From an uncultured Pseudomonadota bacterium (lineage in GTDB: Bacteria; Pseudomonadota; Zetaproteobacteria; Mariprofundales; Mariprofundaceae), in contig CAJXLC010000013.1 in NCBI GenBank assembly GCA_913055645.1, positions 1-48,927 on the forward strand: a stretch of DNA of 48,927 nt, given 5' to 3'. Each line of letters opens with the position of its first letter. Position 1 is the first letter of the stretch. This document shows, piece by piece, positions 1 to 48,927 of the stretch. Below the pieces are notes generated by a model. The model was not told where the DNA came from. It did no database searches and saw nothing but the letters and a program-made list of their open reading frames with translations. The translations under genes and the position numbers were made by a program.

Positions 1-718
1 CTGCATGTCGTTCTGCAAGATATACTGAGCCAAGAATACCTGCCAACTGATTATTAAAATTATGTGCCACGCCCCCTACAAGGGTACCAATTGCTGCCAT
101 CTTCTGAGTTTGCCGCTCTCTCTCCTCGCGCTCTTTCATCTCCGTTGCATCTGAAAAAACACAGACAAAATGATGAATCTTTCCATCTTCTTCTCTAATC
201 GTCTTGATATGCATTAACTCAGGGTAAATCTCACTATTTTTGCGCTTATTCCAAATTTCGCCTTCCCAAACACCTTGATTAACAAGCGCTGACCACATCA
301 TTTGGTAAAATGCCTTACTTTGCCTGCCCGACTTCAATATACGGGGATTTTCACCAATCACTTCATCCGGGGTATAGCCTGTTACACTGGTGAACGATTT
401 ATTCACATAGGTAATATTTTTATCTGCATTTACAATCATAACAGCGCAACCCGCATCTTGAAGCGCCGTAGCAAGTAACTCTAATTTTTCCTGATAACCA
501 TAAGTAATCGCAGCAATAGGCTTAATAACCCAAGCACAAACAGGCCAAGCCGCTAACAGCACCAGCAACAGCGCATCTACAACAGATTCCAAATCTGGCG
601 AGAAATAGTCTTCGAGACCACTCAAGTGAAAGACTATCATGATGGAATATTCTACAATGACCACGATAGCCACAAGGATAAGAATATAACGGGTAAAATT
701 TATTTCGTTCTTAGGCAT
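1..718 (-). CDS. PAS-domain sensor histidine kinase, partial (C-terminus off the left edge)
   Basis: This is the N-terminal 239 residues of a membrane sensor kinase; the gene continues beyond base 1. Two hydrophobic segments lie at about residues 11-32 and 47-69, enclosing a short periplasmic loop. A PAS domain follows at about 82-190 (VNKSFTSVTGY, ENPRILKSGR). The histidine-kinase H-box is reached at about 213-228 (GGVAHNFNNQLAGI, His219). That spelling is typical of PAS kinases of the HNFNN type, which often carry a C-terminal receiver domain, but the rest is not visible. The ATG at 718 has a good ribosome site (AGGTGAG) just upstream. It follows ubiD on the same strand after a 150-bp gap, so it probably has its own promoter. 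The signal sensed is unknown. Confidence 0.85.
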   Translation of the reverse strand, partial: MPKNEINFTRYILILVAIVVIVEYSIMIVFHLSGLEDYFSPDLESVVDALLLVLLAAWPVCAWVIKPIAAITYGYQEKLELLATALQDAGCAVMIVNADKNITYVNKSFTSVTGYTPDEVIGENPRILKSGRQSKAFYQMMWSALVNQGVWEGEIWNKRKNSEIYPELMHIKTIREEDGKIHHFVCVFSDATEMKEREERERQTQKMAAIGTLVGGVAHNFNNQLAGILGSVYLAERHA

Positions 719-767
719 TGCTCACCTACCATAAGGTATCTTATTGCAAAAAACAGAACGCAAAATA

Positions 768-795
768 TCTATAGGCGTTTGTTACAGCACATCAA
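768..795 (-). promoter_or_regulatory. Candidate sigma70 promoter of the sensor kinase
   Basis: On the minus strand a TTGATG -35 box (790-795) and a TATAGA -10 box (768-773) are separated by 16 bp. Transcription would start about 40-45 bp before the kinase ATG at 718. Each box matches consensus at four of six positions, so this is only plausible. Confidence 0.3.
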
Positions 796-868
796 TACCA
801 TCCCTTTAAATCGGAAAAATGCTATAATGGATACCTATCGGCAATCTAAGTTAAAACTTAAGAATTAA

Positions 869-2329
869 TCATAAGCCCAAATCATCCCAAATATTATCCA
901 CCCGTGCTTTAACTTCATTAGACATCTCAATGGGTTTACCCCATTCTCGGTCTGTTTCACCCGCCCATTTATTTGTAGCATCAATACCAACCTTGGAGCC
1001 AAGCCCTGCAATCGGCGAAGCAAAATCCAAATAATCAATCGGGGTATTTTCAGCCATGGTAAAATCACGCACAGGGTCACAACGTGTGGAAATCGCCCAA
1101 ATCACTTCCTTCCAATCTCGACAATCGACATCAGCATCCACCACAATAATGAATTTTGTGTACATAAATTGACGTAAATATGACCAAATACCAAACATCA
1201 CCCTCTTGGCATGACCTGCATAACCCTTATTGATTGAAACCACTGCCATACGATAGGAGCAACCCTCCATCGGCAGGTAAAAATCAACGATTTCAGGGAA
1301 CTGTTTCTTCAAAATCGGAACAAACACTTCATTAAATGCCAAACCCAACACTGCAGGCTCATCAGGCGGTTTCCCTGTATATGTCGAATGATACATTGCA
1401 TCTTCACGCATGGTGATTTTATCAACCGTAAAGACTGGAAACATCTCTGTTTCATTATAATAACCTGTATGATCACCATACGGTCCTTCTTTGGCATATT
1501 CATCCAATGAAACATAACCTTCGAGCACAATTTCCGATGATGCAGGCACTTGCAAAGGAATGCTCAAACAATCAGTTAATATTGTTTTTTTGCCACGCAA
1601 TAAACCCGCAAATTGATATTCAGATAGCGTATCAGGAATTGGGGTTACGGCAGCTAGAATCGTTGCAGGGTCAGCACCAATCACCACAGCACATGGAAAA
1701 CGTGTTGCGCCTGATTTTTTCGCTTCCCGATGATCCTGCGCACCACCACGATGCTTTAACCAACGCATAATAAGTTTGTTCTTCGCAATCTTTTGTTGGC
1801 GATAAATACCCATGTTTTGACGGTCTTTATTGGGGCCTTTAGTCACCACCAAACCCCATGTTAGTAGAGGTGCTACATCTTCTGGCCAACATGTTTGAAT
1901 GGGTAAAGCATCCAAATCCACATCATCGCCTTCCATCACAATGTTTTGGCAATCCGCTTTCTTCACAAGTTTGGGATTCATGTGTATGACTTTTTTCAAA
2001 ATCGGAAACTTATCCCAAGCATCTTTCAGACCCTTGGGTGGCTCAGGCTCTTTTAAGTATGCCAGCAACTCGCCAATCTCACGCAACTCATCGGCAGATT
2101 CCCGCCCCATGCCCAAAGCAATACGATCTGCCGTGCCAAATAAGTTGGTCAATACTGGCATATCGTAACCTTTTACATTTTCAAACAACAATGCAGGCCC
2201 TGCAGCACGCAATACCCGATCAGATATTTCCGTGATTTCTAACTCAGTGCTAACCTCAGTTGAAATACGTTTTAATAAGCCTCGCTTTTCAAGATCTTGC
2301 GTAAATTCACGCAAATCCGCATAACTCAT
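869..2329 (-). CDS. ubiD: UbiD, 3-octaprenyl-4-hydroxybenzoate decarboxylase
   Basis: UbiD decarboxylates 3-polyprenyl-4-hydroxybenzoate in ubiquinone synthesis, using the prenylated FMN made by UbiX. The 486-residue protein is collinear with E. coli UbiD along its whole length: [20 protein letters not shown] near the N-terminus, [11 protein letters not shown] at about 169-179, RWLKHRGGA at 189-197, EIVLEGYV at 266-273 and [12 protein letters not shown] at 281-292. The cofactor-contacting Arg/Asn and the acidic catalytic region are all present. It is the last gene of the minus-strand Mla-like operon; its ATG overlaps the TGA of the STAS gene by 4 bp (ATGA), so translation is probably coupled. 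No ubiX is in the window. Confidence 0.97.
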
Positions 2330-2673
2330 GCCCCTTCCTCAGCATTACCGTCAAAACTGCCCTCAGCAATATCAAAGACACTATCCAATTTTGCTAGCGA
2401 AAACACATCCCTGACCGTGTCTTGTAAGTCATACAGTGCAAAACGTCCACCCGATTGGCGCGCCCATTGCAAACCTTCCACCAATGTTGCAATGCCTGAT
2501 GAATCCATAAATGGCACACCTGACAAGCAAACATGAATTTCTTTGTTTTGATTAACAAATAGAGGCTTTAGCGTATCCCTAAGGCGTGGGGATGTGTGAA
2601 TATTTACAGTTCCTTTCACCGCTACTTTCACCACACCTGCATCATTTGTTTCTACTGCTACATCAAGCTTCAT
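2326..2673 (-). CDS. STAS-domain protein (anti-sigma factor antagonist / MlaB-like)
   Basis: This is a 115-residue single STAS domain. I place the start at the ATG at 2673, because an AGGGAG ribosome site sits 8 bp upstream and because the family begins there; a longer frame would read into the upstream gene. The signature D57-S58-S59-G60 ([13 protein letters not shown]) is the RsbV/SpoIIAA phosphorylation site, so the serine needed for control by a kinase is retained. STAS proteins act as anti-anti-sigma factors, and MlaB-type STAS proteins bind the ATPase of Mla lipid transporters. Here the gene overlaps an RsbW-like ATPase gene upstream by 11 bp and lies downstream of mlaE/F/D homologues, so either or both roles are possible. 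Confidence 0.85.
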
Positions 2674-3160
2674 CACCAACTCCCTTCGTTCCCTGCTTAC
2701 AAATATAAATAAGCGTCCACTGATTACCATCATCCAGTGCAACATGCTCCACAACATCCATAATCGAATGAATCAACTGCATGCCCAATCCGCCTGGCGT
2801 AATATCGGCAGCACTACACGGCGTCGTATCACCACAGTCCCAACCTTGAATATCAACAACCGGAGCATAATCACGAAACATGAAGTGTAATTCCTGCATG
2901 CCATCATCATTGATATGTATTTTGCTTTCAAATTGCACTCTGCCAGGCGTGTCGCCATAGCCATGGTCAGTAATATTGGCAAATAACTCATCCACAGCAA
3001 GTGCCACACGGTTGGTTTCCACATCTGTTAAACCAGCACGCAAGGCAATCACTTCCACCATGGAATGCAGCACATGCACACAATCACGCTGGCAAATAAG
3101 CTCAAACTTAAGCTTGCCAACTTGGCTCTGCTCTAAATCAAGCACTTCAAATTCAACCAT
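2663..3160 (-). CDS. RsbW-like ATP-binding protein (HATPase_c_2, anti-sigma regulatory kinase family)
   Basis: The 165-residue protein has the GHKL ATP-binding fold of anti-sigma serine kinases. The N-box is VDELFANITDHGYG at about 56-69 (Glu58, Asn62) and the G2 box is GGLGMQLIHSIMD at 123-135. The G1 region reads FRDYAPVVD (Asp97); its usual glycine is replaced by alanine, so kinase activity is not certain. RsbW proteins phosphorylate a STAS partner on serine and can sequester a sigma factor. The next gene encodes such a STAS protein with an intact DSSG motif, making the two a likely pair. Its ATG overlaps the stop of the TPR lipoprotein gene (TAATG). No sigma factor or PP2C phosphatase gene is nearby. 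Confidence 0.8.
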   Translation of the reverse strand: MVEFEVLDLEQSQVGKLKFELICQRDCVHVLHSMVEVIALRAGLTDVETNRVALAVDELFANITDHGYGDTPGRVQFESKIHINDDGMQELHFMFRDYAPVVDIQGWDCGDTTPCSAADITPGGLGMQLIHSIMDVVEHVALDDGNQWTLIYICKQGTKGVGDEA

Positions 3161-3999
3161 TACTGACCCAACTTGCTCAACAGCTGCTTGGCTTTCAACT
3201 CGCCTTTTTCATCTTGCAAAATAAAATAAATATCCCTTGCCCGCTCGGCATAATCAAGGCGCTTTTGTATTGATATTTCACCTGCCAACCCTGCCAGTAA
3301 CAACGAGGCATTTGCTGATAACCTTGGTGCCCCCACTTGTTTGCAAAGTTTCAGCACATTGACTGACTGCTTTTTCGCCATCACATCATCGCCTTTTTCT
3401 TTTGCCAACAAAGCCAAGCCCATCGTGGCTTTTGCCTGCAACAACAAACCCGAACGATTTTTTCCTGATGCTTGTATAACCTTCAAATACGACTGCTCTG
3501 CTTGCGCTACATCATGCTGTAAATATGCCAACTTAGCCGCCATCAAATACACATCGGCAGGTAAATTTGCAGATGATGGTTGCATGGCTTCTATAGGCTT
3601 TCCTTGCCTTATCTGCAACAATGTTAACTGTAGTTCAGCTCTATTTTTGTAGGCTGGGAGATGATGCGTTTCCGCCAAATATAACACCTTCTGTAAAGCC
3701 AACTCAGCCTTATTGGTCTGCTTTCCCGCTTTGTAAGCCGTGGCTAAATTGTACCAAGCACTTGTTATCTTCACAGGATCATTGGCAAGTTTTGCCATTT
3801 GTAATGCACGATCAAAAGCATGCTGTGCTGATGCCCAACGCTCCTGATGCATTGCCTCCACACCAACATGTGTGAAATCTTTCATATGCTGCACATAAAT
3901 ATTTTCAACAACAGGCGCACTGGTTTTATGCCCTCCGCCACATGCCACAACAAACACACTGAGCAACATAAAAAGACATAGACGAAAAACACGTATCAT
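3160..3999 (-). CDS. TPR-repeat lipoprotein of the Mla-like operon
   Basis: The 279-residue protein starts with a lipoprotein signal peptide (hydrophobic residues about 5-18, lipobox FVVAC, Cys20), so it should be exported and lipid-anchored. The rest is helical with tetratricopeptide-like repeats, for example VGVEAMHQERWASAQHAFDR and AWYNLATAYKAGKQTNKAEL. It overlaps mlaD upstream by 4 bp (ATGA) and touches the RsbW-like gene downstream, so it is made together with the transporter. TPR lipoproteins commonly scaffold envelope complexes. I infer a periplasmic partner role for the MlaE/D system; the ligand is unknown. It is not a recognisable MlaA or MlaC. Confidence 0.8.
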   Translation of the reverse strand: MIRVFRLCLFMLLSVFVVACGGGHKTSAPVVENIYVQHMKDFTHVGVEAMHQERWASAQHAFDRALQMAKLANDPVKITSAWYNLATAYKAGKQTNKAELALQKVLYLAETHHLPAYKNRAELQLTLLQIRQGKPIEAMQPSSANLPADVYLMAAKLAYLQHDVAQAEQSYLKVIQASGKNRSGLLLQAKATMGLALLAKEKGDDVMAKKQSVNVLKLCKQVGAPRLSANASLLLAGLAGEISIQKRLDYAERARDIYFILQDEKGELKAKQLLSKLGQ

Positions 4000-5009
4000 G
4001 GCTGCATATCCAAAACTGGTGGCGCAGTTTCAAGGCTCTCTTGTGTTGCCTTTTCTGACGTACCACCACCCAATAGCCACGAACGTTGCAAATTTTTCAT
4101 CAATACCTGCATTTCTTTTAATGTTGCCCGCGAATCCCTTGCCAAGCCTGGAAGCTCTGGTGTCATTTCAGATAAATCCGATGCCACAATATTTAGCGCA
4201 GATGACAGTTTATCCACATGTGTAAGCAAGGCATTACTTCGCTCAATAGTCTCAGGCCCATACTTGCTTAGACTTTGTGATAAAGGTTTTATATTTTCGA
4301 GAATGTCCGTAGTCGCAGTCAGCGAATCTGCCAAACGCAAAGCGACCTTCTGCTCATCCAAATCACCTGCAACACTCCCCATTTTCTGCACGGCTTGCGT
4401 AAATGTTTCAATGGCCATTTGTAGGCTTTTGCCATCCACAGGCTCTGTTATTTTGCGTAAATTTGACATCCCTACACGCAAATCACTATCTGGATCATTC
4501 ATCCATGTCGATAACGATGCCAATTCTCGCAACAACACATTGGCATTGTCCACAGCAGGTTGTAAATCCGTTAATATTTGTTCCAATGATGCTTCGGTTT
4601 CATAATTCAAAAGCTCACCACTATTGAGCATAGGCTTGGCAACATCACCTCTAGTCAACTCCACAACCTGCTCACCCAGCAAACCTTCTTTGGTAAGCTG
4701 GATCACCGCGCCTTGATGAACCATATGGTGATAGCGCTCAAGCAAGCGTAACGAAATACGCACCTGTCCCTCATCTTGCAACTCAATTTGATCAATATGT
4801 CCAATAGCAAAACCTTGAAATTTTACAGGCTGCCCTTCATAGAATGAGCTCGCAGAAGGCGGCTCCACAAACAAATAGAATTTTTTGGAAAACACATTAC
4901 TACGCACGCTAACAATCAACACAACCAAAATCAGTGCGCCAATACCTAGCATCACAAACCAACCCACTTGGCGTTTTATGCCCGATACAAAATCTCCAGA
5001 ATCTACCAT
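3996..5009 (-). CDS. mlaD: MlaD-like MCE-domain protein
   Basis: This is a substrate-binding MCE protein of a phospholipid/lipid ABC transporter, 337 residues. It has one N-terminal membrane helix (about 15-36, VGWFVMLGIGALILVVLIVS) and an MCE domain at about 39-118 (FYLFVEPPSASSFYEGQPVKF, VIQLTKEGLLGEQVVEL). A long helical C-terminal region follows that may extend the periplasmic channel. It is longer than E. coli MlaD (183 residues), as is usual for MCE proteins in organisms without the full enterobacterial Mla set. It overlaps the ATPase-like gene by 7 bp and the TPR lipoprotein gene by 4 bp. The symbol is by homology; substrate and direction of transport are unknown. Confidence 0.88.
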   Translation of the reverse strand: MVDSGDFVSGIKRQVGWFVMLGIGALILVVLIVSVRSNVFSKKFYLFVEPPSASSFYEGQPVKFQGFAIGHIDQIELQDEGQVRISLRLLERYHHMVHQGAVIQLTKEGLLGEQVVELTRGDVAKPMLNSGELLNYETEASLEQILTDLQPAVDNANVLLRELASLSTWMNDPDSDLRVGMSNLRKITEPVDGKSLQMAIETFTQAVQKMGSVAGDLDEQKVALRLADSLTATTDILENIKPLSQSLSKYGPETIERSNALLTHVDKLSSALNIVASDLSEMTPELPGLARDSRATLKEMQVLMKNLQRSWLLGGGTSEKATQESLETAPPVLDMQP

Positions 5010-5683
5010 ATACCACTCACATCAGGCACATTAGCGCATTCAATCTCATATGTCCGTGAAAAATTTAATCCCGAACCTTCATGCATGGATGATGTTAAGT
5101 ATAATACTCCAGCCTTCAATTGCTGCATCGCCTCTTTTGCTTTGGCTCGAAATATCTGTAAACGTTCGGGCGGCATACCCACATGAACTTCTTGTGCCAC
5201 AATCACATCTGGACGCTTAAGCAAGCAGTGCCCCAAACTCACCAATGCATGTGTATAAGCAGAGCGTTCACCAGCCTGCTCATAAAGCAACGCTCCCAAA
5301 CCAAGGAACTCGGCAACATCGGCAACTTCACGTTCTGCTCGTTTTAAACGAGATGTATCTTCAGCATACAAAAAAGGCAATAATAAATTTTCCCGTATAC
5401 TTAAATTTGCAAGTAATCCACGTCGCCGAATCATACTACCAACACGGGCACAATACGCTGGTTTACCAGCAACCACACGTTTGCCTGCATACGCTAGCCA
5501 AACCTGTGCATCATCACCTTTACCCAGCACAAATTGCGGAAAAAACCGATCCAAAAACATATACTGCATACTACAATTCATCACAAAGCGTATGTTTTTC
5601 CCTCGGCAGATATAATCTTCAGGCAATTGCCTGTCGCATATCTCCATGGCACGCCAATGCAGTTCATCGCTTACAGGTTCCAT
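5003..5683 (-). CDS. Degenerate ABC ATPase subunit (MlaF position, no Walker A)
   Basis: By position (between mlaE and mlaD) and layout this 226-residue protein is the MlaF subunit, but its ATPase motifs are eroded. Where Walker A (GxxGxGKS/T) is expected, the text reads RFVMNCSMQYMFLDRFF, with no glycine loop or lysine. The Q-loop region survives as RRRGLLANLSIRENLLLPFLY. The signature helix is EQAGERSAYTHALVSLGHCL instead of LSGGQ. Walker B is PDVIVAQEVHVG instead of LLDEPTxGLD. I see no alternative intact ATPase in the window. The ATG at 5683 is chosen; a GTG at 5695 is also possible. The frame is open and overlaps both neighbours, arguing against a dead gene. It may be a pseudo-ATPase adaptor. 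Confidence 0.75.
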   Translation of the reverse strand: MEPVSDELHWRAMEICDRQLPEDYICRGKNIRFVMNCSMQYMFLDRFFPQFVLGKGDDAQVWLAYAGKRVVAGKPAYCARVGSMIRRRGLLANLSIRENLLLPFLYAEDTSRLKRAEREVADVAEFLGLGALLYEQAGERSAYTHALVSLGHCLLKRPDVIVAQEVHVGMPPERLQIFRAKAKEAMQQLKAGVLYLTSSMHEGSGLNFSRTYEIECANVPDVSGIW

Positions 5684-6489
5684 ATTAGCACCCACACTAC
5701 ATCCAAAAATAACATCAATAACAATGCTCCCAAAACGCCATATGTCGCACGGACAGGAATTTGATTCGGATCATTTTCGATCCTGCCACCTTGATCCAAA
5801 AGCATGATACATGACAACATCGGATAAAACATGCCTTTTACAATCATTGCTATCAATTCTTTAAGATCTGTCCCACGCTGCACTTCGAATAAAAATTCAC
5901 TAAAATTCAAGGTGTACGTCCAAGATACTACCAATCCACCAACCCATATAGAAACAACTACAAAAACGAAGGTTAAGACCAACCCGCATAGGGAAAAGGC
6001 TATAATTCTTGGTAGATATAAATACTCATAAGGTGATACACCAAGACTAAGAAGCAACGAATCCTCACCCCTGGATTTCATATGTCCAACCTCAGTCACC
6101 ACAGCAACACCTGAACGCGCCAATAAAAAAATAGCGACTAAAAACGGTGCCATTTCTTGCACCAGCACCCCGTTCATCAAGCTGCCAATCAACGATAAAT
6201 CTTGTATTCTACGGGAAAAGTCCACAATATTATAAACAGCAAGCACGCCAGCACCTAAGGCTATCACAATGACCCAAGGCAAACTCTGAACGCCTGTAAA
6301 GTACACTTGTCGTATCACCACATTTATCACTGCTGGTCGCGATACCCAACGCATACGCAGAAAAACTCGAGCTATCGCCACAAAAAGGCGAAAAAAACGC
6401 TGCAAAACCTGCAAAGCTTGCAGAGAAAACAAGCCAACCCTATCTGCCCGTCTATGCCATTGACCTATATGTGTTCGTAACATGCCCAT
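5671..6489 (-). CDS. mlaE: MlaE-family ABC transporter permease
   Basis: This is the inner-membrane permease of an MCE-type lipid transporter, 272 residues. It shows the family core LVAIFLLARSGVAVVTEVGHMK at about 136-157 and four or five hydrophobic helices (for example about 75-95, 175-205 and 245-270), ending in an MlaE-like GALLLMLFLDVVWVLIW. The family's usual AGRVGAA and E-L-G-x-M features appear as ARSGVAV and EVGHMK. It is the first gene of the minus-strand operon that continues through the degenerate ATPase, MlaD, a TPR lipoprotein, the RsbW/STAS pair and UbiD. Its last 13 bp overlap the ATPase-like gene. A second ATG at 6483 is an alternative start. Confidence 0.88.
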   Translation of the reverse strand: MGMLRTHIGQWHRRADRVGLFSLQALQVLQRFFRLFVAIARVFLRMRWVSRPAVINVVIRQVYFTGVQSLPWVIVIALGAGVLAVYNIVDFSRRIQDLSLIGSLMNGVLVQEMAPFLVAIFLLARSGVAVVTEVGHMKSRGEDSLLLSLGVSPYEYLYLPRIIAFSLCGLVLTFVFVVVSIWVGGLVVSWTYTLNFSEFLFEVQRGTDLKELIAMIVKGMFYPMLSCIMLLDQGGRIENDPNQIPVRATYGVLGALLLMLFLDVVWVLIWNL

Positions 6490-6663
6490 AGTCTATTTCT
6501 AAGCCTTTATCATTGAAATACAAGCGATGTAGATCACACTTTTGTTTTTTGGTGTTTTTATTAACGTAAAAAGAAACTTCACCTTGCCTGACAAATACAC
6601 CTTGAGTAGCGTCCCGCTTCTTTTAGAAAATCTATTCATTTACTTGTTATATTGAGGTCTACA

Positions 6664-8265
6664 ATGCTCGAAATTATGCGTAACCAAGCACAATCATGGC
6701 TGGCCAAACTTATTCTTGGCGGCATCGCTTTTTCTTTTGGATTGTGGGGCATCGGTGATTATTTTACAGGAAGCCGCGTGGCTTATGTTGCTGAGGTTGA
6801 TGGAAAACCCATCAGCGATTTAAGTTTTACACAAAACTATGAACGCCAACTTAATAGCTATCGTGCCATGTTAGGGAAACAGTTTTCAAAAACATTGGTT
6901 AAGCAGTTGGGGGTAAAAGATAACACCCTGCAAACCATGATTAACCGTCAATTGATGCTTGATGAGGCTGCGCGCATGGGGCTCGTCACTTCTGATGCGG
7001 CCTTGTTAGCCTATGTGCAAAACAATCCAACCTTTCAACAAGCAGGCAGCTTTGACCCGCAACGTTACCACACATTTACACGTAATATGGGCTTTGCAAC
7101 CACCCGTGATTTCGAAGATGATGCACGTGTCAACTTGATGATTGATGCTTTGCAAAAAGCTATTGTTGATTCAGCCCAAGTGAATGATGCAGAAGTTCGC
7201 GCTCAATTTGAACGTGAATTTGCACAACGCACCATTGCAGCCGTAATGATTGAACCCCAGAATCTTATCAAAGATATTAAAATAGATGCGACAAGTGCAA
7301 AGGCTTGGTATGATAGCCATACACAAAACTATCGCTCTAACCTGCAAGTAAAAATCAATGCTGTTGTAATCGACCCCACTAAGCTTGCTAAAGATATTCG
7401 TGTTGACGAGGCTGATATTGCCTCTGCCTATGAAGCCCGCAAATCTAGCTGGACTGGAAATGGCGCAACTCAATCACTGAGTGCTGTCCATGATGAACTA
7501 AAGAAATCTTTAATTGTCGAAAAATCTCGCGATGAAGCGTATGAATTATCACAAGATTTGGACAATGCATTAGGCATGGAAGATTCTCTTCAAGCTGCTG
7601 CCAATAGCCTTAATCTTGCTGTTTATAAGACTGATGCTATGGATGCTCCCAAAGCACGTACAGATACATTGCTAGGCAGCGATCAAGAACTCATTAAGAA
7701 AGCATTTACAGCTATACCAGGTGATAGCATTGATATTATAGAGCTTGATGATGGGCGTTTTGTCGCTATTGAGGTACTGCAACGCATTGAACCTGCCCCG
7801 CTAGCTTTTAAAGATGTCTCTACTAAGGTTTACGCTGATGCACGCAATGCCGCTGCGGCTGATAAAGCACGAGACATTGCTAAAACGTTGCTTGCAGACT
7901 CTAACCAACTTACTCCTGATGCGATGGCACAAAAAGGTGGTTATGCAAAATTCTTATCCAAGCCTGTACGTCGTAGCGGCGTTGGTGATAGCGCGACTTG
8001 GCTAACGCCTGCTATTGTTAATGCTGCGTTCAATACAGGCGCTAAACAATGGGCAAGCAAAGCCATTCAAACATCACGTGGGCTAGCATTGGTTTATGTG
8101 ACCAAAACAATCGCGGGTGATGATAAAGCCTTTTCCAAACAAAAGGCTGCCATTGCATTGAAAGCTGCTAAAGCCAAAGGCGCAGTACGCTTTGCACGCT
8201 GGATTTCAACTGTTCGTGATCGTCATGATATTGTTATTCATCCAAAGGTGCTTGAGAAAATTTAA
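6664..8265 (+). CDS. PpiD-like periplasmic folding factor lacking the parvulin domain
   Basis: The start is the ATG at 6664 (MLEIMRNQAQSW), preceded by a TGAGG ribosome site; the TTG at 6652 lies inside that site. The 533-residue protein has the PpiD N-terminus: a short cytoplasmic stretch, one membrane anchor (about 13-32, LAKLILGGIAFSFGLWGIGDYF) and a SurA-like chaperone domain (VAEVDGKPISDLSFTQNYER; NRQLMLDEAARMGL). E. coli PpiD has a parvulin PPIase domain next; here the expected ARHILV and GGDLG motifs are absent and the helical C-terminal part follows after about residue 270. The protein is about 90 residues shorter than E. coli PpiD. It probably acts as a membrane-anchored chaperone for exported proteins without isomerase activity. 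Confidence 0.85.
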   Translation: MLEIMRNQAQSWLAKLILGGIAFSFGLWGIGDYFTGSRVAYVAEVDGKPISDLSFTQNYERQLNSYRAMLGKQFSKTLVKQLGVKDNTLQTMINRQLMLDEAARMGLVTSDAALLAYVQNNPTFQQAGSFDPQRYHTFTRNMGFATTRDFEDDARVNLMIDALQKAIVDSAQVNDAEVRAQFEREFAQRTIAAVMIEPQNLIKDIKIDATSAKAWYDSHTQNYRSNLQVKINAVVIDPTKLAKDIRVDEADIASAYEARKSSWTGNGATQSLSAVHDELKKSLIVEKSRDEAYELSQDLDNALGMEDSLQAAANSLNLAVYKTDAMDAPKARTDTLLGSDQELIKKAFTAIPGDSIDIIELDDGRFVAIEVLQRIEPAPLAFKDVSTKVYADARNAAAADKARDIAKTLLADSNQLTPDAMAQKGGYAKFLSKPVRRSGVGDSATWLTPAIVNAAFNTGAKQWASKAIQTSRGLALVYVTKTIAGDDKAFSKQKAAIALKAAKAKGAVRFARWISTVRDRHDIVIHPKVLEKI

Positions 8266-8290
8266 AATGCGCTTTCTTAGCAACAAACAA

Positions 8291-8321
8291 AAAAGGCTGC
8301 TCAGTGAGCAGCCTTTTTTAT
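8291..8321. terminator. Bidirectional rho-independent terminator between ppiD and hemE
   Basis: The stem GGCTGCT / AGCAGCC with loop CAGTG is flanked by A-rich sequence on the left and a T6 run on the right. It would therefore terminate both the plus-strand ppiD and the minus-strand hemE transcripts, which converge here. Confidence 0.9.
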
Positions 8322-8358
8322 TGCAAATGTCTTACTACCTTAAGACCTAGCCAGTGAA

Positions 8359-9426
8359 TTATACGTGATATTTTACTGACTCTTCACGTACGGCTTTAAA
8401 AAACTCAATCGCATGTTCAGGAGGTACATCTGGGGTAATACCATGCCCAAGATTAAACACATGACCATTGCCGTTGCCGAACTTAGCTAAAATATCTTTT
8501 ACTTCAGCGCGAATACGCTCAGGTTTTGCATACAACATGCTCGGATCCATATTTCCTTGCAGGGCAACACGATCACCCACAAGACGTTTGGCCTCATCAA
8601 TATCAATGGTCCAATCCAAACCAATCACATCACAGCCAGTATCAGCCATGGCTTCAAGCCAACCCATACCACCCTTGGAATAAAGAATAACCGGGACTTT
8701 TCGCCCTTCATTTTCACGCGTTAATTGATCCATAATGCGTTGCATATATTGTAAGGAGAATTCTTTGTAATCGTGCGTACTTAAAATGCCACCCCACGTA
8801 TCAAAAATTTGTATCGCTTGTGCCCCATGAGCAATTTGACCATTCAAATACGCTGCCACGGAATCGGCCAATTTCTCCAGCAATACATGCATGGTTTCAG
8901 GCTCGTTAAACATCATAGCTTTCACTTTGGAGAATGTTTTCGAGCCACCACCTTCAACCATATACGTCGCCAATGTCCAAGGGCTGCCTGTAAAACCAAT
9001 CAATGGCACGCGACCATTCAAATCCCTACGAATCGTGCTCATCGCATTCATAACATAACCAAGTTCTTTGGTTGGATCATCCAATACAGGCAATTTATCC
9101 ACATCAGCACGACAGCGAATGGGATCTGAAAACTTCGGCCCTTCACCTGCACCAAAACTTAAATCCATACCCATGGCTTCGGGTACAACCAAAATGTCTG
9201 AAAATAAAATAGCGGCATCAGCATCCAAAATATCAATTGGCTGAATCGCTACTTCCGAGCACAATTCAGGCGAACGGCATAGATTCAAAAAGCCACCAGC
9301 TTTAGCACGTGTGGCGCGATATTCCGCCAAATAACGACCAGCCTGACGCATCATCCATACGGGCGTGCGCTCGACATCTTGGCGCAAACATGCGCGTAAA
9401 AATAAATCATTCTTCAATTCAGTCAT
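8359..9426 (-). CDS. hemE: Uroporphyrinogen decarboxylase
   Basis: HemE converts uroporphyrinogen III to coproporphyrinogen III in cytosolic heme synthesis. The 355-residue protein has the usual length and both signatures: [16 protein letters not shown] near residues 22-37 and [19 protein letters not shown] near 144-162. The catalytic aspartate region [18 protein letters not shown] and the C-terminal [18 protein letters not shown] are also present. An AAAGGGA ribosome site precedes the ATG. It stands apart from the other heme genes of this window (hemD, hemB, hemX, hemY at 19-23 kb), with a palindromic repeat in the short gap to thiG upstream. Confidence 0.98.
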
Positions 9427-9444
9427 TTTAATTTCCCTTTATAA

Positions 9445-9516
9445 TTCATCACAAAGAACTCCGAAAACACTAAGAAAAAATCATTCCTCTGTACCTTCTG
9501 CGACCTCTGTGGTTCA
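9445..9516. repeat. Imperfect palindrome of the CACAGAGG type
   Basis: The gap between thiG and hemE is nearly filled by an imperfect inverted repeat. Its left arm contains CATCACAAAGAACTCCG and its right arm reads, on the minus strand, GAACCACAGAGGTCGCAGAA; the centre is an A/T-rich stretch. It resembles the dispersed CCACAGAGG-type hairpins seen in many bacterial genomes. Only about 20 of 36 arm positions pair, so it is a decayed copy. Confidence 0.5.
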
Positions 9517-9522
9517 ATCAAC

Positions 9523-10299
9523 TTAATCCCAGATATAACCTTCTGTTGGCGATGATGCCGAAGCAAACGCTCTTTTCGGCATACGCCCTGCCAAATGAGC
9601 CCTCCTTCCTGCCCGCACTGCATCTCGCATAGCACGCGCCATCATGCACTCATCTTTGGCTTCTGCAATGGCAGTGTTAATCAATGCTGCATCTGCCCCC
9701 AATTCCAAAGCTTTGGCAGCATCAGATGCAGTGCCAATACCCGCATCGACGACAATCGGAACATTGGCACGTTGCTTAATCACACGAATATTAAATGGGT
9801 TCGCCAAGCCACGACCTGAACCAATGGGATTACCCAATGGCATCACAGCCACACAACCAATTTCTTCCAAACGCCTTGCCACAATGGGATCATCATTGGT
9901 ATACACCATCACCTCAAAATCTTCTGCTACCAGAATTTCCGCCGCTTTGATTGTTTCTATAACATTCGGGTACAATGTTTCTGTATCACCAAGCACTTCC
10001 AGTTTTACCAAATTCCAGCCACCTGCCTCACGCGCCAACCTTAACGTTCGCACCGCATCTTCGGCATTAAAACAGCCTGCTGTATTAGGCAAAATAGTAT
10101 ATTTTTTCGGGTCGATATAATCCAAAAGGTTTTCTGTGCCCATATCGGTGATATTTACACGCCGTACCGCGACGGTAATCATTTCTGCTTCTGATGCTTC
10201 CGTTGCCAGCTTGGTTGTTTCAAAATCTTTGTATTTTCCAGAACCAACAATCAAACGTGATGTAAACTCATATGTTCCAACCTTAAAAATATCACTCAC
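9523..10299 (-). CDS. thiG: Thiazole synthase
   Basis: ThiG forms the thiazole ring of thiamine from deoxyxylulose phosphate, the ThiS thiocarboxylate and a glycine imine. The 258-residue TIM-barrel protein shows the family landmarks: [32 protein letters not shown], the active-site lysine in [10 protein letters not shown] (about residue 98), [16 protein letters not shown] and [20 protein letters not shown]. It follows thiS by 6 bp on the minus strand, the conserved thiS-thiG pair. The other thiamine genes (thiC, thiD, thiE, thiF, thiH/thiO) are not here. Confidence 0.97.
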
Positions 10300-10305
10300 T
10301 GTATG

Positions 10306-10503
10306 TCACCCTCCGCCAATCATATGTACCAGTTCAATACGGTCACTTTCTTCAAGATCGGTGCTCGCATATTCACTTTTAGGAACCACTTCCATATTGC
10401 GCTCAATCGCAATCATACGCTGCTCCAAACCCAACTCTATCACCAAGTCAGCCAAATTTACCGCCGCTACTTGGGTATCTTCACCATTTAATTGAATCTG
10501 CAT
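10306..10503 (-). CDS. thiS: Sulfur carrier protein ThiS
   Basis: ThiS is a 65-residue ubiquitin-like sulfur carrier whose C-terminal glycine is adenylated by ThiF and thiocarboxylated to supply sulfur to ThiG. The protein starts MQIQLNGE, has the family centre LVIELGLEQRMIAIERN and ends in the required Gly-Gly tail (HMIGGG, one glycine more than usual). It is immediately upstream of thiG. An AAAGG ribosome site precedes the ATG. Confidence 0.93.
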   Translation of the reverse strand: MQIQLNGEDTQVAAVNLADLVIELGLEQRMIAIERNMEVVPKSEYASTDLEESDRIELVHMIGGG

Positions 10504-10585
10504 AAAATCATGCCTTTTTTTATATTTTATTCACAAATTAACGTATTATTTCGACAAAAATAGATAAAAATAGCCATCTAACCAT

Positions 10586-10614
10586 TTGACCCACTTATCG
10601 AAGCCCCGTAGATT
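10586..10614 (+). promoter_or_regulatory. Candidate promoter that would give a leaderless TPR mRNA
   Basis: TTGACC (10586-10591) and TAGATT (10609-10614) are separated by exactly 17 bp. Transcription would begin about 7 bp further on, at 10621-10622, which is the ATG of the TPR gene itself. No ribosome site is visible before that ATG. Prediction from base matches only. Confidence 0.4.
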
Positions 10615-10621
10615 GTCACGC

Positions 10622-11062
10622 ATGCTAGCAGCAAGCACCGCTTCCCCCAACCCAAGCGCTAAAAAAACGCCAAAACCAGAAAACTGGTCGGGTGTTGCAC
10701 AAGGCTTTGCGGCTGCAAAAAAAGCCTTTCAAAAACACTCTTTGCAAGAAGCTGAAAGTATTTTATTGGAAATACTTGAGTTTGCCCCCGCAGAACCCAA
10801 AGCATGGGCGTGGCTTGGGCATATTTTACAAGTACAAGACCAGCAAGAAAAAGCTATTGAATACTTCCAAAAAGCAAAGTCACTTCTTAGTAAAAGCAAT
10901 AAACAGCAACCTGAAGAAGCATCATCTCTCCCTTTGGCTCGGATATTATGGCAACAAGGTGAGTCAGAGCTTGCTCGCGCTATGTTGGCAACATTATTAT
11001 GTGCCAAACCAAATGATGAAGTGCTATTACAGTTATCCGAAACATGGGGAGAACAAACATGA
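10622..11062 (+). CDS. Small TPR-repeat protein upstream of aroQ
   Basis: This 146-residue soluble protein has an N-terminal low-complexity segment rich in Ser, Pro and Lys (about 1-25) followed by TPR-like helical pairs: [40 protein letters not shown] and [18 protein letters not shown]. It has no signal peptide or membrane segment, so it is probably cytosolic and mediates protein contacts. I choose the ATG at 10622; the upstream TTG at 10586 looks like a promoter -35 box. It overlaps aroQ by 4 bp (ATGA), so the two are translated together. No specific function can be named. Confidence 0.75.
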
Positions 11063-11508
11063 AGCCTCTAAAAATCCTCATTATACATGGTCCAAACCTC
11101 AACCTTTTGGGTACACGCGAACCTGAAACCTATGGCTCACAAACACTCTCGGATATTAATGCTGAATTGCTAACATTGGGCGATTCTCTCAACGCAAAAA
11201 TATCCACCTTTCAAAGTAACCATGAGGGTGAGTTGGTTGACCGTCTGCATCAAGCAGAACGTGATAAATTGGATGGTATTATTATCAACCCTGCCGCTTA
11301 CACCCACACCAGCATTGCTTTACGCGATGCACTTTTAGCCATTCATATACCATTTATTGAGGTTCATTTATCCAATGTTCACCAACGAGAAAGCTTTCGC
11401 CATCAATCTTTTTTATCCGATGTTGCAAGCGGTGTAATCACAGGCTTTGGCAATACCTCTTACATGCTCGCATTACGTGGGCTGATTACAACACTGCAAA
11501 ATAAATAA
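11059..11508 (+). CDS. aroQ: 3-dehydroquinate dehydratase, type II
   Basis: AroQ dehydrates 3-dehydroquinate to 3-dehydroshikimate in the shikimate pathway. The 149-residue protein has the type II hallmarks: [21 protein letters not shown] (catalytic Tyr at the end of the flexible loop), [35 protein letters not shown] and [18 protein letters not shown]. The ATG at 11059 is chosen over the in-frame ATG at 11044 because GGGGAG lies just upstream and because MKPLKIL matches the family start. It is followed by accB and accC, an aroQ-accB-accC order common in proteobacteria. Confidence 0.96.
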
Positions 11509-11518
11509 GGAGTTTACC

Positions 11519-11974
11519 TTGAATATTACTGAAATTCGCAAATTAATTAAACTTGTACAAAACTCAGATGTTACTGAAATCGAAGTCACAGAAGGCGAAT
11601 CATCTATTCGCATTTCCCGTCAGGGCAGCATTGCAACACCTGTTACTTTCGCTGCACCGCAAGCAGCGCCTGCTCCAGCAGTTGCACCAGTTCAAGAGGT
11701 CGCAGCACCTTCAACCTCTGATGATGCTGGCTCCGAACATGTTGTGAACTCGCCCATGGTTGGAACATTCTATCGCTCACCTGGTCCTGATTCAGACCCA
11801 TTCGTTAATGAGGGCGATAAAGTTAAAAAAGGTCAAACACTTTGTATCATTGAAGCTATGAAACTCATGAATGAAATTGAGGCGGAATACGCTGGCACGG
11901 TGACAGAAATTTTGGTCGAAAATGCGACACCGCTTGAATATGGTCAACCTATTTTTGTTATCACACCAGCATAA
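11519..11974 (+). CDS. accB: Biotin carboxyl carrier protein of acetyl-CoA carboxylase
   Basis: AccB carries the biotin that AccC carboxylates and AccA/D uses to make malonyl-CoA. The 151-residue protein begins with the conserved [21 protein letters not shown] helix, has a flexible Ala/Pro linker (about 40-75) and ends with the biotinyl domain with EAMKLMNEI, whose lysine is the biotinylation site. The start codon is TTG at 11519, fixed by an AAGGAG ribosome site 6 bp upstream. A weak start codon may tune BCCP level. accC follows 11 bp downstream. Confidence 0.97.
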
Positions 11975-11985
11975 GGAATATTATT

Positions 11986-13335
11986 ATGTTTCATAAAGTT
12001 CTCGTTGCCAACCGTGGTGAAATTGCCGTTCGTGTTATTCGCGCTTGTAAAGAATTAGGTATTGCGACTGTCGCCGTTTATTCAGAGGCAGACCGTGATG
12101 CCATGCATGCACGACTCGCCGATGAGTCCATTTGCATTGGGCCTGCTGTCAGCACAAACTCATATTTAAGCATTCCTGCCATTATGGCAGCTGCCGAAGT
12201 TACCGACGCCCAAGCTATTCATCCTGGTTATGGTTTTTTGGCAGAAAATTCAGAATTCGCTGAGATTGTTATCGAATCTGGATTAACTTGGATTGGACCT
12301 TCACCTGAATCCATGCGTATTATGGGTGATAAGGTCAAGGCGAAGCATCGTATGGAAGGAGCTAATGTTCCTCTAGTACCAGGCTCTGATGGGGCAGTAA
12401 ACAACGTGGAAGAAGCCAAAAAAGTTGCTCAATCTACGGGTTTTCCTTTAATCATCAAAGCTGCTTCTGGCGGTGGTGGACGCGGTATGAAAATTGTTCG
12501 CTCCGAAGCTTCACTAGCGACTGCATTTAATGTTTGCCAAACAGAAGCTAAAACCATGTTTGGCGATGAGACCGTTTTCATCGAAAAATTCCTCGAAGAG
12601 CCTCGTCATATCGAAGTACAAGTGATGGGCGATAAACATGGTAACTTGGTGCATTTGTTTGAACGTGAGTGTTCCATTCAACGTAACAACCAAAAAGTAC
12701 TCGAAGAGGCTCCAAGCCCGTCCATTAGTGAAGAAACCCGTCAGAAAATTTGTGAAGCAGGCGTTGCTGCTGCTTCAGCAGTGAATTATGAAGGCGCGGG
12801 TACGATTGAGTTCTTACTTAATCCAGATCAATCATTCTATTTTATGGAAATGAATACCCGTATTCAAGTTGAGCATCCTGTCACAGAATTCATCACAGGC
12901 GTTGATTTAATCGAATGGCAAATTCGTGTTTCTGCTGGCGAAAAACTTGCCTACACCCAAAAGCAAATCAAAATGAAAGGTCATGCGATTGAATGTCGTA
13001 TCAATGCCGAACATCCTTTCAAATTCACGCCTTCTCCTGGCACTGTTGAATTATATCATGCACCTGGTGGCCGTAGCGTACGTGTGGACTCTGCCATTTA
13101 TACAGGTTACAAAATTCCGCCACATTACGATTCCATGATTGCCAAAATCATCACCCACGCCCGCGATCGCAACAAATGCATTCGCCGCATGCAGCGCGCG
13201 ATTGATGAGCTTGCTATCATTGGGGTCACAACAAACTGTGAATTACATCGCCGCTTGCTTGCTAACCCAGGCTTTCAAAAAGCGGATTTTAATATTCACT
13301 TCTTGGAACGCTGGCTAAAACAACTCAGTCTCTAA
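11986..13335 (+). CDS. accC: Biotin carboxylase subunit of acetyl-CoA carboxylase
   Basis: AccC carboxylates the biotin of AccB using ATP and bicarbonate. The 449-residue protein matches E. coli AccC in length and order: FHKVLVANRGEIAVRVIRA (biotin carboxylase N-domain), the ATP-grasp glycine loop KAASGGGGRGMKIV, the binding segment ERECSIQRNNQKVLEEAPS, the catalytic MEMNTRIQVEHPVTE, and the C-domain ending in DFNIHFLERWL. An AAGGA ribosome site precedes the ATG. A GC-rich hairpin follows the stop codon, closing the aroQ-accB-accC operon. Confidence 0.98.
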   Translation: MFHKVLVANRGEIAVRVIRACKELGIATVAVYSEADRDAMHARLADESICIGPAVSTNSYLSIPAIMAAAEVTDAQAIHPGYGFLAENSEFAEIVIESGLTWIGPSPESMRIMGDKVKAKHRMEGANVPLVPGSDGAVNNVEEAKKVAQSTGFPLIIKAASGGGGRGMKIVRSEASLATAFNVCQTEAKTMFGDETVFIEKFLEEPRHIEVQVMGDKHGNLVHLFERECSIQRNNQKVLEEAPSPSISEETRQKICEAGVAAASAVNYEGAGTIEFLLNPDQSFYFMEMNTRIQVEHPVTEFITGVDLIEWQIRVSAGEKLAYTQKQIKMKGHAIECRINAEHPFKFTPSPGTVELYHAPGGRSVRVDSAIYTGYKIPPHYDSMIAKIITHARDRNKCIRRMQRAIDELAIIGVTTNCELHRRLLANPGFQKADFNIHFLERWLKQLSL

Positions 13336-13345
13336 AAATCAATGC

Positions 13346-13375
13346 CGCCTCTCCTTATTTTTATAGGGAGAGGCG
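13346..13375 (+). terminator. Stem-loop after accC
   Basis: CGCCTCTCC pairs with GGAGAGGCG across an A/T-rich loop 10 bp after the accC stop. No T-run follows it, so it may be a transcript-end stabiliser or a weak terminator rather than a classical rho-independent one. Confidence 0.45.
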
Positions 13376-13476
13376 ATGCCTACACATTCAAATCAAGAAA
13401 TATTAATCTTATCATGTGACAACCATCACGGATAGTAGCTTGCTTTTACTGCAGCATTCATCTCTAGGAGACTCAT

Positions 13477-14172
13477 ATGCTGGCTTTATTTACACACAAT
13501 CTTTCACCCGATTTGGCTGTCATATCCATCGCACTGTTAATTGCCTCATTACTCCTTGCGAAACCATGGCTTGTTGCAGTATGGGGACACATGCGTATTC
13601 GTCATCATATGCATTTATTGCACAAACAGGGTTTCCATATACTAGAGGATATTCACTTTCAAGACAGAAAAGGAAAGCCTGTTTATATCGAATATTTGAT
13701 TTTAGGCGCTGACATCACTTGTCTTAACAGTGCCGCATATTCAGGCTCTATCTGGGGTTCCTTGCGCGATGCCATGTGGTGTCAGCAAAACAAGGAAGAA
13801 ACCTTCCGCTTTGAAAACCCACTTCGCCAACATGCACATATTTGTGATGCTCTAAAGGGCATTATCGGAGAACGCATCAATATTGAGGCTGTCACATTGT
13901 TTACCCATGCCTCAATGAATACCCCTGAACATAAGAATATCATTACGTTAAAACAGCTGTCTTTACGTCTTCCACTCAATGAAACACAAAAAACAAAACG
14001 ATATATTCAGGCATTGTCTCAGCTTATCCAAAACATATCTTTGGCAGAGCAAACACCGCCAAGCATTCAACATGGCAATCCATCGCGACTCAAAACTGCC
14101 CAAACATTATTATTTAGTAGCGCAGCAAGTATGCTTGCTGCTATTGCTTTAACACTTTATTACGCGCTTTAA
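13477..14172 (+). CDS. Membrane-anchored NERD-like domain protein with lost catalytic residues
   Basis: The 231-residue protein has a membrane helix at each end (about 14-34 and 211-229) around a domain that reads like NERD (nuclease-related domain): ILEDIHFQDRKGKPVYIEYL, then YSGSIWGS, then FRFENPLRQHAHICDALKGI and a strand VTLFTH. The NERD active site normally has I-D-H and an E-x-K motif before the YSG. Here these are I-E-Y and N-S-A, so the ExK pair is gone and nuclease activity is unlikely. TAGGAG precedes the ATG. It stands alone between accC and recQ. The NERD assignment is by motif pattern and should be treated as tentative. Confidence 0.6.
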   Translation: MLALFTHNLSPDLAVISIALLIASLLLAKPWLVAVWGHMRIRHHMHLLHKQGFHILEDIHFQDRKGKPVYIEYLILGADITCLNSAAYSGSIWGSLRDAMWCQQNKEETFRFENPLRQHAHICDALKGIIGERINIEAVTLFTHASMNTPEHKNIITLKQLSLRLPLNETQKTKRYIQALSQLIQNISLAEQTPPSIQHGNPSRLKTAQTLLFSSAASMLAAIALTLYYAL

Positions 14173-14182
14173 TTGCCCACAT

Positions 14183-14220
14183 AAAAAAGCCAAGATTACT
14201 TGATTGTAACCTTGGCTTTT
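14183..14220. terminator. Bidirectional terminator between the NERD-like gene and recQ
   Basis: AAAAAGCCAAG pairs with CTTGGCTTTTT-type sequence across a TTAC/GTAA inner stem and a TTGATT loop. The A-run on one side and T-run on the other let it stop both converging transcripts. Confidence 0.9.
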
Positions 14221-14246
14221 CTCTATTTCAGTTTTAGACCAACTAT

Positions 14247-16409
14247 TTAGCTTACGCCAATACCCTCACGCCATGCCAACACCAAACGGAATTGCTCATT
14301 GCTTAACTCCACTGTTAACTCACTTTTAATTTCAGACAATGAAGCATAAGGGTCTGCATCATCCAATTCTGCCATCACTTGGTCAAAGTCAGGCACAATC
14401 TTCGATACATCAACCTGCTGCGCGGCACGCACCAAAGCAATGAAATGATTGATGACTGTTTTTTCCGAAATACCCTGTTGCTGAGCAATATCTTCAATAC
14501 TCACGCCTTTTTTGTATAAATTCCAAGTATGACTTTGACCATCCGTTGGCGCAGGACCTTTGGCAAGAAGCTTAGGAAATCCATTGGTATCACTCATTTT
14601 TCCACTGGCTCTTGCTGAAGCATGCGCCTTCAATACAGCAACAATAGTTTCACCATAGGCATCTAGCTTATGCTGACCCACACCACTGACTTTACGTAAA
14701 TCATCAATTTTTATCTCACCCTCAAACTGACTCATTTCAGTTAGAGCCACATCACTCAAAATAACATGGTTGGCAACATCTTCAGCCTCTGCTAACTCCT
14801 CACGCATTGCCACAAGCTTCTTAAATAGAGCAGCATCTCTACCTTGGGAAAAACGACGCAGCTTACGTTTAAGACCGGGTTGATAACGTGCCAATGTTGC
14901 ATCACCACCTTTCAACAGCATCTCGCCTTTTTTCGTGACTACCAAGGCTGCACGACGAGAAACATCTTGCTGAAAATAACCCTGATGCACCAATTGTCTC
15001 AAAATAGAAGTCCACTCATCGCCATTGATGTCTGCGCCACTACCATGTGTTTTTAGTTTTTCATGTTTATTACCGACAATACGTGCATTTTTCGAGCCAC
15101 GCAGCACATCAATAATGTAACCCACACCAAAATCACCCTTGGCTTCTTTCACGCAACGAATCGCTAACTGCGCCAGCTCCGTACCATCATAAGTCTCTGG
15201 TGGATCCAGACAAATATCACAATTCCCACAATCTTTTTCCAAATGTTCGCCAAAGTAGCCCAACAATACACGGCGGCGACATGTTAACGCTTCAGAAAGC
15301 GCCACCATGCTATTTAATTTATGTACTTCCACACGACGTTGATCAATATTTTCCACATTCTCAATCAGTCTACGTACCAAGTTCACATCGCCTGAACCAT
15401 ACAACATCAAAGCCTCTGATTCTTGACCATCACGACCAGCACGACCTGTCTCCTGATAATAGGATTCAATGGATTTTGGTAAATCGTGGTGAATCACAAA
15501 ACGCACATTCGGTTTATCCACACCCATGCCAAATGCAATCGTTGCCACAATCACTTTCACACGGTCTCGCAAGAAATCATCCTGCACTTTTTCACGTGAA
15601 CGACCTGGCATACCCGCATGATATGCAGCAGCACGAATACCATGACGTTGAAGGTTTACAGCCATGTCTTCCACGCGCTTGCGAGACAAACAATAAATAA
15701 TACCACAGCAATCTTTCCAATCTTCTAAAAACTGCAAAACTTGCGTTAATGGCTGACGTTTTTCTGAAACCAAATAGCGAATATTTGGGCGGTCAAAACT
15801 AGAGATATGACGTTTTGCTTTTTGTAAACTCAAACGCTCCGCAATATCTTCACGTGTGTGCTCATCCGCCGTTGCGGTCAATGCCACCATTGGCACATCA
15901 GGGAAAGTTTCTCGCAATTCACCCAAACGCACATACTCAGGGCGGAAATCATGCCCCCATTGTGAAACGCAATGCGCTTCATCAACAGCAAACATTGCCA
16001 CTTTTACTTTTTCCAAACGTTTTTGGAAGGTCTTGGTTAATAGCCGCTCTGGCGCGACATACAATAAATCCAATGATCCTTCTTCAAAGCGATCCAAGAC
16101 ATCTTTTGCCTCAGCCGCTTTAAGTGATGAGTTATAATATGCGGCATTTACACCGCAACGGGTCAGCGCATCCACCTGATCTTTCATCAATGAAATCAAT
16201 GGAGATACGACAATACCTGTGCCCTCACGCATAATTGCGGGAATTTGATAACACAGTGATTTACCACCACCTGTGGGCATCAATACAAATGCGTCTTTGC
16301 CATCCAATAGAGAGCAAATAATATCTTCCTGCATGATACGAAATTCATCGTAGCCAAATACATCTTTTAATACTTTTCTTGCTTGTTCTTTTACTTTTTT
16401 AGTTGCCAT
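14247..16409 (-). CDS. recQ: ATP-dependent DNA helicase RecQ
   Basis: RecQ is a 3'-5' DNA helicase used in recombination and fork repair. The start is taken as the ATG at 16409 ([20 protein letters not shown]), giving 720 residues; an ATG at 16448 is less like the family. Domains in order: helicase core with Walker [13 protein letters not shown] and box [19 protein letters not shown]; second core domain with GFGMGVDKP-like [16 protein letters not shown] and [11 protein letters not shown]; zinc-binding cysteines ([20 protein letters not shown] then CDIC); winged helix; HRDC domain; and a C-terminal helix-turn-helix extension ([20 protein letters not shown]) that E. coli RecQ lacks. That extension is seen in a subset of RecQ proteins and explains the extra length. 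Confidence 0.96.
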
Positions 16410-16498
16410 CTTACTATAACAACATATTTCAAGCCTTATGGCAAGCATTGAATGCTATCATTCCCTATTTACATAAGGTATGGGATATCAAATCTCTA

Positions 16499-16675
16499 TC
16501 AATCAATAAGAAAAGCAGAAATGGCCTTTTTCGGCTTAGCAGACAATAGACCAAATAAATACTTAACCACTACCCCATAGCGAGCAGCACGACCTGCCCC
16601 TAAACACTCCAATAACAAGAGCTTTATACCATCAGTTTTTATATAAAATGGCTCTGTCCCTTTTTCTGAAATACA
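16499..16675 (-). pseudogene. Unassigned open frame without a start codon, possible gene remnant
   Basis: A minus-strand frame stays open for 58 codons between a TAG at 16676-16678 and a TGA at 16499-16501. The predicted text includes GTEPFYIKTDGIKLLLLECL and GRAARYGVVVKYLFGLLSAK, with protein-like composition, but there is no ATG and no ribosome site. It may be the 3' end of a decayed gene or chance. I recognise no family. Confidence 0.25.
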
Positions 16676-16740
16676 CTAATGATACTGACTGTTGGTGAGC
16701 TCTGAGCCATACTCTCGGAATTATTATTGATCTCCGCATA

Positions 16741-16781
16741 CAAAAATGGCGCTGTTTCATAAAGAAACAGCGCCATAAAAA
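16741..16781 (-). terminator. Strong terminator of the cytochrome transcript
   Basis: A perfect 13-bp stem, ATGGCGCTGTTTC / GAAACAGCGCCAT with a 5-nt loop (16746-16776), is followed on the minus strand by a T-run. It lies about 145 bp beyond the stop of the cytochrome c gene, giving that mRNA a long 3' UTR unless a separate small RNA starts in between. T/A runs on both sides may allow function in both directions. Confidence 0.85.
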
Positions 16782-16922
16782 ATGATCTAACCAAGTAATC
16801 CATGTTATTTAGTCACTTAACTTGGTGTGACTCCATCTTATACAGCATACAAAACGCTGCCGTAACTAGGACTTCAACACATCATTCTTCCCTAGGAGCT
16901 ACTTTGCACAAGTATTTGCCAC

Positions 16923-17210
16923 CTATTGAGCTTGAATAAAGCTTACCATAGCGTTGATTTCATCACTAGAAAGTTTTTTCTTAAATTTAGGCATCATTTT
17001 ACGACCATTGGTGATGGTTTCTAACAAGACTTGAGGATCTTTATTCATGTTTTTAAAGCCAGGCCCGACCTTTTTTCTATCAAGGCTATGGCACATTTTG
17101 CATTTTTTACTAAAAATCTTACTTGCATCAATATTGTCAGATGCCATTGCAGCACTTGAACTCAAGCCTACAAAACTCAAAGCCATTAATGTTACGATAA
17201 TTTTTTTCAT
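16923..17210 (-). CDS. Small periplasmic cytochrome c (class I, mono-heme)
   Basis: This is an exported electron carrier of 95 residues. The ATG at 17210 (MKKIIVTLMALSFVGLSSSA) is chosen because AAGGAG lies 6 bp upstream. The signal peptide ends near AMASDN (about residue 24). The single heme site is CKMCH at about 39-43, and the distal methionine is probably in GRKMMPKF (about 70-77). The mature size of about 71 residues fits small class I cytochromes of the c551/c5 type. It lies 90 bp downstream of a membrane heme protein gene on the same strand and is followed by a strong terminator, so the two probably form one respiratory unit. The redox partner is not known. Confidence 0.88.
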   Translation of the reverse strand: MKKIIVTLMALSFVGLSSSAAMASDNIDASKIFSKKCKMCHSLDRKKVGPGFKNMNKDPQVLLETITNGRKMMPKFKKKLSSDEINAMVSFIQAQ

Positions 17211-17300
17211 AATTTTCTCCTTCTTCATATTATCTGCATCTTGGATGCAGTGTTTTCAATCATTCATTTCACTAATTATATTATTAGCTGAATAAAGGTT

Positions 17301-18038
17301 TTATTCAACTATTTTATTGGGGTGGTAAAACCACATTTGGTATAAACTCACAACAAGTTGAAAAGCAAAGGTGATGCCAACCACTGCCCCTGAAGCAATC
17401 ACAAGATAGGCAAAGTTTGGAAAGATTTTGGTGATATACCATGAGCTAATATCCAAGATGAGGAAAACAAACGGTGCCGCCATAATGAAGCGTTTCAACA
17501 TAATGTTAATTTCACATAAAATAAAAATTCGTCCGACAAGAAGCAACATGAAAGAAATGCCCAATAAATGAATATGAGATAGGCGTACTAAAGTAGGAAT
17601 ACTTGCGCCAGTGTCTGTTTTGGTTAAGGGAAGGACATGCTCATAATCATCAAAATGTGGTATACCACTAATACCACTTGCAGCGGAGTGACACATCACA
17701 CAGTTTTCTTTCATAATGGGGTGAATCTTGGCTTCAAATTCCGCTTTTCCTGCGCCATGTTGAATCCAGTCAAGCATAGTTTTTTTGGCCGCCAAGTTGG
17801 GGAGATTAACTTCCATAGGACCATTGATAGCGGCAGCGAGTCTGGATTGACTTGCTTTACCATGATATGAAATGCTGACATCTTGAACCGACAAACCTTT
17901 TTTTCCATCGTATCCTTGATGGGTGATATATATATTGCTTAAGGCAAAAAGATAGCCAAGACCAATGGCAAGTAAAAACATGGTATCCAATAGTTTTTCA
18001 CTGACAGATGCGTCTGAAAAACGGCGATAAGTTGACAT
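17301..18038 (-). CDS. Four-helix membrane protein with a periplasmic mono-heme c domain
   Basis: The ATG at 18038 (MSTYRRFSDASVSEKLL) has AGAGGA upstream and is preferred to far-upstream in-frame starts; the product is 245 residues. Layout: TM1 at about 18-40, an exported loop of about 90 residues with one heme-binding CVMCH motif (about 113-117), then three more helices at about 148-170, 182-200 and 208-235. TM2 begins with RLSHIHLLG, whose histidines could bind a second heme or metal. The whole looks like a membrane quinol- or cytochrome-linked electron transfer protein, and the soluble cytochrome c gene follows. I do not recognise a named family, so the role is inferred from layout. Confidence 0.75.
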   Translation of the reverse strand: MSTYRRFSDASVSEKLLDTMFLLAIGLGYLFALSNIYITHQGYDGKKGLSVQDVSISYHGKASQSRLAAAINGPMEVNLPNLAAKKTMLDWIQHGAGKAEFEAKIHPIMKENCVMCHSAASGISGIPHFDDYEHVLPLTKTDTGASIPTLVRLSHIHLLGISFMLLLVGRIFILCEINIMLKRFIMAAPFVFLILDISSWYITKIFPNFAYLVIASGAVVGITFAFQLVVSLYQMWFYHPNKIVE

Positions 18039-18486
18039 GAGAAAATCCTCTCTATTTTGATGGAACGGCATGATACGCTTATCTTTTATTTGAGCAATCA
18101 TAATAAAATAGTTGAGTTTTGTTGTAAGGTATTCACCTTTGAGAAAGGCTCTTTGTAGGGAAACTGTTGTTGCCTTATTGCCATTCTGAGTTTGTTTACT
18201 CAACCTGTTCGCAATGTGCTCACTAAACCCCTAAATTTTACATACCCTACCGTACACCTTGGTAAAGAAATTAGCATACAGCCATTGTACTTAATCTAAA
18301 GAGTGCAACACTATTAATATCTAGTTCAATGTTATTCGTTATACGATTTACAATTGTTAGGACGCAATACTTTATTATTTGACTATGCATTTTTTTCGTC
18401 AGAGAGTATGTAGTCAGGCTGAATCTATAATTAGTTGCTGAGCGAGTTGAGGCAAGCTCGACCGTTTATCTCGGAGGTTTTGAATA
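18039..18486. other. 448-bp divergent regulatory region between the cytochromes and the GAF gene
   Basis: It is non-coding by inspection and A/T-rich, and must hold promoters for both flanking transcripts. Small inverted repeats are visible (TTGAGTAAACAAACTCA on the minus strand near 18188-18204, and CCTTT/AAAGG near 18150), but no promoter stands out. The GAF gene has a good GGAGG ribosome site at its right end. Confidence 0.5.
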
Positions 18487-19086
18487 ATGAAACATACAGA
18501 ATTAGAAAGCCAGTTGGCCAGACAGCAGGATCAGTTGGCACAAGCAGTGATTGCCCTGTCACGGGGAACTGAGCTGGAAGCGATTCTGCGCCATGTCGGA
18601 GAGCTATCGATGGCATTGACTGGTGCACGCTATGCCATGTTATCTTACATTGAAAACAACAAAAAACTCTTTATTCCACTAGGCATGACAGATGAGGAGT
18701 TGGCAAAACTTGAGGGAAAAGAACCGCAGGGAATCGGTCTTCTGGGATTGATGTGGAATCAGCATGAAGTAGTCCGCATCAATGATATTTCCGCGCACCC
18801 AAAAGCGGATGGTTTTCCTCCAGATCATGCTGCTATGAAAACTTTCCTAGGTGCCCCGATTATGTTCGAGGATAATGTTGAGGGCGTGATATACCTGACG
18901 GAGAAAGAGGGAGACAGGGCTTTTACAGCTATTGATGAAACCAACGTTCGCACACTGGCTGCCGCCTGTGCCATAGCTATTTCCAATGTTATTCATATTC
19001 AACAACTTAAGTCCAGAAATGCTGAATTAGAGCAATTGCTTATTGAACGTACAGGAAGCGCGGTTCCGGAATCAATGAGGGGCTGA
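18487..19086 (+). CDS. Stand-alone GAF-domain protein, DevS/DosS-like sensor module
   Basis: The 199-residue protein is a coiled N-terminal helix (1-35), one GAF domain (about 36-172) and a second coil (173-190). The GAF text GIGLLGLMWNQHEVVRINDI, HPKADGFPPDHAAMKTFLGA and GVIYLTEKEGDRAFTAIDE closely follows the pattern of the GAF domains of DevS/DosS-type oxygen/redox kinases, in which the first GAF binds heme. The downstream HisKA_3 and ATPase domains of those kinases are absent. GGAGG precedes the ATG. It directly precedes the heme gene cluster on the same strand. It might sense heme, a gas or redox state, but no ligand can be read from sequence. Its codons look a little more G/C-rich than the neighbours'. 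Confidence 0.75.
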   Translation: MKHTELESQLARQQDQLAQAVIALSRGTELEAILRHVGELSMALTGARYAMLSYIENNKKLFIPLGMTDEELAKLEGKEPQGIGLLGLMWNQHEVVRINDISAHPKADGFPPDHAAMKTFLGAPIMFEDNVEGVIYLTEKEGDRAFTAIDETNVRTLAAACAIAISNVIHIQQLKSRNAELEQLLIERTGSAVPESMRG

Positions 19087-19114
19087 CTCAATTGATCCGC
19101 GCAAGGTGTTAAAA

Positions 19115-19130
19115 ATTGTATCCATACAAT
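19115..19130. promoter_or_regulatory. Palindrome upstream of hemD, possible operator
   Basis: ATTGTAT-CC-ATACAAT is a perfect 7-bp inverted repeat 21 bp before the hemD ATG, inside the 64-bp gap after the GAF gene. Its position suits a regulator site for the heme operon. It could also be a chance palindrome in A/T-rich DNA. Confidence 0.4.
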
Positions 19131-19150
19131 AATGTTTATACAGTACACAC

Positions 19151-19918
19151 ATGGTAAACTCACCGCTTACGGGCAAACGCATCCTGATTACTCGCGCAGT
19201 GCAACAAACCACTGAAACTACTGCGCTCATTGAGAAAACAGGTGCAACCTGCATTGCTTTCCCTTGCTTGGAATACCAAGTTCTTCAAGATTCTATACAG
19301 CAAGGTCTAAGCCTTGCCAAAGGTTATAGCGACATCGTATTTACCAGTGTAAACGGTATTCATGCAGTATTCAAAAATTGTTCGAGCGCCCACATGGATG
19401 AGCTTCAAAAAAAACGTATTGCAGTGGTAGGTGCGAAAACTGCAGCGGCATTAAAAAACTACGGCCTCCAAGCCAGCATTATTCCCACAACTTCATCTCA
19501 ACAAGGATTAATACAACACTATCAAGCGCACGGGCTACCACAATCCATGCTGTTCTTTCGGGCAGAAGATGGCAGTGATGCGTTGCTTGAATATTTACAA
19601 AATCAAGGCGTAAAAACTTGCCTTATCAAAGCTTATCGTAGCATTTGTCCAACTAATGACAACAGTGAAGTCCTTACCATGTTGAAAAAAAACAGCATTG
19701 ATGCAACTTTATTGGGAAGCTCAAAAACAGTCGCTCATTACCTTCAACGCATTGGCAATCTTGAGCTTGCCAACCGCCCTGTATTAGTCGCCATCAGCCA
19801 ACAAGTCGCTAATGCTGCTGACAAACTCGGATTGAAAGTGCAGCTTATCGCCAAGCAAGCCAATTTTCCGTCCATGTTGGAGAGTTTGGCTGAATATTTC
19901 TCTCAACGGAGCAACTGA
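19151..19918 (+). CDS. hemD: Uroporphyrinogen-III synthase
   Basis: HemD cyclises hydroxymethylbilane to uroporphyrinogen III with inversion of ring D. The family is poorly conserved, but this 255-residue protein has its landmarks: [25 protein letters not shown] at the start, [15 protein letters not shown] at about 59-73, [38 protein letters not shown] and [18 protein letters not shown]. The order hemD-hemB-hemX-hemY supports the call. The ATG at 19151 has no clear ribosome site. hemC is not in the window. Confidence 0.92.
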
Positions 19919-19922
19919 TACG

Positions 19923-20906
19923 ATGTCTTTACCCGATTTAACTATTCGTCCACGCCGCCTACGTAAAACTGCCACGATTCGCCGCATGGTGCGCGAAACA
20001 TCGCTATCACCTAACGATTTTATTTACCCTTTATTTGTCGATGAAGGCATTGAGCAAGCTATCGAAGTGAAAAGCATGCCTGGCGTATTCCGTATTCCTT
20101 TGAGCGACGTTGGTAAAGCGGTAAAAGAAGTTGAAGCACTTGGTATTCCTGGTGTTATTTTCTTTGGTATTCCTAAAGAAAAAGACGATGTTGGTGCATC
20201 GGGCTGGGATGATGATGGTATTGTGCAAAAGGCTATTCGTGCCGCTAAAAAAGCTTGTCCTGATATGTGCGTGATTGCAGATGCTTGCTTCTGCGAATAC
20301 ACCGAACATGGGCATTGCGGCGTATTATGCGGCGAAGAAGTCGATAATGATGCAACCCTTGAAAACTTACAAAAAGAAGCCGTTTCTTATGCCAAAGCAG
20401 GTGTCGATATTGTCGCTCCATCGGGCATGATGGATGGCATGATTGCAGCCATTCGTTCAGGCTTGGATAAGGCTGGATTTAAAGATACGCCGATTATGTC
20501 TTATGCCGTAAAATATGCCTCGGGTTATTTTGGCCCTTTCCGTGATGCAGCCGACTCCACACCTACATTTGGTGATAGAGCATCTTATCAAATGGACCCT
20601 GCCAACCGTCGTGAAGCCATAAAAGAAGCATTATTGGATGTTGAAGAAGGCGCTGACATGTTGATGGTTAAACCAGCCTTGGCATACATGGATATTGTGC
20701 GTGAAGTGAAAGATGCAACCAACTTACCTATGGCGGTATATAATGTCTCTGGCGAGTATGCTATGGTCAAAGCTGCTGCTGCCAATGGCTGGATTGATGA
20801 AAAACGTGTTGTACTGGAAACCATGCTTGGCTTCAAACGTGCAGGTGCAGATTTGATTTTATCATATCATGCACTGGACGTAGCTCGCTGGTTGAACGAT
20901 GATTAA
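19923..20906 (+). CDS. hemB: Porphobilinogen synthase (delta-aminolevulinate dehydratase)
   Basis: HemB condenses two 5-aminolevulinate molecules to porphobilinogen. The 327-residue protein carries the zinc-site cysteines in [14 protein letters not shown] (Cys122, Cys124, Cys132), so it is a zinc-type enzyme. The two active-site lysines are in [17 protein letters not shown] (Lys197) and [13 protein letters not shown] (Lys250). It starts 4 bp after hemD and ends 3 bp before hemX. hemB inside a hemD-hemX-hemY series is less usual than hemC in that position. Confidence 0.98.
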
Positions 20907-20909
20907 AGC

Positions 20910-21944
20910 ATGAACGATAACCAGCAAAGCAATGAAAAAACTGTACCCGATGATGCTACCGTAATTGAAGCAGATGCATTAGAACATGAGCATGACGCTA
21001 AAAAAACAAAAAAAGCGCGTCGCTGGCCTCTTTTTGTGCTCGCTTTTATCATCGGTTCGGTCACGTCCATCTTTGGACTGAATTATTATCAGCAAAACTA
21101 TGTATTGAAACCTACCAGCAATGAATCCATTGCTACTACGCCTGAACTTATTCAAAAGGAAGTGAGCAAACCGATTGATACCCCCGCTCTCGCAAATCCC
21201 CCTATACCTGCAGCCATCAGCAGCGAAGAAGGTGAAGCGCTCATCGCTGCTATCAAGACATTGCAAGAAAATATATTGGGCTTACAAGGTGAACTGCAAA
21301 CCTTACGCGAACAGCAACAGAGTGCCGCGCAGTCTCAATCTATGCTGGAGTCCATGCAGCTTCATTCTCGCCTTACTTGGATTATGAAACATAATAGTCA
21401 TTTACCTCAAATGACATTGGCATGGCAGGAAATTAGCTTACTACCATCACTCACAACAGCGCAGCGCAGCCTGGCTGAATCCATGTTGAAATTGGCTGAG
21501 CAGCGTCAAAATGATGTTCACCAATGGCAGCAGGAAATCAATCATATAATCATGAGCCTTAAGCCCAGTGAATATAATAACATTATTTCCAGGGCAATCC
21601 CTGACGATGATGCCAAGCCATGGCTACAATGGCTTATCAAACAGTTTAGCTTAAAACGCTCACAAAGTAGCCAGGAAATAGCCTTGCGCACATTGAAAAA
21701 TACACTGCTGAATATCAAACAGGGTATGGCTTTAGAACAATGGCCAGCAGGTGCAGCATGGACAAAATTACGTGCCCAATTACAACTCCGCTTGCTTAAA
21801 CAATCCAATACGAATCAAGCCACAAATAATCAGGGCAAACATAAGCAAACCCAAACATTACAGCTACCAGAAAGCTTTGCTGCCATTCAGGCAGATGTTC
21901 AAACACTTCGCCAAGCTGCTCAATCATGGTTGGAGGAGTCCTAA
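20910..21944 (+). CDS. hemX: HemX-like membrane protein
   Basis: This is a 344-residue protein of the HemX family, which lies next to hemD and hemY in many proteobacteria. It has a charged cytoplasmic N-terminus (1-37, many Asp, Glu and Lys), one membrane helix (about 39-60, WPLFVLAFIIGSVTSIFGL), a coiled-coil stretch (about 105-145, ALIAAIKTLQENILGLQGEL) and the HemX helical region (RLTWIMKHNSHLPQMTLAW and later WLIKQFSLKRS). Databases often label it uroporphyrin-III C-methyltransferase, but no methyltransferase motif is present. Its biochemical role is not established. hemY starts directly after its stop codon. Confidence 0.87.
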   Translation: MNDNQQSNEKTVPDDATVIEADALEHEHDAKKTKKARRWPLFVLAFIIGSVTSIFGLNYYQQNYVLKPTSNESIATTPELIQKEVSKPIDTPALANPPIPAAISSEEGEALIAAIKTLQENILGLQGELQTLREQQQSAAQSQSMLESMQLHSRLTWIMKHNSHLPQMTLAWQEISLLPSLTTAQRSLAESMLKLAEQRQNDVHQWQQEINHIIMSLKPSEYNNIISRAIPDDDAKPWLQWLIKQFSLKRSQSSQEIALRTLKNTLLNIKQGMALEQWPAGAAWTKLRAQLQLRLLKQSNTNQATNNQGKHKQTQTLQLPESFAAIQADVQTLRQAAQSWLEES

Positions 21945-23072
21945 ATGCGCTTAAAATTCCTTCTTCTTATTGCTCTTGTCCTTACGATTGTCTTGACCCT
22001 TTTTCCTGATATTGCACAACAAACATTGCGTATTGAAGCCTTTGGCTGGCAATTTGAAACCCATCAAGGCGCATTTGTTGTTAGTTTGCTCCTTGTTTTC
22101 GGTGTTCTCTGGCTCATTCAACGCCTACTTTCTGCAATTATTGCAGGGCCAGGGCAGCTTTGGAAAACACTGCGCGTGGGCGGAAAGAAACGTCGTGAAC
22201 AACGCTTGCGTGATGGCATTGCCCAATGGTTAGATATGCGTGGCGACTATGGTAAACGCGCCTTTAAAAAGTCGCGTGGTGTTATCCCTGACTGGGCAAT
22301 ACAACTGCTTAACATAAGCACTGTTTCAGCCACCGATCAAGCCCTTGCTGCAGACGATGATGACAATTTACTGATTGCATTAAGTGCGCGTATTGCTACT
22401 GACCCTGAAGCCAAAGCCAAACCCGATATTGCAACCCGAAAAGCCCATCTGGAAGCATGGCTAAAAAGCCATCCCAACGCACCTTTGGCACTGGTTCGCA
22501 TGGCGGACTTGACTGTTGAGGAGAAAGACTGGAAGCATGCTGTTGAACGTTTGGAAAGCATTTGGAAGCATGGTTATCGTTCTGCATCGCGTGCCAAACC
22601 ACAAATAGCACAAGCATGGTTAGCCTTGGCAAAACAAGAACCTGAACATGCTATGGAATATTTAAGAAAAGCTTATCGTATGCAACCCACAGACAACGAT
22701 GTTGTGTTTGCGCTTGGACATGCTCATATCAATGAGAATAATGCCAAAGCTGCCGAGAAATTATGGTTAGGTCACTTACAACAACATCATAATATTGCTA
22801 TCGCAAATGCAAGTTTCGAGCTTCTCAACAACGATGCTCTAGCGGCATTCCGCAAACTTGAAAAACAACAAGAAGGCACAGCCTCACTGCAATGGCTTCG
22901 CGCCCGCCTTGCTCATGCTGGGAAATTGGATGGTTTGGCAGAAGAAGCCTTATCCAAGTTACTTGAAACAGACCCATGCCGTGAATTCTGGCGCACGCAA
23001 GCTGAGTGGTTCATGCAAAAAGAACATTACTCAGAAGCTGAGCTTGCCTATCAAAAGGCTTTTGATTGTTAG
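21945..23072 (+). CDS. hemY: HemY-like membrane TPR protein
   Basis: The 375-residue proteobacterial HemY (not the Bacillus protoporphyrinogen oxidase of the same name) has two N-terminal membrane helices (about 5-22 and 42-64) and the HemY N-domain signature, here WLDMRGDYGKRAFKKSRG. TPR repeats follow (LVRMADLTVEEKDWKHAVER, EYLRKAYRMQPTDNDVVFAL, EHYSEAELAYQKAF). Like HemX it is linked to porphyrin synthesis by conserved neighbourhood, perhaps as a scaffold. Its ATG follows the hemX TAA without a gap, and its stop overlaps the Rieske gene start. Confidence 0.9.
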   Translation: MRLKFLLLIALVLTIVLTLFPDIAQQTLRIEAFGWQFETHQGAFVVSLLLVFGVLWLIQRLLSAIIAGPGQLWKTLRVGGKKRREQRLRDGIAQWLDMRGDYGKRAFKKSRGVIPDWAIQLLNISTVSATDQALAADDDDNLLIALSARIATDPEAKAKPDIATRKAHLEAWLKSHPNAPLALVRMADLTVEEKDWKHAVERLESIWKHGYRSASRAKPQIAQAWLALAKQEPEHAMEYLRKAYRMQPTDNDVVFALGHAHINENNAKAAEKLWLGHLQQHHNIAIANASFELLNNDALAAFRKLEKQQEGTASLQWLRARLAHAGKLDGLAEEALSKLLETDPCREFWRTQAEWFMQKEHYSEAELAYQKAFDC

Positions 23073-23449
23073 AAGAAAATGGATGGCAAACAGTTGCTCA
23101 ACCACAAGAAGGCAGTGCTATTAGTTTTGACATTACCGTTCAGATGCAAACAACAATCGATGGTGAATGTAAAACATTAAGCATTCAGGAAGGTGGCTTT
23201 GCCATCTGCCGTGATGGCAAGTTCTATGCCTATCGAAACCATTGCCCACATGTCGGAAGCCCACTCGATTGGGTACCCAACCAGTTTTTTTCTGATGATG
23301 GAAAAACCCTACGATGTCATACGCATGGAGCCGTATTTAGCCCAACAACAGGAGAATGTCTTGCAGGGCCTTGCCCGCGTGGTTTATATCCCATTCCTAT
23401 TCAAGTTGGTAACGATAACATCCAAGTGCCTACCATCTTAACACTATAA
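23066..23449 (+). CDS. Small Rieske [2Fe-2S] ferredoxin-like protein
   Basis: This is a 127-residue soluble protein with one Rieske domain. The two ligand boxes are NHCPHVGSPLDW (Cys/His, about 59-70) and LRCHTHGAVFSPTTGECLAG (Cys/His, about 83-102), so all four cluster ligands are present. No signal peptide or membrane anchor is seen, so it is cytosolic and unlike the bc1 Rieske subunit. The frame is open from the TTG at 23066, which overlaps the end of hemY by 7 bp; an ATG at 23144 would remove conserved N-terminal strands. Its place at the end of the heme operon suggests co-expression; the electron acceptor is unknown. Confidence 0.85.
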   Translation: MLEENGWQTVAQPQEGSAISFDITVQMQTTIDGECKTLSIQEGGFAICRDGKFYAYRNHCPHVGSPLDWVPNQFFSDDGKTLRCHTHGAVFSPTTGECLAGPCPRGLYPIPIQVGNDNIQVPTILTL

Positions 23450-23470
23450 ATAGATCACTAAGAATTTATC

Positions 23471-23593
23471 GCAACTGTTCACATTGCCGCTGATTTGCTC
23501 AAGAACAAGGTAAAAAAGCGCAGTGTACTTCTTGTACGTGAGCATTTTTTCAATGCAGAGCTTGAGTGAATCAGCTGTGAGCTGAATAGTTAC
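23471..23593. repeat. Long palindromic repeat, copy A
   Basis: The gap between the converging Rieske and trkH genes is filled by a 123-bp imperfect palindrome. Its ends are GCAACTGTTCA and, inverted, GTAACTATTCAGC. GCTGATT and CTCAAG are repeated in both arms, and the central hairpin is AAAAAAGC / GC-ATTTTTT. The right half aligns with the right half of copy B at 43530-43701 (GTACG, CATTTTTTC, CTTGAGT, AATCAG, AGTTAC in the same order). It may also act as a two-way terminator here. No coding potential. Confidence 0.7.
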
Positions 23594-23596
23594 CTT

Positions 23597-25036
23597 CTAT
23601 TTTCTCCAGAACTCGGGTACCAAAAGCACAAAGAACGTGAAAATTTCCAAGCGCCCTAACACCATACCAAACATCAACACGCCTTTGGCAGCATCGGGTA
23701 AACTCGCATACGTTGATGCTGGACCAACTGTACCAAACCCTGGCCCTGTATTGGTAATGCACGCAGCAGCTGCTGTCAGTGATGTCAGCATATCCACGCC
23801 TGTAAATGACAATAATATCGCAACAATAGCGTAACAAACCATATACAATACAAAGAAGCCCCACAAAGCTTGCACAACAGAACCACTGATACTTTGCTCA
23901 TTGATTTTTACATGAATAATACCATGCGGATGAATCAAGCGGCGGATTTCGCGCATACCCTGTTGAAACAAAAGTAGAACACGCACAACCTTCATGCCAC
24001 CACCTGTGGAACCAGCACAAGCACCCACAAACATTGCTGCAAACAGCAGCATGGCTGTACCAGGGGGCCAAAGGGCATAATCGCTCACCGCAAAACCTGT
24101 CGTGGTTGCAATGGATACCGTATTAAAAATAACTTCATCCCATGTGCCGCTACCCGTCAACAAAGTCAACGCTCCAATCAAAAGAATAAGTAAGCTAATC
24201 CATTTGATATACGTACGAAATTCGTCATCGCTACTATAGCTTTTGATTGAAAATCCACGCCGCATAGCTGCAAAATGCAGGGTAAAATTAATACCAGCAA
24301 GCAACATAAATATGACCGTAAGCCCGCGAATCCACATGGAATCATAATACCCCATACTTGCATCATGGGTTGAAAAACCACCAATCGCTACTGTTGTCAT
24401 GGCATGGTTAATAGCATCAAAAGGAGTCATGCCAGCCAACCACAAAGCAATACCTGAAAGCACTGTCATCGCCAAATATATATACCATAACGCTTTGGCA
24501 GTTTCAGTCACACGAGCCGTAAGCTTATCCTTCACAGGACCAGGCGTTTCAGCACGAAATAACTGCATGCCACCCACACCCAAAAGAGGCATCACCGCTA
24601 CAGCCAATACAATGATACCCATACCACCCAACCATTCCTGCATCGAACGCCAAAATAAGATGGAGGGAGGAATGTGATCCAAGTCGGTAAGAACCGTTGC
24701 TCCAGTGGTCGTTAAGCCTGATGTGGATTCAAATAATCCATCCACGATGTCCTCACACACACCTGTTGTCCAAAAAGGAGTCGCACCAAGCAACGATAAA
24801 ACAACCCATGCCAAAGCGACAATTAAGAAGCCATCTTTATGACTCAAACGCTTAGGTGAGCCACCGCCCCATTTCATCATAACCAAACCCAAACTCGCTG
24901 TCAGCGCACTTGCAATCAAGAAGTGATCTGCATGGCCTGAAGAAAAATATAATGACACCAAAGCAGGCAATAACATACCCGATGCGAATAAAACAATCAG
25001 AATGCCCAGTGTCCAAATAACACCTTTAATATGCAT
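23597..25036 (-). CDS. trkH: Trk potassium uptake protein TrkH
   Basis: TrkH is the membrane subunit of the Trk potassium channel/transporter, 479 residues with about ten hydrophobic helices. The four selectivity-filter loops are recognisable: TSGLTTTGATVL (about 105-116), VAIGGFSTHDASMGY (about 216-230), IATTTGFAVSDYALWP (about 310-325) and CITNTGPGFGTVGP (about 427-440). AAGGTG precedes the ATG. It lies 42 bp downstream of trkA, which encodes its NAD-binding regulator, and ends the DUF4390-ntrY-ntrX-trkA-trkH run, a conserved order in proteobacteria. Confidence 0.97.
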   Translation of the reverse strand: MHIKGVIWTLGILIVLFASGMLLPALVSLYFSSGHADHFLIASALTASLGLVMMKWGGGSPKRLSHKDGFLIVALAWVVLSLLGATPFWTTGVCEDIVDGLFESTSGLTTTGATVLTDLDHIPPSILFWRSMQEWLGGMGIIVLAVAVMPLLGVGGMQLFRAETPGPVKDKLTARVTETAKALWYIYLAMTVLSGIALWLAGMTPFDAINHAMTTVAIGGFSTHDASMGYYDSMWIRGLTVIFMLLAGINFTLHFAAMRRGFSIKSYSSDDEFRTYIKWISLLILLIGALTLLTGSGTWDEVIFNTVSIATTTGFAVSDYALWPPGTAMLLFAAMFVGACAGSTGGGMKVVRVLLLFQQGMREIRRLIHPHGIIHVKINEQSISGSVVQALWGFFVLYMVCYAIVAILLSFTGVDMLTSLTAAAACITNTGPGFGTVGPASTYASLPDAAKGVLMFGMVLGRLEIFTFFVLLVPEFWRK

Positions 25037-25078
25037 GCGGCACCTTCAATATCTCAACTTGTTGAATGACTATATAAA

Positions 25079-26458
25079 TCAAAAGAACTCCAAGCCTACC
25101 TCAAAAAGCTTCTCGACCTCACGCAATGCCGTTCCCTGTGTAATCAATAAAACATGATCATTGGGCTCAACCATCGAATCCCCATTAGGAATAATCACCT
25201 TATCACCACGAATAATCGCACCAATCACTGTATTTTCTGGTAGCTGCAACTCGCTTAGTGGTATGTTTAGAATAGCTGATGTTTTAAGTGCCTCTGCCTC
25301 TAAAACTTCCAGTGTACCATCCCCCAATGTAGAAAGGTCAAAAATACGCCCTTTACGCACATGCCGTAAAATAGCCGATGCCGTGGTCAAACGTGGCGAT
25401 ACTGTAATTTCCAAGCCCATTTCCCGCATTAAATCACTATAAATAGCTCGATTTACCAACGTGACAATATGACCTACTTTATATTTTTTTGCGATTAAGC
25501 TACCTAGAATATTGGTCTCATCATCGTTGGTTAGCGCAAGAAAATCATCAATAGTATCAATAGATTCTTCTTCAAGAAGCTGTCTATCCAAAGCATCACC
25601 ATGAATCACAACCGTACGATCCAAATGTTCCGCCAGCCATTCCGCCCGCATAGGGTTGTACTCAATCAATTTAACTGATGTGCCTAATTTCTCTAATTGT
25701 TGCGCTACAATATAACCCACATGCCCACCACCTACGATTAACACATTGCGTTGCGCGCTACTTTTTCCTCGATATTCCTCGCTACCCATGCATGCCAGCA
25801 AACGCTCCACATCACGACCCGCAACAGCCAAATAAATGCTATCACCCGCCAATAACACCGTTTCGGGCGTGGGTACACGCCATAATCTATTATGTTCATG
25901 CGCCACCACATAAGTTCGCAAACCATCCACCACTTCATGTAACTCACTTAATGCAATACCTGCCAAATGTCCTTTGGGTGGAATACGCATGCCCAGCAAT
26001 TGCACTTTGCCATTAGCAAACTCCTGCGCATCTACTGCAGAGGTAACCTGAAAGCGTTTAACAATCGATTTGGCAGCTTCATGTTCAGGAGAGATAATCA
26101 AATCAATCGGCAGCTCATCTCGACCAAATAACTTGGGATGATTCACATAATCTGCTTCACGGATACGAGCCATTTTTGTGGTGACTTTGAATAATGAATG
26201 GGCGACCTGACATGCCAACATATTGGTTTCATCATTGGTTGTTGCTGCAATCAATAGTTCGGCATTCTCAGCACCGGCTTGCGCCAACGTTGTGGGATGC
26301 GAGGCGTAACCGAGAACTGTTTGTACATCCATAGTGTCTGCAACACGTTGCAAACGCGCAGCATCATTATCAATCACCGAAACATCGTTTCCTTCTGATG
26401 CCAAGCGTTGGGCGATATGAAAGCCCACTTCACCTGCACCTAAAATCAAAACATTCAT
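25079..26458 (-). CDS. trkA: Trk system NAD-binding regulator TrkA
   Basis: TrkA is the cytosolic gating ring of TrkH. The 459-residue protein has the doubled RCK arrangement of E. coli TrkA. The first Rossmann half begins MNVLILGAGEVGFHIAQRLA and the second begins near 235 with VLIVGGGHVGYIVAQQLEK. Each is followed by a TrkA-C domain (GMRIPPKGHLAGIALSELHE; and LNIPLSELQLPENTVIGAII near the C-terminus). The conserved acidic residues after the second strand (VIDND and LIEYN) fit NAD binding. It overlaps ntrX by 4 bp (ATGA). Confidence 0.97.
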   Translation of the reverse strand: MNVLILGAGEVGFHIAQRLASEGNDVSVIDNDAARLQRVADTMDVQTVLGYASHPTTLAQAGAENAELLIAATTNDETNMLACQVAHSLFKVTTKMARIREADYVNHPKLFGRDELPIDLIISPEHEAAKSIVKRFQVTSAVDAQEFANGKVQLLGMRIPPKGHLAGIALSELHEVVDGLRTYVVAHEHNRLWRVPTPETVLLAGDSIYLAVAGRDVERLLACMGSEEYRGKSSAQRNVLIVGGGHVGYIVAQQLEKLGTSVKLIEYNPMRAEWLAEHLDRTVVIHGDALDRQLLEEESIDTIDDFLALTNDDETNILGSLIAKKYKVGHIVTLVNRAIYSDLMREMGLEITVSPRLTTASAILRHVRKGRIFDLSTLGDGTLEVLEAEALKTSAILNIPLSELQLPENTVIGAIIRGDKVIIPNGDSMVEPNDHVLLITQGTALREVEKLFEVGLEFF

Positions 26459-27840
26459 TGGTCTTTCTCCATTTGAGTCAGTGAAAAGTGTTTTATCTTA
26501 CGGTGTAATTGACTTCGTTCCATACCAATATCTGCAGCTGTATGGCTAATGTTCCAAGCGTGTTTATCAAGATGGTGTAATAAATAGCTACGCTCAAAAT
26601 GCTCGCGTGCATGATTGAAGTTATGATCCTCATCATCTGCAACCACAATGTTCGGCTCACTGCTAGCTTGCTTTGCCATATCCAGTGGTGGCATAGACTC
26701 AGCCGTAATCTCTTCCCCAGGCTGTAAAATATGACAACGCTCAATATAATTGCGTAACTCGCGCACATTGCCTGCCCAGGCATAATCCGCCATAAGATTC
26801 TGTGCAGACTTCGTAAACTGCACTGCATCACCTCCCAAAAGCGCGGCTTGCTCCCCAGCAAGTGTCTCGATTAATAATGGCAAATCTTCTATTCGCTCAC
26901 GTAGGCTTGGTAATTGTATCGTAATCACATTTAATCGGTAATAAAAATCCTCTCGCAACACACCTTGTTGCAACAAAGCTTCAGGATTTGATGATGTTGC
27001 CCCCAAAATACGAACGTTGGCAGGTATATTGGCTGGATTTCCCAATCGTTGAATGCGTCTCTCTTGCATAGCTCGAAGAATTTTAGCTTGTGCACTAAGG
27101 CTCAACTCACCAATTTCATCAAGAAACAAACTGCCTCCATGCCCTGCTTCAAAACGTCCGCGCTGCATATGCAATGCGCCTGGAAAAGCATCTTTCTCAT
27201 GACCAAACAACTCAGAGTCCATTTTTCCATCAGGAATACTGGCAATATTGATGTCCATAAATGGTTTTTCCGCGCGCTTGGACTGTTGGTGCAACATACG
27301 TGCTGCAACCGCTTTGCCCGTTCCATGTTCGCCGAGTAATAATACCGCTGTATCGGTGACCGCCACACGCTGGATAAGTTCTCGAACTTTACAGATTGCA
27401 GGACTATCACCCATCAATTCATGGCGTGATTGCTGCTGCATATTTTGCTTCAACTCTGTATTTTCGCGTGTCAGCTTGCGTTTTTCAAGGCCATTACGCG
27501 CCAAGACAAGTAACTTATCAGAGGATAGTGGCTTCTCAACAAAATCAAATGCACCCTGACGTGTCGCTCGTACAGCCGTGTCGATAGTCGCATGCCCAGA
27601 CATGATAATAATGGGCAATTCATCATCCAGCTGATGTAAGCGCACCATAGTCTCCAGTCCATCAATACCTGGCATCCAAATATCCAGCAATACGCAATCC
27701 ACAGCTTGCTTGCGAAAACGTGCAACAGCTTCTTCGCCCGATGGCGCAGTGCTTACAATATAATCCTCATCTTCAAACAAGCCTTGTAAGGATTCACGGA
27801 TCGCTGGCTCATCATCAACTATCATGATACGTGCGTTCAT
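26455..27840 (-). CDS. ntrX: NtrX-like AAA+ response regulator with an altered GAFTGA loop
   Basis: This is the response regulator partner of the adjacent NtrY-like kinase, 461 residues from the ATG at 27840, which has GGAGGAGAT just upstream. The receiver domain (1-120) has Asp53 as the phosphoacceptor (CVLLDIWMPGIDG) and Lys103 in VEKPL. The AAA+ domain (about 138-365) has Walker A GEHGTGKAVAA (170-180) and Walker B GSLFLDEIG (236-244). The sigma54-contacting GAFTGA loop is DAFPGA (217-222): Gly to Asp and Thr to Pro. A Fis-type helix-turn-helix ends the protein (HTAADIGMERSQLHRKIKHF). It may therefore not work as a normal sigma54 activator. It overlaps both ntrY and trkA by 4 bp. Confidence 0.9.
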   Translation of the reverse strand: MNARIMIVDDEPAIRESLQGLFEDEDYIVSTAPSGEEAVARFRKQAVDCVLLDIWMPGIDGLETMVRLHQLDDELPIIIMSGHATIDTAVRATRQGAFDFVEKPLSSDKLLVLARNGLEKRKLTRENTELKQNMQQQSRHELMGDSPAICKVRELIQRVAVTDTAVLLLGEHGTGKAVAARMLHQQSKRAEKPFMDINIASIPDGKMDSELFGHEKDAFPGALHMQRGRFEAGHGGSLFLDEIGELSLSAQAKILRAMQERRIQRLGNPANIPANVRILGATSSNPEALLQQGVLREDFYYRLNVITIQLPSLRERIEDLPLLIETLAGEQAALLGGDAVQFTKSAQNLMADYAWAGNVRELRNYIERCHILQPGEEITAESMPPLDMAKQASSEPNIVVADDEDHNFNHAREHFERSYLLHHLDKHAWNISHTAADIGMERSQLHRKIKHFSLTQMEKDQ

Positions 27841-30017
27841 ATCTCCTCCGTAACCTTTTTCATGGCATTCTCTTGTGGTGCTTGCATGGGTAAAGCCAAA
27901 CAAAAATGTGTCGGATTACGACTTGACTCCAAGGATAAACTGCCGCCATGCTCATCTGCAATACGTTTTGCGATCGATAAGCCCAAACCAGAGCCCTCCG
28001 ATTTTGTTGAGTAATATGCTTCAAATATATGCTCACATACTGATTCAGGTATGCCATCAGCATCATCTTCAATATGAAAGCGCACCATATCATCATCTTG
28101 TGTAAGATATAAACGGATATGCTTTTGCTCATCTTCTGTTGCAGCCAAAGCATTTTCCATTAGGTTAATGAGAATTTGCCGTACTTGGTCGGCATCGCAA
28201 TAACATGATAAATCAGCTCGCATATCTGCAACACGTACACGTGGATAAGCACTATATAAATCTCGCAATTCCTGCACAAATGTTGCACATTGAACCTGTT
28301 TACAATGGGGTTTTGGCAAGCGTGCCAGTGTTGAAAAGTCGGCAATGAGGCGTTGCAAACGTTCAACTTGTGCGATAACCGCATGCGTACAACTATCAAA
28401 CACATCATGATTATCCACTTGCGAACGAAATCGCCTTTGCAAACGTTCCGTAGCGAGTTTTATCGGCGTAAGCGGGTTTTTAATCTCATGTGCCAAACGT
28501 TGTGCCACTTCAGACCAAGCCCGATGACGCTGTGCCTCCGCCAATTGACTCACATCATCCAACAATAACAAATAACCAGAAAAACCAGATAGTCCTGATG
28601 CCTTCAAACGCGCACCACGTGCCAACAAATGGCATTTTTTACCTTGAATAGTCACCTCTAATTCACGTTGTAGCGTTTCATTCTTCTGATGACTTAGCTC
28701 ATTATAAAAATCATGCACCAAATGCAACTTGCCTCGGCTTAAATCACTAAAATTACGACCCCTTGTCCAATCATTAGCCTGTAAAACAAGCAGTTCACGT
28801 AATGATTGGTTCATCAGATGAATTTCTCCATGTTTATTCAGCAGCAATACGCCACTCTGCAAGTTAGCAAGCAATGTTTCCAAAACATATTGCCGCTGAC
28901 GACTACTGGTTAAAGCATCACTTAAATCCAATTGAGCCTTTTCAATGGCCTCCACATTTTGTTTCATATGCAAGGCCATGCGATTAAAAGAGAGCACCAA
29001 ATCTCCCAGTTCATCATCGGATGTATTGGGAATTGATACATCAAGATTCCCATCCGTAATTTTTTTAAGGGCTTGTGCCAGTTGCCCGACAGGGCTGGTT
29101 AAACGTCGTGAAAAAAGCACTGCAACAAAACCAACCACCAAAACAATAAGCAGTGTGATAAACAGCATCGCATGGGTAAATATATCTCGAATGGATTGAC
29201 GGTGACGCTCTAGCTCTTTGTAAGTACGATAATCTGATTCCACAGCCCGCGCATGTTGAATCAAGCCAGCTGGCAGGATTGTTTTCACCTTAAGTAGAGC
29301 AACCGTATGCTGATCAATACGGATTGGTGCGTAAGCAATCAATATTTCTTCATTTTGTGAGTTCGATAGCTCACTACTTATCCTACCCATAGCTAACGTT
29401 ACAAGCGCTTGCTCAGTAAATGCTTCGGGTTTAAAATCAGACAACCCTTCAGCTTGCACCGCCGCAAGCAAACGCTCATTACGGTCATAAAGCTGGATGC
29501 TCTGCCACCCTTCACGCCTTAACACCTCCATCATACGAGCATTTAAACTTCTATAGCTCGCAGGCAAATTGGCGATATCCGCTAGCAACGCATCATCATT
29601 CATATATTGCGCAAGATTATTCTGCATATCTTGATCAATACGACCATAAAACCCCTGCGCTAGACTCAACGCTCTATCCAACAAGGTGTCCACCCGTACA
29701 TCAAACCAAACATTCATGCCTTTTTCGACCATTTGATTGGCTGCAATTTGTAGTGTTCCTGCGGGAATCAACAGCATTCCCACCGCACCAATCACCAACT
29801 TAGCACGCAACCGTGAGCCTGGGCGCGGCTCTTTTTTTTGCAAAATCAATTTCATCCCATATGAAAACAACAGCATGGATAATATAAACAATAGACTAAT
29901 ATTAGCCCATGCTACCACCTGCAAATCGGCGTTCGTATGACTTGGCCATAACCATACAATCAAAGCCCAAAGTGCTGTAGACAGCAGCAGTGGTAGAATT
30001 TTCACCCACAAACTCAT
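27837..30017 (-). CDS. ntrY: NtrY-like membrane sensor histidine kinase
   Basis: From the ATG at 30017, which overlaps the stop of the DUF4390 gene (ATGA), the kinase has 726 residues. Hydrophobic helices lie at about 5-22, 33-52 and 71-92, followed by a periplasmic sensor region (about 95-275) and a further helix near 283-303. Then come a HAMP domain (RRLTSPVGQLAQALKKITDG), a PAS region, the dimerisation/H-box AQRLAHEIKNPLTPIKLATE, the N-box ILINLMENALAATE and the ATP-lid box GSGLGLSIAKRIADEHGGS. NtrYX systems act in nitrogen, redox or envelope control. The trkAH genes downstream raise the possibility of ion- or osmotic-linked control, which is inference. Confidence 0.93.
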   Translation of the reverse strand: MSLWVKILPLLLSTALWALIVWLWPSHTNADLQVVAWANISLLFILSMLLFSYGMKLILQKKEPRPGSRLRAKLVIGAVGMLLIPAGTLQIAANQMVEKGMNVWFDVRVDTLLDRALSLAQGFYGRIDQDMQNNLAQYMNDDALLADIANLPASYRSLNARMMEVLRREGWQSIQLYDRNERLLAAVQAEGLSDFKPEAFTEQALVTLAMGRISSELSNSQNEEILIAYAPIRIDQHTVALLKVKTILPAGLIQHARAVESDYRTYKELERHRQSIRDIFTHAMLFITLLIVLVVGFVAVLFSRRLTSPVGQLAQALKKITDGNLDVSIPNTSDDELGDLVLSFNRMALHMKQNVEAIEKAQLDLSDALTSSRQRQYVLETLLANLQSGVLLLNKHGEIHLMNQSLRELLVLQANDWTRGRNFSDLSRGKLHLVHDFYNELSHQKNETLQRELEVTIQGKKCHLLARGARLKASGLSGFSGYLLLLDDVSQLAEAQRHRAWSEVAQRLAHEIKNPLTPIKLATERLQRRFRSQVDNHDVFDSCTHAVIAQVERLQRLIADFSTLARLPKPHCKQVQCATFVQELRDLYSAYPRVRVADMRADLSCYCDADQVRQILINLMENALAATEDEQKHIRLYLTQDDDMVRFHIEDDADGIPESVCEHIFEAYYSTKSEGSGLGLSIAKRIADEHGGSLSLESSRNPTHFCLALPMQAPQENAMKKVTEEI

Positions 30018-30583
30018 GGCAGGGTAAAGTTTCCTATAGCAACAGTTTTTCCAAGCTTGGTCACGACATCCCACCAATGCTCAGTTACTTCGCCTTCTTC
30101 AATATACAGTTTCACTCTAATCGTATAACTTGCACCAGGCTGCAATAGGCTTTTATCAATAACAGGAAAGTGTTTCAAACTGGCTAAAAAAGAAACCGCC
30201 TTGCGAGCCGATAGTGTTGCACTGGTAATACCGCTATTGCTGTCTTTTAATAACCATTGCCGGGAAAGTAAGTCTGGCACAACCTGACGGTTAAATTGCA
30301 CACTACCAATGTCTTTATTTAGCCAGTAATCACGTTTTTCTTCAATGATAATTTCCCAAACATAAGTCATTAAACTGCCTTCGTTAAGAGCACGTTTCAA
30401 CCTATCAACACCCATATCAGTAGAGACATCACAATAAATAACAGGCTGACTTATATCCACCTGAACATCTGCCAATGCTTCAGCATGCCCATAAGCAGCA
30501 TACAAAAAGAACATACCAAACAAACTGGCTTTACATAACCAATCACACACCTTAACACATATTTTTTGCTGCCTAGAAAACAT
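30014..30583 (-). CDS. DUF4390 exported protein
   Basis: The 189-residue protein has an N-terminal signal or anchor (about 18-34, ASLFGMFFLYAAYGHAEAL) and a beta-rich exported domain with EGSLMTYVWEIIIEEKRDYW, SRQWLLKD and YTIRVKLYIEEGEVTEHWWD, the pattern of the DUF4390 family. In beta- and gammaproteobacteria DUF4390 genes sit directly upstream of ntrY, as here, so a role in the signal input of NtrY is likely but not shown. It is the first gene of this operon; the divergent ABC-F gene starts 67 bp away. Confidence 0.85.
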   Translation of the reverse strand: MFSRQQKICVKVCDWLCKASLFGMFFLYAAYGHAEALADVQVDISQPVIYCDVSTDMGVDRLKRALNEGSLMTYVWEIIIEEKRDYWLNKDIGSVQFNRQVVPDLLSRQWLLKDSNSGITSATLSARKAVSFLASLKHFPVIDKSLLQPGASYTIRVKLYIEEGEVTEHWWDVVTKLGKTVAIGNFTLP

Positions 30584-30649
30584 TAGCCAAACCTACAATA
30601 AAAAAGTGATAGGTAGAAGTATATGTCCTATCAAGGTTAGTATTTGCCC

Positions 30650-32584
30650 ATGCCTATGATGACCTTAAACCACCTTGATAAAAGCTTTGGCTCCCAAGTC
30701 TTGCTCGATGATGTAAGCCTCAATATTGGTAAGGGTGCGCGCATTGGCTTAATTGGTCGCAATGGTGAGGGCAAATCAACACTGCTTAAAATCATGACAG
30801 GCTTGGTTGATAGTGATAGCGGGAGCATCACGTTACGCAATAGTGCCAAGGTTGCCTATTTGCCACAATCACCTCATTTTGATGAAGGTCAAACAGTATT
30901 TCATGTGGTGGCAGATGGACTAGGTTCTGTGGCAACATTGCTTGAAGACTATCAAATTGCTTTGCAAACATTACAGCATGATGCCTCCGATGCAGCTCTC
31001 AAACACGTTTCTTCATTACAAACTGAGCTAGAACATGCTGGAGCATGGCAGCTACATGCGCGCATTGAAAAGGCTATTTCAAAGCTAAGTTTGCAGCCTC
31101 AACGTGATGTTGGCGAGTTATCCGGCGGCTGGTTACGTCGTGTTGCATTGGCTAGAGCTGTGGTTTCCAATCCTGATATTTTATTACTTGATGAGCCGAC
31201 CAACCACTTGGATGTCGCATCCATCGAATGGCTGGAGGATTTTGTTGCCGATTTTCCTGGTTCGGTATTATTTATTACCCATGATAGGTATTTCCTAGAT
31301 GCCGTAGCAGAGGAGATTATTGAACTGGATAGAGGGCACTTAACCCACTTCCCTTATTCCTATGCCGAATATTTGGAGAAAAAAGCAGAAATGCTCGCTA
31401 TTGAGGAAAGTCAAAATCGCAAGTTTGATACCATGCTTGCTGGTGAGGAACGTTGGATTCGCCGTGGCATTCCAGCCCGTCGCCGTCGTAATGAAGGGCG
31501 CGTGCGGGCTTTAGAAGATTTGCGAAAACAACGGGCAGCACGTCGCATGCGCGGCGGCGATGTCGATTTGCGCGTGGCATGTGGTGTAAAATCAGGAAAG
31601 ATGCTTATGGAAGCTGTGGAGCTATCCCATCGCTTCACACGCCCTGACGGTGAAGAAATCATCATTGCCAAAAAGTTTGAGCATAAAATCATGGCAGGTG
31701 AGCGGGTTGGGCTTATTGGCCCCAATGGCATTGGCAAGACCACGTTATTAAAAATATTATTGGGCGAAATCACCCCAGATAATGGTCGTATTCGTCATGG
31801 TGTGCGTTTGGCACCTGCATTCCTAACACAAATGCGTGATTTGGATGAGGCCACCAAACTTAAAGATGTCTTGGCACCACAAGGTGGGCAGTATGTGCAT
31901 GTAGGCGGGCATGAACCGCGTCATATTGTCACCTACATGCAGGATTTTCTCTTTGACAAAGAGCGCTTAAATGCGCGTGTTGCAGCATTATCAGGCGGCG
32001 AGCGCGGGCGATTATTGCTGGCAAAATTATTGCTCGAACCTGCTAATGTTTTGATTCTCGATGAACCAACCAACGATTTGGATATTGGTACACTGACTGT
32101 ACTAGAGCAAGCACTAGCAAAATATGATGGCACTGTGATTGTGGTTAGTCATGATCGCGCATTTATGGATAGGGTTGCCTCGCGAGTTTTAGCCTTTGAA
32201 GGTAATGGCGAAATCATTCCTATTGAAGGTGGCTATTCAGATTATCAAGCTTGGAAGCAACGTCGTTTAGATGATGAAAAAGCCAGTATAATTGAAAAAA
32301 ATACTAAAAAACAAGAAAAAGATGTAAAAATACCAAAAATATTAAAAAAACTTTCCTATAAAGAGCAAAAAGAGCTAGATGATTTACCTTTAAATATTGA
32401 GAATATGGAGTCTGAAAAATCTGATATTGAAGAACGCTTTTGCAATCCTGACTATTTCACCGACAATGCCGAAGCCTATCAAAAAGATCAAATACGTTTA
32501 TCAGCATTGGACGATGCACTGCTCGATGCTTATGCTCGTTGGGAGAGCTTGGAAGAAAAACAATCAACATTTTCTGAGGTGTAA
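30650..32584 (+). CDS. ABC-F family ATPase (Uup/YheS-like)
   Basis: ABC-F proteins are soluble ATPases that act on ribosomes. This 644-residue protein has two complete ABC cassettes: Walker A GRNGEGKST and GPNGIGKTT, signatures LSGGWLRRVALARA and LSGGERGRLLLAKLL, and Walker B LLLDEPTNHLD and LILDEPTNDLD. Between them is the ABC-F linker with a basic stretch RRGIPARRRRNEGRVRALED. A C-terminal charged coiled coil (KLSYKEQKELDDLP onward) is the Uup-type extension. The ATG at 30650 is used; ATGs at 30656 and 30659 are possible. A TGATAGG / CCTATCA hairpin lies in its leader (30607-30633). asnB follows after 3 bp. Confidence 0.93.
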   Translation: MPMMTLNHLDKSFGSQVLLDDVSLNIGKGARIGLIGRNGEGKSTLLKIMTGLVDSDSGSITLRNSAKVAYLPQSPHFDEGQTVFHVVADGLGSVATLLEDYQIALQTLQHDASDAALKHVSSLQTELEHAGAWQLHARIEKAISKLSLQPQRDVGELSGGWLRRVALARAVVSNPDILLLDEPTNHLDVASIEWLEDFVADFPGSVLFITHDRYFLDAVAEEIIELDRGHLTHFPYSYAEYLEKKAEMLAIEESQNRKFDTMLAGEERWIRRGIPARRRRNEGRVRALEDLRKQRAARRMRGGDVDLRVACGVKSGKMLMEAVELSHRFTRPDGEEIIIAKKFEHKIMAGERVGLIGPNGIGKTTLLKILLGEITPDNGRIRHGVRLAPAFLTQMRDLDEATKLKDVLAPQGGQYVHVGGHEPRHIVTYMQDFLFDKERLNARVAALSGGERGRLLLAKLLLEPANVLILDEPTNDLDIGTLTVLEQALAKYDGTVIVVSHDRAFMDRVASRVLAFEGNGEIIPIEGGYSDYQAWKQRRLDDEKASIIEKNTKKQEKDVKIPKILKKLSYKEQKELDDLPLNIENMESEKSDIEERFCNPDYFTDNAEAYQKDQIRLSALDDALLDAYARWESLEEKQSTFSEV

Positions 32585-32587
32585 ATC

Positions 32588-34468
32588 ATGTGCGGCTTTG
32601 TTGCCATCTTAGGCAAGCAAAAATCTAATAGCGAACTAACACGCATGGCACAGGCTGTCGCGATGCGTGGCCCTGATGATTCAGGTGAATATAATTGCGA
32701 AGGTTTTGCTGCTAAACACCATAGGCTTGCAATTATTGGTGCCGATGCTCGCGGTCATCAACCCATGTGCATCGATGATATTGTCATTGTTTTCAATGGT
32801 TGTATTTATAACTACCAAGCACTTCGCAAACAACTCGAAAATGATGGTGTACGGTTTCAATCCGATAGCGATACCGAAGTATTGCCGCATTTATATCGTA
32901 GGTTTGGTGCATCCATGTTTGCCATGTTGCAAGGCATGTTTGCTATTGTGTTATGGGATAAACGCGAAAAGCAATGCTTGATTGGACGTGATGCATTTGG
33001 CGAAAAACCTCTGTTTGTATGCGAGCAAGATGGGCGCATTGGTTTTTCATCCTTATTATCAGGCTTTGAAAAAGGTGATTGGTCACTCACACCAGATTTG
33101 CATGCCGTACATAACATATTAACAACCATGCGGGTGGAAGCACCCAACACGATGTATCAGGAAGTCTCTCAACTGCCTGCTGGCTGCTATGCCATTGCTC
33201 GTGCTGGTGAAGCAGTTGCGATTCGTCGTTATCATTTTCTTCCCGAAGCAGATCAGCCGCTAGATGTATCACCTGATGAGATTCGAAATGAAGTCAAAAC
33301 ACTGTTGGAAGATGCATTTAGCATGCGCTTAGTATCTGACAAACCTTTGGGTGTATTTTTATCAGGTGGTGTCGATTCCTCATTGATTGCAGGCATTTTG
33401 GCTCAAAAGACAAGTCAATCACTGCATACATTTTCCGTTCGCTTTGCAGGTGGAACGGCTGATTATGATGAAAGTGTATTTGCCCAAACCGTCGCTAATC
33501 ATTTAGGTACCCAGCATCAAACCCTTGAAGTGAATGCTGATGCCCATCATGCATTGCATGACTTAGCATGCGCTTTCGATCAGCCAGTCACCAATGCCGC
33601 CGCATTACCCATGTATCTTATCAACCAGGCTGCAAAACCTTATGTTGATGTGGCATTATCAGGTGTTGGTGGGGATGAATTGTTTGGCGGCTATCCGCGC
33701 TATTTAGGTATGGCATGGCATCAACGCTTGCGTCGTATGCCAGCGCGAAACTTAGCCCTCACATGTTTGGAAAAACTCGGAGACAGTGATTCCAGCCGTA
33801 ATGTGCGTGGTCGTTTACGGCGCTTCTTGCAAGGTTTAAACTTAACTCCTGATAAAGCTTACCAACAATGGATGCGTACCGTTGAATCAGAATGGTCGCA
33901 TATATTCACCCAAACCCAGCCGACAACAAGTGCGCGAAGATGGCAAAATTCGGCTGATACATATGGTGGGTTATCAGGCCTTTTAAAACGTTATGGCGCA
34001 GTCAATGGTGCGATGTCATATGATGTACTCACCTATTTAAATGATGATTTATTGGCAATGGGTGACCGCATGAGCATGGCACATGGCTTGGAATTACGCG
34101 CACCTTTCCTCGATACGCGACTCTTGGCTTTGATGACAAATTTGGATGCATCGCAAAAGGTAAAAGGTATGCCTTGGCAAGAAAATTTAAAGGTCATACT
34201 CAAATCCATTGCCACAGATTACGTGCCACACAACATCGTTTATCGCCCTAAACAGGGGTTTATGGCACCCATTAAACATTGGTTACGTAGCGATTTAGCA
34301 CAAGATGTGGAGAATCTCACCCAATCCAATCCTTTGGGTGGTTTGGTGCAACGCGAATTTGTGCAAGAGCAATGGCAACGTCACCAACATGGTGAAGATC
34401 GCTCGGATATACTATGGGGACTGTTGCTGATGAATCACTGGATGGAGCAACGGGGGTGGCAATTTTGA
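32588..34468 (+). CDS. AsnB-type glutamine amidotransferase of the glycan cluster
   Basis: This is a glutamine-dependent asparagine synthetase homologue of 626 residues. Removal of Met1 exposes the catalytic Cys2 (MCGFVAILG), which fixes the start. The class II amidotransferase domain spans about 1-210 (HHRLAIIGADARGHQP, DTEVLPHLYRRFG). The synthetase domain follows, with pyrophosphate loop FLSGGVDSSLIAG and SGVGGDELFGGYPRYL. Proteins of this kind inside polysaccharide loci commonly amidate uronic-acid sugars or belong to exosortase-linked loci rather than making free asparagine. The neighbours here (glycosyltransferases, WbqC, PIG-L, DegT) favour a sugar substrate; free asparagine synthesis remains possible. 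Confidence 0.85.
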   Translation: MCGFVAILGKQKSNSELTRMAQAVAMRGPDDSGEYNCEGFAAKHHRLAIIGADARGHQPMCIDDIVIVFNGCIYNYQALRKQLENDGVRFQSDSDTEVLPHLYRRFGASMFAMLQGMFAIVLWDKREKQCLIGRDAFGEKPLFVCEQDGRIGFSSLLSGFEKGDWSLTPDLHAVHNILTTMRVEAPNTMYQEVSQLPAGCYAIARAGEAVAIRRYHFLPEADQPLDVSPDEIRNEVKTLLEDAFSMRLVSDKPLGVFLSGGVDSSLIAGILAQKTSQSLHTFSVRFAGGTADYDESVFAQTVANHLGTQHQTLEVNADAHHALHDLACAFDQPVTNAAALPMYLINQAAKPYVDVALSGVGGDELFGGYPRYLGMAWHQRLRRMPARNLALTCLEKLGDSDSSRNVRGRLRRFLQGLNLTPDKAYQQWMRTVESEWSHIFTQTQPTTSARRWQNSADTYGGLSGLLKRYGAVNGAMSYDVLTYLNDDLLAMGDRMSMAHGLELRAPFLDTRLLALMTNLDASQKVKGMPWQENLKVILKSIATDYVPHNIVYRPKQGFMAPIKHWLRSDLAQDVENLTQSNPLGGLVQREFVQEQWQRHQHGEDRSDILWGLLLMNHWMEQRGWQF

Positions 34469-35649
34469 AGTTGAAAAACTTGCGCATATTGGTTGTTAGT
34501 GATGTTTCCGCTGAAACCGTCTTTGGCGGTGCGGAACGTATGTTGCACCATCATATTCGTGCCTTACATGATGCAGGCGCAAAGGTAAGCGTCTTAACGC
34601 GACAGCCTACAAGCGATGCTGATATTCTTATCAAGCTCGTCCATGGCATTGATGAACATCGCCTTCGTTTTAGTGGCGATAAAGGTAGAAAAGGACTGCT
34701 ACAACTACGTAAAGAAGCCAATATTTGGTGGCAAATGCATCAGGAATTTGATGTTGTGATTGCGGAGCAACCATTTGTGATGTGGGCGCTTATGAAGGCA
34801 GGATGCAAATTGCCACGCCTGCAAGTATGCCACTCATTCGCCTTTGAAGAATACGCCACAAGGCATGGCCTTGATTGGAGCTTCTACCACCGCTTGGTCG
34901 TTTCTGGCATGCGCAAGTTGGAAGCCACAGTCTATCAAAGTGCGCAGTCACACTTGGTATTAAGTAATTTTATGCAGCAACGCCTACAAAACTTTTTCAA
35001 TATCCCTGCTTCACAAATTAACATTGCCGCTGGTGGCATTGATGGATTCGATTTGCCATGGGATCAACACGAAAAAATGCGCCAAACTCATTGGGGTGAA
35101 GAGGTAGCCTTGCCAACCATCATCACACTACGGAATTTGGTACCTCGTACTGGCGTGGATTTATTGGTACAAGCCGCTGCCATTGTGCATATTGATAGAC
35201 CCGATGTGCGCTGGCATGTGCTGGGTAATGGCGCATTACTTGAGCCGTTAAAACAACTGCGCGATACATTAAATATGCATAAAGTTATTAAATTTAGTGG
35301 CTTTCTGCCTGAAAAGGAAGTCCAGCAAAAGCTATGGTCTGCTGATGTATTTATGCTGCCTACACGCTCCCTTGAAGGGTTTGGTTTGGTTACCTTGGAA
35401 GCCAATGTGCTTGGATTACCCGTTATTGCCACGCCTGTTGGTGCTAACCCAGAAGTGGTACCTTGGCACCCTCTCAACCGCATCGCTGATCATGCAACGC
35501 CTGAATCACTTGCCAAAACCGTATTAGCCTACCTTGATACATTACCAAACTTTAAAGAACGGCAAAAATTAGCATCTGAAACAGAAGAGCATTTTTCATG
35601 GCAAAAACATGATCATGCATTGACCGCCGCAGTGAATGCTCTGACATGA
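34465..35649 (+). CDS. Glycosyltransferase family 4 (GT-B fold), first of two
   Basis: The 394-residue cytosolic glycosyltransferase has the N-terminal acceptor motif VFGGAERMLHHHIRALHDAG and the C-terminal nucleotide-sugar motif RSLEGFGLVTLEANVLGLPV, with the two glutamates spaced as in the family's EX7E element. The TTG at 34465 is the likely start: it overlaps the asnB stop (TTGA) and follows a GGGGGTGG ribosome site. The in-frame ATG at 34414 would lie 55 bp inside asnB. It overlaps the next glycosyltransferase gene by 4 bp. The sugar and linkage cannot be predicted. Confidence 0.88.
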   Translation: MKLKNLRILVVSDVSAETVFGGAERMLHHHIRALHDAGAKVSVLTRQPTSDADILIKLVHGIDEHRLRFSGDKGRKGLLQLRKEANIWWQMHQEFDVVIAEQPFVMWALMKAGCKLPRLQVCHSFAFEEYATRHGLDWSFYHRLVVSGMRKLEATVYQSAQSHLVLSNFMQQRLQNFFNIPASQINIAAGGIDGFDLPWDQHEKMRQTHWGEEVALPTIITLRNLVPRTGVDLLVQAAAIVHIDRPDVRWHVLGNGALLEPLKQLRDTLNMHKVIKFSGFLPEKEVQQKLWSADVFMLPTRSLEGFGLVTLEANVLGLPVIATPVGANPEVVPWHPLNRIADHATPESLAKTVLAYLDTLPNFKERQKLASETEEHFSWQKHDHALTAAVNALT

Positions 35650-36767
35650 AAATTTTACATCTTATCACGCGCATGGATCGCGGTGGTTCGGCAGTCAATA
35701 CGCTTCTTTCAGGAATTGAGCAATGTCGTGCTGGGCATCAAGTTACCCTCGCTTATGGGCCAAGTTTTGAGTCTGATATGTCGCTAGCAGAACAAACCAA
35801 GGTCAATGAAGATGTGGATACATTTAAAGCCTTAGGTGGGAATATTATCATTCTACCTGCGATGCTACGAAGTATGGGCAAGCATGATTGGCAAGCATAC
35901 AAACAAATTAAAACACTCTTACTACAGGGCTTCGATATTGTTCATACCCATACATCCAAAGCTGGCGCTTTAGGACGTTTGGCAGCCAAGCATGAGGCCA
36001 TCGTACACACACCACATGGCCATGTTTTTCATGGTTATTTTGGTGCATTAAAAACTAAAATATTCATCATAATTGAGCGTTATTTAGCCCGTAAAACCAG
36101 CGCCTTAATCGCCTTAACCAAAGCCGAACGCGATGACCACTTAACTTTATCTATTGGTATAGCTGAACAATGGCATGTGATTCCCAGCGGTGTGGATATC
36201 GCACATATCGAACAACAGGTTCAACAACTACATCGAAAAAATCATCACGAAATAAAGTGGGATGCTGTATCTGTAGGAAGACTTGTGCCCATCAAAGGCA
36301 TGGAACGCTTGGTTATAGCTTGGGCAAAAGTCTGTGAGCAAAAACCTGATGCTCAACTTGCATTGATTGGTGATGGCGAAGAACGTCATGCATTAGAACA
36401 ATTAACAAATACATTAGGTCTTACTGAGAATATTCACTTTGCTGGCTGGACAAACCCATTGCCATACCTCGCATCTGCCCACTGTTTCTCTTTATTATCG
36501 CACAATGAGGGTATGGGCAGAGCCGTCGTCGAAGCTTTTGCTGCGGGACTGCCTTGCGTGGTATCAGATGTGTGTGGTTTACGTGAATTGGTCGATGATG
36601 ATGTGGGCTGTGTGGTGAATGCCGAGGAGCCTGAAAAAGTGGCGCATGCCTTGCTGACGAAGTGGCATGATAAAACACGTAACGCTGCAAAAGCGCGTGC
36701 CCAATTTTATTCTGTGGAAACCATGATACATGGTTTGGAGAAGGTATACCAAGATGTTCATCCGTAG
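35646..36767 (+). CDS. Glycosyltransferase family 4 (GT-B fold), second of two
   Basis: The 373-residue enzyme starts MKILHLITRMDRGGSAVNTL and has VHTHTSKAGALGRLAA and HTPHGHVFHGYFG in its N-terminal half, a pattern shared with WcaL/Cps-type transferases. Its C-terminal donor site is HNEGMGRAVVEAFAAGLPCV. It overlaps its upstream neighbour by 4 bp and the PHP-domain gene by 14 bp. It probably adds the second or later sugar of the repeat unit assembled at the inner membrane. Confidence 0.9.
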   Translation: MKILHLITRMDRGGSAVNTLLSGIEQCRAGHQVTLAYGPSFESDMSLAEQTKVNEDVDTFKALGGNIIILPAMLRSMGKHDWQAYKQIKTLLLQGFDIVHTHTSKAGALGRLAAKHEAIVHTPHGHVFHGYFGALKTKIFIIIERYLARKTSALIALTKAERDDHLTLSIGIAEQWHVIPSGVDIAHIEQQVQQLHRKNHHEIKWDAVSVGRLVPIKGMERLVIAWAKVCEQKPDAQLALIGDGEERHALEQLTNTLGLTENIHFAGWTNPLPYLASAHCFSLLSHNEGMGRAVVEAFAAGLPCVVSDVCGLRELVDDDVGCVVNAEEPEKVAHALLTKWHDKTRNAAKARAQFYSVETMIHGLEKVYQDVHP

Positions 36768-38268
36768 TTTATTATTATGCAGCCTGATTCTGGGCGCGTT
36801 CAATGCCTTCGCTTCCGATGTCGACATGCTGCGCTTACAGCAGTTATTAAAGGCATCTGAACAGCAAGAACTCGCAGAAATACAACGGAGCTCTGCGTCT
36901 ACACAAGAAAACACTGCCAAGGTGCAAAAAACAATCTCTCTGCAACACATCAATAGACCAAAACGCGTACTGATTGATGTGCGCAGCACCCATTCCGATG
37001 GCAAGCATGATATGGATATGTTGATTGGGCTCGCCAAAAAACGTGGTATTGACGCTTTGGCATTTACCGAACATGACCGTTATTCTATTCGTTTTGGCAT
37101 TGACCCTATGCCCAATATTTTGGGTTATGCCATGCAACACCCCTCTCTCTATGTCACAGGGTTAGATTATTTTTTCTCTGATTTAAATCGCCAACGCGCC
37201 CAACACCCAGAAATACAACTGTTTGCAGGCACCGAATCAACGCCAGGTTACACATGGTCTGGCATACCCTTTAAAAATTTAACCTTACACAATGCCGAAC
37301 GCCATTTGATTACCTTGGGCATCGAAAAGCCCGAACAGGTTGAAGGCTTAAGTAGCTATGATTTACGCCACGCTTATGGAGATCGTACCATTTCACTGGC
37401 TTTTTGGTGCGGGCTCATATTTATTTTAATCATTATTTTCATGCGCCGTCGCAAACGAGGCATGGCATTGTTATTGATGGCATCTTTTATTGCATTTTTA
37501 ACCTCGTGGCTCATGAAGCCTACGATAGATCCGGATATGGACTTTATAAATACGGCGCATAAACAGAATTTATTCGTTATTTGGACACATCCAGGCACCT
37601 TGTCGGGTGTTCGAAAAGGTCCTATGGGAATTCAACTGGATACTCCGCCCTATAGTCAGCGAGTTTTCAAAGATCCTACTGCCGACGCTTTTACCGCAGT
37701 GTATGGCGATACCGATCAAAATACGGTTGCAGGTGGTTTATGGGACCGTTATATGATGGATTATATGCGCGGCTATCATAAGAAACCTCTGTGGGCTGTT
37801 GCTGCAGGTGATTACCATGAAGAAGGCATGGCAAATGAGTATTTGGGTAATTTCCCAATGGATGTCTGGAGTAACACTGCCAAATCCCATGATATTTTAA
37901 CAGCTATGCGACAAGGACATATGGCGGCATGGGGTATGCAAAAAGATAAAAATATCGCCTTAAAAGCTTTATATTTGGAAGATGCCAATGGCTTACGCTT
38001 ATTACCAGGTGATGAGGAAGTTGTTCGCCCACCATTACATGTTGTCGCTGCATTAAGCAGCGCCGTGCCCGATACCCAAACACATGCCACCTTTACAGGT
38101 GAATGGGTTGTCGATGGCCACATCGTGCAAACAACACGATTAAAGGTGAATGCTGAACAAGTTAAAAGGATTCCCTTATATATTACTAAAGGAGCACATG
38201 TGATTCGTTTACAAATCAAACAAGGACTACGCATGGTCGCCAACCCATTTTTGGTACATATCAAATGA
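36754..38268 (+). CDS. Exported PHP-family protein with an internal membrane hairpin
   Basis: The ATG at 36754 is preferred because GGAGAAGG lies upstream and because it begins a signal peptide (MFIRSLLLCSLILGAFNAFA). The 504-residue protein has the PHP metal motif RSTHSDGKHDMDMLIGLAKK at about 78-97 and the partner FTEHDRYS at about 107-114. Two adjacent hydrophobic helices follow (about 218-238 and 242-258) with RRRKRG between them. Further metal-ligand-like motifs come after the hairpin: FVIWTHPGT, then VAAGDYHEEGM. A beta-rich C-terminus ends the protein. PHP enzymes hydrolyse phosphoesters. The layout suggests a periplasm-facing, membrane-held hydrolase acting on glycan or lipid phosphate; that is inference. 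It overlaps both neighbours. Confidence 0.75.
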   Translation: MFIRSLLLCSLILGAFNAFASDVDMLRLQQLLKASEQQELAEIQRSSASTQENTAKVQKTISLQHINRPKRVLIDVRSTHSDGKHDMDMLIGLAKKRGIDALAFTEHDRYSIRFGIDPMPNILGYAMQHPSLYVTGLDYFFSDLNRQRAQHPEIQLFAGTESTPGYTWSGIPFKNLTLHNAERHLITLGIEKPEQVEGLSSYDLRHAYGDRTISLAFWCGLIFILIIIFMRRRKRGMALLLMASFIAFLTSWLMKPTIDPDMDFINTAHKQNLFVIWTHPGTLSGVRKGPMGIQLDTPPYSQRVFKDPTADAFTAVYGDTDQNTVAGGLWDRYMMDYMRGYHKKPLWAVAAGDYHEEGMANEYLGNFPMDVWSNTAKSHDILTAMRQGHMAAWGMQKDKNIALKALYLEDANGLRLLPGDEEVVRPPLHVVAALSSAVPDTQTHATFTGEWVVDGHIVQTTRLKVNAEQVKRIPLYITKGAHVIRLQIKQGLRMVANPFLVHIK

Positions 38269-38960
38269 AACTCATCACTATTCATCAACCTAATTATTTA
38301 CCATGGTCTGGTTTTTTTCATAAATGGATGATTTCTGATGCTTTTATCATCTTGGATACTGTGCAATATCACAAAAACGAATGGCAAAATCGCAATCGCA
38401 TCAAAACAGCCCAAGGTGCCCAATGGCTTACAGTACCTGTGACCTATCGCTTTCCACAAACCATCCAAGAAGTCGGCATTGCCAGCAAACCTTGGACACG
38501 CAAACAAATCGCCGCCATTGAACAAAATTACGCCAAAGCCCCATATTTGGATCAATACTGGCCAGAATTAAAAGCTATCTTTGAGCAACCTTGGGAGAAT
38601 CTGTGCGCATTAAATGTCGCAATGATTCGCACATTGGGAAAGATGTTGGCATGTGAAGCACCATTATTATTGGCATCAGAAATGGGCGATATCTCCGATG
38701 ACCCCACACTTCGGTTAATTGAATTGTGTAAAGTTTTGCATGGCACGGCTTATTTATCAGGTAGTGAAGGGCGCAATTATTTGCAGCCATCCACCTTTCA
38801 AGATGCCAATATAGAACTCTATTTCCAACAGGTTGAAGCGCCTGTATATCCACAGTTACATGGTGATTTTATTTCTCATTTAAGCGTATTGGACGTATTA
38901 TTTCATTGTGGCGACACAGCCATCGACATTATTCGTAATATGGGAGACAAAACACCATGA
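38265..38960 (+). CDS. WbqC family protein
   Basis: The 231-residue protein opens with the WbqC signature TIHQPNYLPWSGFFHKWMIS, then DTVQYHKNEWQNRNRIKT and TVPVTYRF. WbqC proteins are found in O-antigen and capsule loci; their exact reaction is not settled, with links to amino-sugar modification. Start and stop both overlap their neighbours by 4 bp (ATGA), so it is made together with the PHP protein and the PIG-L deacetylase. No signal peptide; cytosolic. Confidence 0.92.
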   Translation: MKLITIHQPNYLPWSGFFHKWMISDAFIILDTVQYHKNEWQNRNRIKTAQGAQWLTVPVTYRFPQTIQEVGIASKPWTRKQIAAIEQNYAKAPYLDQYWPELKAIFEQPWENLCALNVAMIRTLGKMLACEAPLLLASEMGDISDDPTLRLIELCKVLHGTAYLSGSEGRNYLQPSTFQDANIELYFQQVEAPVYPQLHGDFISHLSVLDVLFHCGDTAIDIIRNMGDKTP

Positions 38961-39592
38961 CAAACCCACAACAATTTTCCCCAAAACGAATTTTAGCGCT
39001 TGCTCCTCATCCCGATGACCTTGAAATCGGTTGTGGCGGAACCTTAGCAGAGCATGCCGCACGTGGTGATGAGGTGCATATCTTTGTCGCAACCTATGGT
39101 GATGTCGGTGGTGCCAGTGAAATCCGCAAAGCTGAACAACAAGCCGCTTCAAATATTTTAGGTGTGCATAATATTCATTGGGGCGGTTTTTCAGACACCA
39201 TGCTGCCCCACCAAGCACAAGATTTAATGGCAAAACTCGAAGCCGTTGTGCAAGAAGTCGATCCAGACACTGTCTATGTGAATTATGGCGAGGATACACA
39301 TCAAGATCACCGCGTATTGGCACAAGTAGCACGCTCTGTTACCCGTTACGTTCCCAATGTGTTGTATTACGAAACGCCATCTTCAACAGGCTTCGAACCT
39401 ACAGCATTTATGGGCATCCATGATGTATTACAATTAAAATTACAAGCCTTAGAAGCCCATGCCTCTCAACTTGAACGCACTCATATGCGTTTAAATATCG
39501 TCGATATTGCTTTAGCAACAGCACACTTTCGTGGCATGCAAAGCAAGCTATCCTGCGCCGAGGCTTTTATTCCTGTACGCATAAGGCTTTAA
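38957..39592 (+). CDS. PIG-L/LmbE family deacetylase
   Basis: PIG-L enzymes remove the N-acetyl group from GlcNAc-type sugars with a zinc ion. The 211-residue protein has the metal motif LAPHPDDLEIGCGGTLAEHA (about 14-33) and the third ligand region YGEDTHQDHRVLAQ (about 110-123). Nearby DegT, WbqC and glycosyltransferase genes point to a nucleotide- or lipid-linked amino sugar as substrate rather than bacillithiol or mycothiol precursors. It overlaps wbqC by 4 bp; the aminotransferase starts 8 bp after its stop. Confidence 0.93.
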   Translation: MTNPQQFSPKRILALAPHPDDLEIGCGGTLAEHAARGDEVHIFVATYGDVGGASEIRKAEQQAASNILGVHNIHWGGFSDTMLPHQAQDLMAKLEAVVQEVDPDTVYVNYGEDTHQDHRVLAQVARSVTRYVPNVLYYETPSSTGFEPTAFMGIHDVLQLKLQALEAHASQLERTHMRLNIVDIALATAHFRGMQSKLSCAEAFIPVRIRL

Positions 39593-39600
39593 TTTACTCC

Positions 39601-40629
39601 ATGATTCCACATTCTCGCCCCATCTTTGGCGCACCTTTTTCCGACGCTGTGCAGTCAGTAATGGCTTCAGGGCATACTGCATCAGGGGCGCAAGCAACAT
39701 TACTGGAACAAACTGTTATCCAACATATCGGATGCCATGATGCTGTCGCCGTAGATTCTGGAACCAGTGCACTGATGCTGGCTATTCGAGCTTTATCCAT
39801 GCAAATGACTATCAAACATATCGGTATTCCAGCCTATGCCTGTGCATCTTTATTGTTTGCCGTTCGCGCTGCTGGTTGCACCCCTGTCTGTATGGATTGC
39901 AAACATGATTTACGCCTTGATGCTGACAAAGCTTGGGATATCGCTAACAAACTGGATGCTGTTATTTTAGTTCATCCATTCGGTATGGTTGAACCACTGG
40001 TCAAAGAAACTTGGCCATGCCCTGTGATTGAAGATATTGCCCAAGCTGCTGGTGCAACATTAGATTCAAAACCTGTGGGTAGTTTTGGTGATATTGCTAT
40101 CGTATCATTTTATGCAACCAAGCCATGGGGTGGTGCTTATGGCGGCATGGTGATGGGTGAGCAGAAGGTTTGCACACAAGTACGCGCCATGTCAAATCCT
40201 GATGCTAGCGATTTTACGCAAACCTATGTCGGCCATCATCAGCTGTCAGACATACATGCAAGCTTGGCTTTAACTAGGCTAGCATGCTACCAACAGGACA
40301 TGTCTCAACGCAAACAACACATGCAATGGTTGGATGAACGCTTACCGCAAAATTACGTACAAAGCATTACCAACCGAGAAAATGGCAATGCTTTTCGTTA
40401 TATTATTCGCACCCATCATGATGCTGAAACATGTATTCAGCATTTGCGCCAACATGGCATTGCTGCATGCAAACCTGTCCAGCAACCTCTCAACCTTGCT
40501 ACAGATGGACTCTGCGATGGAGCATATCAAGCATGGAAAGATTGCGTATCGCTGCCATTATTGCCGACCATGAGCCACAATGAACATATACAATACGAAC
40601 AAGGATTAAAGGCATGTTTGCAATACTAG
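39601..40629 (+). CDS. DegT/DnrJ/EryC1 family sugar aminotransferase
   Basis: This is a PLP enzyme of 342 residues that would transaminate a keto nucleotide-sugar to an amino sugar. Landmarks: DAVAVDSGTSALMLAIRAL (cofactor phosphate site, about 48-66), PVIEDIAQAAGATLD (PLP ring, about 141-155) and VSFYATKPWGGAYGGMVMG with the Schiff-base lysine at about 176. It is a little shorter than the usual 370-400 residues, and the C-terminal region is compact. It lies 8 bp after the deacetylase gene and overlaps the next gene by 16 bp. Confidence 0.9.
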   Translation: MIPHSRPIFGAPFSDAVQSVMASGHTASGAQATLLEQTVIQHIGCHDAVAVDSGTSALMLAIRALSMQMTIKHIGIPAYACASLLFAVRAAGCTPVCMDCKHDLRLDADKAWDIANKLDAVILVHPFGMVEPLVKETWPCPVIEDIAQAAGATLDSKPVGSFGDIAIVSFYATKPWGGAYGGMVMGEQKVCTQVRAMSNPDASDFTQTYVGHHQLSDIHASLALTRLACYQQDMSQRKQHMQWLDERLPQNYVQSITNRENGNAFRYIIRTHHDAETCIQHLRQHGIAACKPVQQPLNLATDGLCDGAYQAWKDCVSLPLLPTMSHNEHIQYEQGLKACLQY

Positions 40630-41732
40630 ATTGTACGCTTACGCGAAATATTGGCTTATTTTTAGGTTTAATGCTCGCCTTTCCTTGGCCATTACATGGT
40701 CTATTCACGCAAGGTTTTTTCTTAGCCATGGCTTCATGTTTGATAGCTTATGGTTTGATGCCTTACGTGATTATATTGGCACACAAAGTAGGTGCGTTGG
40801 ATATACCTGATGCCAGACGTGTGCATGCTATTGTAACCCCACGTATTGGCGGGCTATCGGTTATTTTAGCAGTCAACCTCACACTCTTTTTGAACTTCAA
40901 TTATTCCATTGAACTCAAAGGTGTATGTATCTCGGCCTTGATTGTGGGATGTTTATCGTTATGGGATGATATTCATGAATTATCGGCATCTATAAAGCTT
41001 TTGGGACAACTTATAGCATTGGGTATCTTGATGGCTGCAGGTGTACATGTTGATTTCACACCCGATATTTGGTGGGGATATGGCTTAGAGTATGCGGTCA
41101 CAGCGCTCTGGATTATCGGCATCACCAACGCATTTAATTTCCTTGATGGCATCAACGGTCTGGCCTCTTCATTGGCTACAACCACATGTCTATTGATGGG
41201 ACTATTGGCATGGCATACGGGACAAACCTATATGCTTTTCTTATGCTTGGCTTTAGCTGGTGGTGCTATTGGTTTCTTGCCTGACAATGCCCGATACCAA
41301 ACACCTGCACGGAGTTTCTTGGGTGATGTAGGTAGCACATATTTAGGCTGGATGATGGCTGCCATTGCGGTTATGGGAGATTGGTCTTCCAATGGTGCAA
41401 TCAAAGCCTATGCCGCACCATTACTTATTTTCTCAGTCATGATTTTTGACATGATTCATACCACTGTTGCACGCATTAGCCGCGGTGATGTTCGCAATGC
41501 ACGCGAGTGGATTGAGTATGTCGGGCGCGACCATTTACATCATCGCCTTATGGATTTGGGCTGCTCACAAATACAAGCTGTGATGATTATTATAGGCTTC
41601 TCATGTATGGTTGGTCTAGCAGCCTTAGCCTTGGTCAAAAGCCCGATTTTTAGCGTATGGTTGTTATTGGGTCAGTCGGTCGTATTTTATATCATTTTAT
41701 CATTTTTAATGGGTCGAGCAGCAAGCAAGTGA
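40614..41732 (+). CDS. WecA/MraY-type polyprenyl-phosphate sugar-1-phosphate transferase
   Basis: The 372-residue integral membrane enzyme (about ten helices) has the family motifs in order: DIPDARRVHAIVTPRIGGLS near the N-terminus, LWDDIHELSASIKLLGQL, NAFNFLDGINGLASSLATT, FLGDVGSTYLGWMMA and the histidine motif VGRDHLHHRLMDLGCSQ. Such enzymes load the first sugar-1-phosphate onto undecaprenyl phosphate, so this is the likely initiating transferase for the glycan encoded upstream. GTGA overlap joins it to yggS. MraY itself is less likely, given the DHLHHRL motif and the gene context. Confidence 0.92.
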   Translation: MFAILDCTLTRNIGLFLGLMLAFPWPLHGLFTQGFFLAMASCLIAYGLMPYVIILAHKVGALDIPDARRVHAIVTPRIGGLSVILAVNLTLFLNFNYSIELKGVCISALIVGCLSLWDDIHELSASIKLLGQLIALGILMAAGVHVDFTPDIWWGYGLEYAVTALWIIGITNAFNFLDGINGLASSLATTTCLLMGLLAWHTGQTYMLFLCLALAGGAIGFLPDNARYQTPARSFLGDVGSTYLGWMMAAIAVMGDWSSNGAIKAYAAPLLIFSVMIFDMIHTTVARISRGDVRNAREWIEYVGRDHLHHRLMDLGCSQIQAVMIIIGFSCMVGLAALALVKSPIFSVWLLLGQSVVFYIILSFLMGRAASK

Positions 41733-42382
41733 GTCAGTTCATTCAACGATGGTCTGATATTTGTTCGACATTGGCTGCTAGCCACACGCGCCTATTGGCT
41801 GTATCAAAATATACATCCGATATAGCTGTTCAAACCCTACTCAATGCTGGGCAGGTTGATTTTGCTGAATCAAGACCTCAAAATCTACGCGACCGAGCCA
41901 TCAAGTTCCCCCATGCACAATGGCACTTTATTGGTCCATTACAAAAAAATAAAGCGAAGTATATCGCGCAATATGCCTGTATGTGGCATTCACTTGCTGA
42001 TTTAGAAACAGCGCAAGCTGTTGCCAAACATATGGGAGATAGAACATTGCCTGTATTGATCCAGGTCAATATTTCAGGTGAGTCACAAAAACAGGGCGTA
42101 CAGCCACAAGCGTTGTCAGAGCTATATGCAGCCGTGTCCTCCATAAAACAGTTCAACATCATTGGCTTAATGGGTATGGCAGCTAAAAACACTGACCCTG
42201 CACCTGCATTTAGGCTTTTACGTGGACTACGGGATGACTTGCAACAAAAATATGGCACAATTAGCGAATTGTGTATGGGGATGAGTGGCGATTGGGAGAT
42301 TGCGGTACAAGAGGGAGCAACCATGGTGCGTTTAGGCAGCGCCTTGTTTGAATCCATAGAAGCAAACCAAAACAGCGAATAA
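41729..42382 (+). CDS. yggS: YggS family PLP homeostasis protein
   Basis: YggS (PLPBP) binds pyridoxal phosphate and keeps its free level in balance. The GTG at 41729, overlapping the upstream stop (GTGA), is chosen: it begins VSQFIQRWSDICSTLAA and gives 217 residues, the family size, whereas the ATG at 41657 would read 24 residues into the transferase gene. The PLP lysine is in RLLAVSKYTSD (about 30). Also seen: QWHFIGPLQKNKAKYI, LIQVNISGESQKQGV and SELCMGMSGDWEIAVQEGAT. yggS-proC-yggT is a conserved neighbourhood. Confidence 0.93.
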   Translation: MSQFIQRWSDICSTLAASHTRLLAVSKYTSDIAVQTLLNAGQVDFAESRPQNLRDRAIKFPHAQWHFIGPLQKNKAKYIAQYACMWHSLADLETAQAVAKHMGDRTLPVLIQVNISGESQKQGVQPQALSELYAAVSSIKQFNIIGLMGMAAKNTDPAPAFRLLRGLRDDLQQKYGTISELCMGMSGDWEIAVQEGATMVRLGSALFESIEANQNSE

Positions 42383-42392
42383 AAGGTAAACC

Positions 42393-43199
42393 ATGCAACA
42401 TTTAAATATCACATTTATCGGCGGCGGAAATATGGCAGAGGCCTTGATTTCTGGGCTGACCCAATCAGGGCACAACAATCAGCATATTTGTGTTTCTGAC
42501 ATCAATGAAAGCCGTTTGAATGATTTACATCAACGCTATGATGTCACAATAAATAGCAACAATGCATCTGCTATTAGCAGTGCCGACATCTTGCTACTCG
42601 CAGTAAAACCTCAACAAATGGATGCTGTACTCGCTGACATAGAGGAACAAGTTCCTGCAAACACAACTGTGATTAGCATTGCAGCAGGCGTTGATACAGC
42701 TCGCTTAAAACGATTCTTAAATTCAACAACCATGGGGCTAGTACGGGTCATGCCCAATACGCCTGCCTTGGTTGGCGCAGGCATGTCGGTATTGTTTAGT
42801 GATGCTGATGAAAGCCACAAGAAACGCGCTGAATATGTACTTGCAGCATCAGGTGAGACAGCATGGGTAGATGAAGAAAAACACATGCATGCTGTAACCG
42901 CAGTATCAGGCAGTGGCCCTGCCTATTTCTTTTTACTCGCAGAGGTAATGCAAGCTGCAGGTGAATCTTTGGGACTATCCAAAGAACTGGCTGCAAAGTT
43001 GGCTTCTCAAACTGCATTAGGCTCTGGGAAGATGTTGGTTGAAAGTGGGCGTAACGCTGCTGATTTGCGTGCTCAAGTCACCAGTCCAGGTGGTACAACA
43101 CAAGCAGCATTGGATGAAATGTATGACAGTGGACTACCCGATGCCGTACGCAAAGGTGTGTCAGCAGCAAGCAAACGTTCCAAGGAGTTAGCAGCATGA
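42393..43199 (+). CDS. proC: Pyrroline-5-carboxylate reductase
   Basis: ProC reduces 1-pyrroline-5-carboxylate to proline with NAD(P)H. The 268-residue protein has the N-terminal Rossmann motif ITFIGGGNMAEALISGL, the middle segment VRVMPNTPALVGAGMSVL, and the C-terminal signature AVSGSGPAYFFLLAEVMQAA with ADLRAQVTSPGGTTQAALDE. The ATG lies 10 bp after the yggS stop; yggT overlaps its end by 4 bp. Confidence 0.98.
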   Translation: MQHLNITFIGGGNMAEALISGLTQSGHNNQHICVSDINESRLNDLHQRYDVTINSNNASAISSADILLLAVKPQQMDAVLADIEEQVPANTTVISIAAGVDTARLKRFLNSTTMGLVRVMPNTPALVGAGMSVLFSDADESHKKRAEYVLAASGETAWVDEEKHMHAVTAVSGSGPAYFFLLAEVMQAAGESLGLSKELAAKLASQTALGSGKMLVESGRNAADLRAQVTSPGGTTQAALDEMYDSGLPDAVRKGVSAASKRSKELAA

Positions 43200-43498
43200 T
43201 TTATATGGGTTATTTCCTGCAAGCACTAGCCGGTGTATTGGATATGATTTTATTCTTAGCCATGATTATCGTGATTGCTCGCGCTGTATTATCATGGGTT
43301 TCACCTGACCCATATAATCCAATTGTGCGTATGATTAACCAGCTATCAGAGCCTCTATTATTTCCCATACGTCGCCACGTTCCCTATTTAGGCGGCATGG
43401 ATTTATCACCCATTATTCTACTCATGGTGATTTTCTTTTTACGAAATTTTCTTGTGCAAAGCCTGCAACATTTGGCAATGGGTATGATAAACGGCTAA
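43196..43498 (+). CDS. yggT: YggT family membrane protein
   Basis: This is a 100-residue membrane protein with two helices (about 10-30 and 66-86). Between them is the YggT segment ARAVLSWVSPDPYNPIVRMI and LSEPLLFPIRRHVP, with one YggT unit rather than the doubled E. coli form. It is linked by neighbourhood to proC and yggS and has been tied to osmotic tolerance and cell-envelope functions in related bacteria; its biochemistry is unclear. It is the last gene of the long plus-strand run that begins with the ABC-F gene. Confidence 0.93.
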   Translation: MIYMGYFLQALAGVLDMILFLAMIIVIARAVLSWVSPDPYNPIVRMINQLSEPLLFPIRRHVPYLGGMDLSPIILLMVIFFLRNFLVQSLQHLAMGMING

Positions 43499-43529
43499 AT
43501 ATATAAGTAAGCGTTCACGCAAATAAAAT

Positions 43530-43701
43530 GTAACTGTTCAGATTCCCGCGAAGGCGGGAATGACGGCTTCTTTACTATAAATTTGCAACTCAATGTTTTA
43601 TCCCGTCTTAAAAAGGAAACTATAAAATGCTTACGTCCAAAAAGTACGCTGCATTTTTTCGCCTTAATCTTGAGTAAATCAGAAGCAATCTGAGCAGTTA
43701 C
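43530..43701. repeat. Long palindromic repeat, copy B, with a nested GGGAAT hairpin
   Basis: The 172-bp element has near-perfect terminal inverted repeats: GTAACTGTTCAGATT on the left and AATCTGAGCAGTTAC on the right (14 of 15 positions pair). Its right half aligns with copy A at 23471-23593. In the left half a separate hairpin ATTCCCGC-GAAG-GCGGGAAT (43542-43561) is present, which copy A lacks. That hairpin resembles a widespread bacterial repeat motif. No open frame. Confidence 0.75.
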
Positions 43702-43713
43702 AATAAAATAAGC

Positions 43714-43741
43714 TTGTGATTCCTAATAATTCTTGCATATT
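43714..43741 (+). promoter_or_regulatory. Candidate promoter of the DEAD-box helicase gene
   Basis: TTGTGA (43714-43719) and CATATT (43736-43741) are 16 bp apart, each matching consensus at four of six positions. Transcription would start near 43748, giving a leader of about 118 nt. Confidence 0.3.
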
Positions 43742-43865
43742 GCGCGGTTCCTAAAGGAATTCAGATTCCTTATCGCCACAAGCACTCACTGATGTTTAGC
43801 GAATTGGAGTAATGTGCCCTACACATTCAGTGAACTTCTTACAGGCACAATGGAAATAAATATAC

Positions 43866-45164
43866 ATGTCATTTGAAAAACTAGGGTTATCAGCCGAGAT
43901 TCTTCGCGCTGTTGCCGATCAGGGCTATACCAGCCCAACCCCTGTACAAGCCCAATCCATCCCGAACATCCTTGAAGGTCACGATGTTTTAGCTGGCGCA
44001 CAAACAGGAACAGGTAAAACAGCAGGTTTTACCCTGCCCATGCTTAATATTATGCAAAAGAAGCACCCCGAACGTGGTCACAAGAAAAACATTCGTGCGT
44101 TGGTCTTAACACCGACCCGCGAATTGGCAGCACAAGTTGCTGAAAGCGTTGTAACCTATGGGAAGTACACATCCATACGTTCCACCGTTGTGTTTGGCGG
44201 TGTGGGTATCAACCCACAAATCCAAAAGTTACGTCGTGGCATTGATATTTTGGTTGCCACACCGGGTCGCCTGCTTGATTTAGCCAACCAAGGTGAAGTA
44301 GACTTATCACAGATTGAATTTTTCGTACTTGATGAAGCTGACCGCATGTTGGATATGGGTTTTATTCATGATATTCGACGTGTATTAAAGTTATTACCAC
44401 AAAAACGTCAAAATTTACTTTTTTCAGCAACATTTTCAGAAGAAATAAAAAAACTTGCACAAGGTTTCTTAAAATCACCGACCTATGTTGAAGTCGCACG
44501 CAATGAAACCTCACATCAGGTGACACAAGTTGTGCACCCTGTCAGTAAAGCAAAGAAACGCGCCTTATTATCCAAACTCATTTCAGAAGGCGAATGGCAA
44601 CAAGTCTTGGTATTTACAAAAACCAAACATGGTGCCAACCGACTCACCAAACAATTGGAAAGTGATGGTATTGGAGCAGCTGCGATTCATGGTAATAAAA
44701 GCCAAACGGCACGCACCAAAGCCTTGGCAGGATTTAAAGCGGGCAATATTCGTGTACTCGTCGCGACAGACATTGCAGCACGCGGGCTTGATATTGATCA
44801 GCTACCGCATGTCGTAAACTATGAGTTGCCCAATGTTTCCGAAGATTATGTGCATCGTATTGGACGCACTGGTCGCGCTGGCAATACAGGTGAAGCCATA
44901 TCTTTGGTAAGCGCCGATGAAGATAAGTTGTTACATGGCATTGAACGCTTGATTAAAAAAGCTATTCGCAAAGTTGCTATTGCAGGTTTTGAGCCTGACC
45001 CTGAAGACATCAAGGTCGCACAAAAAGAAGCTCAAGCACAAAAGCAGCGCCGCAGTTCACATCAGCGTCGACGTAGACCAAATACAGGCAATGCAAATAG
45101 TGCAAATCGGAAACCTAAACAAAACCGCTCACGGGCTTCTGGAAATAGATCTCGAAACGGATAA
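43866..45164 (+). CDS. DEAD-box RNA helicase, RhlE-like
   Basis: The 432-residue ATP-dependent RNA helicase has every core motif: Q motif [14 protein letters not shown], Walker [52 protein letters not shown], then [20 protein letters not shown] and [12 protein letters not shown]. The tail (about 380-432) is Arg, Lys, Gln and Asn-rich and probably binds RNA, as in RhlE and cold-shock helicases. A long untranslated leader precedes it, fitting cold- or attenuation-type control, though this is inference. A strong terminator follows. Confidence 0.93.
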
Positions 45165-45186
45165 GGAAGCTTAAGTCATACAAAAA

Positions 45187-45224
45187 GAAGAGCCTGTAAA
45201 CACAAGTTTACAGGCTCTCTTCTT
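45187..45224. terminator. Bidirectional terminator between the helicase gene and secG
   Basis: GAGCCTGTAAAC pairs perfectly with GTTTACAGGCTC across an ACAA loop (45190-45217), with A-rich sequence before it and T-rich sequence (TCTTCTTATT) after it. It separates the converging helicase and secG transcripts. Confidence 0.9.
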
Positions 45225-45271
45225 ATTCTAAGCATATAACGAACGACTATGCTTCGTATCTCAAATAAATA

Positions 45272-45655
45272 TTACTCTGCTGCAGGTAATGCGTCTGATT
45301 TTCCAGCAGGCGCATCTGATTTCAATGCCGCAGGGTCAAAACCAGCAGGCGCTTTTGAGGCAGCCCCATCAGATGCAGGTAAACTCTCAATAGGTGCAAC
45401 ATTGCGCTCTACCACAGAACCTGCTTCTTGCTGCGTAAAAAATGCTAGGCTTAAACTTGTTGTCATAAAAACTGCTGCCAAGCCACCTGTTAATTTACCC
45501 AAAAATGAGCCTGAACCACGACTACCAAATAAGGTTTGCGCTCCGCCACCACCAAAAGACACGCCCATATCAGCACCTTGACCACGCTGAATCAATACAA
45601 CTACAACCAACAGTACGGCGACCATCACATGTACCGCCAATAACACTGTTTCCAT
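45272..45655 (-). CDS. secG: Preprotein translocase subunit SecG
   Basis: SecG is the small accessory subunit of the SecYEG channel. The 127-residue protein has two membrane helices (about 5-23 and 54-73) joined by the family loop VLIQRGQGADMGVSFGGGGA and FGSRGSGSFLGKLTGG. A flexible Ala/Pro/Lys-rich tail follows (about 90-127). It lies downstream of tpiA on the same strand, the widespread tpiA-secG pair. Confidence 0.96.
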   Translation of the reverse strand: METVLLAVHVMVAVLLVVVVLIQRGQGADMGVSFGGGGAQTLFGSRGSGSFLGKLTGGLAAVFMTTSLSLAFFTQQEAGSVVERNVAPIESLPASDGAASKAPAGFDPAALKSDAPAGKSDALPAAE

Positions 45656-45724
45656 TTTTTATCTCCTATAAATCTTCAATTCAATACAATTCAATCAATA
45701 TACACTACAACCTTGCAGCATGTG

Positions 45725-46471
45725 TTAAGCAAGCTTTGCAGCCGCCTCAATAAGCTCCATAAATGAATCTGCTTTTAAACTAGCTCCACCAACCAAAGCC
45801 CCTTCAACACCATCGCAAGCCAATAATTCGGATACATTACCAGGGTTTACACTACCGCCATACAATACACGGCAGTCATGCCCCAAACGCGAAAGCTCTT
45901 CATGCACAAAAGCATGCGTTTCTTTTACTTGTTCAGGACTAGCCGTTTTACCTGTACCAATCGCCCAAACAGGTTCATAAGCTACAGTCAAAGGTACACC
46001 TGCTTCAACACCTTCCAATACGCTTAATTGCTCTTTCAAAACTTCATTGGTTTTGCCACTTTCGCGCTCTTCCAAGTGCTCACCAATACACAAAATTGGT
46101 TCCAAGCCATGTTCCCAAGCCATGTCTAATTTTTTACGAATCAATGTATTGCTTTCATGTTGAATATCGCGACGCTCTGAGTGACCCAAAATCACATAGT
46201 GACAGCCAGCATCACGCAACATCAAAGGCGAAATCGAACCTGTAAAAGCACCACTTACTTCACAATACATGCTCTGAGCACCCAAACGCACATCTTTTTC
46301 ACTAAAAGGAAATGCCAATGGATGCAACAATGTAAATGGTGGCATCAATGCAACTTCCACATGCTCTGGTGCAGGGTTCGCACCCAAATCATCAACAAAA
46401 TCAAGTGATTCTTGAAGGGTACCATTCATTTTCCAGTTTCCTGCAATCAAGCAACGTGTTGCATTTGTCAT
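45725..46471 (-). CDS. tpiA: Triosephosphate isomerase
   Basis: TpiA interconverts dihydroxyacetone phosphate and glyceraldehyde 3-phosphate. The ATG at 46471 (MTNATRCLIAGNWKMNG) is chosen because GAAGGAGGG lies just upstream; the in-frame ATG at 46486 falls before that site. The 248-residue barrel has the catalytic lysine in GNWKMNG (about 13), the histidine in YVILGHSERRD (about 93) and the glutamate in VAYEPVWAIGTGKTA (about 164), plus the phosphate loop LYGGSVNPGN and GALVGGASL. secG follows on the same strand. Confidence 0.98.
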   Translation of the reverse strand: MTNATRCLIAGNWKMNGTLQESLDFVDDLGANPAPEHVEVALMPPFTLLHPLAFPFSEKDVRLGAQSMYCEVSGAFTGSISPLMLRDAGCHYVILGHSERRDIQHESNTLIRKKLDMAWEHGLEPILCIGEHLEERESGKTNEVLKEQLSVLEGVEAGVPLTVAYEPVWAIGTGKTASPEQVKETHAFVHEELSRLGHDCRVLYGGSVNPGNVSELLACDGVEGALVGGASLKADSFMELIEAAAKLA

Positions 46472-46557
46472 CGTTCCCTCCTTCAAGATTTACACAAAAC
46501 AAAGCGTAAAATGGGCGCGAAGTGTAAGAAATCCTGACCACAAGGCAAGGAAAACTC

Positions 46558-46586
46558 TATATAAGCATACTTAAATCCTGTTGCAA
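46558..46586 (-). promoter_or_regulatory. Candidate promoter of tpiA-secG
   Basis: On the minus strand TTGCAA (46581-46586) and TATATA (46558-46563) are 17 bp apart, and a TGC just before TTATAT gives an extended -10 look. Transcription would start near 46551, about 80 bp before the tpiA ATG. Confidence 0.5.
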
Positions 46587-46677
46587 TAATGTTTGCCGCA
46601 CCATTTTGCCTGCAAATAAGCTGCAGGAACCATTTTTTCAATATTCAATGATTTATAAGTATACATAGTCTAGCGGA

Positions 46678-47481
46678 ATGCGAATGGTTAGCCTTGCGCT
46701 TATGCAGGATGACATTTCCCCCAAACTCAAAGCCAACAAAGCACTCGGGCAACATTTTTTGAATGACCAGCGTGCCATCGCCAAGATTGCGCATGCTGTG
46801 CCTTGCGGAGCATCAGCCATTGAGATTGGCCCTGGACCTGGCGCAATTACACATGCCTTATTAGAGCGTGTTGGCGCACTAACCGTGATTGAAAAAGACA
46901 ACCGTTTTGCAAACATTTGGGCAAAACATGCCATGAAACACACTCGGTTAAATGTGGTGCATGGCGATGTGCTTCAAGTATTAGAACAAACTGTGGCACA
47001 AGCCCAACCCGAATGGATTACTGGCAATCTACCTTACAATATCAGCGGCCCCCTGACCGCCCAACTTACCAGTCACAACCTTTCAGGCGGTATGGTCTTG
47101 ATGTATCAACGTGAAGTGGGGGATCGCATCATGGCACTGCCGGGCAGCAAAACATATGGTGGTTTATCGGTATTGGCTCGCCACCATTATCATGTAAAAC
47201 GTTTACTCTTATTGCCACCGGGGGCATTTTCGCCACCGCCAAAAGTTCATTCCGTTGTGTTATTATTTACCCCGCACGGCGAGACCCCACCATGTAGTTT
47301 TGAATCATTGCAAAAAACTGTACGCAAGGGTTTTGCCCACCGTCGCAAAACCATTCTAAATAATTTCAAAGGCTCATTCACTGCTGATGATTTTACAGCC
47401 ATAGACATTGACCCTAGAAGTAGAGGTGAACAACTAGACTATGAGGCGTGGACGCGTATCACCAAGGCGTACAAACCATAA
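46678..47481 (+). CDS. rsmA: 16S rRNA dimethyladenosine transferase RsmA (KsgA)
   Basis: RsmA dimethylates two adjacent adenines near the 3' end of 16S rRNA using S-adenosylmethionine. The 267-residue protein has KANKALGQHFLNDQRAIAKI, the SAM motif AIEIGPGPGAITHALLE (about 48-64), the catalytic NLPYNISGPLTAQL (about 118-131), and the C-terminal FSPPPKVHSVVLLFTP and RKGFAHRRKTILNNFKG. The start is uncertain among ATGs at 46678, 46684 and 46702; none has a strong ribosome site. It is divergent from tpiA and converges with the carbonic anhydrase gene. Confidence 0.96.
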   Translation: MRMVSLALMQDDISPKLKANKALGQHFLNDQRAIAKIAHAVPCGASAIEIGPGPGAITHALLERVGALTVIEKDNRFANIWAKHAMKHTRLNVVHGDVLQVLEQTVAQAQPEWITGNLPYNISGPLTAQLTSHNLSGGMVLMYQREVGDRIMALPGSKTYGGLSVLARHHYHVKRLLLLPPGAFSPPPKVHSVVLLFTPHGETPPCSFESLQKTVRKGFAHRRKTILNNFKGSFTADDFTAIDIDPRSRGEQLDYEAWTRITKAYKP

Positions 47482-47485
47482 CAAA

Positions 47486-48145
47486 CTAATCTTCTTTTGG
47501 AGAATCCTCTACGCTGGCGGCAACACGGTAAATAGGCTCCACATCATCTGCACAAGATTTACTTACCCCAAGATCGTGTAAAAGACCATCTCGCAAACTA
47601 TAAACCCAGCCGTGTAATGACAAATCTTTGCCCGCAGCCCAAGCATTTTGAACGATGCGTGTATGGCTTAATTTATCCACCTGACGTTTCACATTTAACT
47701 CACATAACATATCCAGTCGTTCATCTTTATCACTACAAGCTTCCATCTCATTCGCATAATCAACATACGTATCTCGAATACCGCGAATCCAGTTATCGAC
47801 GATACCAAAATGTTGTGATTCCATGGCTGCACGCACACCGCCACAATCGTAATGCCCTGTAACAACAATATGCTCCACGCCTAAAACATCGACGGCATAT
47901 TGCACTGCAGATAAGCAGTTTAAATCTGTATGTTGAACTTGATTAGCAACATTGCGATGCACAAACACTTTTCCAGCCTCCACACCAATCATCTCATTGG
48001 CTGGCATGCGTGAGTCAGAACAACCAATCCACATATACTTGGGACTTTTCAACTCTGCCAAATGATTGAAAAAGTCAGGGTCTTTGCGTAAATGCTCTTG
48101 CGCCCACGCTAAATTATTAGCTAAAAGATGATTCGGATCAGGCAT
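47486..48145 (-). CDS. Beta-class carbonic anhydrase
   Basis: The enzyme interconverts CO2 and bicarbonate. The 219-residue protein has the zinc ligands of beta-class enzymes in WIGCSDSRMPANEMIG (Cys42, Asp44, Arg46) and VVTGHYDCGGVRAAM (His98, Cys101), and conserved FVHRNVANQV and AVQYAVDVLGVEHI between them. Length and order match E. coli Can. It could supply bicarbonate for the biotin carboxylase reaction or for carbon fixation. Its ATG is 9 bp after the stop of the truncated TonB receptor, with only a weak ribosome site (AAGAG), so it may be co-transcribed with that gene. Confidence 0.96.
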   Translation of the reverse strand: MPDPNHLLANNLAWAQEHLRKDPDFFNHLAELKSPKYMWIGCSDSRMPANEMIGVEAGKVFVHRNVANQVQHTDLNCLSAVQYAVDVLGVEHIVVTGHYDCGGVRAAMESQHFGIVDNWIRGIRDTYVDYANEMEACSDKDERLDMLCELNVKRQVDKLSHTRIVQNAWAAGKDLSLHGWVYSLRDGLLHDLGVSKSCADDVEPIYRVAASVEDSPKED

Positions 48146-48154
48146 GGATACTCT

Positions 48155-48927
48155 TTATGCTTCTAGCCAAGTATTTAATTCGCCTTTTTTATCCAAAGCC
48201 CCTGCAGTCCCAGCCCTTAAACCGCCATCTGCTTCATTAAAAGCCCAGAAACTAACATCCCAATATTTACGTTGTAAATTCAAATGAGCATTCCATCTTT
48301 CTAGTTTAGTTTGCATTTCATTGGGGGCTAATGATGCACTGCTACCAAAATTTCTATCTAATTCTGTTTGAGCATCAGAATTTATAATTCTATCGCCATC
48401 ATTATTGTTATGCGCATATTGCAAAGTTGTAGCAATATCCCAACCCAACCAGTGATCACTATTTAAACCCCAAATACTTTGAGTATCCCAAGAACCACCA
48501 CGAATACCTATAACTGTATCTTCTATATCTTTGGCTTTTTTTGTAACAATATTGATGACTCCGGCAAAAGCATCAGCACCATATAATGCCGATCCAGGTC
48601 CGCGAATGACTTCAATTTGCTGAATCGCTTCTACAGGCAACGCCATCCCCTGCATACCACTGCCTTTATAGGGCACTGAATAGCGAGTTCCATCCATTAA
48701 AACTAAGACTTGATTATTAACACCATTAGCAATCCCTCTCATAGAATAAACAGGGTCATTAGTCACTGTTTGAATACTCACATGCAGACCCGGCACTGTT
48801 TCTAATACTTGTGACAGTTCTGTTGCTCCCATTGATTTTATCTGTTCAGCAGTAATAACCGATGTGACTGCTGCTGATTGATAAACCGGTTTTGCAGTTC
48901 CTGAAGCGATACTGACAGAGACATTGG
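48155..48927 (-). pseudogene. TonB-dependent receptor, truncated after the plug domain (5' end off the right edge)
   Basis: The visible 256 residues run from just before the plug (TAKPVYQSAAVTSVITAEQI) through the whole plug domain (SQVLETVPGLHV, VYSMRGIANGVNNQVLVLMDG, QIEVIRGPGSALYGADAFAG, VINIVTKKAKD) into only the first few barrel strands. It then ends at TAA after NTWLEA. TonB receptors need a 22-strand barrel of about 500 residues, so most of the barrel is missing, and the carbonic anhydrase gene starts 9 bp later. This looks like a deletion or a nonsense/recombination remnant. The N-terminal end lies beyond the window. The plug fits vitamin B12-, catecholate- or colicin I-type receptors, but the ligand is unknown. 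Confidence 0.75.

Follow-up and report, generated by a model that had tools for sequence, protein, structure and literature searches.

An ABC nucleotide-binding domain lacking catalytic motifs occupies the MlaF position of a conserved MCE gene cassette in Mariprofundaceae

We identified, in iron-oxidizing marine bacteria, a gene cassette in which the MlaF position of an MCE system is held by a protein that has the fold of an ABC nucleotide-binding domain (NBD) and none of its catalytic motifs. The cassette lies in a 48,927-nucleotide stretch of DNA from an uncultured Mariprofundaceae bacterium (contig CAJXLC010000013.1; the whole stretch analyzed, hereafter the window). This 226-amino acid protein, which we call pseudo-MlaF (positions 5003–5683, minus strand), was characterized through an AlphaFold2 model, Foldseek searches, motif losses in 27 homologues, and dN/dS. 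The explanation that we favor, and regard as reasonably probable from the sequence, is that pseudo-MlaF is a pseudo-ATPase in an MCE lipid complex, no longer able to bind or hydrolyze ATP and retained as a scaffold. Since the motifs are lost yet the gene is kept, the transporter is probably a passive or otherwise powered channel, with the old engine as its structural clamp. ABC transporters are defined by ATP-driven NBDs, and a conserved system without an ATP-competent NBD would show that this architecture can be reused for another mode of transport.

The pseudo-mlaF frame is intact and runs on the minus strand from an ATG at 5683 to a TAG stop at 5003–5005. An alternative upstream GTG start at 5695 would give a protein of 230 amino acids. 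The frame overlaps mlaE by 13 nucleotides (mlaE stop, 5671–5673) and mlaD by 7 nucleotides (mlaD ATG at 5009), which agrees with an earlier sequence-only reading of this DNA that described an intact frame overlapping both neighbors. The minus-strand gene order is MlaE-type permease, pseudo-MlaF, MlaD/MCE protein, TPR lipoprotein, RsbW-like kinase, STAS protein, and UbiD-like protein.

The permease, MlaEx (5671–6489, minus strand, 272 amino acids; Pfam accession PF02405, E 3e-38), is divergent and is the weakest of three MlaE matches in the genome (132 versus 282 and 240 bits). The MCE protein, MlaDx (3996–5009, minus strand, 337 amino acids; Pfam accession PF02470, 1.6e-11), contains a transmembrane helix, one MCE domain, and a helical C-terminus of ~170 amino acids. 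In its AlphaFold2 model, the transmembrane helix spans residues 6–39 and the MCE domain spans residues 43–138 (pLDDT ~80), and the helical C-terminal part is of low confidence. The locus thus contains the linked MlaE permease and MCE-domain protein that define an MCE system. The last cassette gene in relatives encodes a 279-amino acid lipoprotein with TPR Pfam matches and a lipobox (VVAC-G) recognized by eye (3160–3999, minus strand). This lipoprotein evolves fastest in the cassette, with identities falling to 47–50% where MlaDx is 63–66% identical.

Downstream of the cassette proper are an RsbW-like serine kinase (HATPase_c_2, Pfam accession PF13581, 5.8e-15; 2663–3160, minus strand), which is a resident of the locus, and a STAS protein with a DSSG motif (Pfam accession PF01740, 5.9e-15; 2326–2757, minus strand, likeliest start 2655). 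The cluster ends with a gene that we take to be UbiD-like (869–2329, minus strand) and that adjoins STAS in relatives with or without the cassette. Relatives lacking MlaEx keep the flanking genes, their locus reading PpiD-(RsbW)-STAS-UbiD or YhdP-RsbW-STAS-UbiD, so gain or loss affects MlaEx–pseudo-MlaF–MlaDx–TPR lipoprotein as a block. These four genes are present or absent together, and some relatives lack the whole unit. We also considered STAS and RsbW as dedicated parts of the system. This assignment is weakened because both persist without the cassette and RsbW is absent in some genomes that have it; the two are thus not cassette-specific. No second stand-alone STAS was found in the genome, where the one other match to STAS is a SulP transporter, and this protein may be a candidate kinase-regulated MlaB of the canonical system, although it scores 16 bits against 90 for the mlaB profile NF033618. 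The STAS protein MlaB of Escherichia coli binds the helical subdomain of MlaF, and it has been suggested that phosphorylation at Thr52 regulates MlaB, although such phosphorylation has yet to be seen in cells (PMC7367683).

Pseudo-MlaF is a much-diverged member of the ABC family. As a single sequence it has no match in a Pfam search and yields only weak ABC ATPase matches over residues 70–207. A 26-member profile matches solved ABC ATPases at E 3e-8, and profile–profile alignment to canonical MlaF covers 183 columns (columns 24–212) at E 4.6e-8. AlphaFold2 produces a confident whole-domain model (pLDDT 84.8, pTM 0.85), for which Foldseek returns ABC NBDs (>1000 PDB matches at E≤1e-3), including Acinetobacter baumannii MlaF in MlaFEDB complex 7d06 (7d06_B, TM 0.62) and the mycobacterial Mce1 NBD (8fed_H, TM 0.64). 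TM-scores of 0.55–0.68 indicate that the model has the ABC NBD fold, much diverged. The ABC homology is not chance: the protein combines a RecA-like core and helical subdomain with detectable ABC ATPase homology. The earlier claim that it is collinear with ABC ATPases therefore holds, and the predicted fold is retained without a P-loop. Pseudo-MlaF ends shortly past the H-loop position and so lacks the MlaF C-terminal extension, which forms a dimer handshake and helps bind MlaB (PMC7367683).

We read the ATP-site motifs by aligning pseudo-MlaF against the canonical MlaF of the same genome. Walker A (GGSGSGKT) is replaced by a shortened MNxxxQ, and the AlphaFold2 model has only two residues (35–36) between strand and helix at the P-loop position. 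The signature LSGGM becomes R-[SPT]-x-[YFV]-[TMV], in which the Arg is invariant (27/27 aligned members) and the second Gly is mostly Tyr or Phe, also Val. Every one of the 27 members has Gln for the Walker B Asp, and the catalytic-Glu position is Glu in 17 and Asp in 10. Across the same alignment, the Q-loop Gln is replaced by Arg, His, or Asn and the H-loop His by Ser, Ala, Thr, Cys, or Asp. The D-loop Asp is also lost. No member contains GxxxxGK[ST], LSGG, or DE[PA], and a hidden or shifted Walker A was found neither in the model nor in the 27-member alignment. The sequence-only reading had named the same losses: no GxxGxGK[ST] (0/27 members), ERSAYTHAL in place of LSGGQ (residues 139–147), and VIVAQEVHVG as Walker B (residues 160–169). 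Each is present as described, and no Walker A occurs elsewhere in the protein. Pseudo-MlaF thus lacks the set of features that marks a functional ABC ATPase (Walker A; signature; Walker B Asp with the following Glu; Q-loop Gln/H-loop His). These substitutions argue against ATP use by the subunit, which would be unable to act as a normal ATPase. In and around the former ATP site, the polar residues R32, Q40, R140, and Q164 are invariant, and H145 and H167 are near-invariant.

Several observations indicate that pseudo-mlaF is under selection, as had been proposed from its intact frame. Pairwise dN/dS between close pairs is 0.06–0.15 for pseudo-MlaF, similar to its neighbors (0.03–0.12 for MlaEx and 0.05–0.17 for MlaDx). 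The aligned proteins contain no nonsense mutations, so relatives are not randomly broken by stops, and fixed residues persist across sequences that are just 37–45% identical. The dN/dS values and the conservation in relatives rule out a pseudogene. Of the 23 invariant positions, 9 fall within residues 86–106 (hypergeometric p 3e-5). ABC permeases insert their coupling helix into the NBD around the Q-loop and the stretch that follows it. Conservation has thus moved away from the ATP site and into the segment predicted to hold this helix.

Of 299 genomes sampled across the phylum, 34 carry pseudo-MlaF; they all belong to one order, 33 to one family and one (G061) to another. Named matches come from Mariprofundaceae and other Zetaproteobacteria, including the isolate Mariprofundus micogutta ET2. 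Pseudo-MlaF occurs solely with the MlaEx type of permease, which is present in 32 of the 34 genomes; the remaining two have the gene at the end of a contig. No sampled Mariprofundaceae genome has MlaEx without pseudo-MlaF, and matches to MlaEx from beyond the order are much weaker (best E about 1e-18 to 1e-22). The genome also contains two canonical mlaFED loci in which MlaE and MlaD genes stand alongside an intact MlaF, so the search for a second canonical mlaF returned two genes with intact motifs. One of these loci consists of mlaFEDC and, after it, a long gene with a YhdP-like counterpart in Mariprofundus (Pfam accession PF13116). Several Mariprofundus genomes carry the cassette immediately downstream of canonical mlaFEDC-yhdP and in the same orientation. 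No further NBD gene was found inside the cassette in the relatives examined.

In related cassettes these motifs have been lost to differing degrees, which looks like stepwise erosion. In one genome from another class (G065), the four genes stand in the same order and the ATPase has lost only the signature, which reads MSELQ; Walker A, Walker B, and H-loop are intact. The order also occurs in 9 of 48 genomes of a sister class (loci L213 and L270–L277). In all nine, the ATPase retains Walker A and the Walker B Asp, but the signature, the Q-loop Gln, and the H-loop His are gone and the catalytic Glu is replaced by Asn or His. With Walker A in place, this NBD is predicted to bind ATP without hydrolyzing it. 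In G061, which belongs to the window's order and a different family, Walker A and signature are lost and Walker B reads EEP. An MlaE tree, to which a long-branch warning applies, places these three groups apart from canonical MlaE at 100/99 support. A common origin of the series is likely and is backed by the shared gene order, which is independent of this tree; the sister-class cassette is probably homologous to that of the window. Delta-proteobacterial and other loci that we considered (L144–L149, L150, and L152) encode ordinary ABC ATPases with motifs intact.

The cassette combines features of several known systems. It resembles MlaFEDB of E. coli and A. baumannii in its linked permease, NBD, and MCE genes, its MlaE and MlaD Pfam families, and its NBD fold. 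It differs from MlaFEDB in that the NBD lacks catalytic motifs and the C-terminal handshake, the MlaD protein is long and has a helical C-terminus, and a TPR lipoprotein stands in place of MlaC. Similarities to mycobacterial Mce1/Mce4 include the long MCE protein (MlaDx matches TIGR00996 at 63 bits, below cut-off) and the NBD fold, whereas MceG, which is important for stability of those complexes, is an active, unlinked ATPase and the cassette NBD is linked but dead. PqiABC and LetAB (YebST) are likewise MCE lipid systems without a known ATPase, and Pqi has an outer-membrane lipoprotein partner; PqiA and LetA, however, are not ABC permeases and have no NBD-like subunit. ABC exporters with a degenerate site (TM287/288, TAP, CFTR, and SUR) have also lost catalytic residues, but in one NBD, and they keep ATP binding and one working site in the heterodimer. 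Pseudo-MlaF has lost Walker A as well as the signature that the inactive NBD of such heterodimers keeps, and the cassette encodes no active partner.

We infer how the MlaEx system would work, from the role of pseudo-MlaF as a scaffold and its docking surface to the lipid cargo and the source of energy. Pseudo-MlaF would dock under MlaEx through the segment past the former Q-loop (SMIRRRGLLANLSxRENLLLPFLY) and, once docked, would hold or gate the permease dimer as a cytoplasmic clamp. The periplasmic path would be formed by an MlaDx MCE hexamer with its long helical C-terminus, together with the TPR lipoprotein. Lipid would move without ATP hydrolysis by pseudo-MlaF, either following its gradient or drawing on the proton motive force, membrane biosynthesis, or a partner machine. 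PqiA offers a precedent for an ATPase-free MCE system: it would act passively, rely on an ATPase yet to be identified, or draw on the proton motive force (PMC10897342). Mce1 and Mce4 depend on the NBD subunit MceG for their stability, and MceG Walker B mutants destabilize both in Mycobacterium (PMC9947336). ATP chemistry therefore matters for assembly in Mycobacterium, which counts against the scaffold explanation; the MlaEx system must have been freed from that requirement.

We give roughly even credence to a broader proposition, namely that this is a complete ABC-type MCE transporter whose NBDs are both pseudo-enzymes, an ABC transporter thus turned into an ATP-independent lipid conduit, and that sister lineages preserve intermediates of the change. 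The signature would have gone first, followed by the catalytic Glu, Q-loop, and H-loop while Walker A stayed (an ATP-binding switch), and finally all motifs. These graded losses offer natural intermediates for testing. Permease–NBD coupling can be examined in this system without ATP chemistry, and the system thus bears on the direction and energy source of MCE lipid transport. In a search of open-licence literature, we found no report of a dead NBD in an MCE system.

The sequence-only reading had held that a system of this kind would need another ATPase or a different energy source. A canonical MlaF from elsewhere in the genome might power the MlaEx complex, replacing pseudo-MlaF or pairing with it. 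The presence of two canonical mlaF genes, the position of the cassette behind mlaFEDC-yhdP in several Mariprofundus genomes, and the precedent of one ATPase shared by MCE systems (unlinked MceG in Mycobacterium; PMC9947336) are consistent with this explanation, the main rival, which we nonetheless consider unlikely. In a hybrid dimer the inactive partner must supply the signature, and pseudo-MlaF has lost both signature and D-loop Asp, so pairing with canonical MlaF is an unlikely rescue. Simple replacement would leave no reason for the coupling patch of pseudo-MlaF to be its best-conserved part, and MlaEx is just 24–26% identical to the canonical MlaE proteins of the genome. Transport without ATP hydrolysis of its own is at least as likely as the use of another ATPase.

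It is also conceivable, if quite unlikely, that the former NBD acts as a sensor, with its site binding a ligand other than ATP or with STAS and RsbW regulating MlaEx through it. A new ligand at the former ATP site is possible since the catalytic-Glu position is still Glu or Asp in 27/27 members and the four polar residues are invariant, and the two near-invariant histidines fit the same idea. Regulation through STAS and RsbW would agree with the STAS and usually RsbW-like genes directly downstream and with the MlaB–MlaF interaction and proposed Thr52 phosphoregulation in E. coli (PMC7367683), but it sits poorly with the independence of both genes from the cassette and with the missing C-terminal extension that helps bind MlaB. 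The lack of the cassette in several family members could suggest a non-functional relic in the course of being lost. This is very improbable given dN/dS of 0.06–0.15 over many independent pairs, intact overlapping frames, and residues fixed at 37–45% identity. An assembly or binning artifact is hardly credible: the window comes from a 56-contig draft assembly, but the same locus occurs in M. micogutta ET2, Mariprofundus sp. KV, and the single-contig genomes G018 and G048. The scaffold explanation therefore remains the one that we favor.

We also searched for a second ATPase next to the cassette. An unrelated intact ABC ATPase gene lies upstream on the same strand only in the closely related genomes G060 and G235 (L108 7899–8669 and L226 6253–6927), and this arrangement is not conserved. 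At L103 (4376–14558), and likewise at L104, L115, L220–L222, and L227, mlaFEDC, the YhdP-like gene, and the cassette form one co-oriented run. The rsbW and STAS genes (2326–3160, minus strand, in the window) end such a run, mlaFEDC-yhdP-[cassette]-rsbW-STAS-ubiD, in several Mariprofundus genomes. These co-oriented runs link two lipid-transport routes and a bridge protein.
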